Origin: Salinigranum marinum
Lineage (GTDB): Archaea; Halobacteriota; Halobacteria; Halobacteriales; Haloferacaceae
DNA: 64,000 bases
NCBI RefSeq assembly: GCF_024228675.1
Contig: NZ_CP100461.1
Coordinates: 3,655,398-3,719,397, forward strand
Direction of reading: 5' to 3'
Shown here: positions 1-64,000 of the stretch, in pieces
How positions within the stretch are numbered: position 1 is the first letter of the stretch
Layout of the letters: each line of letters starts with the position of its first letter
Made by a program: the position numbers and the translations under genes
The notes under the pieces: generated by a model
Databases searched by the model: none
The model's input: the letters and a program-made list of their open reading frames with translations, nothing else
Told to the model about the DNA's origin: nothing

Positions 1-1
1 T

Positions 2-649
2 GCGACGACCGAGTTCCTCCACGACGAGGTCGGCGCGACGACGCTCTTCGCGACGCACTACCACGAACTCACGGACCTCGCCGAGGACCACGAGGGCGTG
101 TTCACCCTCCACTTCACCGCGGACCGCGACGGCGACGACGTGACGTTCCTCCACCGCGTCGCCGCAGGGCCGTCGTCGTCGTCGTACGGTATCGAGGTGG
201 CCCGGCTCGCGGGCGTCCCCGACCGGGTGGTCGAACGCGCCCGGGCGCTGGTTGAGCGCGCCGAGGCCGCCGAAGAACAGACGAAATCCGCGCCGGTCGA
301 GACGCCGCCGCGGGACGCCCCGGCGGCGACCGACGCGCGGCCAGGGGGAGCACAGGCCGGGACGACGAACGGGCAGGATCGGCGACGCGAACGGACGGCG
401 ACGGCCCAGGAGGGGATCGACCCAGCCGAAAAGGCCTTTGGGGGTCCTTCCCAACAGGGCGATGGCCGCGCGAAGTCAGCGCCACTGCCCGACCCGTCGC
501 GAGAGCCGGGCGACGACTCGAACCACGTCGTCAACGAGGTTCTCGCCGATGTCCGAGCCGTCGACGTCGCGCGCACGACGCCGATGGACGCGCTCGCCCT
601 CCTCCACGAACTCCAGCGGAGACTCGATGACGCGAATCAGGAGACTTGA
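2..649 (+). CDS. mutS: DNA mismatch repair protein MutS, C-terminal part
   Basis: This is the 3' end of a MutS-type mismatch recognition ATPase; the N-terminal mismatch-binding and core domains lie before the window. The visible part opens inside the ABC-type ATPase domain with the family signature FATHYHEL, then the GVPDRVVERARAL helix-turn-helix dimer region. A long acidic, Pro/Ala-rich linker follows, and the end (TTPMDALALLHELQRRL) matches the short C-terminal helices of haloarchaeal MutS. Its stop overlaps the start of mutL by 23 bases, so the two are co-transcribed and probably translationally coupled. The gene is cut only by the window edge. Confidence 0.95.
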   Translation, partial: ATTEFLHDEVGATTLFATHYHELTDLAEDHEGVFTLHFTADRDGDDVTFLHRVAAGPSSSSYGIEVARLAGVPDRVVERARALVERAEAAEEQTKSAPVETPPRDAPAATDARPGGAQAGTTNGQDRRRERTATAQEGIDPAEKAFGGPSQQGDGRAKSAPLPDPSREPGDDSNHVVNEVLADVRAVDVARTTPMDALALLHELQRRLDDANQET

Positions 650-2270
650 GACCGAAACCAGACGGAAGATCGCCGCCGGCGAGGTCGTCACTCGCCCGTC
701 GTCAGTGGTACGAGAACTCGTCGAGAACAGCCTCGACGCCGACGCCTCACGGGTGTCGGTCGCCGTCGAGGGCGACGGGACCGAGCGAATCTGGGTCCGC
801 GACGACGGCCACGGGATGGACAGCGACGACGCCGCGCTCGCGGTCGAGCGTCACACCACGTCGAAGCTCTCCGGCCCGGCCGACGTCGAGCGCGTTTCGA
901 CGCTCGGCTTCCGCGGCGAGGCCTTACCCAGTATCGTCGCCGTCGCCAGCCTCGAGTTGACGACGAACGACGGCGGGCCGCGGGGGACGCGCGTCCGCGT
1001 CTCCGACGACGGGATCGAGACCGCTCCCGCCGGCCGCGCGCGGGGGACGACTGTCCAGGTCGCCGACCTCTTTTACAACCGGCCCGCCCGTCGGAAACAC
1101 CTCGGCTCCGCGAAGGCCGAGTTCGCGCGCGTCTCGAAGCTGCTCTCGCGGTACGCGCTCTGTCACCCCGACGTCGGGTTCTCGCTGTCGCACGACGGCC
1201 GCGAGACGTTCTCGACGCCTGGCACCGGCTGGACAGACGCGCTCCTCGGGGTGTACGACCGGACGGTCGCCGGCCAGTGCACGCACTTTTCGTTCGCCGC
1301 CGGCTCGGCCGACGGGACAGAGACGGGCGTCGAGGGCGTCCTCTGTTACCCGTCGGTCACCCGCGCCACGCGCGATCACGTCCACGTCGCGGTCAACGGC
1401 CGCCCGCTCGCGGACGAGTCGCTCCGGCGGGCCGTCGTCGCGGGCTACGGTTCGCTCCTCCCCTCGAACCGGGCACCGATCGCCGTCGTGTCGATCACCG
1501 TCCCGCCCGACGCGGTTGACCACAACGTCCACCCCGCGAAGGCCGCGGTGGCGTTCCGCGACGAGGGCGTGGCCGATCGGGTCGAACGCGCCGTCGCCGA
1601 CGCGCTCTCGACGGCCGACCTCCGCCGGAGCGGCGAGGTGGCGATGGACCTCGACGCGACGCTGGAACCGGTCGAGGGTGAGTCGCGGCTCGCCGACGCG
1701 TCGGTCATCGGCGGCTTCCGCGACCTGTACCTGCTCTGTGCCGCCGGCGACGAACTGCTCGTCGTCGACCAGCACGCGGCCCACGAGCGCGTCAACTACG
1801 AGCGGCTCCGGGCCGCCGTGGGCTCGGTCCCGTCGCAGGCCGTCGACCCGCCGGCGACGCTGTCGGTCACGCCCGCGGAGGCGGCGCTGGTCGAGTCACG
1901 CGGGGACGAACTCCGGGCGCTCGGGTACGACGCATCGCCGTTCGGCGGCGGGACGATCCGCGTCAGCGCCGTCCCGGCCCCGCTCGGGCGGACCGCCGCA
2001 CCGGCGTCGCTCCGTGAGGTCCTCGCGACCCTCGATCGGGGCGGCGAACGCCCCGCGGACGCCCGCGACGACCTCCTGAAGGAGATGGCGTGTCACCCCT
2101 CTCTGAAGGCCGGCGACGCGCTCTCCGCGGCGGCGGCGGAGAGACTGCTCGACCGCCTCGGCGCGTGCGACCAGCCGTACGCCTGCCCGCACGGGCGGCC
2201 GACCGTTCTCTCGATCGGCGAGGAGACGCTCGTCCGCGGGTTCGAGCGCGGGAACACGCGGTTCGGCTGA
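627..2270 (+). CDS. mutL: DNA mismatch repair protein MutL (endonuclease type)
   Basis: MutL couples mismatch recognition by MutS to strand incision. The 547-residue protein has a GHKL ATPase domain: NSLDAD near residue 34, DDGHGM near 59 and GFRGEALPSI near 94. The C-terminal dimerisation domain carries DQHAAHER with a further Glu five residues on (DQHA-x2-E-x4-E, from residue 381), plus ACHPSLKAG and CPHGRP near 520. Together these are the metal-binding nicking endonuclease motifs of MutL from organisms without MutH. The ATG at 627 is chosen because the protein then starts directly with the conserved RRLETETRRKIAAGEVV segment; the longer upstream frame is a shadow of mutS. Confidence 0.96.
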   Translation: MTRIRRLETETRRKIAAGEVVTRPSSVVRELVENSLDADASRVSVAVEGDGTERIWVRDDGHGMDSDDAALAVERHTTSKLSGPADVERVSTLGFRGEALPSIVAVASLELTTNDGGPRGTRVRVSDDGIETAPAGRARGTTVQVADLFYNRPARRKHLGSAKAEFARVSKLLSRYALCHPDVGFSLSHDGRETFSTPGTGWTDALLGVYDRTVAGQCTHFSFAAGSADGTETGVEGVLCYPSVTRATRDHVHVAVNGRPLADESLRRAVVAGYGSLLPSNRAPIAVVSITVPPDAVDHNVHPAKAAVAFRDEGVADRVERAVADALSTADLRRSGEVAMDLDATLEPVEGESRLADASVIGGFRDLYLLCAAGDELLVVDQHAAHERVNYERLRAAVGSVPSQAVDPPATLSVTPAEAALVESRGDELRALGYDASPFGGGTIRVSAVPAPLGRTAAPASLREVLATLDRGGERPADARDDLLKEMACHPSLKAGDALSAAAAERLLDRLGACDQPYACPHGRPTVLSIGEETLVRGFERGNTRFG

Positions 2271-2274
2271 GCCG

Positions 2275-2294
2275 CGGACCGACGGACGGGTCCG
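2275..2294. terminator. Hairpin after mutL
   Basis: A perfect 6-bp stem (CGGACC / GGTCCG) with an 8-base loop starts a few bases after the mutL stop, between mutL and the convergent zinc-ribbon gene. It could act as a terminator, but there is no T run, so confidence is low. Confidence 0.3.
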
Positions 2295-2324
2295 GCGACC
2301 GCCAGTGAGGGCGCGGGCCGTCGG

Positions 2325-2717
2325 CTACCAGTCCTTGCAGTCCGCACAGACGAACCGGTCGCCGTCGCGCCACTGCCGGTCGACGGTCGCCCCACAGGCC
2401 GGGCAGCCGTCGCCGTCGGCCGACCACCGGTAGGTCGCCCGTGGCGGGTCGACACTCGGCGCGTCATCGCCGTCGTGAGCCGAGTCGGCCTCGCTATCGG
2501 CTTCGACGGCTTCCCTGCCGGTATCCCCGGTCGACTCCTCCGTTCGCTCCGCGGCGCTTTCGTCGGTCTCGCCAGTGTCGGTCGGTTCCGCTCCAGCTCC
2601 CGCGTCGGCAGCCGCGGCCGTCGTCGCGGTCGAACGCTTGCTCGCTGGGTCCTCGTCCGCGACGCCGTCGTCCCCCTCGCCGTGGAGGAAATCGTCGAGC
2701 GACCGGTTCTCGCCCAT
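2325..2717 (-). CDS. Small acidic zinc-ribbon protein
   Basis: The 130-residue protein starts MGENRSLDDFL, continues with a long low-complexity acidic Ala/Thr/Glu/Asp linker, and ends in a treble-clef or zinc-ribbon module: CPACGATVD, then CADCKDW at the very C terminus. The layout (short conserved head, disordered acidic middle, C-terminal zinc ribbon) is common among haloarchaeal proteins of unknown function. The ATG at 2717 is preferred over one 18 bases upstream because MGENRSLDDF is the natural head and a TATA-like CGATAAG box lies about 30 bases before it. It converges on mutL. No enzymatic role can be assigned; protein or nucleic-acid binding through the ribbon is possible. Confidence 0.8.
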   Translation of the reverse strand: MGENRSLDDFLHGEGDDGVADEDPASKRSTATTAAAADAGAGAEPTDTGETDESAAERTEESTGDTGREAVEADSEADSAHDGDDAPSVDPPRATYRWSADGDGCPACGATVDRQWRDGDRFVCADCKDW

Positions 2718-2773
2718 ACGCCGACGTCGGGCCACACCGGCTTATCGCTGGTGGGACGGCCCCGTCTTCCCGC

Positions 2774-3238
2774 TCATCCGCCGCTCCGGTTCGCGTCGCG
2801 TTCGCGCTTCATCAAGACCGCCTCCGCGGGCACGGGCTCGAAGCCGAACTGTTCGTAGAAGTCGACGAGTTCGCCCCGGCACTCCAGGACGACCTGCTCG
2901 ACGCCGGCCACCGACGGGTGGTCGCAGACCGCCTCGATCAGGGTCGTGCCGAGCCCCCGGCCGCGGTAGGGGACGCCGACGACGACGTCCTCGACGAACG
3001 CGCGGTACTCCGTGTCGGTGAGCGCGCGGGCGAAGGCGACCACCTCGTGGTCGCGGGTGCGGCCGCTCACCACCTCGCGGACGAGACAGACGACGACGTC
3101 GGTGTGATCTAGCATCCGGCGGACGCCGTCGCGGTCGCGGTCGGCGGCCCATCCCGTCGAGCGGAGGAGCCGGATCACGTCGTCGACGCCTCCGTCGGGG
3201 ATTCCGTAGACGACGTCGGCGTCGATGTCGCGGGTCAT
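2774..3238 (-). CDS. GNAT family N-acetyltransferase
   Basis: This 154-residue protein has the GNAT fold signature. VVGVPYRGRGLGTTLIEAV near residue 90 is motif A with the R/Q-x-x-G-x-G/A acetyl-CoA pyrophosphate loop, followed by VVLECRGELVDFYEQFGFEPV, the usual C-terminal strand and helix (FYEQFGF). Acceptor substrate is unknown. The ATG at 3238 (MTRDIDADVVYG) is chosen because a TATA-like TGATTGATACC box sits about 26 bases upstream. It is monocistronic, with its own promoter, downstream of purU on the same strand. Confidence 0.85.
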   Translation of the reverse strand: MTRDIDADVVYGIPDGGVDDVIRLLRSTGWAADRDRDGVRRMLDHTDVVVCLVREVVSGRTRDHEVVAFARALTDTEYRAFVEDVVVGVPYRGRGLGTTLIEAVCDHPSVAGVEQVVLECRGELVDFYEQFGFEPVPAEAVLMKRERDANRSGG

Positions 3239-3339
3239 GGCGTGGTCGTCGGGTCCCGGTGGTATCAATCACCCGCTCGATTTCTCGGGAACGAGAACGG
3301 AGTCGGCCTGGGGGCTCGGGCGGCCCCCCGCTTCCGCGA

Positions 3340-4344
3340 TCAGTTGCCCGACGTGGGTCTGGGTTCCGCGTCGTCCTCCGTGTCGCCGGCGTCCGTCTCC
3401 GTCGCGCCGTCCAGCGCCGCGTCGAGCCCGTCGACGGGGCCGTCGGGCGTCTCGACGTCGCCGAGGCCGAGTCGGTACGCGCTCCCGTCGACGCCGTCGC
3501 GCAGGCTGGTGCGGCCGCGGTGAACGCTCACGGCATCGTCGAGGTGGAGCTTCACCGCTTCGAGGAGCGCCTCGGCTTCGAGCGGCTGTCCCCGCTCTTT
3601 CAGCGCCGCGACCGAGGCGTCGTCGGGCACGTCGAACGCTCGCTGGGTGATGATCGGCCCCTGGTCGAGGTCGGTCGTCACGTAGTGGGCCGTGACGCCG
3701 GCGATCCGGACGCCCGCCTCCCGCGCCTGTCGGTACGCCGCTGCCCCGGGGAACGACGGGAGCAGGGAGGGGTGGACGTTGATGATCCGGTCCTCGTACC
3801 GGAAAACGACGTTCGGCGAGAGGATCCGGATGTACCGCGCGAGGACGACGAGGTCCGTGTCGTACTCGTCGAGGAGTCGGAGAAGCTCGGCCTCGTCGGG
3901 CGAGCCCTTCTCGTCACCGACGTCGTGGAACGGGACGCCGTGTTCGTCCGCGAGCGGCCGGAGGTCGTCGTGGTTGCCGATGACGACCGAGATATCCGCG
4001 TCCAATTCGCCGGCGGTCCGCGCCTCGAACAGCGCTTCGAGACAGTGTGACTCCCGCGTGACGAGCACCGCGATGCGTTTCGTCTCGCGGTCGGCGGGGA
4101 ACCGGACCTGCACGTCGACGTCCATCCGCTCGCCGAGTTCCGCCAGCGCGTCGCGCAGGGTCGCCTCCGTACAGACCATCCCGGAGGTGTCGGCGTGGAG
4201 CGTCATCCGGAAGACGCCGTCGCGGACCGCCTGGTCGATGTCCTCGATGTTGATTCCGCGCTCGAACAGCAGGTTGGTGACTTTCGCGACGATTCCGGTC
4301 TTGTCTCCTCCGATGACCGTGATTTCGGTGTATTCACGCGTCAT
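3340..4344 (-). CDS. purU: Formyltetrahydrofolate deformylase PurU
   Basis: PurU hydrolyses 10-formyl-THF to THF and formate. The 334-residue protein begins with an ACT domain (EITVIGGDKTGIVAKVTNLL at residues 6-25) and continues with a formyltransferase fold. The Asn-His-Asp catalytic set is visible in INVHPSLLPSFPG and in DLDQGPII. At 334 residues it is longer than the roughly 280-residue bacterial enzyme because of an acidic C-terminal tail of about 60 residues. The ATG at 4344 begins the ACT domain directly; the upstream in-frame extension is not conserved-looking. Next to it, divergently, are purS and purQ, which supports a role in one-carbon or purine balance. A specialised PurN-like use cannot be excluded. 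Confidence 0.87.
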   Translation of the reverse strand: MTREYTEITVIGGDKTGIVAKVTNLLFERGINIEDIDQAVRDGVFRMTLHADTSGMVCTEATLRDALAELGERMDVDVQVRFPADRETKRIAVLVTRESHCLEALFEARTAGELDADISVVIGNHDDLRPLADEHGVPFHDVGDEKGSPDEAELLRLLDEYDTDLVVLARYIRILSPNVVFRYEDRIINVHPSLLPSFPGAAAYRQAREAGVRIAGVTAHYVTTDLDQGPIITQRAFDVPDDASVAALKERGQPLEAEALLEAVKLHLDDAVSVHRGRTSLRDGVDGSAYRLGLGDVETPDGPVDGLDAALDGATETDAGDTEDDAEPRPTSGN

Positions 4345-4559
4345 ACGGTCACCTCTGGCCGTTCGAGACCGAACATATCCGCGATGAACCGGTGCGTACC
4401 TAAACCGCTTCCGCTTCTCGGAAGGCCCGCTTCGGGGAGCGACTGTCGCGTCGGCGGGCCACCGAGACGAGTCCGTTCGAGTTCGGGGTGGTATACTCGA
4501 ACGTGCATATCGGCACGACTCCAAAACGGCTTTTGCGCATGACCGCGCACCCCCACTCG

Positions 4560-4814
4560 ATGACTGCCTACACCGCGACGGTCACCGTCCGCCTCAAGCG
4601 TGGCGTGCTCGATCCGGAGGCCGAGACGACGAAACGCGCGCTCGAACGCCTCGGGTTCGAGCTCGACGCCCTCCGTTCGGCCGACCGGTTCGAGATCGAC
4701 CTCGACGCCGACTCGACCGACGCCGCCGCCGAACGAGCCGACGAGATGGCCGAACGACTGCTCGCCAACCCGACCATCCACGACTACGACGTGGAGGTCG
4801 CGGAGGCGGAATGA
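4560..4814 (+). CDS. purS: FGAM synthase subunit PurS
   Basis: PurS is the small subunit of the three-part formylglycinamidine ribonucleotide synthase (PurL, PurQ, PurS) in purine synthesis. The 84-residue product starts MTAYTATVTVRLKRGVLDPE and has the family's ferredoxin-like pattern, including the conserved GVLDPEAE segment and RLLANPTIHDY near the end. The ATG at 4560 gives the normal family length. purQ follows after a 52-base gap; purL is not in the window. Confidence 0.93.
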   Translation: MTAYTATVTVRLKRGVLDPEAETTKRALERLGFELDALRSADRFEIDLDADSTDAAAERADEMAERLLANPTIHDYDVEVAEAE

Positions 4815-4866
4815 CCGTCTCGTCTGCGACGGCGACGCTTAATTCCGTCACACGGAGGGTTCGGCG

Positions 4867-5541
4867 GTGACCGTCGCCGTCGTCCAGTTCGGCGGGTCGA
4901 ACTGCGACCGCGACGCCGTCCAGGCGCTCGCACACCTCGGCATCGAGGCGCGACGCGTCTGGCACGAGGACGGGCTTCCCGACGACACCACGGGTATCGT
5001 CGTCCCCGGCGGGTTCTCCTACGGCGACTACCTCCGTGCGGGGGCGATGGCCGCCCGCGCGCCGATCATGGCCGAGGTCCGCGAGCGCGCCGCGGCGGGC
5101 GTCCCGGTGCTCGGCATCTGCAACGGCGCACAGATCGGCTGTGAGTCGGGGCTCACCGAGGGCGCGTTCACCACGAACCGGAGCGCGCGCTTTCAGTGTG
5201 AACACGTCTTCCTCCGGGTCGAACGAGCCGACACGCCGTGGACGCGGGCCTACGAGGAGGGCGAGGTCGTCGAACTCCCCATCGCCCACGGCGAGGGACG
5301 GTTCGAGATCGACGCCGAGCGGTACGAGCGACTCGACGACGAGGGGAGAGTGCTGTTCCGCTACTGCGACGCCGCGGGGAACGTGACCGATGCGGCGAAC
5401 CCGAACGGGTCGACCGGCAACGTCGCGGGGATCCTCGGCGAGCGCGACACCGTCGCGGTGCTGATGCCGCATCCGGAGCGGGCGACGCTCCCGGACCTCG
5501 GTCGGACCGACGGACAGGGCGTGCTCCAGGGACTGGCCTAA
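4867..5541 (+). CDS. purQ: FGAM synthase glutaminase subunit PurQ
   Basis: PurQ is the class I glutamine amidotransferase that feeds ammonia to PurL. The 224-residue protein has VPGGFSYGDYLRAGA, the nucleophile elbow GICNGAQI with catalytic Cys, and the His-Glu pair in MPHPERA. The GTG start at 4867 gives MTVAVVQFGGSNCDRD, the usual family N terminus. A TATA-like CTTAATTCC box lies about 25 bases upstream, so it may also have its own promoter besides that of purS. Its TAA overlaps, by two bases, the TAG of a convergent microprotein gene. Confidence 0.95.
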   Translation: MTVAVVQFGGSNCDRDAVQALAHLGIEARRVWHEDGLPDDTTGIVVPGGFSYGDYLRAGAMAARAPIMAEVRERAAAGVPVLGICNGAQIGCESGLTEGAFTTNRSARFQCEHVFLRVERADTPWTRAYEEGEVVELPIAHGEGRFEIDAERYERLDDEGRVLFRYCDAAGNVTDAANPNGSTGNVAGILGERDTVAVLMPHPERATLPDLGRTDGQGVLQGLA

Positions 5542-5654
5542 AGCTCGATCCAGATTGGGTTGTCGGTGGCGATCCACCCCTCCGGGTTCCCGTCTTCGCG
5601 GATCTCGAGCCAGCCGTCCTCGTAGTGAACCGATTTGTATGCGTGTTCCGACAT
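5538..5654 (-). CDS. 38-residue haloarchaeal microprotein
   Basis: A short ORF on the minus strand encodes 38 residues beginning MSEHAYKSVHYEDGWLEI and ending NPIWIEL. It is acidic, rich in Trp and Tyr, and looks like a compact beta-type mini-domain, the kind of short conserved protein often missed in haloarchaeal annotation. Its TAG stop overlaps the TAA of purQ (shared bases 5539-5540), so the two genes converge with no spacer. I believe similar short proteins exist in other haloarchaea but cannot search. Function unknown. Confidence 0.7.
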   Translation of the reverse strand: MSEHAYKSVHYEDGWLEIREDGNPEGWIATDNPIWIEL

Positions 5655-5837
5655 AGGTGTCAGATAGCGACGTCTGCTACCACCGAACCGGACGTGTGCC
5701 GACTACTTTGGTACGCGTATCGTTCCGGATCCACAAGGCGAGCTTACGGACTGAAACGACTGGTTAGGCGGGGTCGGACGATCGCGTCGCCACCGGTATG
5801 GGTAGCGTTCACACGCGCTGTCGGGGCCAGAACCAGG

Positions 5838-5854
5838 CTAAACCAGTGGTTTAG
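5838..5854. repeat. 17-base palindrome CTAAACCA-G-TGGTTTAG
   Basis: A perfect 8-bp inverted repeat with a single central base lies in the 217-base gap between the microprotein gene and the 3' end of the RaSEA gene. Its arms partly recur nearby (GAACCAGG and GACTGGTTAG). It is about 18 bases past the RaSEA stop, so it may be part of that gene's terminator or a protein-binding site. Confidence 0.55.
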
Positions 5855-5871
5855 GGGACTCTTACCCGCCC

Positions 5872-6942
5872 TCAGCGGGCGAGCGGCGTCGCGTAGGCGG
5901 TCTCCTCGTCGAGCACCGCGCGCCACGTCGCCTCGCAGTCGCAGTCGACCTGCTCGAACACCGTCGGGTCCTGGCGGAGGTCGAAGTCCTTGATCGCGCG
6001 CTGGACGCGGTCGTCACAGTCGCCGCAGTTGTGCGGGCCACGCTCGGAGCCGTGCCCGACGGGGTCGGAGACGACGATGGCGTCAACGTCGGCCGTTCTC
6101 TCGAGCACCTCGGCGACCGACCAGAGCCACGGCGGGCGGTAGCCGCCCTCGAAAAAGAGCTCGTCGACCATCGTGTACCGCTGGACGTTGCAGGGGTTCA
6201 TCGAGACGGTGTGGGCGTACTCCGAACACCGCCGAACCGAGGTGATCATGTCGTCGAGCGCCTCGCGCTCGGTGAGGAACGGCGGCTTCATCAGGAGGTA
6301 GGCCTTGACGCCCGCGCCCGCCGCGTCGGCCTCCTCGCTCGCGGCGACGAAGTCCTCGAAGTCGAAGTACTTGTTCACGCAGTCGTGACGGACCCGGTCG
6401 GTCGCGGTTTCGAGGCCGACAGCGACGTCGGTCTCCAGTCCGTGGTCGGTGAAGTCCGCGAGCTTCTCGCGGGCGACGAAGTCGGGGAGGGACTCGACGA
6501 CGATCCGCTCGCGGTCGGCGAAGGCGTCGGCGATCGCCGCGCGCGTCTCCGCGGGCACCTCGCGCTCGTCGAGGAACGACCCCGAGGTGTAGATCTTGAT
6601 CAGGGGAGAGGGGTCGTCGGCCTCCGCTTCCTCGTGGTCGAGACAGACCTCGATCTGGTCCATCAGCGCCTCGTGCGCGACGGTGCCGCCCTCGACCGAC
6701 TCGGCGACGTAGCCACACATCGTACAGCCGCCGGCGCGCGCCCACCGACAGCCACCGGTGTTGAGGATGATGGTGAGCGACTGACGGACGCCGTCGGGCG
6801 TGTTGTCCTCGTCGAGCCACACTCGCGTCGGCTCGTGTGGGTCGTACTGCTCGTCCTTCTGCGACCGGATGTCGCGCATCACCTGGTTGTGTGCGTCCAT
6901 CCCGCGGCCCCGCTCGTACACCTCGGGCGTCGGCTTGCTCAT
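5872..6942 (-). CDS. Archaeosine biosynthesis radical SAM protein RaSEA
   Basis: RaSEA works with ArcS to turn preQ0-lysine-modified tRNA (position 15) into archaeosine (G+). The 356-residue protein opens with a segment typical of the family, then shows the iron-sulfur signature GGCRWARAGGCTMCGY (Cys-x7-Cys-x2-Cys near residue 64), IYTSGSFLDEREVP, VESLPDFV and VGLETATD, matching the Elp3/YgiQ-like radical SAM layout. Late cysteines (NCGDCDDR, VDCDCEATW) may bind another cofactor or zinc. The ATG at 6942 is the first in frame. TgtA of the same pathway lies 24 kb away; ArcS was not seen. Confidence 0.88.
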   Translation of the reverse strand: MSKPTPEVYERGRGMDAHNQVMRDIRSQKDEQYDPHEPTRVWLDEDNTPDGVRQSLTIILNTGGCRWARAGGCTMCGYVAESVEGGTVAHEALMDQIEVCLDHEEAEADDPSPLIKIYTSGSFLDEREVPAETRAAIADAFADRERIVVESLPDFVAREKLADFTDHGLETDVAVGLETATDRVRHDCVNKYFDFEDFVAASEEADAAGAGVKAYLLMKPPFLTEREALDDMITSVRRCSEYAHTVSMNPCNVQRYTMVDELFFEGGYRPPWLWSVAEVLERTADVDAIVVSDPVGHGSERGPHNCGDCDDRVQRAIKDFDLRQDPTVFEQVDCDCEATWRAVLDEETAYATPLAR

Positions 6943-7083
6943 CGGTTTCTGTACCCGGAGCCCGGGGAAAACGGCTTCGCCTCGGCGACCGCTCGTCTCC
7001 GCCTGTTTCCGCCCGCCACCGAGGCAGTCGCCCCTCGTCGCTCCGACGACGGGCTATTTGCCGGTGCCGGGCGACGACCACCC

Positions 7084-8127
7084 ATGCGCCTCCCTCGCCG
7101 CCGGCTCCTCGCGCTCCTCTCGACAGGGGTGGCGGGGTGCGGCGGGGCGGCTCGCGGCGGCGAGCCGAGGACGCCGGCGGGACCGGCGTCGGGTCCCGAG
7201 CCGACACGGACGGGACCATCGGTGTCGCCGCAGTCGGTCTCGGTCGGCAACACCCGACCGACGCGGCAGTTCGTCACCGTCGCGGTCGAACGGGCGGGCG
7301 AAACACGCTTCGTCGAGAGCCGCGAGCTCGTCCCCGGCGAGCGGCACACGACCGGCGACGTCCTCTCTACGGGGGGGACGTACGACGCGGTCGTCGACAC
7401 CGCCGACGGGAGCCGGACGACGTACCGATGGACGGTCGTCGACGAGCTCGACGGCCTGGCGGTGACGCTCGCAGACGGGATCGACGTCGTGCGGACGGTC
7501 CGCTGCGGCCCCGACTGCGCGCTCGGCGACGGGGAGCGCCTCGACGCCCCGCTCGTCGGGGACGGAAGCGCCCGGTGGTACGCGCCGGCGCAGGTCGTCC
7601 TCGCGAACCCGGGCGCGTCGGCCGAGGCGGAGGTCACCGTCTCGCTCGACGGGCGGACGCTCGTCGACGCGCGCTACCGGGTCCCACACGAGACGCAGGT
7701 CGTCGTCCCGCTCACCTACCGGAGCGGCACCTACCGCGTCGGGGTCGAAACCGCAGCCGGGGGCGTCGTCGGCGACTGGCGCGTCCCCGAGGAGCCCTCG
7801 CGCGTCGTCGACTTCTCGACCCTCGCCGTCGGGTGCGGTCCGGGGAACACGCAACTGCGGATCGAGAACGACGACGACCGCAGCCACGCCGTCCGTGTGG
7901 CGGTCGAACGCGAGGGGACGGTCCGGTTCGCGGAGCGCTACCGTCTCGACCCGGGCGAACGCCGTGCGGTGGTGCCGGTCGCGGCGTCCGGACGGTACGA
8001 GGTCTGCCTGCGCTCCGCCGGGGGGACCGAACGGACGTGGACCTGGTGGGCCTGCCCGCCACACGGCCCCGCGACGGCCGCCGTCGACGCGACGGGGACG
8101 GCGACGTTCAGCCAGTCGGGCCTCTGA
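7084..8127 (+). CDS. Lipoprotein with three repeated beta-sandwich units
   Basis: The 347-residue protein starts MRLPRRRLLALLSTGVAGCGG: a twin-arginine-like n-region and a lipobox (GVAG-C, Cys19), so it is probably exported and lipid-anchored. It then holds three units of about 65 residues (around 51-118, 170-233 and 257-321), each with the pattern N-x-VxVxVE...R(Y)..PGE..VP...GTYxVxVxTA.G....WxV. Between units 1 and 2 lies CGPDC (141-145), with further Cys in VGCGPG and WWACPP. A paralogue with two units and CDPDC follows at 8791. The function is unknown; extracellular binding is a guess. A TATA-like box (GGCTATTTGCC) lies about 30 bases before the ATG. Confidence 0.8.
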   Translation: MRLPRRRLLALLSTGVAGCGGAARGGEPRTPAGPASGPEPTRTGPSVSPQSVSVGNTRPTRQFVTVAVERAGETRFVESRELVPGERHTTGDVLSTGGTYDAVVDTADGSRTTYRWTVVDELDGLAVTLADGIDVVRTVRCGPDCALGDGERLDAPLVGDGSARWYAPAQVVLANPGASAEAEVTVSLDGRTLVDARYRVPHETQVVVPLTYRSGTYRVGVETAAGGVVGDWRVPEEPSRVVDFSTLAVGCGPGNTQLRIENDDDRSHAVRVAVEREGTVRFAERYRLDPGERRAVVPVAASGRYEVCLRSAGGTERTWTWWACPPHGPATAAVDATGTATFSQSGL

Positions 8128-8195
8128 CTCCCCGCGAACGGCAGTATAGCACGAACCGGAGTGCTTAGGTTCGGTCGACGACACGCTCACTCACC

Positions 8196-8726
8196 GTGTT
8201 CCCGCTCGGTCACGCGCTGTTCGGTTACCTGCTGTACGTCCCGTTCGCGCTGCTCACCCGCTATCGGCTCCCCTACCGCGGTACCCTCGTCGCCCTCCTC
8301 GTCGGGACCCAGTTCCCCGACGTCGTCGACAAGCCGCTCGCCTTCGTCGGGGTACTTCCCAGCGGTCGGGCCCTCGCACACTCCGTGTTCTTCGCGGCCG
8401 GCCTCTTCGCCGTGCTCTGGGTCGCCGCGCGCCGGTACGACCGTCCCCACCGTCCCCACCTCGCGGCCGCGTTCGGCTTCGGCCACGTCTCTCACCTCCT
8501 CGGCGACGCGGTGAACCCGGTCGCCGCCGGCCGGATCGGAGAGCTCACGTTCCTTCTGTGGCCAGTCTTCCCGGCCACGACATACCCCAGCGACGACATC
8601 GCACCCTGGGTGCGGATCGTCCGGTACTACGCCTCGCCGGAGCTCACTCCCGGGCTGGTGTTGATCCCGATCGCGGTGATCGTGTTCGTCGCCATCGAGA
8701 TCCGCCGACGTCGGCTGCCGACGTAG
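8196..8726 (+). CDS. YdjM-like membrane-bound metal-dependent hydrolase family protein
   Basis: The 176-residue membrane protein resembles the YdjM/LexA-binding inner membrane family annotated as membrane-bound metal-dependent hydrolases. Seen are several hydrophobic segments and the family's His/Asp pattern: PLGHALFGYL at the N terminus, GTQFPDVVDKPL, ALAHSVFF and GHVSHLLGDAVNP. Those conserved His and Asp residues would form the putative metal site. The start is a GTG at 8196, with a TATA-like TGCTTAGG box about 30 bases upstream. It sits between two related repeat lipoproteins. The catalytic activity of this family is not established. Confidence 0.82.
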   Translation: MFPLGHALFGYLLYVPFALLTRYRLPYRGTLVALLVGTQFPDVVDKPLAFVGVLPSGRALAHSVFFAAGLFAVLWVAARRYDRPHRPHLAAAFGFGHVSHLLGDAVNPVAAGRIGELTFLLWPVFPATTYPSDDIAPWVRIVRYYASPELTPGLVLIPIAVIVFVAIEIRRRRLPT

Positions 8727-8790
8727 CGCGGACGACCCGGGCCCCGGTGTCGATCGGGGAACGTTTCACCGCCGCGCCCGAACGCCGACC

Positions 8791-9582
8791 GTGTCACTCA
8801 GCCGTCGCGCTCTCCTCGGCGTTTCCGTCTCCCTGCTGGCGGGGTGTGGGTCGCGTCCGGGGTTCGGACTATCCCCACCCGGACCGTCGACACCGCGGCG
8901 TTCACCGACGGCCGGAGACGGCGCGACGACGATCGGTCGCCCCGACGACGACCCGGAGGAGTCGGTGCAGGCGGTCGGAGCCGTGACCGTGGCCAACGAC
9001 GCCGACGCGGACCGCTATGTGACGGTCGTGGTCGAATCCGAGGCCGGGTCAGCCTTCGTCGAGAGCCGTTCCGTCCGTCGCGGCACCGCCGTCACGTTCG
9101 ACGGCGTCGTCCCGGCGACGGGCACGTACCGCGTCGTGGTCGACACCGCCGCGGGCCCGCGCGGCACGTTCGACTGGCCGGTCACGTCCCAGCTCCCCGC
9201 CCTCCGGGCCCGGCTGACCGACGAGGTGTCGTTCTCGCGGCCCGCGGCGTGCGATCCTGACTGCGGCGGCGTCGCGCTCGGCGGGACGGCGACCGGGTAC
9301 CCCGCGGGTGGGTTCGACCCACGCGGTCGGCGTGCTGGCTCCGAACTCCGCGTCCACAACGCCGACGCGGTGCCGACCGTCGTCCGGGTTCGCGTCGCCG
9401 ATGGCGCGGTCTTGGACTACCGCTACCGGCTCCCACCGGCTGTGACGCTCGTCGTCCCGGTCCCACAGCGCGCCGGCGAGACCGCGGTTCGAGTCGACGT
9501 CGACGGCGGGGACACGCGCCGGTTCCGGTGGGCGATGGAGACGAACCCGGTCCGTCGGGTGACGGTCGACGGTGCCGGCTGA
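8791..9582 (+). CDS. Lipoprotein with two repeated beta-sandwich units
   Basis: The 263-residue protein starts MSLSRRALLGVSVSLLAGCGS, a clear Tat-type signal (SRRALLG) with lipobox LAG-C at Cys19. After a Pro/Gly-rich linker come two units (about 65-130 and 184-248) of the same kind as in the 7084-8127 protein: VANDADADRYVTVVVE...GTYRVVVDTA...FDWPV. The short motif CDPDC (154-158) sits between the units, as CGPDC does in the paralogue. GTG start at 8791 with an AACGTTTCACC box about 25 bases before it. The pair probably arose by duplication with loss or gain of a unit. Function unknown. Confidence 0.8.
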   Translation: MSLSRRALLGVSVSLLAGCGSRPGFGLSPPGPSTPRRSPTAGDGATTIGRPDDDPEESVQAVGAVTVANDADADRYVTVVVESEAGSAFVESRSVRRGTAVTFDGVVPATGTYRVVVDTAAGPRGTFDWPVTSQLPALRARLTDEVSFSRPAACDPDCGGVALGGTATGYPAGGFDPRGRRAGSELRVHNADAVPTVVRVRVADGAVLDYRYRLPPAVTLVVPVPQRAGETAVRVDVDGGDTRRFRWAMETNPVRRVTVDGAG

Positions 9583-9622
9583 GTCCTCGTTCGAGCTGCC
9601 GGCCGCGGTGGCCGTGCCGACC

Positions 9623-10195
9623 TCAACCGAGGAACAGCCGCAACCAGCGGTTGTTCTCGACGATCGACGTGCGTTCGAGCCAGGCGTCGACGCCGAGGAT
9701 GCGGCCGGCACCGAACGCGCCCAGGCCGAACAGCAGGAAGGCGTACACGAGGTGGTCGTCGACGACCCAGCCGTGTTCGAGGGGGAGCCCCGCGAGGAGG
9801 CCACCCTGGAGCGCTGCGAGCCAGTAAAAGAGCATCATCATCGCGCCCCAGAAGGCGCTCCAGCGCACGAACGCCCCGACGATGAGCGCGAGGCCGGTGA
9901 GGGTGAGCCCCCACATGTTCAACGCGTCGATGAGGGGACTCCCGGCCATCGCCCCCCAGAACCCCATCAGCGGGTTCCCCTCCGGGATGGCGTTGAGCAG
10001 GAAGCCCGACGCCGTCCAGTTGTTCGTCGGGTCGCCGTCCAGATAGGTGATGAGCTTCGTGACGCCACCCTGAAACAGCACCCACCCCATCGTCACCCGC
10101 ATGAAGAACAGCGAGTAGCCGACCCAGCTCTCCGAGTAGTCGAACGCGACGTCGCGGCCGAGGATCTCGGCGTGGATCGTGTTCTGTGTGGACAT
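9623..10195 (-). CDS. DoxX family membrane protein
   Basis: The 190-residue protein has four or more hydrophobic segments and the DoxX/DoxD-like pattern: RVTMGWVLFQGGVTKLITYLDG near residue 33, then MWGLTLTGLALIVGAFVRWSAFWG. DoxX-like proteins act in quinone-linked thiosulfate or other redox chemistry in some archaea, but most have no proven role. The start at 10195 (MSTQNTIHAE) is chosen over an upstream ATG because the sequence before it looks non-coding. Its upstream region holds CATGA-CATA-TCATG, a short inverted repeat around 10238-10251. Confidence 0.82.
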   Translation of the reverse strand: MSTQNTIHAEILGRDVAFDYSESWVGYSLFFMRVTMGWVLFQGGVTKLITYLDGDPTNNWTASGFLLNAIPEGNPLMGFWGAMAGSPLIDALNMWGLTLTGLALIVGAFVRWSAFWGAMMMLFYWLAALQGGLLAGLPLEHGWVVDDHLVYAFLLFGLGAFGAGRILGVDAWLERTSIVENNRWLRLFLG

Positions 10196-10327
10196 ACCAT
10201 GGCAAGGTACGACCGGCGGCAATACGAAACCCGACCATGACATATCATGCCATTCAAATATTTCGGTGCCGCGGGCGGCCACCGAGCGATCGCGGCGACA
10301 GAGCCGTAAGCGCCGACGCTCGGCGGA

Positions 10328-11191
10328 TCAGTTCCGCGCGAGGAGGTCGACGCGCGTGAGCGAGACGGCCACCAGGACGAGCGTCACGGCCACGAGGAGG
10401 AACACGACGCTGATGACGTTCACCTCGGGGGTGACGTTGTAGCGGATCTGGTTCCAGATGTACACCGGGAGCGTCGTGGTCGCCGAGTCCTTCACGAAGT
10501 AAGTGAAGACGAACTCGTTGAACGAGAGAGTAAAGGCCAGGAGGCCACCGGCGACGATGCCGGGGAAGACGTTCGGGAGCGTCACCCGCAGGAACGTCTG
10601 GAGTTCGTCCGCGCCGAGGTCCTTCGAGGCCTCCTCCAGCCCGCGGTCGAAGGTGAGGAACGTCGGGATGATGACGAGCGTCGCGAACGGGATCGTGCGG
10701 ATCACGTGGGCGATCACCACCGCGGGGTAGCCGTTGACGACGATCAGCGGCCGGATCAGCCCGAAGAAGAGCACGAGCGCGATCCCGGTCACCACCAGCG
10801 GGACGACGATGGGGAGCGTCGCCAGGAGCTGGAGGGCGTTGCGGCCGGGGAAGACGTAGCGGTCGACCGCGTAGGCGATCAGCGTCGCCAGCACCACGGT
10901 GATGACGGTTGTCGGGACCGACACCTGCAGTGTGGTGACGATGGCGTCGATGGCCGTGTCGTTGCCGAGGAACTCGACGTACCACCGGAGGGTGAGCTCC
11001 TCGGGCGGGAACGAGAGCACGCCGCCCGCGGCGAACGACATGAACACGAGGACGGCGATGGGGACCCAGAGGAACGCGAAGACGGCGAGCATCGCGACGC
11101 GGGCGAGCGACCCGCCGTGGGTCTCGACGACGCGTTCGACCGCCGCGACGGGGCCGGACGAGCCGGGTCCGGAGGAGGTTGGCGAACTCAT
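10328..11191 (-). CDS. potC: ABC transporter permease (PotC type)
   Basis: This is the second permease of a spermidine/putrescine-type importer. The 287-residue protein has about six membrane helices and the binding-protein-dependent permease signature EASKDLGADELQTFLRVTLPNV near residue 193 (the EAA loop that contacts the ATPase). A start at 11191 overlaps the stop of the preceding permease gene by four bases (ATGA), so the two are translationally coupled. It is the last gene of the four-gene transport operon. The substrate is inferred from family resemblance and could instead be iron, thiamine or another cation. Confidence 0.88.
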   Translation of the reverse strand: MSSPTSSGPGSSGPVAAVERVVETHGGSLARVAMLAVFAFLWVPIAVLVFMSFAAGGVLSFPPEELTLRWYVEFLGNDTAIDAIVTTLQVSVPTTVITVVLATLIAYAVDRYVFPGRNALQLLATLPIVVPLVVTGIALVLFFGLIRPLIVVNGYPAVVIAHVIRTIPFATLVIIPTFLTFDRGLEEASKDLGADELQTFLRVTLPNVFPGIVAGGLLAFTLSFNEFVFTYFVKDSATTTLPVYIWNQIRYNVTPEVNVISVVFLLVAVTLVLVAVSLTRVDLLARN

Positions 11192-12105
11192 GACCGATCA
11201 CGCTCCCCGCCGCCGAAGAGGTTCCCACCCGAGCGCGCGCCCGCGACGAGCAGGGCGACCACCACCGCCGAGATGACGATACCGATGGCGGCACCGAACG
11301 GCCAGTTGAACGCCGATTTGAACTGGTTCTCGATGACCATCCCGATCATGATGTTGTTCGTCCCGCCCAACAGCCGAGGAGTGATGAAGGACCCGAACGT
11401 GGGAATAAACACGAGGATGACGCCGGTGATGACGCCGTTCTTGGTCATCGGGAGCGTCACGGTGAAGAACGTCTTGATCGGGCCCGCACCGAGGTCCTTC
11501 GCGGCCTCGATGAGGTCGGCGTCCATGTTCGTGAGCGAGGCGTAGAAGGGGAGGACGGCGAGCGGGAGCCACACGTAGGTGAAGCCGATCATCACCGCCG
11601 GCTGGGTGTAGAGCAGTCCCACGGCCGGGAGGCCGACCAGCTGGAGCGTCGAGTCGAGCACGCCGCCGCTCTGGAGGATGTTGATCCACGCGTACATCCG
11701 GATGATGTACGAGGTCCAGAAGGGGAGGATCACGAGCAGGAGGAGAAGCGTGGTCCGCCGGGAGAAGCGGACGATGCTGTACGCGAGGGTGTAGCCGACG
11801 ACGGTGACGAGCACCGTCACCTGGACCGTGACGAGGAACGTCCGCCAGACGACGGTGAGGTACGTCGCCGATCCGAGGAAGTCGGTGTAGTTCGACAGCG
11901 TCCAGGGGCCGTTGATCTGCCCCTCCTGAAACGAGATGACCAACATCGCGAGCAGCGGGAGCGCGAAGAACGCGACGAGGACGCCGTACGGCGGCCCAGC
12001 GATGGCGAACTTCTTCAGCCGTGGTCGCGTCCGGAAGAAGTCGACCAGTTCGGTCAGGCGGGTCGACGACCCGCTCGGAGTCCGCGCTTCGGTCTCGGTG
12101 CCCAT
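11188..12105 (-). CDS. potB: ABC transporter permease (PotB type)
   Basis: First permease of the importer: 305 residues, about six membrane helices, with the EAA loop EAAKDLGAGPIKTFFTVTLPMT near residue 200. WTSYIIRMYAWINIL is typical of PotB/PotH permeases. It starts two bases before the end of the upstream ATPase gene's intergenic spacing (potA stop at 12107) and overlaps potC by four bases. It forms the transmembrane channel with PotC in the cell membrane. Confidence 0.9.
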   Translation of the reverse strand: MGTETEARTPSGSSTRLTELVDFFRTRPRLKKFAIAGPPYGVLVAFFALPLLAMLVISFQEGQINGPWTLSNYTDFLGSATYLTVVWRTFLVTVQVTVLVTVVGYTLAYSIVRFSRRTTLLLLLVILPFWTSYIIRMYAWINILQSGGVLDSTLQLVGLPAVGLLYTQPAVMIGFTYVWLPLAVLPFYASLTNMDADLIEAAKDLGAGPIKTFFTVTLPMTKNGVITGVILVFIPTFGSFITPRLLGGTNNIMIGMVIENQFKSAFNWPFGAAIGIVISAVVVALLVAGARSGGNLFGGGERDRS

Positions 12106-12106
12106 C

Positions 12107-13192
12107 TCAGGTCGCCTCCTCGGCCCCGTCGCCGGTCGCGCCCTCGAAGAGGTGGACGTCCGCGCCGTCCCACGCGACCGTCACCTCGTCGCCGACGTCG
12201 AACTTCGAGCCGCGGACATCGGCGACGATGTCGCCCCAGCGGTCGGTCGCGACCGTGTAGACGGTGTCGGAGCCCTGGTAGCTCCGCGTGCGGACGGTTC
12301 CCGTCGCGGCGAATCCACCCTCGGCGTCGGCCCCCATCCGGACGTCGTGCGGCCGGACGCAGACGGAGACGGATTCGCCCGCGTCGAAGCCGTTCCGCCC
12401 GGGGACGAGACACTCGACGCCGCCCGTCTCGACGGTGAGGCCCTCGCCGTCCGCCGTGACGACGCTGGCTTCGACGGTGTTGACGTCGCCGATGAAGTCC
12501 GCGACGAACTGCGACGCGGGCGCTTCGTACAGCGCCTCGACGGAACCGACCTGCTCGACGAGGCCGTCGTTGAGCACCACCAGTCGATCGGAGACCGAGA
12601 GCGCGACCTCCTGGTCGTGGGTGACGTAGAGGAACGTCGTCCCCGTCTCCGCCTGGATGCGCTGGAGTTCGGTCTGCATGTGCTGGCGCAGTTTGCGGTC
12701 CAGGCTCGACAGCGGCTCGTCGAACAGCACGAGCGCGGGCTCGTTCACCAGCGCCCGGGCGAGCGCGACGCGCTGTTGTTCCCCACCCGACAGCTCCGAG
12801 GGGTCGCGCGGGCCGTAGCCTGGCAGGCGGACCATCTCGAGCATCTCCTCGGTCCGGCGTTCGCGCTCGTCCTTGGGCACGCCGCGCTGTTTGAGCCCGT
12901 ACTGGATGTTCCCCGACACGGTGAGGTGCGGGAAGAGCGCGAGGTTCTGGAACACCATGTTGATGTCGCGCTCGAACGGCGGCGTGCCGACGACGTTCTC
13001 GCCGGCGAGGACGATGTCGCCCTCGGTGGGCTCTTCGAAGCCCGCGACCATCCGGAGGATGGTCGACTTCCCCGACCCGGAGGGGCCGAGGATGGAGACG
13101 AACTCGCCGTCTTCGACGTCGAACGCCGCGTCGTCGACCGCCGTGAGTGCACCGAATCGCTTCGTGAGGCCGCGTACGCTGAGAAGCGCCAT
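12107..13192 (-). CDS. potA: ABC transporter ATP-binding protein (PotA type)
   Basis: ATPase of the importer, 361 residues. Walker A is GPSGSGKST near residue 35, the signature is LSGGEQQRVALARALVNEP near 134, Walker B is LVLFDEPLSSLD, and the switch His is in VTHDQEVALS. The C-terminal third is a TOBE-type regulatory domain (residues about 280-350), typical of PotA/FbpC/MalK-like ATPases. It lies between the binding-protein gene and the permeases with gaps of only a few bases, so it belongs to the same operon. Confidence 0.92.
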   Translation of the reverse strand: MALLSVRGLTKRFGALTAVDDAAFDVEDGEFVSILGPSGSGKSTILRMVAGFEEPTEGDIVLAGENVVGTPPFERDINMVFQNLALFPHLTVSGNIQYGLKQRGVPKDERERRTEEMLEMVRLPGYGPRDPSELSGGEQQRVALARALVNEPALVLFDEPLSSLDRKLRQHMQTELQRIQAETGTTFLYVTHDQEVALSVSDRLVVLNDGLVEQVGSVEALYEAPASQFVADFIGDVNTVEASVVTADGEGLTVETGGVECLVPGRNGFDAGESVSVCVRPHDVRMGADAEGGFAATGTVRTRSYQGSDTVYTVATDRWGDIVADVRGSKFDVGDEVTVAWDGADVHLFEGATGDGAEEAT

Positions 13193-13196
13193 GGGC

Positions 13197-14318
13197 CTAC
13201 GCTGCCTTCACCGCGGTCCAGATCTCGTCGTATCGCGAGCGGACGTCGTCCGAGAGCGTCTCCGAGAAGACGAGGTTCCAGTCGGAGGGCCACGTCGTGA
13301 ACTCGCGGTCCTGTTCGGAGAGTTCGCTCTGGATGTCGACGCCGGGTTTGTACCCCATCGTCTCGAACAGCTGGGCGGCGTTGGGCTTCTCCGAGGCCCA
13401 GTTGGTGAAGAGCAGGCTCGTAATCGGGTTCGGCGCACCCTTCGGGATGACGAAGAGGTCGGAGGTGAACATCGCTCCCTCGCTCGGCGCGGTGTAGTTC
13501 ACGGGCGCACCCTCGCTGAACCGCGCCGTGTAAGTCCGGCCCATCGTCAGCGGGCCGGCGACGACGTCCTCGTTGACGAACAGCTGCATCCCCTGTTCGT
13601 AGTCGCCCCAGTACGTTCGGAGGAGGGGTTTCTGCTGTTTGAGCACCTCTTCGATCTCCCCGAAGTCAGACGGCGAGATGGGGTCCTGCCCGGTGTACAT
13701 CGCCGCGATCTGACAGGAGACGGTCGAGTTGTCCCACATCATGATCTCGCCTTCGAGGGACTCGTCCCAGAGGACCCCCCACGACTCCGGCGCGGAGTCG
13801 AAGTGATCCGTGTTGTACGTCAGGGGGTAGAGCACGAGCGCCTCGGGGATGGCGTACGTCGAGCCGTCCTGCTGGTACGACGAGGCCTCCTTGATGTTCT
13901 CCGTGACGTTCTGCCACGCGGGCATGACGTCGACGGGGAGTTCGTGGAGGAAGTCGTTGTTGATCGAGCGCTCGACCCAGTTGGTCGTCGCCGCGATGTT
14001 GTCGATCTCCGTGTTACCGGCCTGCAGCCGGGAGTACCACTGGTCGGGCGACGAGAAGCCCTCGTTCGTCACCTCGACGTCGTACTCGTTGCCGAACTCC
14101 TCCATGGCCCACTCGGCCCAACTGTCGTACCAGTTCATCATGTTGAGGTTCGAGGAGAAATCCTCGGGGGGCCACTCGGTGATATCCATCGGTACCCGGT
14201 CGCCACCGCCGCCGCCTCCGCCGCCGCCGCCGAGACAGCCAGCGACGGTGCCAGCGGCCAGCGCGGCCCCGGTCGTCTTCAGTACCTCTCTTCGCCCGAA
14301 CGACGGCTTCCGTGACAT
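13197..14318 (-). CDS. potD: Extracellular polyamine-type substrate-binding lipoprotein (PotD type)
   Basis: The 373-residue protein has a Tat-type lipoprotein signal: GRREVLKTTGAALAAGTVAG then Cys28, followed by a run of nine or more Gly that acts as a flexible tether. The body is a class-I/II periplasmic binding-protein fold of the PotD/PotF type: NMMNWYDSWAE, GEIMMWDNSTVSCQIAA, VIPKGAPNP and a Trp-rich C terminus. It is the first gene of the operon; a TATA box (14341-14350) lies about 25 bases before the ATG. The cargo is probably a polyamine or similar organic cation, by family only. Confidence 0.88.
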   Translation of the reverse strand: MSRKPSFGRREVLKTTGAALAAGTVAGCLGGGGGGGGGGDRVPMDITEWPPEDFSSNLNMMNWYDSWAEWAMEEFGNEYDVEVTNEGFSSPDQWYSRLQAGNTEIDNIAATTNWVERSINNDFLHELPVDVMPAWQNVTENIKEASSYQQDGSTYAIPEALVLYPLTYNTDHFDSAPESWGVLWDESLEGEIMMWDNSTVSCQIAAMYTGQDPISPSDFGEIEEVLKQQKPLLRTYWGDYEQGMQLFVNEDVVAGPLTMGRTYTARFSEGAPVNYTAPSEGAMFTSDLFVIPKGAPNPITSLLFTNWASEKPNAAQLFETMGYKPGVDIQSELSEQDREFTTWPSDWNLVFSETLSDDVRSRYDEIWTAVKAA

Positions 14319-14340
14319 AGCGGTGGCGTTGGACTCCGGG

Positions 14341-14350
14341 TATATAGTGG
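14341..14350 (-). promoter_or_regulatory. TATA box of the ABC importer operon
   Basis: On the minus strand this reads CCACTATATA and is centred about 27 bases before the potD ATG, the spacing of a leaderless haloarchaeal promoter. The surrounding 130 bases are AT-rich compared with the rest of the window. Confidence 0.65.
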
Positions 14351-14451
14351 TGCCTGTTAGACAGCCACGACGGAGTGTAAATAAATACCATATTAACAGA
14401 TTAGTCGAACGGCGACGAATAGAACCGTGCTCTGATGTACAGCTATTGTCG

Positions 14452-15852
14452 TCAGTCGTCCGTCACGTCCGGCTCCGGGAGGACCTTGCCGGGGTTGAGG
14501 ACCCCGTCGGGGTCCAACGCGCGCTTGAGCGCGCGCATCGCACGAACGCCGTCCGCGCCGTGTTCCTCGATCATGAACTTGCGCTTGCCCCGCCCGACCC
14601 CGTGTTCGGCCGTGGCGGTGCCGCCCATCCGAATCGCCTCGCTCACGACCGTCTCGTACGCCTCGACGCCGCGGGCCCACTCGGCCTCGTCGTCGGGGTC
14701 GGCGAAGACGTCGAAGTGGACGTTGCCGTCGCCGGCGTGCCCGAAGCAGGGGATCGGGAGGCCACACTCGTCGGAGAGGTCGTGGATCCGGTCGATCAGC
14801 TCCGGATAGCGGGAGATCGGCACCGCGACGTCGCCGGCGGCGGTCGACTGGCGGTCGGGGTAGTACGCGCGCGTCGCGTCGGCGAGTTCGCGCCGTGCCG
14901 CCCAGAGGTCGGCCTGGGCGGACTCGTCGCCGAACTCGACCGAGAGCGGGTCGTACCCCGACAGCACCGTCCGGCAGAAGTCGAGTTCCTCCTCGATGCC
15001 GTGGTTGGCGTGGAACTCGAAGAAGGCCATCGGTTTCTCGGGGAGGGAGCCGCCGAGGTAGGCGTTGACCGCCTCGGCCGACAGCCCGTCGATGAGTTCG
15101 AGCGCCGCGACGTCCACCCCCGACCGGACGACGTCGGACGCGGCGGCGGCGGCGGTGTCGAACGAGTCGAAGACGACCCGCCCGGCGCGTCGCTGTTCGG
15201 GCCGGCCCGCGAGTTTCAGCGTGGCGCGCGTCACCACGGCGAGGGTGCCCTCGCTGCCGATGAGCAGGTCGCGGAGGTTGTAGCCCGAGGAGCTCTTCGC
15301 CGCGCGCGTCCCGGGTTCGACGACGGCGCCGTCGGCGAGGACGGCCTCCAGTTCCAGCACCCAGTCGCCCACCTTGCCGTACTTGACGGTCTGTTTGCCC
15401 GCGGCGTTCGTCGCGATCATCCCGCCGATCGTGGCGATGTCGCCCGAGGTGGGCAGCGGCGGGAAGAAGAGGCCGTAGCGTTCGAGCGCCTCGTTGACCT
15501 CGCTCCCGAGCACGCCCGGTTGGACGTCGATCTGGAAGTCGTCGGGGCGGATCTCGAGCACGGAATCCATCCGCGTCATGTCGAGGCTGATGCCGCCGTG
15601 GGTGGGGACGGCGTTGCCCTCGATGCCCGTCGCGGCGGCGAACGGGGTGACGGGAACGCCGTGTTCGGTCGCCGCGGCCAGCACCGTCGAGACGTCGTCG
15701 GTGGACTCGGGCCAGACGACCACGTCGGGTTCGACCGCCTCTTCGGGGGTAGTGGCCCAGTCTCGCGAGTGGCCGTCGCGGTCGTTCGCCGCCGTCGAGT
15801 ACTGGTCGTCGGGTAACACGTCGGCGAGGAACGCCGCTGGTGCCGTCGTCAT
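14452..15852 (-). CDS. FAD-linked oxidase, D-lactate dehydrogenase/GlcD type
   Basis: The 466-residue protein belongs to the FAD-binding oxidoreductase family of GlcD and D-lactate dehydrogenases, which oxidise 2-hydroxy acids. The N-terminal half holds the PCMH FAD-binding fold (VPVTPFAAATGIEGNAVP near residue 70, GGMIATNAAGKQTVKYG near 145, and DLLIGSEGTLAVVTRATLKL). The C-terminal FAD-oxidase domain has CFGHAGDGNVHFD and TAEHGVGRGKRKFM, which include flavin and metal ligands. The ATG at 15852 is chosen because the longer frame upstream overlaps the divergent promoter. Exact substrate (D-lactate, glycolate or 2-hydroxyglutarate) is not set by sequence alone. Confidence 0.88.
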   Translation of the reverse strand: MTTAPAAFLADVLPDDQYSTAANDRDGHSRDWATTPEEAVEPDVVVWPESTDDVSTVLAAATEHGVPVTPFAAATGIEGNAVPTHGGISLDMTRMDSVLEIRPDDFQIDVQPGVLGSEVNEALERYGLFFPPLPTSGDIATIGGMIATNAAGKQTVKYGKVGDWVLELEAVLADGAVVEPGTRAAKSSSGYNLRDLLIGSEGTLAVVTRATLKLAGRPEQRRAGRVVFDSFDTAAAAASDVVRSGVDVAALELIDGLSAEAVNAYLGGSLPEKPMAFFEFHANHGIEEELDFCRTVLSGYDPLSVEFGDESAQADLWAARRELADATRAYYPDRQSTAAGDVAVPISRYPELIDRIHDLSDECGLPIPCFGHAGDGNVHFDVFADPDDEAEWARGVEAYETVVSEAIRMGGTATAEHGVGRGKRKFMIEEHGADGVRAMRALKRALDPDGVLNPGKVLPEPDVTDD

Positions 15853-16000
15853 CGGTCTATCGAAGGTTGTGAACGGGTGGCAAAAGAGTGTCGGGTCGAT
15901 CCCGGCGGGGGTCGGAACACGAGCCGGGAGCAGCGGCGAACACGTCAGGCAACGAACGGGCGACGACAACGCTTTGTAGCCCATCCACACACCACGACCA

Positions 16001-17263
16001 ATGACGTTCCGCGCCTACGACGACGACCTCAGACGGTTCACCGAGCAGTTCATTCGGTTCGACACCACTGACGGAAACGTCGCGCCGGCACAGGAGTGGC
16101 TCCGCTCCCGCCTCGACGACATGGGGTTCGAGACCTACCGCTGGGAGGCCGACGCCGAGCGCCTCGCCACCCATCCCTCCTTCCCCGACGATCCCGACGG
16201 GATCGCGACCGCCGATCGCCCGAGCGTCGCGGGCGTCCTGGAGTTCGGCGACCCCGAGGCGGGGCCGACGCTCGTACTGAACGGCCACGCAGACGTCGTC
16301 CCCGCCGACGAGGGCATCTGGACCGCCGAGCCGTTCGAGCCGACGTGGGACGACGCGGGCGAAGCACTCACGGCCCGCGGGGCGGTCGACATGAAGACCG
16401 CGGTCGGGGTCTGCGTCTTCGCCGCGCGGACGGTCGCCGACGCCGGGCCCGAGATCGACGGCCGGCTCGTGGTTGAGTCCGTCGCCGGTGAGGAGGAGGG
16501 CGGCATCGGGGCCGCGGCGGCGGCGCTCGACAGCCCCTATCCGTTCGAGCGCGACGCCGCCATCGTGGCCGAACCGACGGATCTCCGGCCCGTCGTCGCC
16601 ACGGAGGGCTGTCTGATGAAGCGGCTCGAACTGACGGGTCGGTCGGCCCACGCCGCCCGGCGGTGGGAGGGCGTCGACGTTCTCGACCTGTTCGAGACGA
16701 TCCGCGAGCGCTTTCTCGACCTCGAAGCCGAACGGGGCGCGCGGCTCTCGCACCCGCTGTACGAGCGGTTCGACAACCCCCTGCCGCTCACGATCGGGAT
16801 CGTCGAGGCGGGCTCGTGGGCCTCGACCGTCGCCGCCTCGCTCGTCGCCGAGTGCCGGTTCGGCGTCGCGCCCGGCGAGTCCGTCGACGAGGCCGAGGCC
16901 GAGTACGAGGCCGCGCTCGCGGACGTCGTCGACGACGACGAGTGGCTGTCGGCGCACCCTCCCGCGTTCGAGCGCTTTTCGATCCAGTTCGAGCCCGCCG
17001 AGATCGCCCCCGACGAGCCGGTCGTCGGCGCGGTCCAGGCGGCGATGAACGGCCGGGGACTCGACGGGACCGAGCCGCTGGCCGAGACGTACGGCGCGGA
17101 CAACCGCCACTACGTCGCGAGCGGGATCCCGTCGGTCGTCTTCGGCCCGGGACGGATCGAGCAGGCGCACTTCCCCGACGAGACGCTCGTCTGGGAGGAC
17201 GCGCTCGTCGCCGGCGAGGTCATCGCCGACGCCGCCGGTCGGTATCTGTCGACCCCGGAGTGA
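16001..17263 (+). CDS. M20 family peptidase/deacylase (ArgE/DapE-like)
   Basis: The 420-residue protein is a dinuclear zinc hydrolase of the M20 family. Seen are GHADVVP near residue 92 (first zinc His and catalytic Asp), DMKTAVGVCVFA, AGEEEGGIGAA (catalytic Glu and zinc Glu) and a C-terminal His ligand in QAHFPDE. The dimerisation domain sits in the middle (residues about 200-320). It could be an acetylornithine deacetylase, a succinyl-DAP desuccinylase relative or a general peptidase; neighbours (a divergent FAD-linked oxidase) do not decide this. Confidence 0.85.
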   Translation: MTFRAYDDDLRRFTEQFIRFDTTDGNVAPAQEWLRSRLDDMGFETYRWEADAERLATHPSFPDDPDGIATADRPSVAGVLEFGDPEAGPTLVLNGHADVVPADEGIWTAEPFEPTWDDAGEALTARGAVDMKTAVGVCVFAARTVADAGPEIDGRLVVESVAGEEEGGIGAAAAALDSPYPFERDAAIVAEPTDLRPVVATEGCLMKRLELTGRSAHAARRWEGVDVLDLFETIRERFLDLEAERGARLSHPLYERFDNPLPLTIGIVEAGSWASTVAASLVAECRFGVAPGESVDEAEAEYEAALADVVDDDEWLSAHPPAFERFSIQFEPAEIAPDEPVVGAVQAAMNGRGLDGTEPLAETYGADNRHYVASGIPSVVFGPGRIEQAHFPDETLVWEDALVAGEVIADAAGRYLSTPE

Positions 17264-17516
17264 GCCGCGGACGCGTCGCACGCCCGGCGGCGCGACGAGA
17301 GTGATCGTACTAGCGCTCCCGCGGCGGTCGCCGCTCGGCGCCGACCGCGGTCCCCGCCGCCGACGTGTCGGCTCCGTCGATCGGTTTCCACGGACGCCAC
17401 GTCGATCGTCGTCGAACTGTCAGCCGCCTTTTCGTTCTCGACAGACCCGGGCGGTGGCGACGGATGAAACCGAATCCGGTTACGGACTGGAGGCAACATC
17501 TAACCCGACAGCGACC

Positions 17517-17526
17517 CAATATAACC
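17517..17526 (+). promoter_or_regulatory. TATA box of the aldehyde ferredoxin oxidoreductase gene
   Basis: CAATATAACC lies about 20 bases before the ATG at 17540 and is the only strongly AT-rich element in the 276-base gap after the peptidase gene. The rest of the gap shows no gene I can support. Confidence 0.55.
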
Positions 17527-17539
17527 CCGTCCATTAACT

Positions 17540-19474
17540 ATGACAGAACTAGGCGGATTCCAAGATCACGTCGCGCGCGTCGACCTGTCGTCGGGCGACG
17601 TCGCGTACGAGGGCATCGACGACGAGGACGCGAAGAAGTATATCGGCGCGCGCGGGCTGGGCGTCAAGTACGTCTTCGACAACGGGCCGGACATCGACCC
17701 GATGAGCGAGGAGAACCTCATCGCGTTCATGAACGGGCCGCTCACGGGGACGCAGGTGACCATGAGCGGTCGGATCGCCGTCTGCACGAAATCCCCGCTC
17801 ACGGGCACCGTCACCGACTCGCACCACGGCGGCTGGTCGGGCGCTCGCCTCAAGTGGGCCGGCTTCGACGGCCTGCTCTTCGAGGGGAAAGCCGACGGCC
17901 CCGTCTACGCTTACGTCGAGGACGGCGAGGTCGAACTCCGTGACGCCTCCCACCTCTGGGGCAAGGGCGTCCACGAGACCCGCGACACCATCGGCGAGGA
18001 GATCGAGGGCGAGTTCGGCAAGAACCTCTCCGCCATGATGATCGGGCAGGGCGGGGAGAACCAGGTCAAGTACGCCTGCATCGTCAACGAGGACGACCGT
18101 GCGAGCGGGAGAGGCGGCACGGGCTGTGTGATGGGGTCGAAGAACCTCAAAGCGATCGTCATCAAGTCCGGGACGAAGATGCCGAAGCCGAAGGACCCCG
18201 AGACGTTCAAGAAGGGGTTCCAGCAGGCGATGTCGGCCATCCGCGAGTCGGACGTCACCGCCCCGAACGAGGGCGGCCTCTCGGTGTACGGGACGAACGT
18301 GCTGATGAACATCTCCGAGGAGATGGACGGTCACCCGACGAAGAACGGGAAGTACACCTCGTCGCACTCGATGAACGCCGCGGAGGGGACGGACCTCGAC
18401 GCCGAGCGCATCAGCGGCGAGAACGTCCGCGAGAACATCCTCGTCGACGAGCCGACCTGTCACTCCTGCCCCGTGGCCTGCAAGAAGGAGGTCGAGGTCT
18501 CGACCACGGTCAAAGGCGAGGAGATGAACGTCCGGATGGAGTCGTACGAGTACGAGTCCGCCTGGGCGCTCGGAACGAACTCCGGTAACGACGACCGCGA
18601 CAAGATCGCGGTGATGATCGACCGGTGTAACGACGTCGGCGTCGACACCATCGAGGCGGGCAACATGCTTGCGATGGGCATGGAGATGACCGAGAAAGGC
18701 TACCTCGACGAGATCGGCGAGGGGATCGACTGGGGCGACGCCGACGAGATGATCGAGATGCTCGACCGCATCGCCCACCGCGACGGCCCGCTCGCCGACG
18801 CGCTCGCCGGGGGTGCCGCCGGCGCGGCCGAGGAGTTCGACGCCCACGACTGCCGGCTCGACGTCAAGAACGAGACCATCCCGGCGTACGACCCGCGCTG
18901 TATGAAGGGCATGGGCATCGCCTACGCCACCTCCAACCGGGGGGCGTGCCACCTCCGTGGCTACACGCCGGCCGCCGAGATCCTCGGCATCCCCGAGAAG
19001 GTCGACCCCTACGAGTGGGAGGGCAAGGGTGAACTCACCGCGACGTTCCAGGACCTCCACGCCATCTCGGACTCGTTCGACATCTGCAAGTTCAACGCGT
19101 TCGCCGAGGGCGTCGAGGAGTACGTGCTCCAGTACAACGGCATGACCGGCCTCGACGTGAGCGAGGACGAACTCATGCAGGCGGGCGAGCGCGTCTACAA
19201 CCTCGAACGCTACTTCAACAACCTCGCCGGCTTCGACGGCTCCGACGACTCCCTGCCGGCCCGGTTCGTCGAGGGCGACGAGGCCATCCCCGGTCAGGGT
19301 GCCAGCGAGGGCGAACTCTGCGAACTCGACCAGATGAAAGAAGAGTACTACGCACACCGCGGCTGGGTCGACGGCGTCGTTCCCGACGAGAAACTCGACG
19401 AACTCGGCATCGACGTCGGTCCCGGCACCGGCGTCTCCTCGGGCAGCGGTGCGGGCACGCCCGCCGACGACTGA
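17540..19474 (+). CDS. Aldehyde ferredoxin oxidoreductase (tungstopterin, AOR family)
   Basis: AOR-family enzymes oxidise aldehydes to acids with ferredoxin, using a tungsten bis-pyranopterin and one 4Fe-4S cluster. The 644-residue length fits the family. Seen are the N-terminal GARGLGVKYVFD and SHHGGWSGARLKWAGFDGL segments, the pterin-binding region GRGGTGCVMGSKNLKAI near residue 190, the cluster motif CHSCPVAC near 307 with the distant Cys in FDICKFNAF near 516. A disordered Gly/Ser tail ends the protein. Downstream come a DoxX-like protein and, convergent, a rhodanese. The aldehyde used and the true metal are unknown. Confidence 0.9.
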   Translation: MTELGGFQDHVARVDLSSGDVAYEGIDDEDAKKYIGARGLGVKYVFDNGPDIDPMSEENLIAFMNGPLTGTQVTMSGRIAVCTKSPLTGTVTDSHHGGWSGARLKWAGFDGLLFEGKADGPVYAYVEDGEVELRDASHLWGKGVHETRDTIGEEIEGEFGKNLSAMMIGQGGENQVKYACIVNEDDRASGRGGTGCVMGSKNLKAIVIKSGTKMPKPKDPETFKKGFQQAMSAIRESDVTAPNEGGLSVYGTNVLMNISEEMDGHPTKNGKYTSSHSMNAAEGTDLDAERISGENVRENILVDEPTCHSCPVACKKEVEVSTTVKGEEMNVRMESYEYESAWALGTNSGNDDRDKIAVMIDRCNDVGVDTIEAGNMLAMGMEMTEKGYLDEIGEGIDWGDADEMIEMLDRIAHRDGPLADALAGGAAGAAEEFDAHDCRLDVKNETIPAYDPRCMKGMGIAYATSNRGACHLRGYTPAAEILGIPEKVDPYEWEGKGELTATFQDLHAISDSFDICKFNAFAEGVEEYVLQYNGMTGLDVSEDELMQAGERVYNLERYFNNLAGFDGSDDSLPARFVEGDEAIPGQGASEGELCELDQMKEEYYAHRGWVDGVVPDEKLDELGIDVGPGTGVSSGSGAGTPADD

Positions 19475-19609
19475 GCAGGCTCGACCGACCCATTTCTTTC
19501 GACGACCGATCGAGACCAGCTGTCCCTCTCGTTCGGACGATCTTCGGACAGCATCGATGAGGAGCTCAGAGGGTTTTAGCTCGCTGAGACCCTACGATCG
19601 GACACAGTG

Positions 19610-20086
19610 ATGACGGCCAAAGAAACAGAGACCCCGCAGCTATGGCTGAGGTTTCGTGAGCGGGTGGACGCGTTCGACGCGGCCCTCACGTCACTGATGG
19701 ACCGATGGAGTATCCCGGCGCTCCGAGCGGCACTCGGAATCGTGTTCGTCTGGTTCGGTGGGCTGAAAGTACTGGGTGTCTCACCGGCCGCCGACCTCGT
19801 CGCGTCGACGGTGTACGTCGTCCCCGCCGAGCTGTTCGTCCCCGTGCTCGGCGTCTGGGAGGTCCTCATCGGCCTCTGCTTACTCTACCGGCCGCTCACC
19901 CGCCTTGGTCTGCTGCTGTTAGCCCTCCAGCTCCCGGGGACGTTCCTCCCGCTCGTCTTGCTCCCCGACGTCGTCTACGTCACGTTCCCCTACGCGCTGA
20001 CTGTCGAGGGTCAGTACATCATCAAGAACCTCGTGATCATCGCCGCGGCGCTCGTCATCGGCAGCACCGTTCGAGACGAGCCGTAG
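19610..20086 (+). CDS. DoxX-like small integral membrane protein
   Basis: A membrane protein of 158 residues with four hydrophobic segments. The first helix reads LRAALGIVFVWFGGLKVLG, the typical DoxX/YkgB-like opening with a small-residue turn; VPVLGVWEVLIGLCLLYRPL is the second. The ATG at 19610 directly follows an in-frame GTG at 19607 that could also be used. It lies 135 bases downstream of the AOR gene on the same strand. A redox or quinone-related role is suggested only by family and context. Confidence 0.75.
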   Translation: MTAKETETPQLWLRFRERVDAFDAALTSLMDRWSIPALRAALGIVFVWFGGLKVLGVSPAADLVASTVYVVPAELFVPVLGVWEVLIGLCLLYRPLTRLGLLLLALQLPGTFLPLVLLPDVVYVTFPYALTVEGQYIIKNLVIIAAALVIGSTVRDEP

Positions 20087-20155
20087 TCGGGGCGATCTCG
20101 GGTGGAAACGCCCGCAGTTCGACGCGGTCGCGAACGAGAGTGGAGATCCGATCAC

Positions 20156-20180
20156 CGAACGGAGACGCGCTCTCCGTTCG
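20156..20180. terminator. Perfect 10-bp hairpin between convergent genes
   Basis: CGAACGGAGA and TCTCCGTTCG form a perfect 10-bp stem around a 5-base CGCGC loop. It lies midway in the 143-base gap between the DoxX-like gene (+) and the rhodanese gene (-), where a terminator working for both genes would be expected. There is no long T run. Confidence 0.55.
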
Positions 20181-20229
20181 ACACGGCGCTCCGAACCCCG
20201 TCACGGGTCGCGTATCTCGACGCGGGCGG

Positions 20230-20685
20230 CTACTTGTAGTCGCGCTGAGGCACGTCCTCGACCTCGCCGCCCGCCTCCCGCCACGCCGTGAACCCGCCGT
20301 CGAGGTGGGCGACGTCGTCGTACCCCATCTCGCCGAGCGTTCGCGCGACGAGCGCCGACCGTCCGGCCTCGTTGCAGTAGACGACGTACCGATTCGAGGG
20401 GTGGAAGAACGGCTTGTAGTACTCCGTGGAGGGGTCGGCCCACCACTCGATCATCCCGCGCGGCGCGTGTTTCGCGCCGGGGATCCCGCCTTCGATCCAC
20501 GCCTCGCGGATGTCGCGGACATCGAGCAGGACGGGTACGTCCTCCCCGTCCTCTCCGTCCGCGGCGGCGAGTTCCACTTGGAGTTCCGCGACCGTGATCG
20601 TCTCGACGACCTCGTCGGCCGCCTCGGCGAGGTCCCACGCCTTCCGGTCGACCGTGAACGTCGCCTCGGCATCGCTGTCTGTCAT
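20230..20685 (-). CDS. Rhodanese-like sulfurtransferase
   Basis: A single rhodanese domain in 151 residues: VPVLLDVRDIREAWIEGGIPGAKHAPRGMIEWW near residues 50-80, then the active-site loop YVVYCNEAGRSALVARTL with the catalytic Cys near residue 103, and DVAHLDGGFTAWREAGG, the family's C-terminal signature. It can move sulfane sulfur from thiosulfate or persulfide to an acceptor. An extra N-terminal 35 residues (EATFTVDRKAWDLAEAADE) is unusual. The ATG at 20685 is preferred to a longer frame that overlaps the next gene. DoxX-like genes lie on both sides. Confidence 0.88.
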   Translation of the reverse strand: MTDSDAEATFTVDRKAWDLAEAADEVVETITVAELQVELAAADGEDGEDVPVLLDVRDIREAWIEGGIPGAKHAPRGMIEWWADPSTEYYKPFFHPSNRYVVYCNEAGRSALVARTLGEMGYDDVAHLDGGFTAWREAGGEVEDVPQRDYK

Positions 20686-20741
20686 ACCCTCGACAGCGGG
20701 CGCGACCGAAATAACGGTGGGGGCCGACCGACGCCGGGCGC

Positions 20742-21158
20742 TCAGTCGGAGCGAGCCGCCGCGCGGATCGTGACGCTCGCGGCGAGCGCGGCGAGGCCGA
20801 CGTCGCGGACGATGACGTCGACGAACGCACCGCCGGCCAACAGGGCGGCGACCGAGAGATACGCGACCGTCGCGACCAGCGAGAGGGTGACGAACCCGGC
20901 CGCGAACACGGTGTAGCGGTCGGCCAGCAGCGCGAGCGCGAACGGCGGCTCCAGCACGCCGTTGAGGAGCATGAACTCGACGGGCGTCATCGGGAGCAGT
21001 CGGTCGAACGGCGACACGACGTACACCGCCCACGCCTCCGGCGCGAGCAGTTTGTGGATCCCGGCGAGGAGGATGACGAGGCCGATGCCGACCCGTGCGA
21101 GGGGGTCGGCGACGCGCTCACCGCGGGCGAGTGTCCCGACGGCGTCCGTGCTGTCCAT
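20742..21158 (-). CDS. DoxX-like membrane protein
   Basis: The 138-residue protein has four hydrophobic segments. VADPLARVGIGLVILLAGIHKLLAPEAWAVYV near residues 16-47 is the DoxX-type first helix and loop. It precedes the rhodanese gene on the same strand with a 56-base gap, so they may form an operon. It is not closely similar to the 19610 protein, although both are DoxX-like. Confidence 0.75.
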   Translation of the reverse strand: MDSTDAVGTLARGERVADPLARVGIGLVILLAGIHKLLAPEAWAVYVVSPFDRLLPMTPVEFMLLNGVLEPPFALALLADRYTVFAAGFVTLSLVATVAYLSVAALLAGGAFVDVIVRDVGLAALAASVTIRAAARSD

Positions 21159-21209
21159 ACCGGCGCGACGGCCCGTGTCGGCAAAAACCGGTCGGCGGCG
21201 CGGTCCGGC

Positions 21210-21578
21210 TCACCGCTGTGTGTGCCACCACTCGCGGAACTCGACGCAGTCGCCGCCGAGAAACCGCGCCTGGAGGAGGCCGTCGATCTCGACCGGGTTC
21301 CCCCGGCGGACGAACGACGCGTTGAACCGCGCGAGGCCGTGGTCCCGCCCGAGCGCCTCGACCGCGGTTTCACACGCGATCTCCTCCTGGGTCGCGGTCG
21401 CGTCGGCCCAGTACTCACGGATCGCGCCACGACCCTCCAGCGGCTCGGTGAACGGGGTCTCGTGGTAGGTCGCGTTGTCTGCGAACAGCGACGCCGCCGC
21501 GTCGGCGTCACCCGTCTCCCACGCGGTCGCGTACTCGTCGAGCCAGGCGCGGAACGTTCCGTGGTCGAGTGGGACCAT
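21210..21578 (-). CDS. SnoaL-like (NTF2-fold) protein
   Basis: The 122-residue protein fits the NTF2-like/SnoaL fold: FRAWLDEYATAWETGDADAAASLFADNATYHETPF at the N terminus, EGRGAIREYWADATATQEE, and a C-terminal strand FREWWHTQR. This fold is used by small cyclases, isomerases and ligand-binding proteins; no catalytic residue set is clear. The ATG at 21578 (MVPLDHGTFRAW) gives the normal length. It may lead an operon with the DoxX-like and rhodanese genes, as the gap to the next gene is 51 bases. Confidence 0.75.
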   Translation of the reverse strand: MVPLDHGTFRAWLDEYATAWETGDADAAASLFADNATYHETPFTEPLEGRGAIREYWADATATQEEIACETAVEALGRDHGLARFNASFVRRGNPVEIDGLLQARFLGGDCVEFREWWHTQR

Positions 21579-21678
21579 ACGCGACGTACGGGGACCGGGC
21601 ACAAAAATTGCCACCCGCGCCCGAACCCGTCGTGTGGCGGGGATACGGCCGGAACGGCAGCCGCACGCCACGACGACG

Positions 21679-22011
21679 TCAGTCGTCCTCGTCGAGCAGC
21701 CGGCGGAGCGACTCGTGCGTGCCGACGACCATCGCCGGGACGACGAACATGAAGAGGTGCTCCTCGATGGGGATGCCGAGGAACTCGACGCCGGTCCGGA
21801 GGGGGATGGCGAAGACGCCGACTTCGAGGGTGTACCAGTCCCAGAGGTACGCGAAGGGATAGAGCACGAGCGTCGTCCGGGCCGCCTCTCGAAAGGCGTC
21901 GGCGTACCGGAGGAGCGCGAGCGCGACGGCCCCCCAGAGCAGTTCGGTCGCCAGATACGTGTACGGGCCGAGGACGCCGATGTCGGGGAGCGCGAGCACG
22001 GACATGGTCAC
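21679..22011 (-). CDS. Single lycopene-cyclase (CrtYc/CrtYd-like) domain protein
   Basis: The 110-residue membrane protein holds one lycopene-cyclase domain with three predicted helices and the family signature GIPIEEHLFMFVVPAMV near residue 80 (P-x-E-E-x-x-F). Classical haloarchaeal CrtY is a fusion of two such domains, and bacterial C50-carotenoid cyclases are heterodimers of two single-domain proteins. Here only one is seen. The GTG start at 22011 overlaps the UbiA stop by four bases (GTGA), so it is translationally coupled; an ATG at 22005 is the alternative. Substrate is unknown, probably a carotenoid. Confidence 0.75.
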   Translation of the reverse strand: MTMSVLALPDIGVLGPYTYLATELLWGAVALALLRYADAFREAARTTLVLYPFAYLWDWYTLEVGVFAIPLRTGVEFLGIPIEEHLFMFVVPAMVVGTHESLRRLLDEDD

Positions 22012-22865
22012 GAGAGCGGCCGGAACCAGACGGCGATCACGAGCACGGCGAGGAAGAGGTACGACGCCCTGACCAGGAGCATCGTGGCGAGGCGGTCGTC
22101 GTCACCGGCCCGGCGTGCGACGGCGGCGACGACCCCGAACGCGCCCACGGCCCCGACCGACGACGGGGGGAAGACGCCGCTCCCGGCGAACGCGAGCACC
22201 CCTCCGAGCCCGGCGGCCATGAGGCCGTACGCCACCCCACGGGCGCGGCGACGTCCGAGAACGACCGCGACGGTCCGCTTGTCGATCGAGCGGTCGTACG
22301 CGTAGTCGGTCGCGTCGTCGATCACCTTGATGCCGGCGAGGATCGTGACGAAGACGGCGGCGAACGCGAGCACCGTCACGGACACCGCCCGCGCCTGCAC
22401 GTAGTAGCCGCCGATCAGCGCGAAGCCGATCCCGGCCGGGTAACCGACCGTCGCCGTCACCGGATGCGTGTCGAGCTGTGGGGCGTGGAGGTAGCCGACG
22501 ATCCACCCCGGGAGGCAGAGCAGCGCCGCGACGCCGTCGACGACCACCCCGAGGACGGCGGTTCCGGCGGCGAAGCCGAGGGTCGCGAGGGCGAGCGCGA
22601 CCCGACAGCCGCGCGCGGTGAGCGGGTGGTCGGCGTCCTCCCCCCGGAGGTGGAAGTCGACGTAGCCGTCCTTCACGTGGGCCGTGTACAGCGCGCAGAA
22701 GACGACGAACAGGTGTCCCGCGGCGAGCCCGGCTACGAACCGCCCGGCGAGCACCGCACCGAACGCGGAGGCGGCGAGCGGCGGGAGCATGAACACCGGA
22801 TGGATCTGTGAGGCCAGCGCGCCCAGAACGGCACCGGTCCCATCCCCGTGTCGTGCGATGGACAT
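22008..22865 (-). CDS. UbiA family prenyltransferase
   Basis: The 285-residue membrane protein is a UbiA-superfamily prenyltransferase. The second Asp-rich motif is clear (KVIDDATDYAYDRSIDKRT near residue 180); the first is divergent, with HVKDGYVDFHLRGEDAD near residue 65 where NDxxDxxxD is usual. Around eight hydrophobic segments are present. In haloarchaea members of this family make lycopene elongase products (bacterioruberin), respiratory quinones or archaeal lipids. Coupling to a lycopene-cyclase domain gene favours carotenoid work. The ATG at 22865 is chosen over one 21 bases upstream; a CCACTAGTACG box lies about 25 bases before it. Confidence 0.82.
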   Translation of the reverse strand: MSIARHGDGTGAVLGALASQIHPVFMLPPLAASAFGAVLAGRFVAGLAAGHLFVVFCALYTAHVKDGYVDFHLRGEDADHPLTARGCRVALALATLGFAAGTAVLGVVVDGVAALLCLPGWIVGYLHAPQLDTHPVTATVGYPAGIGFALIGGYYVQARAVSVTVLAFAAVFVTILAGIKVIDDATDYAYDRSIDKRTVAVVLGRRRARGVAYGLMAAGLGGVLAFAGSGVFPPSSVGAVGAFGVVAAVARRAGDDDRLATMLLVRASYLFLAVLVIAVWFRPLS

Positions 22866-22920
22866 GTCCTCGCTAGGGAAACACACGTACTAGTGGTTTG
22901 CCACGTCGGCGGCGGGGAGA

Positions 22921-22930
22921 CGTATATGTA
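22921..22930 (+). promoter_or_regulatory. TATA box of the zinc-ribbon repeat protein
   Basis: CGTATATGTA is centred about 26 bases before the ATG at 22952, as in a leaderless haloarchaeal gene. The gap to the divergent UbiA gene is 86 bases, so the two promoters are close together. Confidence 0.6.
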
Positions 22931-22951
22931 GCCACGCGATCAACGAGCCGT

Positions 22952-23257
22952 ATGGACTGTCCCGAGTGTGGGTCGACGCTCGTGACGTACCGCCTCGCCG
23001 ACCGCGAGGCACCCGTCTGCGAACAGTGCGGGCACGTCGGGATCGAAGCCGAACACCGCGGGGCACGGGTGCGCGTCGAGTCGTGGTCCGACGCGCTTCG
23101 ACGGTTCTACGGGACGACCGATGCCGATGCCGACGCCGAGTTGACCGTCCCGATCCGTTCCGGCGATCGGCGCGAGGGGTCCGAACGGGCCCGTGTCGAG
23201 ACGTGGGCGGAGGCGCTCCGGCGGTTCTACGGGACGACGGACGACGAGTCGGCGTGA
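22952..23257 (+). CDS. Zinc-ribbon protein with a duplicated W-x2-ALRRFYGTTD motif
   Basis: The 101-residue protein begins with a zinc ribbon resembling that of TFIIB-type or RNA polymerase-associated proteins: CPEC at residues 3-6 and CEQC at 23-26. The remainder holds two near-identical copies of an 18-residue segment, RVESWSDALRRFYGTTD (about 41-57) and RVETWAEALRRFYGTTD (about 81-97), separated by an acidic linker. The copies probably form amphipathic helices with an exposed FYGTTD turn. ATG at 22952 is supported by the TATA box. Function is unknown; binding a protein partner twice is one possibility. Confidence 0.8.
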   Translation: MDCPECGSTLVTYRLADREAPVCEQCGHVGIEAEHRGARVRVESWSDALRRFYGTTDADADAELTVPIRSGDRREGSERARVETWAEALRRFYGTTDDESA

Positions 23258-23312
23258 GACGCGGTCGCTCGCGTGAGAGGCCACAGAAAGAGGGTGAACC
23301 GTGCGGCGCCGC

Positions 23313-24326
23313 TCAGTCCTCGGCGGGGGCGATCGCGGCCTGCTCCTGTTCTTCCTCGGAGCGGGCGGCGACGAGCGCACCGCGAGCGACGCTGTAGAGC
23401 GGCTCTTGGGGTGAGCGGACGTCGCTGATCGAGAAGGGGATCGGCGCGTCGCCGAGGTGGTCCGCGAAGAGCTTCTCGAAGCCGTCCGGCGAGGAGGTCC
23501 CGCCGGTGACGACGACGGGGACGTCGAGCCCCTCCTCGACGTCCTCGTCGTCGACCTCCCGGGAGATGTTCTGGATGACGTAGTCCAGCAGGTTCTCGTA
23601 GTAGATGGCGAGTGCGCCCTCGACGCCGCCCACGTCGGTCCTGAAGTCGAGTTCGAAGCCGTCCTCCTTGATCGACGTGACCTTGTCCACAGGCGTACCG
23701 GTCGCGTTCGCGGCCTGTTCGTCGATCCAGTCGCCGCCGCGGGCGATCGAGAACTTCATCACGGGAACCGCGTAGTACGCCAGACAGACGTTCGTCATGC
23801 CCGCGCCGAAGGAGACGCCGAGGCCGGTGAAGTTGTGGTCCGCGAGCTCGGAGTAGATGACCGCCATCCCCTCGTTGATCGGCTCGGGGTCGTAGCCGAC
23901 GTCGCCGAGCATCGACTCGAGCGTCTTCTCGTGGTAGAGCGTGTTGAGCTTCGAGTCGATCGGATCGGCGGGCGACGAGAAGAACAGTCGTTCGCCCTCG
24001 TAGGCGGGTTCGCCGACGACCTGTTCGGTGATGAGCTTGATCATCGGGATCGCCGACGACTCGTCCGACGAGAGGATGCCCTGGCTCATCGGTCGCCGCG
24101 TCTCGCGGTTGAAGATGTTCGCGAAGTTGAGCGCGTCGTCGCCGACGACGTACACCTGGTCTCCCTTCCGAATGTGGAGCACGTCGCTCCGCGAGAGCAT
24201 CTGCTCCGCCATGTCGCTGTACTCGATCTCCACGAAGGAGTTACGTTGTTGGACGAACACGGTCTCGGGGTCGTCCTGCTGACCCGAGATAATGTTCATC
24301 GTACCGACGTCGAGGCCCTTGGCCAT
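23313..24326 (-). CDS. Actin-like protein, salactin/volactin type
   Basis: The 337-residue protein matches the haloarchaeal actin homologues described as salactin (Halobacterium) and volactin (Haloferax), which make dynamic filaments and affect cell shape or division. ASKHA features: phosphate loop 1 LDVGTMNII near residue 5, the second loop [20 protein letters not shown] near 170, and the adenosine motif [16 protein letters not shown] near 290. The C terminus is acidic. The ATG at 24326 (MAKGLDVG) lies after a TATA box (24350-24358). A membrane protein gene sits 171 bases upstream on the same strand. Resemblance to salactin is from memory of the family, so a search should confirm it. Confidence 0.87.
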
Positions 24327-24349
24327 ACCCGCACAACTCTCAGGATTCG

Positions 24350-24358
24350 TGATAAATG
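24350..24358 (-). promoter_or_regulatory. TATA box of the actin-like gene
   Basis: The minus strand reads CATTTATCA, centred about 28 bases before the ATG at 24326. A second AT-rich stretch (24368-24425) lies further upstream, giving the gene its own promoter separate from the upstream membrane protein gene. Confidence 0.65.
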
Positions 24359-24497
24359 GTGCTCTCTCAGTATCATAAGTGAAAATCACCTATGGAGTAC
24401 TACCGATAAACGAAGTACAAAACGATACTAACGGCGGCTCTGGAGCCGGGCACCCCGAGTCGGGTGCGGCCCTCCCGCGGGAGCGAGCCGAACCCAC

Positions 24498-25412
24498 TCA
24501 GGAGAAGATGTTCCGTAGACGGCCGACGACGCTCTCGTCGTCGGTGGAGAGTTCCTCCGCGGCCTGTTTGTCGCGGAGCGCCTGTAGCGCGGCGGTCTGG
24601 TCGTCGGTGGTCTGAGTGCTGCGCGCCTGTTTCGTCTCCCCACCCCGGAGTCCCTTCATCGCGTCGACCGCGTCGTCGACGTTCCGCCCCGCGCTCCGGA
24701 CGGTCGTCGCCTCCACGTCGGCGACGTTCGAGCCGTCGATCTCGTCGATCTCGGCCGTGTTCAGCTGGAGCCGTTTCGTCTTCGTCTTCTCGACCCCTCC
24801 CCACGACAGCTCCGAGTCGGCCATCGCCTCGTCGATGTCGCGGCGGACCTGGTCGGCCGTGACGGTCGCGGTCTCGCCGGTCGTGGACGTCGTCGTCTCG
24901 GTCTCCTCGCGTTCGACGACCCGCTCGGTCGTGGTCGAGGCCCGGTCGATGTGGTGGCCAACGAGTGCGGCACCCGTCGCGCCGATGACGGCGACGATGC
25001 CCGCCGCGTAGACCGCGACCACCTGTCCGCTCCGGTCGGAGCCGACGACGTTCCACGCGTAGGGGTACGAGGCGGCGAACAGGCCGACGCCGACCAGACA
25101 GACGGCGGTGCCGACGCCGGCGGCGTAGAGCACCTTCCGGTCGACGGGCAGGAGGACGGTGACCCCGAGCAACAGCGCCGGCAACCCCACCGCACCGGCC
25201 CCGCCGGCGATCTCCCGGAGCGTGTACCGGAAGAGGTCGTCGGCCGGCACCGTCGCGCTCGCGAGGAAGACCACGATCCCGATGAGTGCCAGCCCGATCC
25301 CGCCGAAGAACAGCCCGAAGCCCCCGTAGACCGTTCGTTCCGCCTCGGGCGGGCCGACGTACCGCCGGTACAACCCGAGGAGGAGGTTCTCGCCGTCCTG
25401 ACTCGCGTCCAT
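24498..25412 (-). CDS. Membrane protein with a long cytoplasmic tail, upstream of the actin-like gene
   Basis: The 304-residue protein starts MDASQDGENLLLGLYRRYVG, followed by about five hydrophobic helices (residues 28-160), then a Thr/Glu-rich, probably coiled or disordered cytoplasmic tail. Its last third is polar, with repeated DDQTAALQALRDKQ-type helices. I do not recognise a characterised family; I recall a DUF7139 entry for similar haloarchaeal proteins but cannot verify. It lies 171 bases upstream of the salactin-type gene, same strand, each with its own promoter. A role in anchoring or placing filaments at the membrane is a guess from position. TATA-like CAGTATTGTG about 30 bases before the ATG. 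Confidence 0.75.
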   Translation of the reverse strand: MDASQDGENLLLGLYRRYVGPPEAERTVYGGFGLFFGGIGLALIGIVVFLASATVPADDLFRYTLREIAGGAGAVGLPALLLGVTVLLPVDRKVLYAAGVGTAVCLVGVGLFAASYPYAWNVVGSDRSGQVVAVYAAGIVAVIGATGAALVGHHIDRASTTTERVVEREETETTTSTTGETATVTADQVRRDIDEAMADSELSWGGVEKTKTKRLQLNTAEIDEIDGSNVADVEATTVRSAGRNVDDAVDAMKGLRGGETKQARSTQTTDDQTAALQALRDKQAAEELSTDDESVVGRLRNIFS

Positions 25413-25586
25413 GCGGCCGCTACACCCTCCCCCCACAATACTGTTGGCCCCGCGCTATCACAAATTAAAACGAACCAGTAAACCGAGTTACACCGTTTAC
25501 CCGAAAATATCTGTTCCGAGATCGTCTCGACACCACGTTCGTGATGGGAAGGCTTACAACTCGGTACCCCGACCGCGTGGTACGAG

Positions 25587-26912
25587 ATGGACCCTCCGGC
25601 CAGTACCGCGAACCGCCTCCTCGTGGCGGCGCTCGTCGTCCTCGTCGTCCCGCTAGCCGTCAGCTCCCTCACCGCGCCGACGATCGGCGCGACCGACACC
25701 GCCGACGGGACGGCGGGTCCACCACGCACGCTCGTCGGCTCACAGGGCGGTGGGACGGGTCTCCACGAGGACGGGAGCGTCTACCTGCTCACCGGCTCGG
25801 AGACCGACTGGCGGGAGGGGTCGGCGGACTCGTACTTCGACGTCACGATGACCGACGACGGCCGCGTCCTCGCGGGCTTCATGCACTCGGGCTACACCGA
25901 CTGCGGCCCCTACGAGTCGCCCTGCACGCACACGGGCTACCGCGTCATTGACCCCGCCGGCGGGGAGCCGGCGGTCGTCGAGGAGTACTCCTTCCCTGTC
26001 AGAACGCGCGGGAACAGCGAGGTCCACGACGTCGAACCCCTGCCGTCGGGGGAGCTCGTCATGACGGACATGGACGCCGAACGGGTCTTCACGATCGACG
26101 GCGACGGCGAGACGACCTGGGAGTGGCGCGCGAGCGACTTCTACGACGCCCCCGACGACCCCACCACGGCCGACTGGCTCCACATAAACGACGTCGACTT
26201 TCTGGGCGAGGACCGCTTTCTCGTCTCCGTCCGCAACGCCAACCAGCTCCTGATCGTCGAGCGCGGTGCGGGCGTCGTCGAGGTGATCAACGAGGACACC
26301 GACGACAGCGACGACGGCGACTGCACGCAGTTCGCCCAACTCGCCGACACGGACGGCGACGGCGACGTGCGCTGTGGCGATCCAGACCTGTTGGACCACC
26401 AGCACAACCCGCAGTGGCTCGGCGAGGGGGCGGTTCTGGTGGCGGACTCCGAGAACAACCGGATCGTCGAACTCCACCGCTCGGACGGCGAGTGGGAGGC
26501 GGCGTGGACGCTCCGGCGGGCAGAGGGCGTCGCCTTCTCGTGGCCGCGCGACGCCGACCGCCTCCCCAACGGGAACACGCTCGTCACCGATTCGGCGAAC
26601 CAGCGGATCGTCGAGGTGAACGAGTCGGGCGAGACCGTCTGGAGCTACCGGACGCCGCTCATCCCCTACGAGGCCGAACGGCTCCCCGACGGCGAGACGG
26701 TCGGTGCGACGCTGTACGGCTCGCCCGGCGACACGTCCGATGCCGGGGAGGTACCGCTCCTCTCGTCCGTCCTCCAGATCGTCCGGACCAGCCTCCCGAT
26801 CCCGTTCTGGGTCTCGGAGCTCCACGTCGGGACGACGCTGCTGGCGATCGTGCTCGGGCTCGCGGGCGGCGGGCTCTCGCTCCGCGAGCGGATCCGGCGT
26901 CGCACCGAATGA
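25587..26912 (+). CDS. Arylsulfotransferase-like beta-propeller protein with signal and C-terminal anchor
   Basis: The 441-residue protein has a signal-anchor (residues 10-35), a propeller body and a C-terminal membrane helix (about 408-430) with a basic end. The body resembles the arylsulfotransferase (ASST) family: DWLHINDVDFLGEDRFLVSVRNANQLLIV near residue 200, LDHQHNPQWLGEGAVLVADSENNRIVEL near 270 and PRDADRLPNGNTLVTDSANQRIVEV near 315 (NHL-like repeats). ASST members move sulfate between phenols, but many are of unknown activity. A DGDGDV segment might bind calcium. It probably faces outside. Divergent from the 24498 gene. Confidence 0.78.
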   Translation: MDPPASTANRLLVAALVVLVVPLAVSSLTAPTIGATDTADGTAGPPRTLVGSQGGGTGLHEDGSVYLLTGSETDWREGSADSYFDVTMTDDGRVLAGFMHSGYTDCGPYESPCTHTGYRVIDPAGGEPAVVEEYSFPVRTRGNSEVHDVEPLPSGELVMTDMDAERVFTIDGDGETTWEWRASDFYDAPDDPTTADWLHINDVDFLGEDRFLVSVRNANQLLIVERGAGVVEVINEDTDDSDDGDCTQFAQLADTDGDGDVRCGDPDLLDHQHNPQWLGEGAVLVADSENNRIVELHRSDGEWEAAWTLRRAEGVAFSWPRDADRLPNGNTLVTDSANQRIVEVNESGETVWSYRTPLIPYEAERLPDGETVGATLYGSPGDTSDAGEVPLLSSVLQIVRTSLPIPFWVSELHVGTTLLAIVLGLAGGGLSLRERIRRRTE

Positions 26913-26969
26913 GGCGGACCCGTGGAGGGACAGCCATTTCACCGCCGCCGCCTCGGTGTCGAGACGAAG

Positions 26970-27539
26970 ATGGATCCGGACCACTCCGAGGGAGCCGACG
27001 ATCTCGCGTGGCAACTGCTGGGATCGGCGATCGACTACTCCTGCCCGGGCTTCGACGTCCGACGCGACGACGTCCGCCTGCCCGACGGCACCGACGCCGA
27101 CTACCACTACGTCGACGAACCGCCCGCGGTCGTCGTCCTCCCGTTCACCCCGGAGGGCGACGTCGTCGTCATCGAGGAGTGGCGACAGGCGGTCGGGCGC
27201 GTGAGTCGGGGGCTCCCCGCCGGCACCACGGAGGAGACCGACGACGACCTGGCGACGGCGGCACGCCGCGAACTCGCCGAGGAGACGGGGTACGAGGCCC
27301 GAGAGATCGAACCACTGCTCAGCGCCGAACCGATCAACGGCGTCGCCAACGTCGTCCATCACTACTTCGTCGCCCGCGACTGTACCCCGACGGGCGAGCA
27401 GGACCTCGATTTCAACGAGAGCATCCGCGTGTCGACGACCGCCTACGACGACCTCCTCCGGACGGCGCTCGACGGCGAGATCCGCGACGGCCGGACGCTC
27501 CTCGGCGTCTTCGCGTACGAACTCCGCGGCGACGACTGA
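26970..27539 (+). CDS. NUDIX hydrolase (ADP-ribose pyrophosphatase type)
   Basis: The 189-residue protein has an intact Nudix box, GLPAGTTEETDDDLATAARRELAEETGYEA near residue 85, with the REx2EE catalytic core (RELAEETG). The region before it, VVVLPFTPEGDVVVIEEWRQAVG, is typical of ADP-sugar pyrophosphatases. The ATG at 26970 is used instead of a GTG 48 bases upstream because it begins just before the first helix. It lies 57 bases downstream of the propeller gene on the same strand. Substrate unproven. Confidence 0.85.
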   Translation: MDPDHSEGADDLAWQLLGSAIDYSCPGFDVRRDDVRLPDGTDADYHYVDEPPAVVVLPFTPEGDVVVIEEWRQAVGRVSRGLPAGTTEETDDDLATAARRELAEETGYEAREIEPLLSAEPINGVANVVHHYFVARDCTPTGEQDLDFNESIRVSTTAYDDLLRTALDGEIRDGRTLLGVFAYELRGDD

Positions 27540-27545
27540 GCCGAC

Positions 27546-29768
27546 TCAGCGACGCCGTCGCACCACGAGGCAGCTCCCGCCGACCGCGACGAGGACGGGG
27601 AGCACGCCGAACCCGGGCGTCGTCGCCGGCGTCGTCCCCGTCCGGGTGTGTGTCTCCGTCGGAGTCGCCTTCGGGGGCGAACCCGTCGGGGTCACCCCCG
27701 GCGTCGGGACGCTTCCGGCTGCCCCGTCGCCCGGACCGCCGCCGGGCGTCGCCGGTGTCGCCGGCTCGGTCCCCGTCTCGCGGGTCGCCGTGACCGGCGT
27801 CTCCGTCCGTGGCTCCGGCGTGGGCATCTCGGTCTCGTTCGCCGGGGTCGTCGTCACCGTCGGCGTGCCGACCTCCGGCACGTCGGTCGTGTCGGTCCCT
27901 TTCTTCGGCGTCACCACCGGGCTGTCCGGCTGCTGGGGGTTCAACACCAGCCAGAGGTTCTCGCTGACGCGGAGCAGGCGTCGGCCGTTCTCCTCCCGGA
28001 CGACGCGGCCGTCCTCGTCGGCCTCGTCGGCCTCGTCGCCGTCTCGGTCCTCGTCGTCGTCGCTCGCTCCGACCTCGCCACCCGGGGCGGTGTCGTTCGT
28101 CGGGGCGGTCGCTTCGGCCGCCCGCGTCGCGTCGCCGCCGACCGGAACCGACGCCGTCCCGCCGTCGACCCGCGCGAACGTCAGCCGCGCGTGCTTGGCC
28201 CCGGTCGACGCCGGGGCGAACCTGACCTCGACGGTGTGTGATGATCCCGGCGGGAGCACCAACGCCTCCGTCTTCGCGGCCGTCCGGTTCGTCTTCGTCG
28301 TCGAGCCGTCGTCCGTGACGGCGAAGGCGCTCGCGTTCGCGCCCTCGACCGTGACGTTCGTCGCCGCGAGCGGCGCGGTGCCTGCGTTGCGGACGCTCAC
28401 CTGGTCCGTCGTCGCGTTGCCGACCGTCGTCTCCATCGTCTGCTCCAACCGGGGGCTCACGAGATGCGGTTCGGCCGCGCCGAGGACCGCGACGGTCGAC
28501 GGTTCGGCGTCCGGCGTGAGCGTCGCCCGGACGCGGCCGTCGGCCGTCCTCGTCGTCGGGAGCGCCGTCCAGTTCCCGTCGTACCGCCAGACGGCGACCG
28601 TCGAGGCGGGCGTCCCCGGCGGCGCGCGCGCGGGCAACGAGACGCGCAGCCGGGGCTCCTCGCCCGTCGCGTGGACCTCGAGCACGGGACCGGCGCGCGT
28701 CCGTTCGGTCGGGAGTCGCGGCACGCCGTCGGCCTCGGTGACCGCGACGTTCCGGGCGGTGAAGCCGACCCGGGTGCGACCGTGGAGGCTGACGTTCGAC
28801 GCCTCGGCGCGCGTCCCCCCGTCGAAGACGAACGTTCCGTGGCTCCCGGCCGTGACGTTCCGGAGCGAGACCGTGCCGACGCCGTGGAACGCCCCCGCGG
28901 TCGCCGCGACGAGTCGCGTGTCCGCGACCGTGACGGCCGAGACGTTCCGGGCGACGACCCCCCGGTGGATGACGCCGATCTCGCTGTCTTCGACTCGCGC
29001 CGCGTCCGCGTCCGCCACCGCGACGCCGGTCCCCCACCGCGTGAGCGCGAGGTCGCGGACGACGAGCGCGTCGACGGACTCGTTCGTGGCGTTCACGCCC
29101 GCCCCCATGGAGGTCCAGGGGCCCGTGATCCGCCGGTCCGAGCCGTCGACCGTGACAGTCGCCCCGCGGACGTTGAGCGCCGGTGCGCCGAGGCTCGTCC
29201 GGTTCCGACGGAGCGAGACCGTTCCGCTCCCGCGGATCACGCCGTCGGTCGGGACGGCCGCCCCCGCCTTCGGATCGGGCGCCGGTGTGGGCGTGACCGA
29301 CCCGGCTGGCGTCGGTGTCGCCGTCTCCGGCGGCGAGGTCGCCGTGCCCGACGGTGGCGTCCCCGTCGTCGCCGTGGGAGTGGCCGTCGAAGTGGCGACC
29401 GCCGTCGGCGTTGGTGTGGGCACGGGGGTGGACGACGGCGTCGGGTCTGTCGTCCGGGTCGAGTTCGGCGTGTCCGATCCGTTCGGGTCGGGCACTGGCG
29501 TCCGTTCCGCCGTTCCAGTCTGTTCAGTGGTTGTCGCAGTCGCGGTCGGAGTGGTCGTCGACGGTGTGGAAATCGGAGTCGCTGCCGTGGTCGATGGTCC
29601 GGCCGTGGCTGTCGCGGTCCGCTCGGTCGCCGTCGACGGTGTGGCCACGGTCGAGGTTGAGCCGTCGCCGGCACCGTCGGCCCCGACGCTCACGGCGGCG
29701 ACTCCGACGACGACGTCGAGAACGAACAGGCACGCCACGACGGTCGACCGAACCGGCGTCCCGCTCAT
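27546..29768 (-). CDS. PGF-CTERM surface protein with right-handed beta-helix-like region
   Basis: A 740-residue secreted protein. After a signal peptide (TVVACLFVLDVVVGVAAVS) comes a 150-residue Thr/Pro/Ser mucin-like stretch, then a beta-helix-like region (VRGATVTVDG, VVRDLALTRWGTGVAVADADAARVEDSEIGV, residues about 180-340) resembling NosD/pectate-lyase-type repeats. A VRNAGTAPLAATNVTVEGANASAFAV unit resembles the ASH/choice-of-anchor type. A second mucin-like stretch leads to TPGFGVLPVLVAVGG followed by VVRRRR: a PGF-CTERM tail, the substrate signal of the archaeosortase ArtA. Glycosylation of Thr is likely. The ATG at 29768 is taken; one 27 bases earlier also exists. An antisense frame of similar length is a GC-skew shadow. 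Confidence 0.8.
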   Translation of the reverse strand: MSGTPVRSTVVACLFVLDVVVGVAAVSVGADGAGDGSTSTVATPSTATERTATATAGPSTTAATPISTPSTTTPTATATTTEQTGTAERTPVPDPNGSDTPNSTRTTDPTPSSTPVPTPTPTAVATSTATPTATTGTPPSGTATSPPETATPTPAGSVTPTPAPDPKAGAAVPTDGVIRGSGTVSLRRNRTSLGAPALNVRGATVTVDGSDRRITGPWTSMGAGVNATNESVDALVVRDLALTRWGTGVAVADADAARVEDSEIGVIHRGVVARNVSAVTVADTRLVAATAGAFHGVGTVSLRNVTAGSHGTFVFDGGTRAEASNVSLHGRTRVGFTARNVAVTEADGVPRLPTERTRAGPVLEVHATGEEPRLRVSLPARAPPGTPASTVAVWRYDGNWTALPTTRTADGRVRATLTPDAEPSTVAVLGAAEPHLVSPRLEQTMETTVGNATTDQVSVRNAGTAPLAATNVTVEGANASAFAVTDDGSTTKTNRTAAKTEALVLPPGSSHTVEVRFAPASTGAKHARLTFARVDGGTASVPVGGDATRAAEATAPTNDTAPGGEVGASDDDEDRDGDEADEADEDGRVVREENGRRLLRVSENLWLVLNPQQPDSPVVTPKKGTDTTDVPEVGTPTVTTTPANETEMPTPEPRTETPVTATRETGTEPATPATPGGGPGDGAAGSVPTPGVTPTGSPPKATPTETHTRTGTTPATTPGFGVLPVLVAVGGSCLVVRRRR

Positions 29769-30061
29769 TCTCGCACGACGGTTCGGGTCGTCCACGGGAT
29801 TCGACCGCCGACGCTCGCGGCCCGCCGTCGGGCGTCGCGGCCGGGGTGGAGGCCGCGGTGGTGTCGGTCGCGAGTGTGGGAGACACGGGCGGAGGAGGTG
29901 GGGATGGTACAGGGCGAGCGGGCGTCGGACTGTTCCGAACGTGACATACTACTGTAACTCTCGTTTCCGTTGTCCGGCGTCGGCGTAATTATGCTTTCGC
30001 ACTCCGGCCGTTCGGGAGCTGCGACCGTTTCCGTTTTGTCGGCGGGGGCCGGACTGGGGGT

Positions 30062-30814
30062 ATGTCCGCGTCCCTCGACGGAACGTCGTCCCCGTTGCGC
30101 TCTCTCGCCGCTGCCCTGATCGTCGCCGTTCTGGGTATCGCCGTCGGGTACGCGCTGGTCCTCGGTTCGCTGATGGCGGTCCGTGCCGGCGGCGTCCGGA
30201 TCACACCGCTCGGGTTCGTCGTCGCCTCGCTCGTCCTCTTGCAGGGGGTCGCCTTCGGCGGCGTCGCGCTCGGCTATCTCCGGTACCGCGGCCTCACGAC
30301 GGCGTATCTCGGCGTTCGTCTCCCCTCGTTGCAGGACGCGGGCACGGTCGTCGTCGGCTACGTCGTCGCCATCGCCATCGCCATCTCCAGTGCGGTGTTC
30401 GTCTCGCTCGCGGGGATCCAAGCCGGCTCGAACCAGGCCGCCGAACTCGGCGCGGCGAACCCCGAAGTGCTTCTCCTCTTGATCCCCGCGTCGTTCCTGC
30501 TCATCGGCCCCGGCGAGGAACTGCTGTTCCGCGGCGTGGTCCAGAACCGCCTGCGCGAGACGTTCGACGCCGTGCCGGCCGTCGCCCTCGCCAGCGCCGT
30601 CTTCGCCAGCATCCACTTCGTCGCGCTGTCGGGCGGGACGGGGGCGCGACTCGTCTCCATCGTCATCCTCTTCTTCCCGAGCCTGGTGTTCGGCGCGGTG
30701 TACGAGTTCACGGAGAACCTCGTCGTGCCGGCGCTGGTCCACGGCGCGTACAACGCGACGCTGTTCACCCTGCTGTACGTCGCTATCCGGTTCGGGGAGA
30801 TGCAGCCGATGTAG
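30062..30814 (+). CDS. CPBP family intramembrane metalloprotease
   Basis: The 250-residue membrane protein belongs to the CPBP (Rce1-like/CaaX) family. The metal motif GPGEELLFRGVVQNRLRE is near residue 150 (EExxxR), followed by ASIHFVAL (His ligand) and VPALVHGAYNATL near the end (second His and Asn). About seven hydrophobic helices. In bacteria such enzymes process peptides or prenylated proteins; here no partner is evident. ATG at 30062. Confidence 0.85.
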   Translation: MSASLDGTSSPLRSLAAALIVAVLGIAVGYALVLGSLMAVRAGGVRITPLGFVVASLVLLQGVAFGGVALGYLRYRGLTTAYLGVRLPSLQDAGTVVVGYVVAIAIAISSAVFVSLAGIQAGSNQAAELGAANPEVLLLLIPASFLLIGPGEELLFRGVVQNRLRETFDAVPAVALASAVFASIHFVALSGGTGARLVSIVILFFPSLVFGAVYEFTENLVVPALVHGAYNATLFTLLYVAIRFGEMQPM

Positions 30815-30985
30815 GACGAGACGTGGCCACGGGCGCGTGTGACGCCGCGCCACCGCATCTGCCCGCGGTCGGCGCGCGGGAACGAGACGAGTGTCCTCTC
30901 TCGTATCCGCACACGTCGGATCTCGACACGTCGTCACGTGGCTAAACACAACCCTTACACCCGCAACCGGTCGACTCCAGAGCAG

Positions 30986-32458
30986 ATGCGCGAGCACTTC
31001 GAACTCCGGCACGCCGACGCCGCCGGCCGGATCGGCGAACTGACGGTTCCTCGGGCCGGCGTCACGGTCGAGACACCGGCGCTCATGCCGGTGATCAACC
31101 CCAACATCGAGACGATCCCGCCCGCGCGGTTAGAACAGGCGTTCGGCGCGCAGGTGCTCATCACCAACTCCTACATCATCCGCTCGACGGACGACCTCCG
31201 CGAGCGCGCCCTCGACGAGGGGCTGCACTCGCTGTTGGACTTCTCGGGGGCGATCGTCACCGACTCGGGCTCGTTCCAACTCGCGGAGTACGGCGAGATC
31301 GACGTCACGACCACGGAGATCGTCGAGTTCCAGCGCGACATCGGTTCCGACGTGGGGACGCCCGTCGACATCCCGACGCCGCCGGACGTCTCCCGCGAGC
31401 AGGCCGAACGCGACCTCGCAACGACCGAAAAAGCCCTCGCCGACGCCGAAGCGGTCGACACCGGCGAGATGCTCCTCAACGCGCCCATCCAGGGGTCGAC
31501 CTACCCCGACCTCCGCGAGCGCGCGGCTCGGGCGGCCGCCGACACCGACCTCGACGTCTTTCCGGTCGGGGCGGTCGTCCCGCTCATGAACTCGTACCGG
31601 TACGCCGAGATGATCGACGTCGTCGCCGCCGCCAAGCGCGGGCTCGGGCCGGCCGCCCCGGTCCACCTCTTCGGCGCGGGCCACCCGATGATGTTCGCGC
31701 TCGCGGCCGCCGCGGGCTGTGATCTGTTCGACTCGGCGGCGTACGCGCTGTACGCCCGTGACGACCGCTATCTCACCGTCAGGGGCACCGAACACCTCGC
31801 CGACCTCGACTACCTCCCCTGTGAGTGCCCGGTGTGTGCGAGCCACACCCCCGAGGAGTTGCGCGGGTTCGACGACGCCGAGCGCGAACGGCTCCTGGCC
31901 GAGCACAACCTCCACGTCTCCTACGGCGAACTCCGCCGGGTGAAACAGGCCATCAGGCGCGGCACGCTCCTCGAACTGGTCGAGGCGCGCGCCCGCGGCC
32001 ACCCCGCGATGGTCGACGGCTACCGCGCGCTCTTAGACCACGCCGCCGACCTCGAACGCGCCGACCCCGTCTCGAAGGACGCGTTCTTCTACCTCTCCGC
32101 GGAGAGCGCCCGGCGACCCGAAGTCCACCGACACCACGACCGGCTCGACCGGCTGTCGGTCTCCGGGGACGTCCTCCTCACCGAGGGCAAGGGCGGCTCG
32201 GCCGCGTACGACCACGTCTGGCGGGTCGTCCCACCGTTCGGCCCCCACCCCAGGGAGCTGTCGGACTCGTACCCGCTCACTGCCGAGGCGCCCGATCGCG
32301 TCGACCGTCCGGCCCAGGAGATGGCCGCCCGCGGCGTCGCACGGCTCGTCGAGGCCAACCCCGACGCGACCGTGACGCTCGCCCACGACGACTGGGACCC
32401 CGCGGCGCTCGCGCTCGTCCCCGACGCCGTGACACTCCGGAACCGCGTCGTCGATTGA
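30986..32458 (+). CDS. tgtA: tRNA-guanine(15) transglycosylase, archaeosine pathway (TgtA)
   Basis: TgtA swaps guanine-15 in tRNA for preQ0, the first committed step of archaeosine. The 490-residue enzyme shows [21 protein letters not shown] (catalytic Asp near residue 91), the base-pocket [12 protein letters not shown] near 165 and [12 protein letters not shown], and the zinc site CECPVC near 278. It is shorter than the 580-residue euryarchaeal enzymes with a fused PUA domain: in haloarchaea that part is separate (ArcS/TgtA2), not seen here. The ATG at 30986 begins the known [11 protein letters not shown] head. RaSEA for the last step is at 5872-6942. Confidence 0.94.
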
Positions 32459-32562
32459 GCCGTCTGCCACTGCGTCGTTGGCGGCTGAGCCGTCCGCCAC
32501 TGCGTCGTCGGCCGAATCGCCCCCTACCGCATCGCCGACTCCCCGGCGTCCGCACCCGCGGC

Positions 32563-33003
32563 TCAGGCGTCGCCCATCCGCCCCGAGTAGTCCCAGCTGT
32601 GGACGCGGACGGGGGCGATCCGGATCCGCACCTCGTCGCGGGCGGAGTCGAGCAAGCGCTCGGCGAGCGGGGAGTCGGTCCCGCCCAGATACCTCTCGAG
32701 CAGTCGCCGGAGGAGCGTCTTCTCCTCGTCGGGCTCGATCGTCGCGCGTCCGCGCCCGCGCACACCTCTGTACGGGGGGTCGTTCGTCGACACCTCGAAC
32801 GCCACCTCGTCGTCGGCCTGGAGGTAGCGGACGACGTCGGCGTCCGTCCCGGTCGCACACCACAGCGCGTCGTCCTCCCAGAGATACCACAGCGAGAGCA
32901 TCCAGAGGTGTTCGTCCGGGGTCCGACACGACAGCCGAACCGGGACAGTCGTCGTCAGGAAGTCGTCCACTGCGGGCCGGTCCCAGGCCCCGGTGAGCTT
33001 CAT
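32563..33003 (-). CDS. Pyridoxamine 5'-phosphate oxidase-like protein
   Basis: The 146-residue protein has the split-barrel PPOX fold: TTTVPVRLSCRTPDEHLWMLSLWYLWEDDALWCATGTDADVVRYLQADDEVAFEV, with the loop RGVRGRGRATIEPDEE. Family members bind FMN, F420 or heme; this one may use F420 or none. The ATG at 33003 (MKLTGAWDRP) is chosen; the longer frame looks non-coding. It is divergent from the 33097 gene. Confidence 0.8.
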   Translation of the reverse strand: MKLTGAWDRPAVDDFLTTTVPVRLSCRTPDEHLWMLSLWYLWEDDALWCATGTDADVVRYLQADDEVAFEVSTNDPPYRGVRGRGRATIEPDEEKTLLRRLLERYLGGTDSPLAERLLDSARDEVRIRIAPVRVHSWDYSGRMGDA

Positions 33004-33096
33004 ACTCGGGAGTCGGACGCGAGCGCGAAAAAACGCCGGGCCCGTCCGGACGGCGGACGACCCCACAGCTTTGGGTCCGCGGGACGTTCTTTCCCC

Positions 33097-33291
33097 ATGG
33101 CCCACACCACCGACAGAGCCGACGCGCTCGCGACGGCGTTCGAGCGCGTCGCCGCCGACCTCCGCGACGGGACCGCGACGCTCTACGGCTACGACGTTCG
33201 CACGGAGCCACGACCGCGCGAACGCGGCGGCGTCTCGTACGCCGACGGCTGGCTCTCGTTCGAGTTCGAGCGCCGGATCGAGACGGAGTAA
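33097..33291 (+). CDS. 64-residue hypothetical protein
   Basis: A short ORF from ATG 33097 encodes MAHTTDRADALATAFERVAADLRDGTATLYGYDVRTE and ends EFERRIETE. The composition is acidic and the N-terminal half looks helical, as in real haloarchaeal small proteins; the long upstream in-frame extension is a shadow of tgtA. No family recognised. It lies 41 bases upstream of the SDR gene, so the two may be co-transcribed. Confidence 0.55.
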   Translation: MAHTTDRADALATAFERVAADLRDGTATLYGYDVRTEPRPRERGGVSYADGWLSFEFERRIETE

Positions 33292-33332
33292 GCGGTCGAC
33301 GGCTTTCTGTCGCGCGGCTTCCTAGTCGGGGT

Positions 33333-34301
33333 ATGCCACGGAGCCAGGGATGGACGGCCGTCGAGATGCCCGACATCGACGGGCAGACGGTGATCGTGAC
33401 GGGCGCGAACAGCGGGCTGGGCTACGAGGCGACGCGGGCGTTCGCCCGTGTCGGTGCGCGCGTGATCCTGGCCTGTCGAAGCGTCGACCGGGGGGAGGCG
33501 GCCGCCGCCGAGATCGAACGCGAGGTCGCCGGTGCCGACCTCTCGGTGCGCGAGCTCGACCTCGCCTCGCTGTCGTCCGTCCGGGCGTTCGCCGATGGCT
33601 TCGACGGCGACCTCCACGCGCTCTGCAACAACGCGGGCGTGATGGCGCTCCCGCGGTCGGAGACCACTGAGGGCTTCGAGACGCAGTTCGGCGTCAACCA
33701 CCTCGGCCACTTCGCGCTCACGGGCCTGCTTTTCGACCGTCTCCGCGAGACCGCCGCGACCGCCGGCGACGTCCGGGTCGTCACCCACGCCAGCGGCCTG
33801 CACGAGCGCGGCGAGATCGACTTCGACGACCTACAGGGCGAACGCGACTACGACCGCTGGGAGGCGTACGCCCAGAGCAAACTGGCGAACGTGCTGTTCG
33901 CGTACGAACTCGACCGACGGCTCGGGGACTCAGGGATCGACGACGTGACCAGCGTCGCCTGTCACCCGGGGTACGCGGCGACGAACCTCCAGCGCCGGGG
34001 CCCCGAGGCCGAGGGCTCGCGGCTCAAGGCCGCGCTGATGACGGTCGCGAACGCGGTGTTCGCCCAGTCGGCGGCGAGAGGTGCGCTCCCGCTGTTGTAC
34101 GCCGCGACCGCCCCCGACGTCGACGGCGGCGACTACGTCGGGCCGGGCGGGCTGTTGAACATGCGCGGCACTCCCGAAAAACAGCGGTCGAGCGAGCGGT
34201 CGTACGATCGACGGACCGCCGCGCGGCTCTGGGATGTCTCCGAAAACCTGACCGGCGTCACGTACGGCTTCACCGAAAAGGCAACCGGTGAGACGCCGTA
34301 G
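33333..34301 (+). CDS. Short-chain dehydrogenase/reductase (retinol dehydrogenase-like)
   Basis: The 322-residue protein is a classical SDR: TGANSGLGYEATRAFAR near residue 23 (TGxxxGxG cofactor loop), CNNAGVMALP near 96, the YxxxK of the catalytic site in WEAYAQSKLANVLFAY near 178-182 with the preceding Ser in THASGLHERG, and CHPGYAATNL. The Arg in ILACRS suggests NADP. Similar haloarchaeal proteins are annotated as oxidoreductases or retinol/WW-domain-oxidoreductase-like. Substrate unknown. ATG at 33333. Confidence 0.88.
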   Translation: MPRSQGWTAVEMPDIDGQTVIVTGANSGLGYEATRAFARVGARVILACRSVDRGEAAAAEIEREVAGADLSVRELDLASLSSVRAFADGFDGDLHALCNNAGVMALPRSETTEGFETQFGVNHLGHFALTGLLFDRLRETAATAGDVRVVTHASGLHERGEIDFDDLQGERDYDRWEAYAQSKLANVLFAYELDRRLGDSGIDDVTSVACHPGYAATNLQRRGPEAEGSRLKAALMTVANAVFAQSAARGALPLLYAATAPDVDGGDYVGPGGLLNMRGTPEKQRSSERSYDRRTAARLWDVSENLTGVTYGFTEKATGETP

Positions 34302-34340
34302 GACCCTCTGTGTCAACTCGCCGAACTCGGGGAGGGTCGC

Positions 34341-35570
34341 TCAGTGCTCGACGATCTCACCCAGTTCGGGGGCGGTCGCGTCGAACCCGTCGGCCCGGAG
34401 CTCGGTGGCGAACGCCGCACAGCGGTCGCCGTGGCCGACGAGCACCCTCGCGTTCTCGTACGACTGGAGGAACGCCCGGAGGCCGTCGTGGTCGGCGTGC
34501 GCGGAGAAGTCGTACGACTCGACGCGGGCGCTGACCGGCATGACGCGGCCGTCGATCTCGGCGCTCCCCGTCTCGAGGAGCGAGCGTCCGGGCGTCCCCT
34601 CGACCTGGTAGCCGGTCAGGGTGATCTTGTTCACCGGGTTCCCCCGGATCTGCGGGATGTACGTCATGGCCGGGCCGCCCGAGAGCATCCCGCTCGTCGT
34701 GACGATTGCAGCGTTTTGGTCGGCGATCCGCGTGCGTTGTCCCGGGTTGGAGACGAACCGGGCGTGGCCGGCCGCACGCTGGAGCGCGTCGGCGTCGCGG
34801 ACGAAATCGGGGTGTCGGCGGAGCATCCGCGTCACGCCCTGACCCATCCCGTCGACGTAACACGGGATGTCGTGGGCCGCACAGACGAGCAGGAGCTCCT
34901 GCGTCCGGCCGATGGCGAACGCGGGGACGACGACCGTCCCGCCCTCCCACAGCGTCGTCTTCACGCTCTCGGCGAAGCGTCGCTCCACCTCGGCTCGCGG
35001 ATCGTGGTCGACGTCGGCGTACGTGCTCTCACAGATCACGACGTCGGCGTCGGGCCGGGCGGTCGTTCCCGCCACGAGTCGCTGGTCAGTGGTGTGGAAG
35101 TCGGCCGTGTAGAGCAGGCGCGTCTCCCCATCGTCGACGAGCACGTGCGCGCTTCCGGGGATGTGGCCCGCGTCGTACAGCGTCACCTCGTGGCCCGCGG
35201 CCTCGAACGACTCGCCGTAGCCGTGCGTCCGCGAGACCTCTGTCACGCGTTTGACGTCGTTCTCGGTGAACGGGCAGTTGTAGCTCCCGCCCTGCAGTTT
35301 CAGCGTATCGCGCGCGAGCGTGAGCGCGAGTTCCTGCGTGGGCGGGGTCCAGTGAATCTCCGGTCGGTCCCGCCCGGAGAGGAGCGCGGGAACGACACCG
35401 GCGTGGTCGAGGTGGCCGTGGGAGACGACGACGGCCTCGGGCGTCGGCGCCGAGACGGGGAACTGCGGCGGGTTCCCCGTCAGCATCCCGTAGTCGAGGA
35501 GGAGCGACTCGTTGACGAGGACCGCGCTCCGGCCGACCTCGCGGACGCCGCCGAGGAACTGGAGCTTCAT
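34341..35570 (-). CDS. Archaeal CPSF-like MBL/beta-CASP ribonuclease (aCPSF2-type)
   Basis: The 409-residue protein has a metallo-beta-lactamase fold (GGVREVGRSAVLV near residue 7, VVVSHGHLDHAGVVPAL near 49 with the HxHxDH zinc ligands, ADFHTTDQ) and a beta-CASP insert (TTLWEGGTVVVPAFAIGRTQE, NPGQRTRIAD, SGMLSGGPA). Late His (DFSAHADHDGLRAF, VLVGHGD) complete the site. The N-terminal KH domains of aCPSF1 are absent, which suits aCPSF2. Such enzymes cut RNA or act as 5'-3' exonucleases. ATG 35570, facing the pilin genes divergently across a 311-base gap. Confidence 0.87.
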   Translation of the reverse strand: MKLQFLGGVREVGRSAVLVNESLLLDYGMLTGNPPQFPVSAPTPEAVVVSHGHLDHAGVVPALLSGRDRPEIHWTPPTQELALTLARDTLKLQGGSYNCPFTENDVKRVTEVSRTHGYGESFEAAGHEVTLYDAGHIPGSAHVLVDDGETRLLYTADFHTTDQRLVAGTTARPDADVVICESTYADVDHDPRAEVERRFAESVKTTLWEGGTVVVPAFAIGRTQELLLVCAAHDIPCYVDGMGQGVTRMLRRHPDFVRDADALQRAAGHARFVSNPGQRTRIADQNAAIVTTSGMLSGGPAMTYIPQIRGNPVNKITLTGYQVEGTPGRSLLETGSAEIDGRVMPVSARVESYDFSAHADHDGLRAFLQSYENARVLVGHGDRCAAFATELRADGFDATAPELGEIVEH

Positions 35571-35881
35571 CGGACCGGACTACCCACCGCGGCGGTTTCC
35601 GTCCGTCGGTTCGCCGTCCCCTCGATATCAGATTCGGGAAGGAGAACGGAGTCGAATTTCGTTGGTAGATGGATAGAGTCCAGTTTATAGGGCCTTCTTA
35701 TGCCCCTTATCTACTCGATATCTATTATGAGAATAGGCGAGGCAGGTTTTTGTATCAGACTCTGAAACCTGGGGGGTAAGCACGGGCGACTGAGCTGTCT
35801 CGGGGGGGCACGGGCCTCTCAGCACACGCGAGGTGTGTCGATGGGACGAGTCCACTCGGTCGGAACGTGCCGAGAACGACA
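35571..35881. promoter_or_regulatory. AT-rich 311-base gap before the pilin genes
   Basis: This gap separates the divergent aCPSF2-type gene and the first pilin. It holds several AT-rich elements: GTTTATAGG (35692-35700), a GATATCTATTATGAGAATAG stretch (35717-35736) and GTTTTTGTATCAG (35746-35758). On the plus strand GTTTATAGG would give a leader of about 160 bases; the later one a leader of about 100. A long leader would be unusual in haloarchaea and may allow post-transcriptional control. I see no gene in it. Confidence 0.5.
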
Positions 35882-36334
35882 ATGAACTTCAAACAATTAC
35901 TGACGGAGGACCGCGCAGTGAGCCCGGTCATTGGCGTCATCCTGATGGTCGCGATCACGGTGATCCTGGCGGCCGTCATCGGGACGTTCGTGCTCGGGCT
36001 CGGCGATCAGGTCTCCGAGAGCGCACCGCAAGCACAGTTTACGTTCAATCTTGATTCGAGTACTGACCAACTCACCATCACTCACGATGGAGGAGACGCG
36101 ATCTCGAGCGACAATATCAACATCACTGGCGGTGGGAACGACGTCAGATGGGACAACTCGCAAGGCATCACCACGGCGTACGACGTCTCTGCCGGCAACT
36201 CGACCGTCCTCAATGACGGTACTGTGGCGGGTGGCGGCACCGAAGATGCCGTCACTGCAGGCGAGACGATCCGAATCGTCTGGTCGTCGCCCAACAGCGA
36301 CAAGACTGCGACTGTCGGACAATTCGAGGCGTAA
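35882..36334 (+). CDS. Type IV pilin (PilA-like)
   Basis: The 150-residue protein has a short head MNFKQLLTEDRAVSPVIG and a class III-type prepilin signal: the hydrophobic VILMVAITVILAAVIGTFVLGLG helix starts directly after the cleavage site (AVSPVIGVILM). This is the Pilin_N (DUF1628-type) family used by haloarchaea for adhesion pili. PibD-like prepilin peptidase would cut between the charged head and the helix. The body is Asp/Gly/Thr-rich with several predicted N-glycosylation sites. The start ATG 35882 has a GACA upstream. A second pilin with the same head follows after a 2-base gap. Confidence 0.92.
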   Translation: MNFKQLLTEDRAVSPVIGVILMVAITVILAAVIGTFVLGLGDQVSESAPQAQFTFNLDSSTDQLTITHDGGDAISSDNINITGGGNDVRWDNSQGITTAYDVSAGNSTVLNDGTVAGGGTEDAVTAGETIRIVWSSPNSDKTATVGQFEA

Positions 36335-36336
36335 TA

Positions 36337-36828
36337 ATGAACTTCAGAAAACTACTGACGGAGGACCGCGCAGTGAGCCCGGTCATCGGCGTTATCCTGA
36401 TGGTCGCGATCACGGTGATCCTAGCGGCCGTCATCGGGACGTTCGTGCTCGGGCTCGGTGACCAGGTCTCAGAGAGTGCACCACAGGCACAGTTCTCCTT
36501 CGACTTCGCGAACGGAACGTACGGAACGATCACCCACGACGGCGGGGACTCGATCGACGACTCGACGCTGAGCGTGGTCGTCGGTGGTGCTACCGTGTAC
36601 TCAGGAACTGGTGCGGCCGGGAGCCCAGGCGACATTTCAGCGTCCTCACCTGACTTCACTGCCGGTGCCGGCGCCGCCGCCGACGCTTGGGGTAGTGAAG
36701 TGAGTGCCGGTGACTCTATCGCGCTGGCGCCAGGGTCGGACCAGGCTGGTAATGAAGTCCGTATCGTCTGGTCGTCGTCGAACAGCGACAAGACGGCCAC
36801 GATCGGCCAGGCCACCTGGCAGGGCTGA
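36337..36828 (+). CDS. Type IV pilin (PilA-like), tandem copy
   Basis: The 163-residue protein repeats almost exactly the first 55 residues of the preceding pilin (MNFRKLLTEDRAVSPVIG and the same hydrophobic helix to GLGDQVSESAPQAQF); even the DNA is nearly identical there. The remaining C-terminal body diverges, as expected for surface-exposed pilin heads. The 2-base gap and shared strand make it a co-transcribed tandem duplicate. The end keeps VRIVWSSSNSDKTATIGQ, close to the first copy's IRIVWSSPNSDKTATVGQ. Confidence 0.92.
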   Translation: MNFRKLLTEDRAVSPVIGVILMVAITVILAAVIGTFVLGLGDQVSESAPQAQFSFDFANGTYGTITHDGGDSIDDSTLSVVVGGATVYSGTGAAGSPGDISASSPDFTAGAGAAADAWGSEVSAGDSIALAPGSDQAGNEVRIVWSSSNSDKTATIGQATWQG

Positions 36829-36844
36829 CACAACGGTCCTTCGA

Positions 36845-36875
36845 TTTTTCTGTTTATTCGCTGCTGAGCGGCAGC
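36845..36875 (+). terminator. T-rich stretch and hairpin after the pilins
   Basis: Seventeen bases after the second pilin stop is GATTTTTCTGTTTATT, and then GCTGCTGAGCGGCAGC, which can fold into a 5- to 6-bp stem. A T run followed by a hairpin is common at archaeal 3' ends. It also lies against the convergent gene 36884-37192. Confidence 0.45.
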
Positions 36876-36883
36876 ACTGACTC

Positions 36884-37192
36884 TCACTCCTCGCGTGAGA
36901 ACCGCCGCACCTGAAACTCGGCGTACCCACCGTACGCCACCTCCAGCGCCCCGAGCCACCAGTTCCACCGACTCGCGACGCTCCCGTCCGGCGCGTCGGC
37001 CAGATTTCGAACCACCTCCGCGACGGTCAGGTCCGACCCGCGGTCCTCGGTCACCTGTCCCGACTCGGCGAGATCCATCGCCTGCCGGACCACCACCCGT
37101 CGTTCCGCCTCGCTCCCCTCGAACGCCTCGGCGAGCGCGCGGTCGAGTTCGTCGGCGTTCACGTCTGGAGTGAGGGGACGAGGACATTTCAA
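36884..37192 (-). CDS. Hypothetical helical protein
   Basis: The predicted 102-residue protein reads MKCPRPLTPDVNADELDRALAEAFEGSEAERRVVVRQAM near the start and ends EVAYGGYAEFQVRRFSREE. It looks helical and acidic and is a good coding candidate by composition. A GTG at 37162 (giving VNADELDRALAEA) is an equally good start, as the ten residues before it look less protein-like. No family recognised. It converges on the tandem pilins. Confidence 0.6.
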   Translation of the reverse strand: MKCPRPLTPDVNADELDRALAEAFEGSEAERRVVVRQAMDLAESGQVTEDRGSDLTVAEVVRNLADAPDGSVASRWNWWLGALEVAYGGYAEFQVRRFSREE

Positions 37193-37703
37193 CCCGCGCT
37201 GAGCACGGACTCTCGTTCGCTCACCGCCGCGAGTGAGGCGCTCGGCACCGTTCGATCGTTTGAGGGAATCGCTGTGGGCGACGGTGTGACCACACAGTAC
37301 CCGGTGCGCAGTTCGAATCCTCGCGCACCGAAGCGCCTGCGGCGCTTCGGGCCTTCACTCGCTTCGATCGTGAAGACCTCCCCAGCCGGGTGCTCGCGGA
37401 CGAACGGCTCGAAACGACAGAGCCGCTTCGGCGGTGTGGTACCCCCACCCTGGCAACCGCGCGGTCCTCTCACACGCGATTCGACCCGGACAACCGGCAC
37501 ACGCTGAGGACGTTGTCCCGCCACCCTTGCGACTGCAGGGGCTCTCGCTCCGTCCTCGTCCGCGTCGTTTCGCAAGTCGTGTCCCAAGTTATCGCCCATC
37601 TAGCCGGATGCCGTCGTTGCGGACGGTGCTGACAGTGCTGGTGTGGTGAACCCGAAACGGGTCACCGTCTCGCTGTCACCGATCGCTCACGTCGCTCGTC
37701 CGT
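37193..37703. other. 510-base non-coding stretch with hairpins
   Basis: No convincing gene was found in this interval. It holds a perfect 10-bp hairpin CCGAAGCGCC-TGC-GGCGCTTCGG at 37328-37350 and, just before, CAGTTCGAATCC inside a weak GTGCGC/GCGCAC inverted repeat (37301-37328). A short ORF on the minus strand (37189-37599) is arginine-rich in a way typical of shadow frames. The stretch is rich in the CGAAGCG-type words often seen in haloarchaeal intergenic repeats. Confidence 0.5.
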
Positions 37704-38771
37704 TCACTCCCACCACTCGCTCCGCCGCTCCTCGTAGGAGGCGTCGCGGAACGGCGGCGGTCTCTCCGCGTCGGTCTCGGCACCGAACGCCGTGGCGAGC
37801 CAGTAGCCGACGTGCCAGCCGACGGCGTCCGTGTCGAGTCCGACGACGGTCACGGTGAACTGCGAGTAGCGCTCGCTGGCCCCGTCGCCGTCGGGATCAG
37901 GGCCACGGCTCGACCCGCAGGAGCCCGACCCTTCGGAACACGCCGCCGATTCGGCGTACCGGACCACGAGTTCGGCGTCGGGGTCGTCGACGACGCGGAA
38001 CGTGAGCTCTCGATCCGTCGGCGCGCCGCGCTCGTAGTAGTCGAGTGCCTCGCGCACCTGCTCGCGGGCGGCCCCGGGATCGGGCGCGTCCGCGACGTCG
38101 ACGTAGACGGTGAACTCGCCGTCGGCCCACGGGAAGTCGCGCTCGGTCGCGTTCGGCTGGGGCAAGGTGGTGAGCGTCACGCCGGTCCGCATCACGTCCT
38201 GGGGCTCGTCGTCGTGGCCCAACCCGAGCGTGTGGCCGAGTTCGTGTTGGACGACCTGGACGGTCGACGCGTCCGAGAGCCCGGTCTTGATCTCGACGGT
38301 GACCGGCCGGTCGATCTGCCCCGCGGCGGTGATGTACGGCGCGCAGCCGGCGGTGTCGTGGCTGTCATCACAGCCCGTGATCTCGTCCTGGAACCGGACC
38401 ACGACGTCCGGGTTCGCCGCGTCCGGGCGGACCTCGTACTCCACTCCGTAGCCGGCGTACCGCGTCGCGTTCGCCTCCCAGTACGCCGTCGCCGTCCGAA
38501 CCAGGGGGACGACGTCGCGTCCGGCCGGACCGTCGACGGCCACGACGATCGGATCGGACCCCCACGGGCTTCGGCTGTCGGTGGTCGCCTGCCCGCCTTC
38601 GGCGGAGCCGTCGCTTCCGGGATCGCTGTCGACCGCCGTCGCGGCGGTGGGACTCGCCCCCGAACTCGGGCGGTCGTTGTCGGCGAGACCGCCCGATCCG
38701 AACGACGGTCCCAGACAGCCGGCGAGGACGACCGCGAGGAGGAAGGCGACGACGAGGGAGGAGCGAACCAT
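37704..38771 (-). CDS. Matrixin-like metalloprotease lipoprotein
   Basis: The 355-residue protein has a lipoprotein signal (MVRSSLVVAFLLAVVLAG then Cys), then a disordered Ser/Gly/Asp linker. Residue about 190 starts VVQHELGHTLGLGHDDEPQDVMRTG: the metzincin HExxHxxGxxHD zinc motif with a Met-turn-like DVM, as in matrixin-type proteases. The C-terminal part (about 230-340) has a second domain with CSEGSGSC. The enzyme would be anchored outside the cell and could trim surface proteins. The ATG at 38771 is preferred to a longer frame. Function inferred from motif only. Confidence 0.82.
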   Translation of the reverse strand: MVRSSLVVAFLLAVVLAGCLGPSFGSGGLADNDRPSSGASPTAATAVDSDPGSDGSAEGGQATTDSRSPWGSDPIVVAVDGPAGRDVVPLVRTATAYWEANATRYAGYGVEYEVRPDAANPDVVVRFQDEITGCDDSHDTAGCAPYITAAGQIDRPVTVEIKTGLSDASTVQVVQHELGHTLGLGHDDEPQDVMRTGVTLTTLPQPNATERDFPWADGEFTVYVDVADAPDPGAAREQVREALDYYERGAPTDRELTFRVVDDPDAELVVRYAESAACSEGSGSCGSSRGPDPDGDGASERYSQFTVTVVGLDTDAVGWHVGYWLATAFGAETDAERPPPFRDASYEERRSEWWE

Positions 38772-38855
38772 CCCTCCGATCTGGGAGGCGGAGACGCAAA
38801 TCCCTTTGGCCCCGGCTCTCACGGCTGGGAACGGCTCGACCGGGCGCGCGTCCGG

Positions 38856-41495
<2,640 letters not shown>

Positions 41496-41517
41496 ACGCC
41501 ACGGTAACGGACGGTCG

Positions 41518-41528
41518 GTTATTAATTC
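41518..41528 (-). promoter_or_regulatory. TATA box of the heavy-metal ATPase
   Basis: The minus strand reads GAATTAATAAC; its centre is about 27 bases before the ATG at 41495. The 120 bases between this gene and rnpB are AT-rich and contain no ORF I can support. Possible operator elements (GTGATAGGTGAATT) overlap the TATA region. Confidence 0.6.
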
Positions 41529-41620
41529 ACCTATCACAATTCCGGCCAAGAGTGCGAATTTTTGCTAATCAAACCAAAGTAGGTTAATAACCCGGCCGGT
41601 CGCTGTCGCTCGCGGGGCGT

Positions 41621-42070
41621 GAGCGGCTGAGAGGAGTAAGCCCCCTTCTGTTCGTCCCGGCATTCGGCTGAGCGTCCGCGTCCTGTCCCGGGGGGACCCG
41701 GGGGCACGTCGGGGAGCGCCCGACAGCGCCGTCCGGACTACCTGATGGCGCGGACTTGCACCGGTGAGGATTCGCCGTTCCATCCGTTCTCGACCCGCGG
41801 CTCGCGGGCGGTGCCCGCTCGCAGACGAGGGACGACCGTCCCTCGCAGCCCTCGGTGGGTTAACTCCCCTCCCTCGCGGTCGGGTTCGCACCCCGGTCGG
41901 CGGTGCCGACGCGGGGGATACACCTCATCGGTCGGGCCGAGGGGTCTCGTTTCTGTTCCAGAGCCAGCCGTCTCCGACTCCGGGCTTGCGCCCGGTCACC
42001 TGTCCGGACGGTGGGGGGACTTTCCTCATGGCCACCTGTGTAGCCACGGGAGCCGGGCTCTCTCTGCCAC
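41621..42070 (-). ncRNA. rnpB: RNase P RNA (rnpB)
   Basis: This is the catalytic RNA that removes the 5' leader of pre-tRNA. On the minus strand the conserved GAGGAAAGTCC block lies at 42017-42027 and the 3' conserved GAACAGAAGGGGGCTTACTCC block at 41633-41655. The ends pair as P1: GGCAGAGAG near 42068 with CTCTCAGCC near 41625 (8 of 9 pairs). Length is about 450 bases, as in other haloarchaea. A box GGCTTAACCG (42091-42100) is 25 bases before the likely 5' end. The ends are estimates. Short ORFs inside the interval are shadows. Confidence 0.92.
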
Positions 42071-42090
42071 CCGTCCGTAGCGCCGACTGG

Positions 42091-42100
42091 CGGTTAAGCC
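42091..42100 (-). promoter_or_regulatory. TATA-like box of rnpB
   Basis: The minus strand reads GGCTTAACCG, about 26 bases upstream of the inferred RNase P RNA 5' end. The AMMECR1 gene starts 120 bases away in the other direction. Confidence 0.5.
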
Positions 42101-42219
42101 GTTCGGTGTCGTCGAAACGGGTCGGGGCCGGCCCGCGCTTCGATCGGGCGCGGCCGACGGAAACCCTCACGATTCTTCTCGTGTGAAAGGAAGGGTTCAA
42201 GTCGCCAGGCTTCCTCTGG

Positions 42220-42828
42220 ATGGGTATGTCGGAGGCGCAGACCGTTCGCCTTACATACGAGGATGGGGCGCGTGCGGTCGAACTGGCCAGGGAATCCGTC
42301 GAATCGTACGTTTTGCACGGCCAACGGGAACAACCGGGGAGCATGCGTGACGCCTTCTACGCGCGAACCGGTGCGTTCGTCCGCCTCCAGTCGACGCGCG
42401 GGCGGGGTCGCCTCCGTGGTTGTGCCGGCGCGTACCGAGGCAAGGACCAACTCGGACACGCCATCGTCGACGCGGCCATCCAGGCCGCGTCGGGCGACTC
42501 CTGTGGTTCGGAAATCGAAGCGCAGGAACTCCCGCATCTGAACATCTCCGTCTGCGTCGTCTGTAACCATCTTCTCACTAACGATCCCCTCGCCGACCTC
42601 GAGCTCGGCCGCCACGGGGTCGCCGTCGACAGCGGCGGGAAACACGGCTGGCTCTACCCCACGATCCCCGTCGAGAACGACTGGTCGAAAGAGGAGTACC
42701 TCACCCGCGTCTGCCGCAAGGCCAAGCTCTCGCCCTTCGCCTGGCAGACCGACGAGACGATGGTGACGCTGTTCGAGGGCCAGGTCTTCCGCGAGCGCAA
42801 CGACGGCGGGAGCGTCGAAGAGCTGTAA
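42220..42828 (+). CDS. AMMECR1 domain protein
   Basis: A 202-residue AMMECR1-family protein. Family marks: GAFVRLQSTRGRGRLRGCAGAYRGKDQLGHAIVDAAIQAASGD (with the highly conserved LRGC near residue 68), ELPHLNISVCVV and GWLYPTIPVEN with WSKEEYLTRVCRKAKL. AMMECR1-like proteins are conserved from archaea to man; their molecular job is unproven. ATGs at 42220 and 42226 are both possible. Divergent from rnpB. Confidence 0.88.
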   Translation: MGMSEAQTVRLTYEDGARAVELARESVESYVLHGQREQPGSMRDAFYARTGAFVRLQSTRGRGRLRGCAGAYRGKDQLGHAIVDAAIQAASGDSCGSEIEAQELPHLNISVCVVCNHLLTNDPLADLELGRHGVAVDSGGKHGWLYPTIPVENDWSKEEYLTRVCRKAKLSPFAWQTDETMVTLFEGQVFRERNDGGSVEEL

Positions 42829-42831
42829 ACC

Positions 42832-42893
42832 CAGCTTTTTACTGCGGGGCCTCGGCCGCCTCCGGCGGCCTCGACCCACTCGCAAAAAGCTGG
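42832..42893. repeat. Inverted repeat with nested hairpin after AMMECR1 gene
   Basis: CCAGCTTTT (42832-42840) pairs perfectly with AAAAGCTGG (42885-42893). Between them GGCCGCC-TCC-GGCGGCC (42854-42870) makes a second hairpin. It starts four bases after the AMMECR1 stop, so it could be a terminator, but the long, nested symmetry and the CAAAAAGCTGGATCAAAA type of sequence resemble dispersed haloarchaeal intergenic repeats. Confidence 0.55.
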
Positions 42894-43160
42894 ATCAAAA
42901 ACTCCGCCCGAAGTACGCAAGCGAAGCGAGCGCACGGAGGGCGGTCGCTGTGCCCGTGCGGACTTTCAGTTCGAATCCATCCTCTCCTACGCCGTCCAAC
43001 GACGCTTCTGCCCCCGGGTTCAGCCGCCGAGGACGACCATCGCGGCAAACCCGAAGACGGCGACCCCGACTCCGTAGCAGCAGTTTGCTGTCGACCGTCA
43101 GCTATCGGTCTCGTTCGACATGACGGCCCAGTATATCTCCCACGAGGGAGACGGTGCGAC
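42894..43160. other. Intergenic stretch with a broken micro-ORF
   Basis: The remainder of the 332-base gap between AMMECR1 and the peroxiredoxin. It has AGTTCGAATCC and CGAAGCG-type words like those at 37193-37703, no full-length gene, and on the minus strand a 33-codon frame (43121 to 43020) that is interrupted by one TGA (see findings). Confidence 0.5.
43130..43140 (+). promoter_or_regulatory. TATA box of the peroxiredoxin gene
   Basis: AGTATATCTCC is centred about 26 bases before the ATG at 43161, the standard leaderless spacing. Confidence 0.6.
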
Positions 43161-43670
43161 ATGGTCGACGTAGGCGAACCCGCCCCTGATTTCACCGTGC
43201 CCCGCGCCGGCGGCACGGCGTACGACGATGTCGAGACGTTCACGCTGTCCGAGACGTTCGGCGACGGACCGATCGTCCTCGCCTTCTACCCGGCCGCCTT
43301 CACCAGCGGCTGTACCGCCGAGATGTGTGCGTTCCGGGACTCGATGGACTCCTTCGACGACCTCGACGCGGGAGTGTACGGGATCAGCGTCGACCTCCCG
43401 TTCGCCCAGAACGTCTGGATCCAGCGCGAGCGACTGAACTTCCCGATGCTCTCGGACTGGACCCACGACGTCGTCCACGCGTACGACGTGGTGCGCGACG
43501 ACATGTACGGGAGTATCGAGGTGGCGAAGCGGAGCGTCTTCGTCCTCGATTCCGACGGCGTGGTCCGCTACCGGTGGGTCCGCGACGGCGACAACCCCGA
43601 CTTCGAGGCGTTCGTCTCGACCGTGAGGGACGTGGTCGCGGAACTGGTCGCGGGCGACGAACCGGCGTAG
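43161..43670 (+). CDS. Peroxiredoxin (redoxin family)
   Basis: The 169-residue thioredoxin-fold peroxidase reduces hydroperoxides. It starts MVDVGEPAPDFTVP and has the peroxidatic site FYPAAFTSGCTAEMCAFRDSM near residue 43, with Cys50 and a second Cys five residues on (Cys55), as in 1-Cys/BCP-like or AhpE-like proteins. The resolving Cys may be the CTAEMC pair. A TATA box lies 26 bases upstream. Confidence 0.88.
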   Translation: MVDVGEPAPDFTVPRAGGTAYDDVETFTLSETFGDGPIVLAFYPAAFTSGCTAEMCAFRDSMDSFDDLDAGVYGISVDLPFAQNVWIQRERLNFPMLSDWTHDVVHAYDVVRDDMYGSIEVAKRSVFVLDSDGVVRYRWVRDGDNPDFEAFVSTVRDVVAELVAGDEPA

Positions 43671-43685
43671 GCCGATGGGGTCGGT

Positions 43686-44846
43686 TCAGCCGTCTTCGTC
43701 GCCGTAGCCACACAGCGCCGCGTCCGCCTCGGCCCGCGCCGCGGCGGCGTCGATACCGAGGTCGACCCCGTCGACGAGTTCACCGTCGCGGATGAGTGGT
43801 TCGAGGAGCGCCTCGCCGTCGTCGGGTGCGGGGTCGTCCCGCCGCCGGATCAGGTGTTCGCCGTCGGGCGTCCGGTACACCTCCTTGACGCCGCCGAGTT
43901 TCCCGCGTTTCGCCCCCGCGGTTCCGTCGACCTCGACGATGTCGAGCGCGAAGTCGACCGGGTCGGCGTTCGAGACGTAGCCGCCGACGCCGAAGCCGTC
44001 AGCGACGTCACGGAGGCCGCGGAGCTGGACGGGGTCGAGACCGCCACTGGCGAAGATCCCCACGTCGTCGAACCCCTCGCTGTCGAGCGCCCACCGCACC
44101 TCCCGGAGGATGTGCCGGAAGTCGCCCCGCCTGGAGGAGGTGGTGTCGAGGCGGACGCTGTCGAGGGCGTCGACCGCCCGCGCGGCCCGGAGGCTCTCGT
44201 CGACCTCGTCGCTGTAGGTGTCACAGAGCGCGACACGGGGAACGTCGTCACCGACGCTCTCGTCGAACGCGCGCCACGCCGTCTCTTGGTTGCCGGGCCC
44301 GAAACAGATGACGAGCGCGTGGGGCATTGTCCCCGAGGCCTCCCTTCCGAGTACCTCCCCGGCGGCCACGTGCGAGAAGCCGTCGAGGCCGGCGACGAGG
44401 GCGCTCCGTTCGACCATCGCGGCGATCGACGGGTGGACGTGCCGCGCCCCGAACGAGAGCACGAGCGAGTCGGGTGCCGCCGTTCGAACGTCGAGCGCGG
44501 CGGTGGCGACGCCGCTGGCGTGACTGAGAAAGCCGAGCAACGAGGTCTCGTAGCGGGCGAAGTCGAGGTACCGGCCCGAGATGCGCATCACGGGACCGCC
44601 GTCGAACAGCCGACCCGCGGGGACGGCGTCGACGTCGACGGCCAGTCCCCCGAGGAGCGTCGCGGCGTCCTTCACGCCCGCGAGGAGCTCGAACCCTCCA
44701 TCGGAGAACTGATCGGCGGTCACCTCCGCGACGACGTGGGGGTTGCGACCGGCCGCCTCGAGCGTCTCCGCCGTGCGCTCGAAGTACGCGTCGGTCGCCC
44801 GTCCCGCCGCGATGGCGTCGGGCCCCACGATGTCGAAGTCGGTCAT
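43686..44846 (-). CDS. Nicotinate phosphoribosyltransferase
   Basis: The 386-residue enzyme makes nicotinate mononucleotide from nicotinate and PRPP in NAD salvage. Sequence marks include DAYFERTAETLEAAGRNPHVVAEVT, SFGARHVHPSIAAMVERSALVAG (the S-x-x-GAR substrate loop near residue 132), GTMPHALVICFGPGNQETAW, and FASGGLDPVQLRGL near the end. ATG at 44846 (MTDFDIVGPD). Its stop is 16 bases from that of the convergent peroxiredoxin. An archaeal NAPRT-like quinolinate enzyme is less likely by length and motif. Confidence 0.88.
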   Translation of the reverse strand: MTDFDIVGPDAIAAGRATDAYFERTAETLEAAGRNPHVVAEVTADQFSDGGFELLAGVKDAATLLGGLAVDVDAVPAGRLFDGGPVMRISGRYLDFARYETSLLGFLSHASGVATAALDVRTAAPDSLVLSFGARHVHPSIAAMVERSALVAGLDGFSHVAAGEVLGREASGTMPHALVICFGPGNQETAWRAFDESVGDDVPRVALCDTYSDEVDESLRAARAVDALDSVRLDTTSSRRGDFRHILREVRWALDSEGFDDVGIFASGGLDPVQLRGLRDVADGFGVGGYVSNADPVDFALDIVEVDGTAGAKRGKLGGVKEVYRTPDGEHLIRRRDDPAPDDGEALLEPLIRDGELVDGVDLGIDAAAARAEADAALCGYGDEDG

Positions 44847-45144
44847 ACGCGTCGTTGCGAGCGGGACGTGAAAAGTTCACTCGTTCAGTCCTCGACTTCG
44901 AAGAGGAATCGTCTTCGAGGCGGGTACGCCGAACCGTGCTTCTGTGAGATCCTGCGCGCCGATAGCCACGCTGATGCGGTGGCGCGACGGCCGCGGCGCT
45001 GGCCCGTTCCCGTGAGGGGTCCGAACGGAGGCCAGCGAGCCCGGTGTCTCGCCCGGCGATCCGGCGCGAGCGATGAGCGAGCGGAGCGAGGGAAGTGCGG
45101 GGCCCGGAGCGTCCCGCTGGGCGTGCGAGGTACGAGGGGCGGAG

Positions 45145-45966
45145 TCACCGAGAGACGTGAAAGCGCTCGGATTCGGAACTACCCGCCGAGGAGGTGTTTT
45201 CGGCGGTGACCTCTTGCGCTCGGTCTACCCACTCGTGATCCGGGAACGGGGCTGGCTTCACGTCGTACGTGTAACGGTAGTTGCGTTCGCCTGCATCGAG
45301 TGTAACATCGAACGCGTAGACCACTCCGGCTTCGACCCCAAGCCGGAGTGTCCCGTTGACGACTGGTGGGGCGCGGGTGTCCGTGCGGCTACCAGTCGCT
45401 CGGTAGGTAACGACACGGACACCGTGATGCGTCGTCGTGTCGGTGGCTTCCCAGGTGTACGCGTGGAGAACGGTCGGGTGGCGCCCGAGGTTCGTGGGAG
45501 CGACGCTTCCGTAGTGCCGGTCGTACCGGTAGTACGCGTCGGTGGCCTCGTGGTAGACGAAGGTGCCGTCCGATTCGAGTTGCTCGCGTTCGCGTGCTGA
45601 GACACCATCGGCCGGCTGGACGAACGCGTACGTCGAACCGTTCAGGTAGACCCTGGCATCGTTCCAACGCTCGCCGACGATCTCGCCCGTGGAGGAATTG
45701 ATGTAGTAGTTCCCTTCCACGAGTGGGCGCTCAGACGGCGCCGTGTAGACGACTGCATACGACGCCCAGTGCTCTCGAGGGCTGTGTGAGACGTTCCTGT
45801 CGTCGGCGTTGAGCGCCGAGAAGTTGACGTGGTCCGGCCCAGTCCCTTCGGGGTACTCTCGATCGGAACTCGGGGATGGTGTACCGTCGAACGGCGTCAC
45901 AGGCCCGACACAGCCGGCCAGAGCGACTGTCGTAGCCAAGAGAACGATCGTAGGGTGTCGTTTCAT
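45145..45966 (-). CDS. Haloarchaeal lipoprotein of unknown function
   Basis: A 273-residue protein with a lipobox signal (MKRHPTIVLLATTVALAGC, Cys19), then a Ser/Pro linker and a mostly beta, Tyr/Trp-rich body: SYAVVYTAPSERPLVEGNYYINSSTGEIVGERW, FVYHEATDAYYRYDRHYGSV, TWEATDTTTHHGVRVVTYRATGS. No family recognised. The codon use is a little less GC-rich than its neighbours, which may point to recent gain. It lies next to a 298-base gap without a supportable gene. Confidence 0.7.
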   Translation of the reverse strand: MKRHPTIVLLATTVALAGCVGPVTPFDGTPSPSSDREYPEGTGPDHVNFSALNADDRNVSHSPREHWASYAVVYTAPSERPLVEGNYYINSSTGEIVGERWNDARVYLNGSTYAFVQPADGVSAREREQLESDGTFVYHEATDAYYRYDRHYGSVAPTNLGRHPTVLHAYTWEATDTTTHHGVRVVTYRATGSRTDTRAPPVVNGTLRLGVEAGVVYAFDVTLDAGERNYRYTYDVKPAPFPDHEWVDRAQEVTAENTSSAGSSESERFHVSR

Positions 45967-46154
45967 CGTTTTGTCGAGACACTCCGAACGGGCGGAGAAT
46001 AATGATCCTGCTAGGTCAAATAGTCACTGCAGTCCTGTTGAAACCCTCGCCTGAATAGCGGGCGCGAATCCGCGGTGTGGGTAGGGTCGACCCCGATCGA
46101 AGAATCGCTACCACAGTCGACAGACTTACCATTTTACCAACTGTCGTCCGTGCC

Positions 46155-46349
46155 ATGTCACGCCCGCTGAGCGACGCCCTCCACGGCCAGCAGCTTCGAG
46201 ACGCCCTGTTCGTACTCGGCGCGACCGGTGGATTCCTCTTTGTTGCGGGGTTCTTGGGCTACGGTAACTTCGCAACAACACTCCCCGGTGTGGTATTACT
46301 CGTGCTGATCGGGTCTCTCGGGTTCTGGCTGAGCCGATCGGTGAAGTAG
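46155..46349 (+). CDS. 64-residue two-helix membrane protein
   Basis: A small protein, MSRPLSDALHGQQLRDALFVLGATGGFLFVAGFLGYGN followed by a second hydrophobic segment VLLVLIGSLGFWLSRSVK. Two membrane helices are predicted. It is preceded by ACTTACCATTTTACC, an AT-rich element about 25 bases before the ATG at 46155. No family recognised; composition suggests a real gene. Confidence 0.65.
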   Translation: MSRPLSDALHGQQLRDALFVLGATGGFLFVAGFLGYGNFATTLPGVVLLVLIGSLGFWLSRSVK

Positions 46350-46366
46350 CATACGCGACTTTGCGG

Positions 46367-46382
46367 CCGTTCTGCAGAACGG
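46367..46382. terminator. Perfect 16-base palindrome
   Basis: CCGTTCTGCAGAACGG, an uninterrupted palindrome, lies 17 bases past the stop of the small membrane protein and between two convergent genes. It could terminate transcription of either or act as a protein-binding site. Confidence 0.45.
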
Positions 46383-46491
46383 TTCTTCGAAACGAACACC
46401 GGTGCCGCGACGAATGCACCCGCTGGATACAACACCGCGCTGGTCTCGATCGTGGGCGACTCCGACGTGACCGACGTGACCGACGGGCCGT

Positions 46492-47934
46492 TCAGCGCGG
46501 GCGGACGTCGCCCAGATCGCTGCTCGTGGGCGCGTTGACGATCACGACCCGCGTACCCGAGCGGGTGACGCGGAACGCGTCGGCGTACGGCCCCTCCGAG
46601 ACGACCCAGACGCGGTCGGCCTCCTGGGTCGCACCCTGGGCGCGGAGGACCGCCCGGTAGGCCTCGTGGAACTCACGGGCGTCCGCCGTGGAGTCCCACT
46701 CGGTCACCCAGACGTAGCCGTACTCCGCCGCGGAACCCGAGCCCTTGTGGTAGGGGAAGACGCGGTCGTTCGCCCAGCCGGTCGAGGGTTCGGCGGCGTA
46801 GTTGTACGTGTCGTAGTCGCTGTCGGTATCGAACAGCCCGCGGGGGTCGACCGTCTCGGCGTCAGCCGAGCGCGCTTGGTTCCACAACATGGCGTAGATC
46901 GACGCCTCGCCGACCGTGTCCGATCCCTCGACGCCCTGGTCGGGGTAGAGCGCCCAGCCGTTCCGTGCGCGGTCGGTGTACTCGATCGGCACCGGCTCCT
47001 CGTCGGTGACGTGGATGATCTGCTCGGTCGACTCCGGAGGTGCGTCGAACTCGGCGTTGACGGCGTCCCAGCCGCCGTTTTCCTTCCGCGAACTGACGTA
47101 CACCGGGCCGTCTGAGTACGGCTGGAAGACGGTCAGGAGGATTCCCAGGTCCGGCTGTGGACCGTCCGATCCGCCGCTCTGTGCGGGGGTCGCGACGCAC
47201 TCCCACTCGCCACTCGCACACCGCCGGGTGTACTCGCGCTGGACGTAGTTGGCGTCGCCCTCGATGAGTCCGTCGATGGCGAGGTCGCCGTCCTGCGTGT
47301 CGCCGCGGTACCGCGCGGAGGTGAGGTTGAACCGCTGGTCCTGGGCGGCGTGGACCAGTTCGTGGATGAGCGTCGAGTTGCGGATGACGGGCGAGTCGGG
47401 CGTCTCGGTGATGACCTTGATCTCGTCGTCGACGGGCGCGTAGAAGCCGACGACGGAGCTCCCCTGGGTGTCAGAGAGCTGTCGCTGGACGTTCTCGTCC
47501 TCGCCGGAGATGAAAAGCGCCTCCCACACCTGGTTGTTCCAGGCGGCGAACTCGCTCTCGGCGGGTGTGGGCACCTCGCTCGACCCGTTTCTGTACTCCG
47601 AGCGGGCGATGATCTCGACGGGGACCTCGGACTCGAACTCGATGTCGCGGAGGTACTCCACGCGGGCCATCGACCGGCCGACGAATGCGTCGAGTTCCGC
47701 GTCCGAGAGCCCGTCGGACTGGTCGACGTCGATCGACTCGTTGTACCAGTAGCCCGCCTCCCAGCCGAGCCGGTCGGTCTCGGGATCGGCGGGGGCGTCC
47801 GCGGACGCGCCGCCGCTCCCCCCGTCCGCCTCGTCGCCGCTGATCGCGGGCGGTCCGTCCACGAACGGTGCCGAACAGCCGGACAAGACGACGAGGACGA
47901 CGACGAAGAGCGCGGAGGCGTGGGACCGCTTCAT
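46492..47934 (-). CDS. Hvo_1808-like surface lipoprotein with HExxH motif
   Basis: A 480-residue protein with lipoprotein signal (ALFVVVLVVLSG then Cys20) and Ser/Ala/Asp linker. The sequence resembles the haloarchaeal family annotated as Hvo_1808-like surface proteins. It contains TLIHELVHAAQDQRFNL near residue 190 (HExxH), followed later by EGDANYVQREYTRRC, the pattern of a gluzincin-like third ligand (E). Two paired Cys (CASGEWEC) may form a disulfide. A role as an extracellular peptidase is suggested but no activity is proven for the family. Confidence 0.78.
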   Translation of the reverse strand: MKRSHASALFVVVLVVLSGCSAPFVDGPPAISGDEADGGSGGASADAPADPETDRLGWEAGYWYNESIDVDQSDGLSDAELDAFVGRSMARVEYLRDIEFESEVPVEIIARSEYRNGSSEVPTPAESEFAAWNNQVWEALFISGEDENVQRQLSDTQGSSVVGFYAPVDDEIKVITETPDSPVIRNSTLIHELVHAAQDQRFNLTSARYRGDTQDGDLAIDGLIEGDANYVQREYTRRCASGEWECVATPAQSGGSDGPQPDLGILLTVFQPYSDGPVYVSSRKENGGWDAVNAEFDAPPESTEQIIHVTDEEPVPIEYTDRARNGWALYPDQGVEGSDTVGEASIYAMLWNQARSADAETVDPRGLFDTDSDYDTYNYAAEPSTGWANDRVFPYHKGSGSAAEYGYVWVTEWDSTADAREFHEAYRAVLRAQGATQEADRVWVVSEGPYADAFRVTRSGTRVVIVNAPTSSDLGDVRPR

Positions 47935-48024
47935 ACCGACTGCATGGGTCGGACGTTCAAGAAGCTTGTCGGCGTCGTCACTCGGGCCCGGAAGGCTTAG
48001 TCACGGGGACCCAGTACGGGAGGT

Positions 48025-48870
48025 ATGGACGGCCACGGTGGGCACTCCGCGACGCGAACCCGGCGCGACACGGTTCGCTTCTACCTGATCGACCACCGGA
48101 CGGCGGCGGGCAAGGCGATCGACGTCTGTCTGCTCCTGTTGAACCTGGTGTTCATCGGCATCTTCGTCGCCGAGACGTATCCGCTCTCGCCGGGCCAACG
48201 CGCCGCCCTCTGGGCCGCCGAGGTGGTGATCGCCGCCGTCTTCACCGCCGAGTACGTGCTGCGGCTGTACGGCGCGCGGAACCGGCTCGCGGAGGCGACG
48301 AACCCGTACACGGTCGTCGACCTGCTCTCGATCCTCCCGACGTTCGCCGTCTTCGCGGGGCCGGGCGTCATCGCCGGTGCCGGCGGCCTCGGCGTCCTCC
48401 GACTGCTCCGCGTCGTCCGGGTGCTCCGCTTCTTCCGCTTCACCCGCGACGAGGAGTTCTTCTTCGGGGCGGTCTCCGTCGAGACGCTCCGGGTGGTGAA
48501 ACTACTCATGACCGTCGCCGCGATCTTCTTCGTCTCGGCGGGGCTGTTCTACGACTTCGAACATGCCGTCAACCCCCGCGTGCGGACGTTCGGTGACGCC
48601 TTCTACTTCACCGTCGTGACGCTCTCGACAGTCGGCTTCGGCGACATCACGCCGGCCACCGAGGCCGGTCGGTGGGTGACCATCGCGGCCATTCTCGCTG
48701 GCATCATCCTCATCCCGTGGCAGGCGTCGAAGATCGTCCGCGAGTGGACGCACAAGGACAGACAGAACGTCGCCTGCCCGGACTGTGGACTCGAATACCA
48801 CGACGCCGACGCCTCCCACTGCAAGGCCTGCGGGCACGTCATCTACCAGGAACACGATTCGCGGGAGTGA
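48025..48870 (+). CDS. Voltage-gated-type potassium channel with C-terminal zinc ribbon
   Basis: The 281-residue membrane protein has six hydrophobic helices. S4 carries spaced Arg residues (LLRVVRVLRFFRF near 133), and the pore has TLSTVGFGDITP near residue 196, the TVGFGD K+ selectivity filter. The C terminus is unusual: after the last helix and a basic segment, a cytoplasmic zinc ribbon CPDC...CKAC (residues about 250-272) follows. Kv-type channels set membrane potential. A TATA-like AAGGCTTAG lies about 30 bases before the ATG. The ribbon may be a regulatory or assembly module. Confidence 0.87.
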   Translation: MDGHGGHSATRTRRDTVRFYLIDHRTAAGKAIDVCLLLLNLVFIGIFVAETYPLSPGQRAALWAAEVVIAAVFTAEYVLRLYGARNRLAEATNPYTVVDLLSILPTFAVFAGPGVIAGAGGLGVLRLLRVVRVLRFFRFTRDEEFFFGAVSVETLRVVKLLMTVAAIFFVSAGLFYDFEHAVNPRVRTFGDAFYFTVVTLSTVGFGDITPATEAGRWVTIAAILAGIILIPWQASKIVREWTHKDRQNVACPDCGLEYHDADASHCKACGHVIYQEHDSRE

Positions 48871-48939
48871 TGGGTAGTCCGCGCTCGGGGTCGGCGGCGT
48901 GTCCGCCTCGCCCTCGATACGCTGCCCCGACCCGCCGTC

Positions 48940-49377
48940 TCACTCCCCCACGTCGAACGTGTAACAGACCGCCGTCCCCGAGAGTGCCTCGGTACCGTCG
49001 TCACGCGTCACCTGGGTCTCCAGTTCGGTGATCGGCTTGTCCTCCCGGACGGCGGTCACCTCGACCGCGCCGGTGATCGTGTCGCCCGGCCGCACCGGGG
49101 CCGTGAACTCCCAGTTCACGCTCATGAACACCGTTCCAGGCCCCGGGAGGTCCTCGGCGACGACGGCGTTGAGTATCCCGCTCGTCACCCCGCCCTGCAC
49201 GACGCGCTCGCCGAACGGGGTCGCCGCCGCGGCCGCGTCGTCGTAGTGGAGCGGGTTTGTGTCGCCCGTGATCTCGGTGAAGTACTCGATGTGCTCGGGG
49301 CGGATCTCGCGGGAGCGTTCCGCTCGGTCGCCCACCTGCGGTGCGCCGTTCGGCCAGACCGACTCGTGTTCGGTCAT
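48940..49377 (-). CDS. MaoC-like hotdog dehydratase family protein
   Basis: The 145-residue protein has the MaoC/enoyl-CoA hydratase 2 hotdog fold: FTEITGDTNPLHYDDAAAAATPFGERVVQGGVTSGIL near residues 33-70, with the D-x4-H catalytic pair (DTNPLH) and VQGG. Substrate is likely an acyl-CoA. It lies between a channel gene and a small membrane protein and could belong to a fatty-acid or PHA-related pathway, but nothing in the neighbourhood confirms this. Confidence 0.87.
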   Translation of the reverse strand: MTEHESVWPNGAPQVGDRAERSREIRPEHIEYFTEITGDTNPLHYDDAAAAATPFGERVVQGGVTSGILNAVVAEDLPGPGTVFMSVNWEFTAPVRPGDTITGAVEVTAVREDKPITELETQVTRDDGTEALSGTAVCYTFDVGE

Positions 49378-49447
49378 CGTCTACATAGCGACGCGGACCG
49401 GCAAAAGGACGCCGTCGGGGTGGTGCGGCGGACGCACACCCTCGGAC

Positions 49448-49681
49448 CTACTCGAACGCGAACTCGCTCGCGACGAACAGGAGCGTCCCGCCGACCGCGG
49501 CGGCGAGGAACGCGGCGACGGGAGCGTCGACCGGCCGCGCGGAGACGACGAATGCGCCGGCGAGCGCCGCGCCGACGAGCGCCGCGCTCGCGACGAACAG
49601 GAGCGACCAGACGACTGTCTCCGCGAGGCGGAGCGTCTCGGTGACGGATCGGCCGGCGTCGGCCACGGGTGAGAGTGTCAT
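49448..49681 (-). CDS. Small two-helix membrane protein
   Basis: Reading from ATG 49681 gives 77 residues: MTLSPVADAGRSVTETLRL, then two hydrophobic helices (VVWSLLFVASAALVGAALAG and FLAAAVGGTLLFVASEF). The longer frame upstream is a shadow of the aIF2-beta gene. No family recognised. It is divergent from aIF2-beta with a 117-base gap. Confidence 0.6.
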   Translation of the reverse strand: MTLSPVADAGRSVTETLRLAETVVWSLLFVASAALVGAALAGAFVVSARPVDAPVAAFLAAAVGGTLLFVASEFAFE

Positions 49682-49798
49682 ACGGGACGATCGGCCGTGC
49701 GGTACATCGACCTGTCGGTGGGTCGTTTCACGCGGGCCGCTTCGCGGCGTCCGTCCGAGATTGCCAACGGCTATCCGTGTCGAGCGTCTTCCGACGGT

Positions 49799-50413
49799 AT
49801 GGACTACGAATCGTCGCTCGACCGTGCGATCGACGCGCTGCCGGAGCGAACCGGAACCGAAGAGAGACGCCTCCGCGTGCCCGATCCCGCCGGCGAGACG
49901 GACGGGGCGTTCACACGCCTGACGAACCTCGGCGCGATCGCCGACGCGCTCTCGCGGGAGCCCGAACACGTCCACCGGGCCATCCAGCGCGAACTCGGGA
50001 CGGCGGGTCAGTTCGACGGCGACCGCGCCCGCTACAACGGCTCGTTCACCGTCGCGGACTTCGACGCCGCCATCGAGAAATACATCGAGGAGTTCGTCCT
50101 CTGTAGCGAGTGCGGCCTGCCGGACACCCGCCTGACGACCGAGGACGGCGTCGACATGCTCCGCTGTACGGCCTGTGGGGCGTTCCGTCCCGTCGAGAAG
50201 CAGAAGCGCCAGACGACCACGCAGACCCCCCGCGACGTGATCGAGGAGGGCGAGACGTACGAGGTCGAGATCACCGGCACCGGCCGGAAGGGCGACGGCG
50301 TCGCCGAGCGCGGCAAGTACACCATCTTCGTCCCCGGCGCGCGTGAGGGCGAGGTCGTCTCCGCGCTCATCGAGAGCATCAGCGGCTCGCTGGCGTTCGC
50401 GCGGAAAGTCTGA
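49799..50413 (+). CDS. Translation initiation factor aIF2 subunit beta with TRAM domain
   Basis: The 204-residue protein is an aIF2-beta: the N-terminal helix, the domain with RLTNLGAIADALSREPEHVHRAIQRELGTAGQFDGDR, then the zinc ribbon CSEC...CTAC (residues about 103 and 124). Haloarchaeal versions carry an extra C-terminal TRAM domain, seen here as YEVEITGTGRKGDGVAERGKYTIFVPGAREGEVV. It helps bring initiator tRNA to the ribosome. The ATG at 49799 begins MDYESSLDRAIDALPER, the family start. Confidence 0.93.
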   Translation: MDYESSLDRAIDALPERTGTEERRLRVPDPAGETDGAFTRLTNLGAIADALSREPEHVHRAIQRELGTAGQFDGDRARYNGSFTVADFDAAIEKYIEEFVLCSECGLPDTRLTTEDGVDMLRCTACGAFRPVEKQKRQTTTQTPRDVIEEGETYEVEITGTGRKGDGVAERGKYTIFVPGAREGEVVSALIESISGSLAFARKV

Positions 50414-50755
50414 ACCGGAGCGGAGCGAGTGCGTTTTTACAGGCTGTCGAGGAAGAATGCCCCGGGGCTTGACCCCGAGGCGATTCACGGTCGGCGCATG
50501 GACCCCGACGACCGGTGGGTGAGGTGAGGCGCTGAGTGGCGAGTGAGAGTGGCGTACAGCCGCTAGGGCGGTGACACCACGGCCCTCCCCAGCCGATGCC
50601 CCCTCGCTCACTGCGTTCACTCAGTCGCTCATCCCTCGCGCCGGGTCGCGGTCAGAGCCGCGACCGTCGCGCCACCGGGGCCGTGCTGTCGGGACAGGGA
50701 GTGACGAGCCGGTCCCGACGACACGCTTTTTCACCGGTCCGGTCGACTCCCGGGT
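50414..50755. other. 342-base gap with T run and mobile-element relic
   Basis: Between aIF2-beta and the aldo/keto reductase. A T5 run (50434-50438) can end aIF2-beta transcription. The hairpin at 50458-50482 resembles the end of an IS200/IS605-type element (see next entry and findings). A CTTTTTCAC element near 50728 is probably the TATA box of the reductase gene. I see no gene in it. Confidence 0.5.
50458..50482. mobile_element. Possible IS200/IS605 (IS1341-type) end remnant
   Basis: TGCCCCGGGG-CTTGA-CCCCGAGGCG can form a stem of about 9 pairs with one mismatch. Haloarchaeal IS1341-type elements end in a closely similar hairpin of the GCCTCGGGGTCAAGCCCCGAGGC kind at their right end. No tnpB gene is near, so this is at most a solo end. 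The match is from memory. Confidence 0.4.
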
Positions 50756-51727
50756 ATGGAGTACACCACGTTCGGCTCGACGGGGACGACCGTCTCGCGG
50801 ATCTGTCTCGGCTGTATGAGCTTCGGCACCCAGTGGGACGACTGGACGCTGGACGCCGAGGAGAGCCGCGCGGTCATCGAGCGCGCCATCGAGTTGGGAA
50901 TCAACTTCTTCGACACCGCCAACGTCTACTCGTACGGCGAGTCAGAGGAGATCCTCGGCGAGGTCTTAGGCGAGTACGACCGCGACGAACTGGTCGTCGC
51001 CACCAAGGTGTACGGACAGATGCGCGAGGACGACCCCAACTCCGGGGGGCTCTCCCGCAAGACGATCGAGCAGGAACTCGACGCCTCCCTGTCGAGACTC
51101 GGCATGGACACCGTCGACCTCTACCAGATCCATCGCTGGGATTACGACACGCCGATCGAGCAGACGTTGCGGGCGCTCGACGACCAGGTACGAAGAGAGA
51201 AAGTGCGACACGTCGGCGCGTCGTCGATGTGGGCCCACCAGTTCGCCGAGGCGCTCCACACCGCGGAACGCGAGGGGCTCGAACGGTTCGTCTCCATGCA
51301 GAACCTCTACAACCTCGCCTACAGGGAAGAAGAACGCGAGATGCTCCCGCTCTGCGCGACGGAGGGCGTCGCCGTGATGCCGTGGTCGCCGCTCGGCGCG
51401 GGCTACCTCACCCGCCCCCACGACGAGTTCGAGTCGACGACGCGGGGCGAACACGAGGCCGGCGTCGGCCGACCGTACAAGGAGGGCGGCGGGATCGAGG
51501 TGAACGAACGAGTCGAAGAACTCGCCGCGGAGAAGGACGTGAAGATGGCCCAGATCGCCCTCTCGTGGCTCTTCCACAAGGAGTGGGTGACGACCCCTAT
51601 CCTGGGAACGTCGAGCATCGAGCACCTCGAAGACGCGGTGGAGGCGCTCGACGTCTCGCTGTCGGACTCCGACGTCGAGTGGCTCGAAGCGCCCTATCGA
51701 CCCGTTCGAGTGTCGGGGCACGAGTAG
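50756..51727 (+). CDS. Aldo/keto reductase
   Basis: The 323-residue TIM-barrel oxidoreductase starts MEYTTFGSTGTTVSRICLGCMSFG. The catalytic set is present: Asp and Tyr in FFDTANVYSYGESEE near residue 52, Lys in VVATKVYG near 84, His in LYQIHRWDYD near 125. NADPH-binding marks occur near the C terminus (ITPILGTSSIEHLEDAVEAL-like). It resembles YajO/YakC-type enzymes that reduce aldehydes or ketones; the physiological substrate is unknown. CTTTTTCA about 27 bases upstream is a promoter candidate. Confidence 0.9.
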   Translation: MEYTTFGSTGTTVSRICLGCMSFGTQWDDWTLDAEESRAVIERAIELGINFFDTANVYSYGESEEILGEVLGEYDRDELVVATKVYGQMREDDPNSGGLSRKTIEQELDASLSRLGMDTVDLYQIHRWDYDTPIEQTLRALDDQVRREKVRHVGASSMWAHQFAEALHTAEREGLERFVSMQNLYNLAYREEEREMLPLCATEGVAVMPWSPLGAGYLTRPHDEFESTTRGEHEAGVGRPYKEGGGIEVNERVEELAAEKDVKMAQIALSWLFHKEWVTTPILGTSSIEHLEDAVEALDVSLSDSDVEWLEAPYRPVRVSGHE

Positions 51728-51779
51728 ACCGGTCGTCGAGGACGCAGGCTTCAGCGGCGATTGGTGCGCGGGTCGAGTG

Positions 51780-52421
51780 CTACTCACCCTCGTCCACGAC
51801 CGGGATCTCGATTCCTCGAACCTGCCCCCGACCTGACGCCGACCCCTCGCGGGCGCGCTCGCGCCAGAACGCATCGTCGAGGTACCGCTCGTCCGTGGCG
51901 TGATAGCCCAGCGCCCGCGCGACCGGGCCGACCGTCTCGCCGAGCGCCCGCTGGATCGCGTACGGCGCGCCCGTGAAGTACGTCTCGTCGAGCGTCTCCT
52001 CGGCCATCGCCATCGCGCGAAGGAACTCCGGCCGCCCCTGCTCGTCGACCTTCCCCTCTTGGGCGAGGCCGAACAGCGTCACGACCACCGCGCCGAGGCG
52101 GTCGTTCGGCGGGACGGTCCGGACGCGCATCGTGGCCGCTTCGTCGCCCTCGTTCCGGAAGGTGTGGGGCGTGCCCGGGGAGACGCGGACCTCGGTGTCG
52201 GGCCCGAGTCGCCGTTCGCGGCCGCCGACGCGGAAGGTGACGGTGCCGTCGCGGACCGTGAACCGCTCTTCGGTCGTGCGGTGGACGTGTTCGGCCGGCC
52301 CCTGTGCGCCCGGGTCGAGACGGATCTCCGCGGCTCCCTCGTCTCCCGGCACGTCGAACAGCGAGACGCCAGTCACGGGGTTCGAGACGGGTACGCGCTC
52401 GTCGGTCGCTCCCTCGGCCAT
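51780..52421 (-). CDS. Cupin-domain protein
   Basis: A 213-residue protein with one cupin domain near residues 30-100: PAEHVHRTTEERFTVRDGTVTFRVGG contains the His-x-His-type metal motif (HVH... with E in TEERF), and VSPGTPHTFRN gives the second motif His. The remainder (about 110-213) is helical, with FGLAQEGKVDEQGRPEFLRAMAMAEE. Metal-dependent oxidation or sugar isomerisation are common cupin roles; none is shown here. Confidence 0.8.
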   Translation of the reverse strand: MAEGATDERVPVSNPVTGVSLFDVPGDEGAAEIRLDPGAQGPAEHVHRTTEERFTVRDGTVTFRVGGRERRLGPDTEVRVSPGTPHTFRNEGDEAATMRVRTVPPNDRLGAVVVTLFGLAQEGKVDEQGRPEFLRAMAMAEETLDETYFTGAPYAIQRALGETVGPVARALGYHATDERYLDDAFWRERAREGSASGRGQVRGIEIPVVDEGE

Positions 52422-52495
52422 ACGCGTCCAGTCGGCGTCGTACGGAAAGACGGTTTCGCCGTCACGGGGGCGGACGTGTCGCGCCGCTGGGCGTC

Positions 52496-53269
52496 TCAGA
52501 CGCGGTCGACCGCGGCGTTACAGCGCAGACACAACACCGTCTCGGCGACGTAGTTGACGTCGTTCGCGCCGCAGTCGGGACACCGGAACGCGTCGACGCC
52601 GTACTCGGTCGATCCCCGAGGGGCGAACAGCCGGCCGTCGTCGACTCTCACCTGTAGCAGCGATCGGAGCCGCGACCGCTTGAACCGGACACGGTGGCCG
52701 AGCGCGTCCGACCCGCTCGACCCGTGGAGGTCGCCCCAGTCGAGGTCGTCGGGCCGCGACAGCTGGAGCACGGCGTCGGTCCCGGCCTGGAGGAGGGGCC
52801 GGGTCGTCCACTCCGCCGGCGCGTCGGGGTCGGCGGCCGCGTAGCCGTCGGCGGCGCGGTCGTACGCCGCAGCGGCGCGGTCGGCGTCGCCGGCAAGGGA
52901 TCGAAAGTCGCCGGTCCACTCGTGGCAGGCGGCGCGCTCGACGGCGTGGTCAAGGACGTGCTCGCGCTGGTCACTGCTGAGAAGAATACCCTGGCCGGCG
53001 CGGTTGCGGGCGCGGTTGTCGGCCCCGGCGACCCGGTAACAGACTCCCGCCAGGAAGAGCGCGGCGAGTGGGTAGCCGACCCACCCGGCGTCGTCGGGAT
53101 CGAACGCCTCACGCCGACGGCCTTCGAGACCCGCCAACCCCCCGTAGGCGGCGAGCGTATACTCGTCGCCGGCGTCGGCGTACGCGTGGGTCGAAAGCGC
53201 GCGGATGGCCCGGTCGCGGTGGTTCAGTTCGCCCTCGTCTCCGTGCCCGCCGCCACTGTTCGAGGTCAC
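52496..53269 (-). CDS. Hypothetical protein with C-terminal zinc ribbon
   Basis: The 257-residue protein from GTG 53269 begins VTSNSGGGHGDEGELNHRDRAIRALSTHAYADAGDEYTLAAYGGLAGL: helical repeats (TPR-like character: YADAGDEYTLAAYGG, AAYDRAADGYAAADPDAPAEW). It ends in a zinc ribbon: CPDC...CLRC. The GTG is preferred to a longer frame because a GGGCTTGATACC box lies about 30 bases before it. No family is recognised. Confidence 0.72.
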   Translation of the reverse strand: MTSNSGGGHGDEGELNHRDRAIRALSTHAYADAGDEYTLAAYGGLAGLEGRRREAFDPDDAGWVGYPLAALFLAGVCYRVAGADNRARNRAGQGILLSSDQREHVLDHAVERAACHEWTGDFRSLAGDADRAAAAYDRAADGYAAADPDAPAEWTTRPLLQAGTDAVLQLSRPDDLDWGDLHGSSGSDALGHRVRFKRSRLRSLLQVRVDDGRLFAPRGSTEYGVDAFRCPDCGANDVNYVAETVLCLRCNAAVDRV

Positions 53270-53573
53270 GAACCGGGGTACGGACCGAGCGGTATCAAGC
53301 CCGCCGACCGCGGCGGCACGGCCCTCCGCGCGCAGGTCGCGGTCGCGGTCGGTCTCTACCGTGAGGTCCGGCACCTCGACGGGATGGCCGGACCCGTCGA
53401 CGGCGGTGAGGTGCCGAGCATCTCGACGTTCGCCCTCGCCGCCGCCGTCGGAACAGCCCACTGACGAGGCCGGGCGTCGAGTGGTGGGGAAACCGTCTCA
53501 GCCAGGACGGACGTCGGGACACGAGTAGCGACCGCCGATCAGCACAGCGACGGTTCCGAACACGTTGCGTCGG
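53270..53573. other. 304-base gap between minus-strand genes
   Basis: Holds the leaderless promoter of the zinc-ribbon gene (GGGCTTGATACC near 53297-53308). A plus-strand frame (52694-53464) and the upstream part of the minus frame are both arginine- and glycine-biased and look like shadows. I see nothing else. Confidence 0.5.
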
Positions 53574-54488
53574 TCACCCGGGAACCGCGTCGACCTCGCC
53601 AAGGAACGCCTCGACTGCCTCGAAGTGGTCGTCGGGTTGTTCCCAGAACGGCATGTGACTGCTCTCGTTGAGTTCGACGAGTTCGGCGTCTGGGAGTCCG
53701 TCCGCGAGGTCTCTGCCGAGGTCCGGGGAAAACTCATCGTAGCTGCCCGTGAGGACGAGCGTCTGAACGTCGAGTCCAGCGAGGCGGTCGGAGACGTCCC
53801 AGCCGCGGAGGCGTGCGGTCTCGGCGACAGTGAACTCCGTTGGGCCCCACATCAGGCCATAGACATCGTGGTTCATCTCCGCGAACGCGCGCGAGAGCGA
53901 CCGCGGGAACGACTCCGTCCGGCAGATGTGCGTCCTGATGAGTTCCATGAGCGCCGCCTGGAACTCCGGGGCGTCGAACGTCCGACTGGCTTCGTGGGTC
54001 GCGATGGCTTCGCGTGACTCCTCCGAGAGCGTCTCCACGGTCTCGCGGACGGCATCGTGCGCGGAGGCCATGTCCGCGAACGTGTTTGCGAGCACGAGGC
54101 CTGCCACCCGCTCGGGGTACGCGAGGGCGTACTCCAGCGAGAGCATGCCACCCCACGAGTGACCGTACAGGTGGATCTGCTCCGCGCCGATTGCCGCACG
54201 GAACGCCTCGACCTCCTCGCAGTAGTGATCCACGGTGTAGCGGTCGAAGTCGCCCGTCGCGGGCCCGTCGGAACGGCCGACACCGAACTGGTCGTAGAGG
54301 TAGACCGTCCGCTCACCGCTCCCGTGGGCCGCGAGCGGCGCGAGGTAGTCGTGGGGGATGCCTGGTCCTCCGTGGAGGCCCACGACAGTCTCGTCTCCAC
54401 TCCCGAACCGACGGAAGAACAGTTCGTACCCGCCCACGTCGAGGTACCCCTCGCCGTGGTCCCGTTCGAAGTAGTCGTAGGTCGTCAT
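53574..54488 (-). CDS. Proline iminopeptidase-type alpha/beta hydrolase
   Basis: A 304-residue alpha/beta-hydrolase. VVGLHGGPGIPHDYLAPL near residue 36 is the oxyanion HGGPG motif of prolyl iminopeptidases; the nucleophile is in LYGHSWGGMLSLEYAL near 105 (GxSxGG). Later Asp (LVLTGSYDEFSPD) and His (NESSHMPFWE) complete the triad. A Shine-Dalgarno AGAGGAG precedes the ATG at 54488, so this gene is not leaderless. It may release N-terminal Pro or hydrolyse a lactone. Confidence 0.88.
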   Translation of the reverse strand: MTTYDYFERDHGEGYLDVGGYELFFRRFGSGDETVVGLHGGPGIPHDYLAPLAAHGSGERTVYLYDQFGVGRSDGPATGDFDRYTVDHYCEEVEAFRAAIGAEQIHLYGHSWGGMLSLEYALAYPERVAGLVLANTFADMASAHDAVRETVETLSEESREAIATHEASRTFDAPEFQAALMELIRTHICRTESFPRSLSRAFAEMNHDVYGLMWGPTEFTVAETARLRGWDVSDRLAGLDVQTLVLTGSYDEFSPDLGRDLADGLPDAELVELNESSHMPFWEQPDDHFEAVEAFLGEVDAVPG

Positions 54489-54584
54489 TTTTTCTCCTCT
54501 CTGGCTGGACGACCCGAACGGACATAAATATATCATTCAATTGACTGTTAATGGAGTGTCTCGAGCGACGGAGCGTGGCGACGC

Positions 54585-55025
54585 TCACTCCCCGTGGTGG
54601 GCCCGTCCCAGTTCGCACAGCTCCTCGTCACGGTCGGTCTCGACGACGAGTTCGGGGACTGGCTGTGGGCTCCCCTCGGTGTCGACGGAGACGAAGGTGA
54701 ACGTCGAGTCGCTCGTGCGCTCGGACTCGCCCGTGCGCGGGTCCTCGCGGTCGACGCGGATGCGGACCCGAACGCTCGTCCGGCCGGCGTCGTACACCCA
54801 CGACTCGACGACGGCGATCTCCCCTCTCGGGATCGGTCTCCGAAACTCGAGGCTCTCGACGCGCGCCGTGACGCAGGTCTCGCCCGCAAAGCGCATGGCA
54901 CTCATCGCGCCGATCTCGTCCATGAGATGCATCACGATGCCGCCGTGGGCCGTGTCGTAGTTGTTCGTCTGGTTCGGCTGGATGCGTTCGCGGTTCTGGA
55001 TGTAGGTGTCCGAGGGCGTGGGCAT
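54585..55025 (-). CDS. Acyl-CoA thioesterase (hotdog fold)
   Basis: A 146-residue hotdog protein: NYDTAHGGIVMHLMDEIGAMSAMRFAGETCVTARVESLEFRRPIPRGEIAVVESWVYDAGRTSVRVRI. This pattern (N...HGG...D) fits the YciA/BACH-type acyl-CoA hydrolases. It would cut acyl-CoA thioesters. The ATG at 55025 (MPTPSDTYIQNR) is the first. Confidence 0.88.
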   Translation of the reverse strand: MPTPSDTYIQNRERIQPNQTNNYDTAHGGIVMHLMDEIGAMSAMRFAGETCVTARVESLEFRRPIPRGEIAVVESWVYDAGRTSVRVRIRVDREDPRTGESERTSDSTFTFVSVDTEGSPQPVPELVVETDRDEELCELGRAHHGE

Positions 55026-55136
55026 ACAGGGAGAGGGCAGGCGAGCGACTTACCACTGGCGCGACCGCTCGCGCCACCCCATGGGCCACGTGGGACGCGG
55101 CGAAAGCGTGAGGTGCCCTCGCGGCTTCGTCCGACC

Positions 55137-55997
55137 GTGACCGACGCCGACAGCGAGACCGCGGTCGGGAGGCGCGTCGCCGACGTGTTCGACGCGACCG
55201 TCACCGGAGTTACGGAACTCGACGGCGGGATGGTCGGGACGGTCTACCGCGTCGCGTTCGCCGCGCGCGACCCGGTCGTCGCCAAGACGGGGCCGACGCC
55301 GCTCGACGTCGAAGCGCGGATGCTCCGGTATCTCGCCCGCTACTCGTCGCTTCCCGTCCCCGCGGTCGCGTACGCCGACGCCGACCTCCTCGTCCTCGCG
55401 TTCGTCGCGGGGTCGTCGACCACGACGCCCGCCGTCGAGCGTGACGCCGCTACGCGGCTCGCCGCGCTCCACGACCGGACGGCGGGGGCGTTCGGGTTCC
55501 CGTTCGACACGCTCACCGGCCCGCTGGCACAGCCGAACCCGTGGACGGCCTCGTGGATCGACTTCTTCCGCGAGCACCGACTGCGGCACGTCTCGGACCT
55601 GGCGCGGGTGGCGGGGACGCTCGCCCCGGACACGCACGACCGGCTCGACCGCGTCGCCGCCGATCTCGCCGACCTCCTCACGGAGCCGGCCCGCCCCGCG
55701 TTGCTCCACGGCGACGTCTGGACCGAGAACGTCCTGTCGAGCGACGGCCGCGTCCGGGCGTTTCTCGATCCGGCCTGTTACTACGGCCACCCGGAAGTAG
55801 AGTTGGCGTCCGTCGCGTGGACGGACACGTTCGACGCGGCGTTCTTCGAGCGCTACCGCGCCATGCGCGGCATCGACCCCGGCTTCGCGGATCGCGAGCG
55901 CGTGTACCGCCTCTTCCCGCTGGTCGTCCACGTCCACCTCTTCGGCGGGGGCTACCGTGAGCGACTCGACCGGTCGCTCGCGGCGCTCGGCTACTGA
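55137..55997 (+). CDS. Fructosamine-kinase/aminoglycoside phosphotransferase-like protein
   Basis: The 286-residue protein belongs to the APH/fructosamine kinase family. VVAKTGPTPLDVEARMLRYL near residue 46 provides the ATP Lys and Glu, LLHGDVWTENVL near 190 is the catalytic loop (HxDxxxxN), and AFLDPACYYGHPEVELA carries the metal Asp. The match to HGDxWxxN is nearer to fructosamine kinases (which repair glycated proteins) than to drug kinases. GTG start at 55137 (VTDADSE). Convergent by seven bases with the PPOX-like gene. Confidence 0.85.
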   Translation: MTDADSETAVGRRVADVFDATVTGVTELDGGMVGTVYRVAFAARDPVVAKTGPTPLDVEARMLRYLARYSSLPVPAVAYADADLLVLAFVAGSSTTTPAVERDAATRLAALHDRTAGAFGFPFDTLTGPLAQPNPWTASWIDFFREHRLRHVSDLARVAGTLAPDTHDRLDRVAADLADLLTEPARPALLHGDVWTENVLSSDGRVRAFLDPACYYGHPEVELASVAWTDTFDAAFFERYRAMRGIDPGFADRERVYRLFPLVVHVHLFGGGYRERLDRSLAALGY

Positions 55998-56395
55998 CCC
56001 CGGTCGTACGTCCGGACGAACGCGCTCCCCACGCTGACACGGACGAGGCGGTTCTCGGCCCACGCGTCCTCGCTCGCGTCGTACTTCGCGTTGATCCGCC
56101 GCGTCGCCGCGCGGGTGGCGGCCTCGTCGTCGACCACGCGGGCCGTGCCGAGCAGCGTCACCGTCCACTGAGCGTGGCCGTGGTGGTCCTTCTGGACCGA
56201 CAGCGCGACGCGGGGGTTCTCACGGACGTTCGCGAGTTTGCGCCCCGTGGTGACGAGTTCGATCACGTCCCCGTCGGGGTCGTACAGGTACCACACGGGG
56301 GCGACGTGCGGTCGCCCCTCACGGCAGGTCGCGAGATGTGCCATCAGCGGTTCGCTCGTGAGCAGTCGTTCGGCTTCTCGGGGGACGTCGGACAT
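55991..56395 (-). CDS. Pyridoxamine 5'-phosphate oxidase-like protein
   Basis: The 134-residue split-barrel protein: RLLTSEPLMAHLATCREGRPHVAPVWYLYDPDGDVIELVTTGRKLANVRENPRVALSVQKDHH. The pattern matches small PPOX-class proteins that use FMN or F420. ATG at 56395 (MSDVPREAER). The 3' end overlaps the kinase gene by seven bases. Confidence 0.82.
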   Translation of the reverse strand: MSDVPREAERLLTSEPLMAHLATCREGRPHVAPVWYLYDPDGDVIELVTTGRKLANVRENPRVALSVQKDHHGHAQWTVTLLGTARVVDDEAATRAATRRINAKYDASEDAWAENRLVRVSVGSAFVRTYDRGQ

Positions 56396-56440
56396 GGCAC
56401 ACTGAACGGTCGGCGTCGGCAAAGGCCTGCCGTGGCGGCC

Positions 56441-56698
56441 TCACAGCCGCAAGAACAGGAGTACGACGCCGTAGAGGGTCGCGATGGTGGCGAAGCAGAC
56501 GAGGATCGCGACGATCACCACCGTGCTCGACGGGATGACGATGTCCCCCGACAGCAGCGCCATCGGTGACGATCCCCAGAAGAGCTGCTGGAACGGGTAG
56601 AACACCGCCAGACAGAGCGCGAGCAGTCCAGTGACGATCAGTCCGAGCGGAACGAGCGGATCCTCGTACCCTTCGGCCGACCGCACACCTCTACTCAT
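56441..56698 (-). CDS. Small two-helix membrane protein
   Basis: The 85-residue protein starts MSRGVRSAEGYEDPLVPLGLIVTGLLALCLAVFYPF and has a second helix STVVIVAILVCFATIATLYGVVLLFLRL. A TTG directly before the ATG extends the frame by one codon. No family recognised; an AT-rich element (AACATAAATATTG, near 56722-56735) about 26-37 bases upstream is a promoter candidate. Confidence 0.68.
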   Translation of the reverse strand: MSRGVRSAEGYEDPLVPLGLIVTGLLALCLAVFYPFQQLFWGSSPMALLSGDIVIPSSTVVIVAILVCFATIATLYGVVLLFLRL

Positions 56699-56811
56699 CA
56701 ACGACGAAGAAGGTCCGCGTAAACATAAATATTGTCCAAGTCATTCAACTCTGATATCGGTCCGCCGTGGATCGCACTCCTCAACCGCGACCGACGGCCC
56801 GGATCACGGTC

Positions 56812-57228
56812 TCACTCGTCGTCGGGGTCGAACTCGAGCGCGGCGGAGTTGATGCAGTAGCGCTTGCCCGTCGGCTCGGGGCCGTCCTCGAATACGTGTC
56901 CGAGGTGGCCGTCGCAGGTCGCACACAGCACCTCGATCCGGTGCATCCCGTGGCTCGTGTCCGTGCGCGTCTCGACGTTGCCGCCGAGCACGTCGTAGAA
57001 GCTCGGCCACCCGCTGTTGGAGTCGAACTTGGTGTCCGAGTCGAACAGCGGCGTCCCACAGCCGGCGCAGGCGTACGTGCCGTCCCCGGACTTCTTCAGG
57101 AGGTCACCGCTGAACTTGGGTTCGGTGCCGCGCTCGCGGAGCACGCGGTATGCCTCCGGGGAGAGGCGCTCGCGCCACTCGGCGTCGGAGTCGGGCAGGT
57201 CGCGTGCGTCCGATGTCGACTGATCCAT
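56812..57228 (-). CDS. msrB: Peptide-methionine (R)-S-oxide reductase MsrB
   Basis: MsrB reduces R-methionine sulfoxide in proteins. The 138-residue protein has both zinc CxxC pairs (CAGC near residue 62 and [12 protein letters not shown] near 108), SGWPSFYD, and the active-site RYCINSAAL near 127 with the catalytic Cys. The ATG at 57228 gives the normal family length; the longer frame is not coding-like. Confidence 0.93.
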
Positions 57229-57344
57229 ACTCGGGAGAGGGGCTGGAAGGAAAAGAGGGTTTGCCGGACGGCGTCGGCTCGCACCGGGACCACTCCTCGA
57301 CGCACGTCCGCTCACACCGTTCACACCAAGCCGCTCGGCGCGCG

Positions 57345-57770
57345 TCAACCGTTGCGGCGGAGCATCTCGGGGAGTCGCACCCGTTCGAGGTCGTCGAAGC
57401 CGTAGTCAAGGAGTCGCGCGCGGGTCACGGCGGTGGGGACGCTCCCCTTGGGCCGGCGGTCGTCGGTGTCGTCTCGCGCGGACGGCGGACCGGCGACCGG
57501 TTCGGTGTCGACGAGGGCGTCCCAGACCGCCTCGTGGTCCGCGAACTCGCGGCGGTTGTTCTTGGCGCGCTGTTGTCCCTCCTTGAACGAGAGTTCGAGG
57601 ACGCTCCGGCGGTAGGCGGTGTCGGCCTGCTGCATGATCCGCCGATACTCGTCGGGGTGTCGCTCGCCGAGGACCGCCGCGACCCCGAGGGCGTACATCC
57701 GCTTGAGCGCCTCGTCCTCCGAGAGACGTGTCCAGTCGAAGCCGAACGCGTTCTCGTACATCTCGCTCAC
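57345..57770 (-). CDS. Hypothetical partner of the KaiC-like ATPase
   Basis: A 141-residue, mostly helical, charged protein: [46 protein letters not shown] and [30 protein letters not shown]. No family recognised. It overlaps the stop of the KaiC-like gene by four bases (ATGA), so the two proteins are made together and probably work together. Confidence 0.7.
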
Positions 57771-58471
57771 GCGTCGACCTTGGTCGAGGGGTCGATCACG
57801 AGCCCGCCGTCGGTGAACTCCGCCGAGCGGATGTCACAGTCGATGTTCGTCCCCCGCATCTTGATCACCTGGACGCCGCGTGTCATCCCGCCCGCGTCGA
57901 GGTAGTTGTGGAAGAACACGACCCCGTGGGCGAGGTAGTGCTCGTCGGCGTACGACGTCGGGTCCGTCATCTCCGACACCAGCAGGGTGGTGGCGTCGCC
58001 CTGTTTCAGCGCGGTGAGAAACCGAGTCATCTCCTCGGAGCCGTTGGCGAAGAACAGCCGGAGGAGCATCGTCGAGTCGATGATGAGTCGGTCGACGTTG
58101 CGCGAGTTGACGAACGCCACGATCTTGTCGGTCAGCGACTTGACGCTCGAGGAGCCGCTCCCCTGCGAGAACTGGTTGAGCACGTGCTTTCCCTTGGGGC
58201 TCACGAGGTTCAGAAAGCGGAAGTTGTCCGAGTCGGTGAGCGTATCGAAGCCGAACTCGTAGCCCGACATGTCGTTCACCAACTCCTCGCGCGTCTCGTG
58301 CATCGTGATGTACATACACTGTTCGCCGTTGCGCAACCCCTCGGCGACGAACTGCGCGGTAAAGGTCGTCTTCCCGCTGCCAGGCGGACCGCTCAGGACG
58401 TACAGCCGTTCGGGGAGGAATCCGCCCCCGACGAGGTCGTCGAACCCGCTGACGCCACTCCGGATTCTCAT
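57767..58471 (-). CDS. KaiC/RAD55-like RecA-superfamily ATPase
   Basis: The 234-residue protein is one RecA-type ATPase domain: Walker A GPPGSGKTTFTAQF near residue 28, Walker B VDRLIIDSTMLLRLFF near 127, and an upstream RSGVSGFDDLVGGGFLPERLYVLSG, the KaiC-like opening. Archaeal relatives act in signal transduction, gas-vesicle or motility-related roles. The ATG at 58471 is preferred to one nine codons earlier. An 8-bp inverted repeat (58514-58542) lies upstream. The partner gene at 57345 overlaps it. Confidence 0.82.
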   Translation of the reverse strand: MRIRSGVSGFDDLVGGGFLPERLYVLSGPPGSGKTTFTAQFVAEGLRNGEQCMYITMHETREELVNDMSGYEFGFDTLTDSDNFRFLNLVSPKGKHVLNQFSQGSGSSSVKSLTDKIVAFVNSRNVDRLIIDSTMLLRLFFANGSEEMTRFLTALKQGDATTLLVSEMTDPTSYADEHYLAHGVVFFHNYLDAGGMTRGVQVIKMRGTNIDCDIRSAEFTDGGLVIDPSTKVDA

Positions 58472-58513
58472 AACTCGACCCACACGACACCGACGCATAA
58501 CCGTTTTCCACCA

Positions 58514-58542
58514 GATATCAGGTACGATAACTAACTGATATC
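58514..58542. promoter_or_regulatory. Inverted repeat upstream of the KaiC-like gene
   Basis: GATATCAG (58514-58521) and CTGATATC (58535-58542) form a perfect 8-bp inverted repeat with a 13-base spacer. It sits 43-71 bases before the ATG of the KaiC-like gene, upstream of its TATA-like AACGGTTATGCG, so it could be an operator. The centre-to-centre distance of 21 bases is two helical turns, as expected for a dimeric regulator. Confidence 0.5.
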
Positions 58543-58680
58543 ACAGAACACGGTTCAGTCTGTGTGTTTTTCGACGATACGGCTGTGAATACACGCCGTT
58601 CGAACTGGAACGACACGCCCCGCCGTGAGCCGGTGCGGCCCGGCCGCCCGGCGGGGCCGAGCCCACGGCGGGAGCGAGCG

Positions 58681-59508
58681 TCACTCGGGGTACAGTTCGG
58701 TCTCGGTCTCGATGGCGTCGATACGGGCGAGATCCGCGTCGTCGAGCGCGAGGGTCGCGGCGCGGCGGTTCGAGCGGAGATGCTCGCGTGAAGAGGCCTT
58801 CGGAACCACGGCGAGCCCCTTCGCGCGGAGCCACGCGATGCTCACCGCCGCAGGGGAGACGCCGTGGCGCTCGGCGACCGCCACGACGGGGTCGAGGTCG
58901 AAGACGCGCCCGCCGGCGAGCGGCGAGTACGCGACGACCGCGTAGTCGTGTTCGCGGGCGTCGGCCACGAGGGCGGGACGGCGAAACAGCGGATGGTACT
59001 CCGTCTGGTGGGCGACGATCGGGGCGTCGAGGTGATCGCGGGCGGTTCCGAGCTGGTCGACAGTGAAGTTGCTCACGCCGACGTGTCCGATCAGTCCGTC
59101 GTCGACGAGGGCGTCGAACAGCGGGAGCGTCGTCTCGGGATCGTACGGCCCCCGGGGACGGTGGAGGTACAGCAGGTCGATGGTGTCGACGCCGAGTCGC
59201 TCGCGCGAGGCCTCGACGGAGTCACGGAAGCGGTCGGGGGCGAGTTCGTCGACCCACACTTTCGTCGCCACGAGCACCTCGTCGCGGTCGACGATCCCGC
59301 GGTCGACCGCCTCGCGCAGCCCCGCCCCGACGACCGCCTCGTTCCCGTAGATCTGCGCCGTGTCGAGGTGGCGGTAGCCGAGGTCGAGCGCCGTCGCCAC
59401 CGCTTTTCGCCCCGACTCGCCGTCGAGCCCCATCGTTCCGAGGCCGACCGGCGGGACGACGCCGTCGCCCGGTTCGCGGTCGCTCCCTCCCGCGGGGTCG
59501 ACGCTCAC
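58681..59508 (-). CDS. Aldo/keto reductase
   Basis: The 275-residue TIM-barrel protein has GLGTMGLDGESGRKAVATALDLGYRHLDTAQIYGNEAVVG (Asp/Tyr near residue 48), LVATKVWVDELAPDRF (Lys) and LLYLHRPRG (His). GTG at 59508 overlaps the HAD gene stop by four bases (GTGA), so the two are coupled. Sugar or methylglyoxal-type aldehydes are plausible substrates; not established. Differs from the 50756 reductase by length and family branch (2,5-diketogluconate reductase-like). Confidence 0.88.
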   Translation of the reverse strand: MSVDPAGGSDREPGDGVVPPVGLGTMGLDGESGRKAVATALDLGYRHLDTAQIYGNEAVVGAGLREAVDRGIVDRDEVLVATKVWVDELAPDRFRDSVEASRERLGVDTIDLLYLHRPRGPYDPETTLPLFDALVDDGLIGHVGVSNFTVDQLGTARDHLDAPIVAHQTEYHPLFRRPALVADAREHDYAVVAYSPLAGGRVFDLDPVVAVAERHGVSPAAVSIAWLRAKGLAVVPKASSREHLRSNRRAATLALDDADLARIDAIETETELYPE

Positions 59509-60203
59509 CGCGCGGCCTCCGACTCGCTCACTGGCACGCGGTCGAGCGCCAGCAGCGCCGCCAGCGTCTCGACGTCGTACGTCGGCTCGGTGTCGAGCGC
59601 GTGATCGCGGCGGTGCGGTCGGCGGACGAACGCCGTGTCGCAGCCCACGCTGTCGCCGGCGACGACGTCCACCCAGCTGTCTCCGACGTACAGCGTCCGC
59701 TCCGCCGCGACGTCCAGATCGTCGAGGGCGCGGTCGAGGTAGTGAGTCGCCGGCTTCTTCCGCGCGAGGCTCTCCGGGACGGGCTCCCGTCCGTACACGG
59801 TCTCGAACCACGAGCCGATAGCGAAGTGATCGAAGAGGAAATCCAGCGTCATCTGCTGGTTCGAGCTCACGACGCCCCGCGGGAGGTCGATGGCGTCGAC
59901 CGCGTGGACGTCGTCGTAGAGGCGCTTCTCGCCGCGGTGGACGGCGTCGACCTGCGCCCGCGAGGCCGTCTCGTCGCGGACGCGCCAGAACTCGTCGGGC
60001 GCGAGGTCGTACGTCTCACAGACGGCGGCGAGATCGTCAGGCGAGACGCCGATCGTCACCCGGTCGACGTCCTCGGGCGCGGGGTCGACGTCGAACGAGT
60101 CGAACGTGGCGACCGCCGCCTCCCGGAGGACGGAACGGTCGACGAGCGTCGTCAGGACGCCGTCGTTGTCGAAGATCACTGCGTCGTAGGCGTCGTCGGT
60201 CAC
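59505..60203 (-). CDS. HAD family hydrolase
   Basis: The 232-residue phosphatase-like protein begins (GTG 60203) VTDDAYDAVIFDNDGVLTTLVDRS: motif I is DNDGVLT with the nucleophile Asp. Motif II is VVSSNQ, and motif III/IV TLYVGDSWVDVVAGDSVG follow. Resembles phosphoglycolate phosphatase-type HADs. It is translationally coupled to the aldo/keto reductase, suggesting a joint sugar-phosphate or aldehyde detoxification step. A CTCTTTACTC box lies about 25 bases before the GTG. Confidence 0.85.
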   Translation of the reverse strand: MTDDAYDAVIFDNDGVLTTLVDRSVLREAAVATFDSFDVDPAPEDVDRVTIGVSPDDLAAVCETYDLAPDEFWRVRDETASRAQVDAVHRGEKRLYDDVHAVDAIDLPRGVVSSNQQMTLDFLFDHFAIGSWFETVYGREPVPESLARKKPATHYLDRALDDLDVAAERTLYVGDSWVDVVAGDSVGCDTAFVRRPHRRDHALDTEPTYDVETLAALLALDRVPVSESEAAR

Positions 60204-60382
60204 GGTTTCTACCGAGAGAGCCTGAGTAAAGAGGGTACCGGGCGGCGGGCGCGTCCCGGCGTCGTGTGGCTGGCACGGCCGCTGCGATCGTGATCGACGC
60301 GTGCCGACCCGGGATCGACGGCTCGCGTGCACGCGTGGCCGCGGCCACGACACATTTGAGTACTCTCCCCCAACACCCACTC

Positions 60383-61423
60383 ATGAGCTCACTGTGTATC
60401 GTCGGCGCGGGCGCGGCCGGCGCGGGCGCGGCGTACGCCCTCCGGGATACGGCGATCGACGTGACGGTGCTGGAGAAGTCCCGCGGCGTCTGCGGCCGCG
60501 CGGCCACGCGCCGGAAGAACGGCTGTCGCTACGACCACGGGGCCAACTACGTCAAGGACCCCGACGACCGCACGACTGAGCTGCTGTACGAACTCGGCGA
60601 GGACGGACTGTTCGACATCGACCAGCCTGTGTGGACGTTCGACGGCGGGGGTCGGATCAGCGAGGGAGACGGCCGCGACGAACACAAGTTCGGCTGGACC
60701 GAGGGCCTGACACAGCTAGCGAAGCGCCTTCTCGCCCGGACCGACGCCGAAGTTCGGAACGGGACGCGCGTCGCGTCGATCGACCGCGAGGGCGAGCGCT
60801 GGTCGCTCACGGATACCGAGGGCGGGGGCCACGGCCCGTTCGACGCCCTCCTCCTGACGCCGCCGGCCCCACAGACCGCGGCGTTGCTCGCCGACACCCG
60901 GTGGGACGACGGCCGACTCCCCCGCCTCCGGGAGGCCGTCGGGTCGGTCCCCTACCGGACGGTCCGGTCGTACCTCCTCCACTACCCCTTCGAGATCGAC
61001 CGGCCGTGGTACGCCCTCGTGAACCTCGACAAGGAACACGATATCGGCTGGCTGTCGCGCGAGGAGTGCAAGCCGGGGCACGTCCCCGACGGGGAGTCGC
61101 TGCTCGTCGTGCAGATGTCGCCCGCGTGGTCGACGGCCCACTACGACGACCCGCTGGAGGAGTCGGTCGGCGTGGTTGGGGAGACGGTCGCCGACCTGCT
61201 CGACGACTCGACGCTCGCGGAACCGGACTGGTACGACGACCAGGGCTGGCGCTACGCACAGCCCGACCGGGCGGTCACGGACGTGGTTTCCGAGGCCGAA
61301 TCGGCGGGGCTGTTCTTCGCGGGCGACTGGGTCGTCGGCGAGGGGCGGGTCCACGCGGCGTTGTGGAACGGGATCGAACAGGGCGAGCGCGTGGGCGAGC
61401 ACCTCGCGACGTCCGTGCTGTGA
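60383..61423 (+). CDS. NAD(P)/FAD-dependent oxidoreductase (amine oxidase/renalase-like)
   Basis: The 346-residue flavoprotein starts MSSLCIVGAGAAGAGAAYAL (Rossmann GxGxxG) and has VLEKSRGVCGRAATRR near residue 29 (the renalase/FAD-dependent amine oxidase type), DHGANYV near 52 and FAGDWVVGEGRVHAALWNG near the end (FAD contact). It resembles renalase-like enzymes; the substrate is unknown. Ends one base before the convergent Rieske gene. Confidence 0.83.
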   Translation: MSSLCIVGAGAAGAGAAYALRDTAIDVTVLEKSRGVCGRAATRRKNGCRYDHGANYVKDPDDRTTELLYELGEDGLFDIDQPVWTFDGGGRISEGDGRDEHKFGWTEGLTQLAKRLLARTDAEVRNGTRVASIDREGERWSLTDTEGGGHGPFDALLLTPPAPQTAALLADTRWDDGRLPRLREAVGSVPYRTVRSYLLHYPFEIDRPWYALVNLDKEHDIGWLSREECKPGHVPDGESLLVVQMSPAWSTAHYDDPLEESVGVVGETVADLLDDSTLAEPDWYDDQGWRYAQPDRAVTDVVSEAESAGLFFAGDWVVGEGRVHAALWNGIEQGERVGEHLATSVL

Positions 61424-61424
61424 G

Positions 61425-63179
61425 TCACTCCCCGTGGACGGTCTCTCCCCGCTGGAGGCGCGACGCGATGGTGAACGTCTGCTCGCGCTCTCGGCGCGTG
61501 GGCGCGTGCGCCGCCAGGTAGCGCGCGACGGCGACGAAACAGGTCCGCGCGTCCGCGTCCGTCCGGCGGTCGGCCTGCGCGAAGCCCGCTTCGAGCGCCT
61601 GGAACGTGTGAAAGCCCGCGTCCTCGCGGACCAGCGCGGCCCCTAACCGCTCTTTCAAGCGCGCGGCGTCGCCGCCGGCGTCGAGCACGTGCGCCGCGAG
61701 GCGGCCCGCCTCGTCGACGCTCCCCTCCCGATCCATGGTGTCGTCCAGTTCGTCGAGCAGGGCGTCGACGTCCGCGGACGCGTCGCCCCGGTCGGGGAGC
61801 GGGGCCGGCGGGCTGTCGAGAAAGCGGTCGAGGTAGACGTTGACCGCGCCATCGAAGACGGCCTTGTAGACGGCCCGGTCGACGTCGGCCCCCGCGACGC
61901 GCTCGGACAGCGCGTGCACCGCGTTCGCGTACGTGAACGTGTGGTGAACCGTATTCCAGTCGGAGAACTCGTTCGCGGTCGAAAAGCGCGCGACGCGCGT
62001 GGCGGCGGCCATCGCCACCGCGCGAGCCACCTGCCGCGGCGTCGCGCCCGCGCCGATCGCGTCTTCGAGCGCGCCCACGACGCGGTCCGGGTCGTCCGCG
62101 AGAAGCGTCTCGACGAACCCCTCGGGCTCCGTCCACGTCGCCCCCGCGCCGTCGGCCCCCAACTCGTCGAGGCGGTCGAACGCTTCGTCCAGTCGTCCCG
62201 CGAGGTCGACTGGCTGTCGCCACGACGACAGCTCCTCGCTCCGCGTCGCGTCCGTGAGGCTCGTCACGAGCGCGGGCAGGACCGCCTCGGCGTGCTCCCA
62301 GCCGGCGTGATCGAGCGCCTCGCACGCCTTGTTGATGTAGTCGACCGTGTGCCCGCCGTCGAGGTAGCGGTGGTCGGTCGCCGCGGTCAGCAGGAGACCG
62401 GCAAGGGCGTCGTCGTCGGAGCCGGCGGCGATCGCCGTCCGGAGACAGCGCTCGGTGCCGTCGCCGTCCCGGACCTCGACGGTGTCGCGGAGCCACCCCG
62501 TGAGCCGGTCGTGGGAGAGCCCGCGCGCTTCGAAGGCGTCCTGGTCGAACCGCGGCGGCTCGCCGGCGCAGTCCGAGGCGACCTCGACGAGCCCTTGGTA
62601 GAGCGCCCGCTTTCGGTCCGCGGTTGCGAGCGCGGGCAGGACGTTCGCCATGGCCGTGAGGATCGTCAGTCCCGGCCCCCAGCCGTCGGCGCGGTAGCGC
62701 ACGCCGAACCGGACGCCGCTCTCGACCGGCTCCGTGGGGGTGACGCCGGCGTCGACGAGGCCGATGACCGACTTGGCGACGACGAGCCGGAGGTTCCGTT
62801 CGAGGCCGTCGTCGAGACGGTCGGCCCACCGCGCTTCGGGTGGCCGGTCGTCCTGCGGCCGGGGATCGACGTAGACGGTTCCGTCGACGACCGAGACGGG
62901 ATACGAGGGGACGTCGTCGGCCCAGGGATCGAACGTGTCGCCGCAGGAGAGGGCGAAGCGCGCGTGGTGCCAGTGACACGTCAGCACGCCGTCGTCGACC
63001 GACCCGCGGGCGAGCGGGAACCCCATGTGCGGACAGCGGTTGTCGACGGCGAACACCTCCTCCTCGTGGTGGACGACGAGGATCGCGCGACCGTCGACGC
63101 GGACGACGCGGTGGCCCTCCTCGCGGAGGTCGGCGAGCGGGCCCACTTCGTGTGCGTGAGACGGGGGCGACGTACTCAT
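61425..63179 (-). CDS. Rieske iron-sulfur protein with large uncharacterised C-terminal region
   Basis: The 584-residue protein has an N-terminal Rieske domain: VRVDGRAILVVHHEEEVFAVDNRCPHMGFPLARGSVDDGVLTCHWHHARF, with CPH (residues about 49-51) and CHWH (about 68-71) as the 2Fe-2S ligands. Residues about 110-584 form a long, mostly helical region that I do not recognise with certainty: LLLTAATDHRYLDGGHTVDYINKACEAL, HHTFTYANAVHALSERVAGADVDRAVYKAVFDGAVN. It may resemble questin-oxidase-like proteins, but this is weak. The ATG at 63179 is chosen because the frame before it is shadow sequence. Confidence 0.8.
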   Translation of the reverse strand: MSTSPPSHAHEVGPLADLREEGHRVVRVDGRAILVVHHEEEVFAVDNRCPHMGFPLARGSVDDGVLTCHWHHARFALSCGDTFDPWADDVPSYPVSVVDGTVYVDPRPQDDRPPEARWADRLDDGLERNLRLVVAKSVIGLVDAGVTPTEPVESGVRFGVRYRADGWGPGLTILTAMANVLPALATADRKRALYQGLVEVASDCAGEPPRFDQDAFEARGLSHDRLTGWLRDTVEVRDGDGTERCLRTAIAAGSDDDALAGLLLTAATDHRYLDGGHTVDYINKACEALDHAGWEHAEAVLPALVTSLTDATRSEELSSWRQPVDLAGRLDEAFDRLDELGADGAGATWTEPEGFVETLLADDPDRVVGALEDAIGAGATPRQVARAVAMAAATRVARFSTANEFSDWNTVHHTFTYANAVHALSERVAGADVDRAVYKAVFDGAVNVYLDRFLDSPPAPLPDRGDASADVDALLDELDDTMDREGSVDEAGRLAAHVLDAGGDAARLKERLGAALVREDAGFHTFQALEAGFAQADRRTDADARTCFVAVARYLAAHAPTRREREQTFTIASRLQRGETVHGE

Positions 63180-63280
63180 ATCCCTGGTAACACACCCCAC
63201 AGGTAAAACGTTCCCGCGCGGCGGAGAGATGACTGAAGCCACCGGTCTCCGTCGTCGCCTTCGTCCGCCGAACGCGTGGC

Positions 63281-63868
63281 TCAGAGCCGCTCCCGAACCG
63301 TCGGACGACGCTCCGTGCGGAGGCGGCGCGAGGCGACGATCACGACGACCACCCCGGCCGCGCCCGCCGCGTTGACGACGATATCGATGGCCGTGTCGAC
63401 GGCGTAAAACCGGAGCGACCAGCCGTACCAAAAGCCCTTGAACAGGAACTCGTACACCTCGAATCCCGCGCCGACGGCGGCCACGCCGGTGACGAGCCAC
63501 CACGGCGTCGTGCGCGCCGGTGTCCGATCCCGAAGACCGAGGAACAGGACGGCGGCGACGCCGGCCCCGCCCGTCGCGTGCGTCAGGAGGTCCCACCAGA
63601 ACAGCCGGGAGTAGATCCCCCACGCGAGGCCGCCGAAGTGCAACCCCGTCACGAGCGCCGACCAGAGCGCGACCGCCGCCCAGGCGCGAGCCGCCGGCCC
63701 GCGGCGCCGGAGGTCGGCCCGGAGGCGCGTGACGATCGCCCGGGGCCAGGAGCCGACGTCGGACGGGGAACCGGGCGTGGCCCGCGTCGCCAGCGCCGCC
63801 GCCAGCGTGACGACCACCGACCCGACGCCGACGAGGAGTTGCGGCGAGGTGTGAGGGATCGATCCCAT
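63281..63868 (-). CDS. Integral membrane protein of unknown function
   Basis: The 195-residue protein has five or six hydrophobic helices: LLVGVGSVVVTLAAAL, AWAAVALWSALVTGLHF, WWDLLTHATGGAGVAAVLFLGL, LVTGVAAVGAGFEVYEFLFKG and a DTAIDIVVNAAGAAGVVVVIVASRR end. The DLLTHATGG and EVYEF...DTxxDIVxNxxG pattern resembles the DUF2238/VanZ-like membrane proteins. The ATG at 63868 is chosen; a GTG 63 bases upstream is an alternative. Confidence 0.7.
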   Translation of the reverse strand: MGSIPHTSPQLLVGVGSVVVTLAAALATRATPGSPSDVGSWPRAIVTRLRADLRRRGPAARAWAAVALWSALVTGLHFGGLAWGIYSRLFWWDLLTHATGGAGVAAVLFLGLRDRTPARTTPWWLVTGVAAVGAGFEVYEFLFKGFWYGWSLRFYAVDTAIDIVVNAAGAAGVVVVIVASRRLRTERRPTVRERL

Positions 63869-64000
63869 CGCATCGGGCGTCTCCCACGTCGCAAGTAGTT
63901 CTTCCGACGTGACGGCGGGGCTCGGGGCCACAACCGGAGGTCGCCTCGTTCATCGACAACGGTGAGCGCCCGACCGTGGCAGACGACGCCGTCGCGGTCG

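Follow-up and report, generated by a model that had tools for sequence, protein, structure and literature searches.

The window is a stretch of 64,000 nucleotides from the haloarchaeon Salinigranum marinum, whose nearest named relative in this analysis is Salinigranum salinum (81% identity). It contains a gene for a UbiA-superfamily prenyltransferase and, immediately downstream, a gene for a single lycopene-cyclase domain (Table 1). The original prediction that these two genes overlap by four bases was confirmed at the coordinates given; both genes are on the minus strand, and the sequence of the overlap is GTGA. This overlap suggests that the two genes are translationally coupled; use of an alternative ATG start for the cyclase at position 22005 would remove it.

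Table 1. Features of the UbiA–cyclase locus, in window coordinates.
Feature	Position	Strand	Description and basis
UbiA-superfamily prenyltransferase gene	22008–22865	minus	285 aa from ATG; PF01040, alignment, tree, predicted fold of fused homolog
Single lycopene-cyclase (CarR-type) domain gene	21679–22011	minus	110 aa from GTG; TIGR03462, PF18916, alignment, model
Overlap GTGA (UbiA stop and cyclase GTG start)	22008–22011	minus	sequence; a single fused frame in 27/80 relatives

The gene pair and its proteins

We considered a SnoaL-like gene just downstream of the pair (21210–21671, minus strand) as a third member of the operon and rejected it, as it was found in none of the 80 related loci, including that of Salinigranum salinum. 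Also near the pair are a gene for Volactin, an actin-family protein (23313–24389, minus strand; PF25216, 441.8 bits), and a cluster at 17540–21158 consisting of genes for an aldehyde ferredoxin oxidoreductase, a rhodanese, and two membrane proteins of the DoxX/DUF417-like kind.

The UbiA protein scored 36.4 bits against PF01040, narrowly above the cut-off of 34.2. Its first Asp motif had been called unusual, and this proved correct: where relatives have N-x-x-N-D-x-x-D, the window protein has AHVKDGYVDF (H63-V-K-D66-G-Y-V-D70), followed by E76-D77-x-D79-H-P. Relative to the canonical first motif, NDxxDxxxD, the N-D columns are occupied by D-G and the next Asp is retained. Little or no variation in these residues is seen in the alignment of UbiA orthologs, indicating that the altered motif is a trait of the subfamily rather than a sign of decay; with N-D changed to D-G, ordinary prenyl transfer is not assured. 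The second motif, D183-D184-x-x-D187-Y-x-Y-D191 with K196-x-T198, agrees with the DxxxDxxxD pattern, with D183, D187, and D191 invariant among orthologs; both it and the KRT signature are preserved and look like those of MenA. MenA was also the best family-level hint, through a weak match that lay chiefly in the second motif and fell below the MenA equivalog cut-offs (33.7 vs 264 bits and 24.7 vs 102.15 bits).

The cyclase protein scored 46.2 bits against TIGR03462 (cut-off 39.4) and 31.5 bits against PF18916 (cut-off 27), has three predicted transmembrane helices, and contains one cyclase domain rather than the two of a CrtY-type enzyme. This domain aligns with the second domain of a CrtY from the same genome. 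Two motifs, W57-D58-x-Y60-T61-L62 and P81-x-E83-E84-H85, are conserved throughout the orthologs with few or no exceptions; the E83-E84 acid pair (PxEE) is invariant in 16 cyclase orthologs.

Searches of PDB sequences with the UbiA alignment and with the cyclase alignment returned no matches, and Foldseek with the single cyclase domain alone gave no meaningful match. When modelled with AlphaFold (pLDDT 83.7), a fused homolog has a predicted UbiA fold with a cyclase domain of three helices after it. Foldseek with this model matched 8djk_B, 6m31, 7bpu, and 4od5; the best matches were UBIAD1 (top) and DGGGPS structures, at E-values of 3e-5 to 2e-4. These matches of a predicted structure support a UbiA fold for the prenyltransferase of the pair.

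Distribution, fusion, and paralogs

Orthologs were counted in 242 halobacterial genomes, sampled evenly. UbiA matches were present in 189 genomes, with 57–70% identity among the best matches listed, and cyclase matches in 193. The original prediction had implied that such a pair is rare, and the occurrence of orthologs in 63 of the 74 halobacterial genera sampled contradicts this. Three weak UbiA matches and seven weak cyclase matches, with E-values far removed from those of all the others, were set aside; both genes then occurred in 185 genomes, UbiA only in 1, cyclase only in 1, and neither in 55, counts that are uncorrected for shared ancestry. About 77% of the 242 genomes thus have orthologs of the pair. 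A search of 295 genomes from across the phylum yielded no ortholog outside Halobacteria, where just weak UbiA similarity was detected. A control search of Haloferax volcanii found no lycopene-cyclase domain; this would account for the pair not having come to light in the main genetic model.

The arrangement of the two genes varied among the 80 named loci. UbiA and cyclase were fused in one frame in 27, lay within 1.5 kb on the same strand in 8, and lay within about 4 kb in 2; in the remaining 43 (a few of them represented by short stretches), there was no cyclase in the stretch around the UbiA gene. On the gene tree, four changes are needed to account for the fused state, of which well-supported branches force only one. 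In genera in which the pair is variable and its genes are non-adjacent (g24 and g26, for example), both genes are absent together. Because the two genes are often apart, their strict co-occurrence is telling, and fusion together with the joint absence of unlinked genes provides strong evidence that UbiA and cyclase share one function. Thus, natural fusions and near-perfect co-occurrence bear out the predicted coupling of a UbiA protein to a single cyclase domain.

The unlinked UbiA gene often lies between aminotransferase and YchF GTPase genes, and the unlinked cyclase gene lies beside a CBS-domain gene, with trp genes also among its neighbours. As candidate partners, these YchF, aminotransferase, CBS-domain, and trp genes were rejected, since they look like plain synteny; apart from UbiA and cyclase themselves, we saw no neighbours of either gene that reveal a pathway. 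On Haloferax mediterranei pHME505 (L172:3111–4664), a pair-type UbiA gene (57% identical) is followed by one for a DUF998 membrane protein in the place of the cyclase.

The nearest UbiA paralogs are encoded in gentisate-degradation clusters, alongside a cupin that resembles gentisate 1,2-dioxygenase and an AMP-binding (CoA-ligase-type) ligase. A paralog with the same odd Asp motif as the pair UbiA stands divergently beside the AMP-binding ligase gene at four loci (L174, L175, L177, and L235, on plasmids of Haladaptatus, Haloarcula, Halobaculum, and Halorussus); the cluster also has a cupin gene at L174, L175, and L177, which is gentisate 1,2-dioxygenase-like at L174 and L177. In a tree of UbiA proteins from which CrtEb was left out, the pair UbiA and these gentisate paralogs form one clade (support 100/99), apart from LyeJ, DGGGPS, MenA, and CtaB (heme-O synthase), with very long branches between groups that make the group nearest to the pair UbiA uncertain. 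A grouping with lipid or quinone enzymes, named in the original prediction as counting against a carotenoid role, did not cleanly appear, as the pair UbiA falls in a clade of its own; it neither groups with LyeJ nor joins DGGGPS.

Proposed function and competing explanations

We conclude that the pair is a real, conserved, uncharacterised two-part enzyme and not the C50-carotenoid module originally proposed. With a probability of roughly 0.5, UbiA and cyclase together form a single membrane enzyme, specific to haloarchaea, by which an acceptor other than lycopene is prenylated and the chain is then cyclised or hydrated. The Asp motifs of the UbiA subunit would hold a prenyl diphosphate, and this subunit would move the chain to the acceptor, perhaps an aromatic or hydroquinone-type compound. 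The single cyclase domain would be held against UbiA, covalently in the fused versions, and its Glu pair would donate a proton to one of the double bonds in the transferred chain, resulting in ring closure or uptake of water. Catalytic-type residues are invariant in the ortholog alignments of both proteins. We infer that both subunits are catalytic, as well as the order of steps, the acceptor, and the product; our choices of acceptor and chemistry are guesses. A different prenyl substrate for UbiA, which the original prediction allowed, remains the best guess, and the C50 part of that prediction fell away. The gentisate-cluster paralogs and the MenA hint count in favour of such an enzyme, possibly with an aromatic acceptor; the gentisate paralog lacks a cyclase, so its surroundings may not be a guide to the pair. 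A more specific proposal, which we advance only tentatively, is a nearly class-wide haloarchaeal prenyltransferase–cyclase, fused or in two parts, in which a half-cyclase and UbiA would make a cyclised prenyl-lipid, such as a chromanol-like compound or an omega-cyclic prenylated hydroquinone.

The strongest rival to this two-subunit enzyme is that the small domain is non-enzymatic, a cyclase relic that serves as a structural or regulatory subunit of UbiA. A complete CrtY consists of two such domains, and a single one may not form a full active site; the models, moreover, show just three transmembrane helices. Against this, WDxYTL and PxEEH vary little or not at all among orthologs, a conservation beyond the needs of a scaffold, and we consider a purely structural or regulatory role possible but rather unlikely.

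DGGGP synthase adds the second chain of archaeol, a lipid that haloarchaea are expected to make. Canonical DGGGPS (NF009521) had no match at E 1e-20 in the genome of the window and was also absent from 52 others of the 242; the window UbiA itself had no match to the NF009521 model at E 1. The pair UbiA might therefore replace this enzyme, at least in genomes that lack it, and 50 of the 53 DGGGPS-less genomes do carry the pair, with 3 lacking both compared to about 12 expected (Fisher p 0.00035, uncorrected). In one genome (G041), the only other UbiA-family matches are, by score pattern, CtaB, MenA, and LyeJ. Most of the weak extra PF01040 matches in DGGGPS-less genomes do not look like UbiA and were discarded; by eye they were an HtpX-like peptidase, a CstA-like carrier, and MFS-type transporters. 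A further match, in G187, is a paralog of the gentisate type. Against replacement, 136 of the 242 genomes hold both DGGGPS and the pair, the two proteins are not joined in the tree, and the cyclase domain would be left without a role. Furthermore, a complete single-contig genome (G002) lacks both and has UbiA proteins of the CtaB, MenA, and LyeJ types only, indicating that a further enzyme must exist or that the data lack a gene. An ether-lipid role for the pair is thus improbable.

In the C50 reading, UbiA would elongate lycopene and the single-domain cyclase would close the ends, like actinobacterial CrtEb with CrtYe/f. In C50 clusters of the Corynebacterium glutamicum type, the roles of the cyclase subunits are such that two different ones are needed, whereas the pair has one. 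In our sample of 30 genomes, 7 of the 22 that bear the pair have exactly one TIGR03462 domain genome-wide; in these genomes, the domain can have no cyclase partner but itself or UbiA, which leaves no room for a second, hidden subunit. Actinobacterial C50 clusters do combine the protein families of UbiA and the cyclase, as in the crt operon of C. glutamicum (PMC5401885), and lycopene and a C50 pathway exist in the cell. In the genome of the window, however, LyeJ (443 bits on its own family) and CruF are encoded elsewhere, in a crtD-lyeJ-cruF cluster (C1:43689) of a kind whose function is known from Haloarcula japonica, as cited in PMC8305020. Comparison of the pair UbiA and LyeJ profiles with hhalign gave E 0.014 and a probability of 3%, essentially no match, and the two proteins fall in separate clades. 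No carotenoid genes were seen among the conserved neighbours at 80 loci of UbiA and 21 of the cyclase. This genome has two complete CrtY genes (L006 and L008; G000:C1:2723060 and 3189333), each of them, by eye, directly beside a rhodopsin-like gene, and four genomes of the 30-genome sample have CrtY without the pair, which varies independently of CrtY. Thus, the search for crtY, crtD/cruF, and a second cyclase domain suggested in the original prediction turned up carotenoid genes at loci of their own, and a C50 function for the pair is very improbable. A homodimeric lycopene cyclase for beta-carotene or retinal precursors, with UbiA a mere neighbour, is scarcely credible: the domain does belong to a family of lycopene cyclases, but full CrtY stands beside rhodopsin genes and occurs independently of the pair, and strict co-occurrence and fusion with the cyclase make UbiA more than a neighbour.

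No description of the UbiA–cyclase pair was found in the literature searched, and, as far as those searches show, nobody has assigned its isoprenoid product. Two genes that are retained jointly by roughly three in four haloarchaea, are also lost jointly, and often form one protein imply that this product is common. Untargeted lipidomics of Halobacteria annotated 6.9% of the features bearing MS2 spectra and revealed whole networks of taxon-specific unknown lipids (PMC10704169), making such a product both plausible and findable. If the two-subunit enzyme is real, it would show that a lone lycopene-cyclase domain can function alongside a partner whose fold is different.

Comparison with known systems

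The meroterpenoid pairs of UbiA with a Pyr4-like terpene cyclase, as in the zig cluster (PMC13307353), resemble the proposed haloarchaeal enzyme in general logic: UbiA attaches a chain, which then receives a proton from an acidic residue of a small membrane cyclase. The zig cluster holds epoxidising P450s, whereas none is linked to the haloarchaeal pair. MenA/UBIAD1-type enzymes have in common with the pair UbiA the fold, a long spacer in motif 1, and a similar second Asp motif with KRT, but the pair UbiA lies far below every MenA cut-off, and the genome has its own, separate MenA gene with a menC-like gene directly downstream. LyeJ, the haloarchaeal lycopene elongase/hydratase, is likewise a haloarchaeal member of the UbiA superfamily; it differs from the pair UbiA in its clade, in its locus in the same genome, and in its first motif (N-D-V-F-D in LyeJ, D-G-Y-V-D in the pair).

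Outside the pair, the closest protein is the gentisate-cluster paralog (L174, WP_227777479.1, for example), which is 43% identical over 218 residues and has the same H-x-(K/R)-D-x-x-V-D motif. Unlike the pair, this paralog has no cyclase domain and is encoded divergently beside an AMP-binding ligase gene in an aromatic-acid catabolic cluster. The actinobacterial C50 module of CrtEb with CrtYe/CrtYf is alike in coupling a UbiA-superfamily enzyme to single TIGR03462-type cyclase domains. By comparison, the conserved neighbours of the haloarchaeal pair are free of carotenoid genes, its UbiA belongs to a subfamily different from haloarchaeal LyeJ (CrtEb being outside the tree), and it has one cyclase domain instead of two, in many genomes fused to UbiA.
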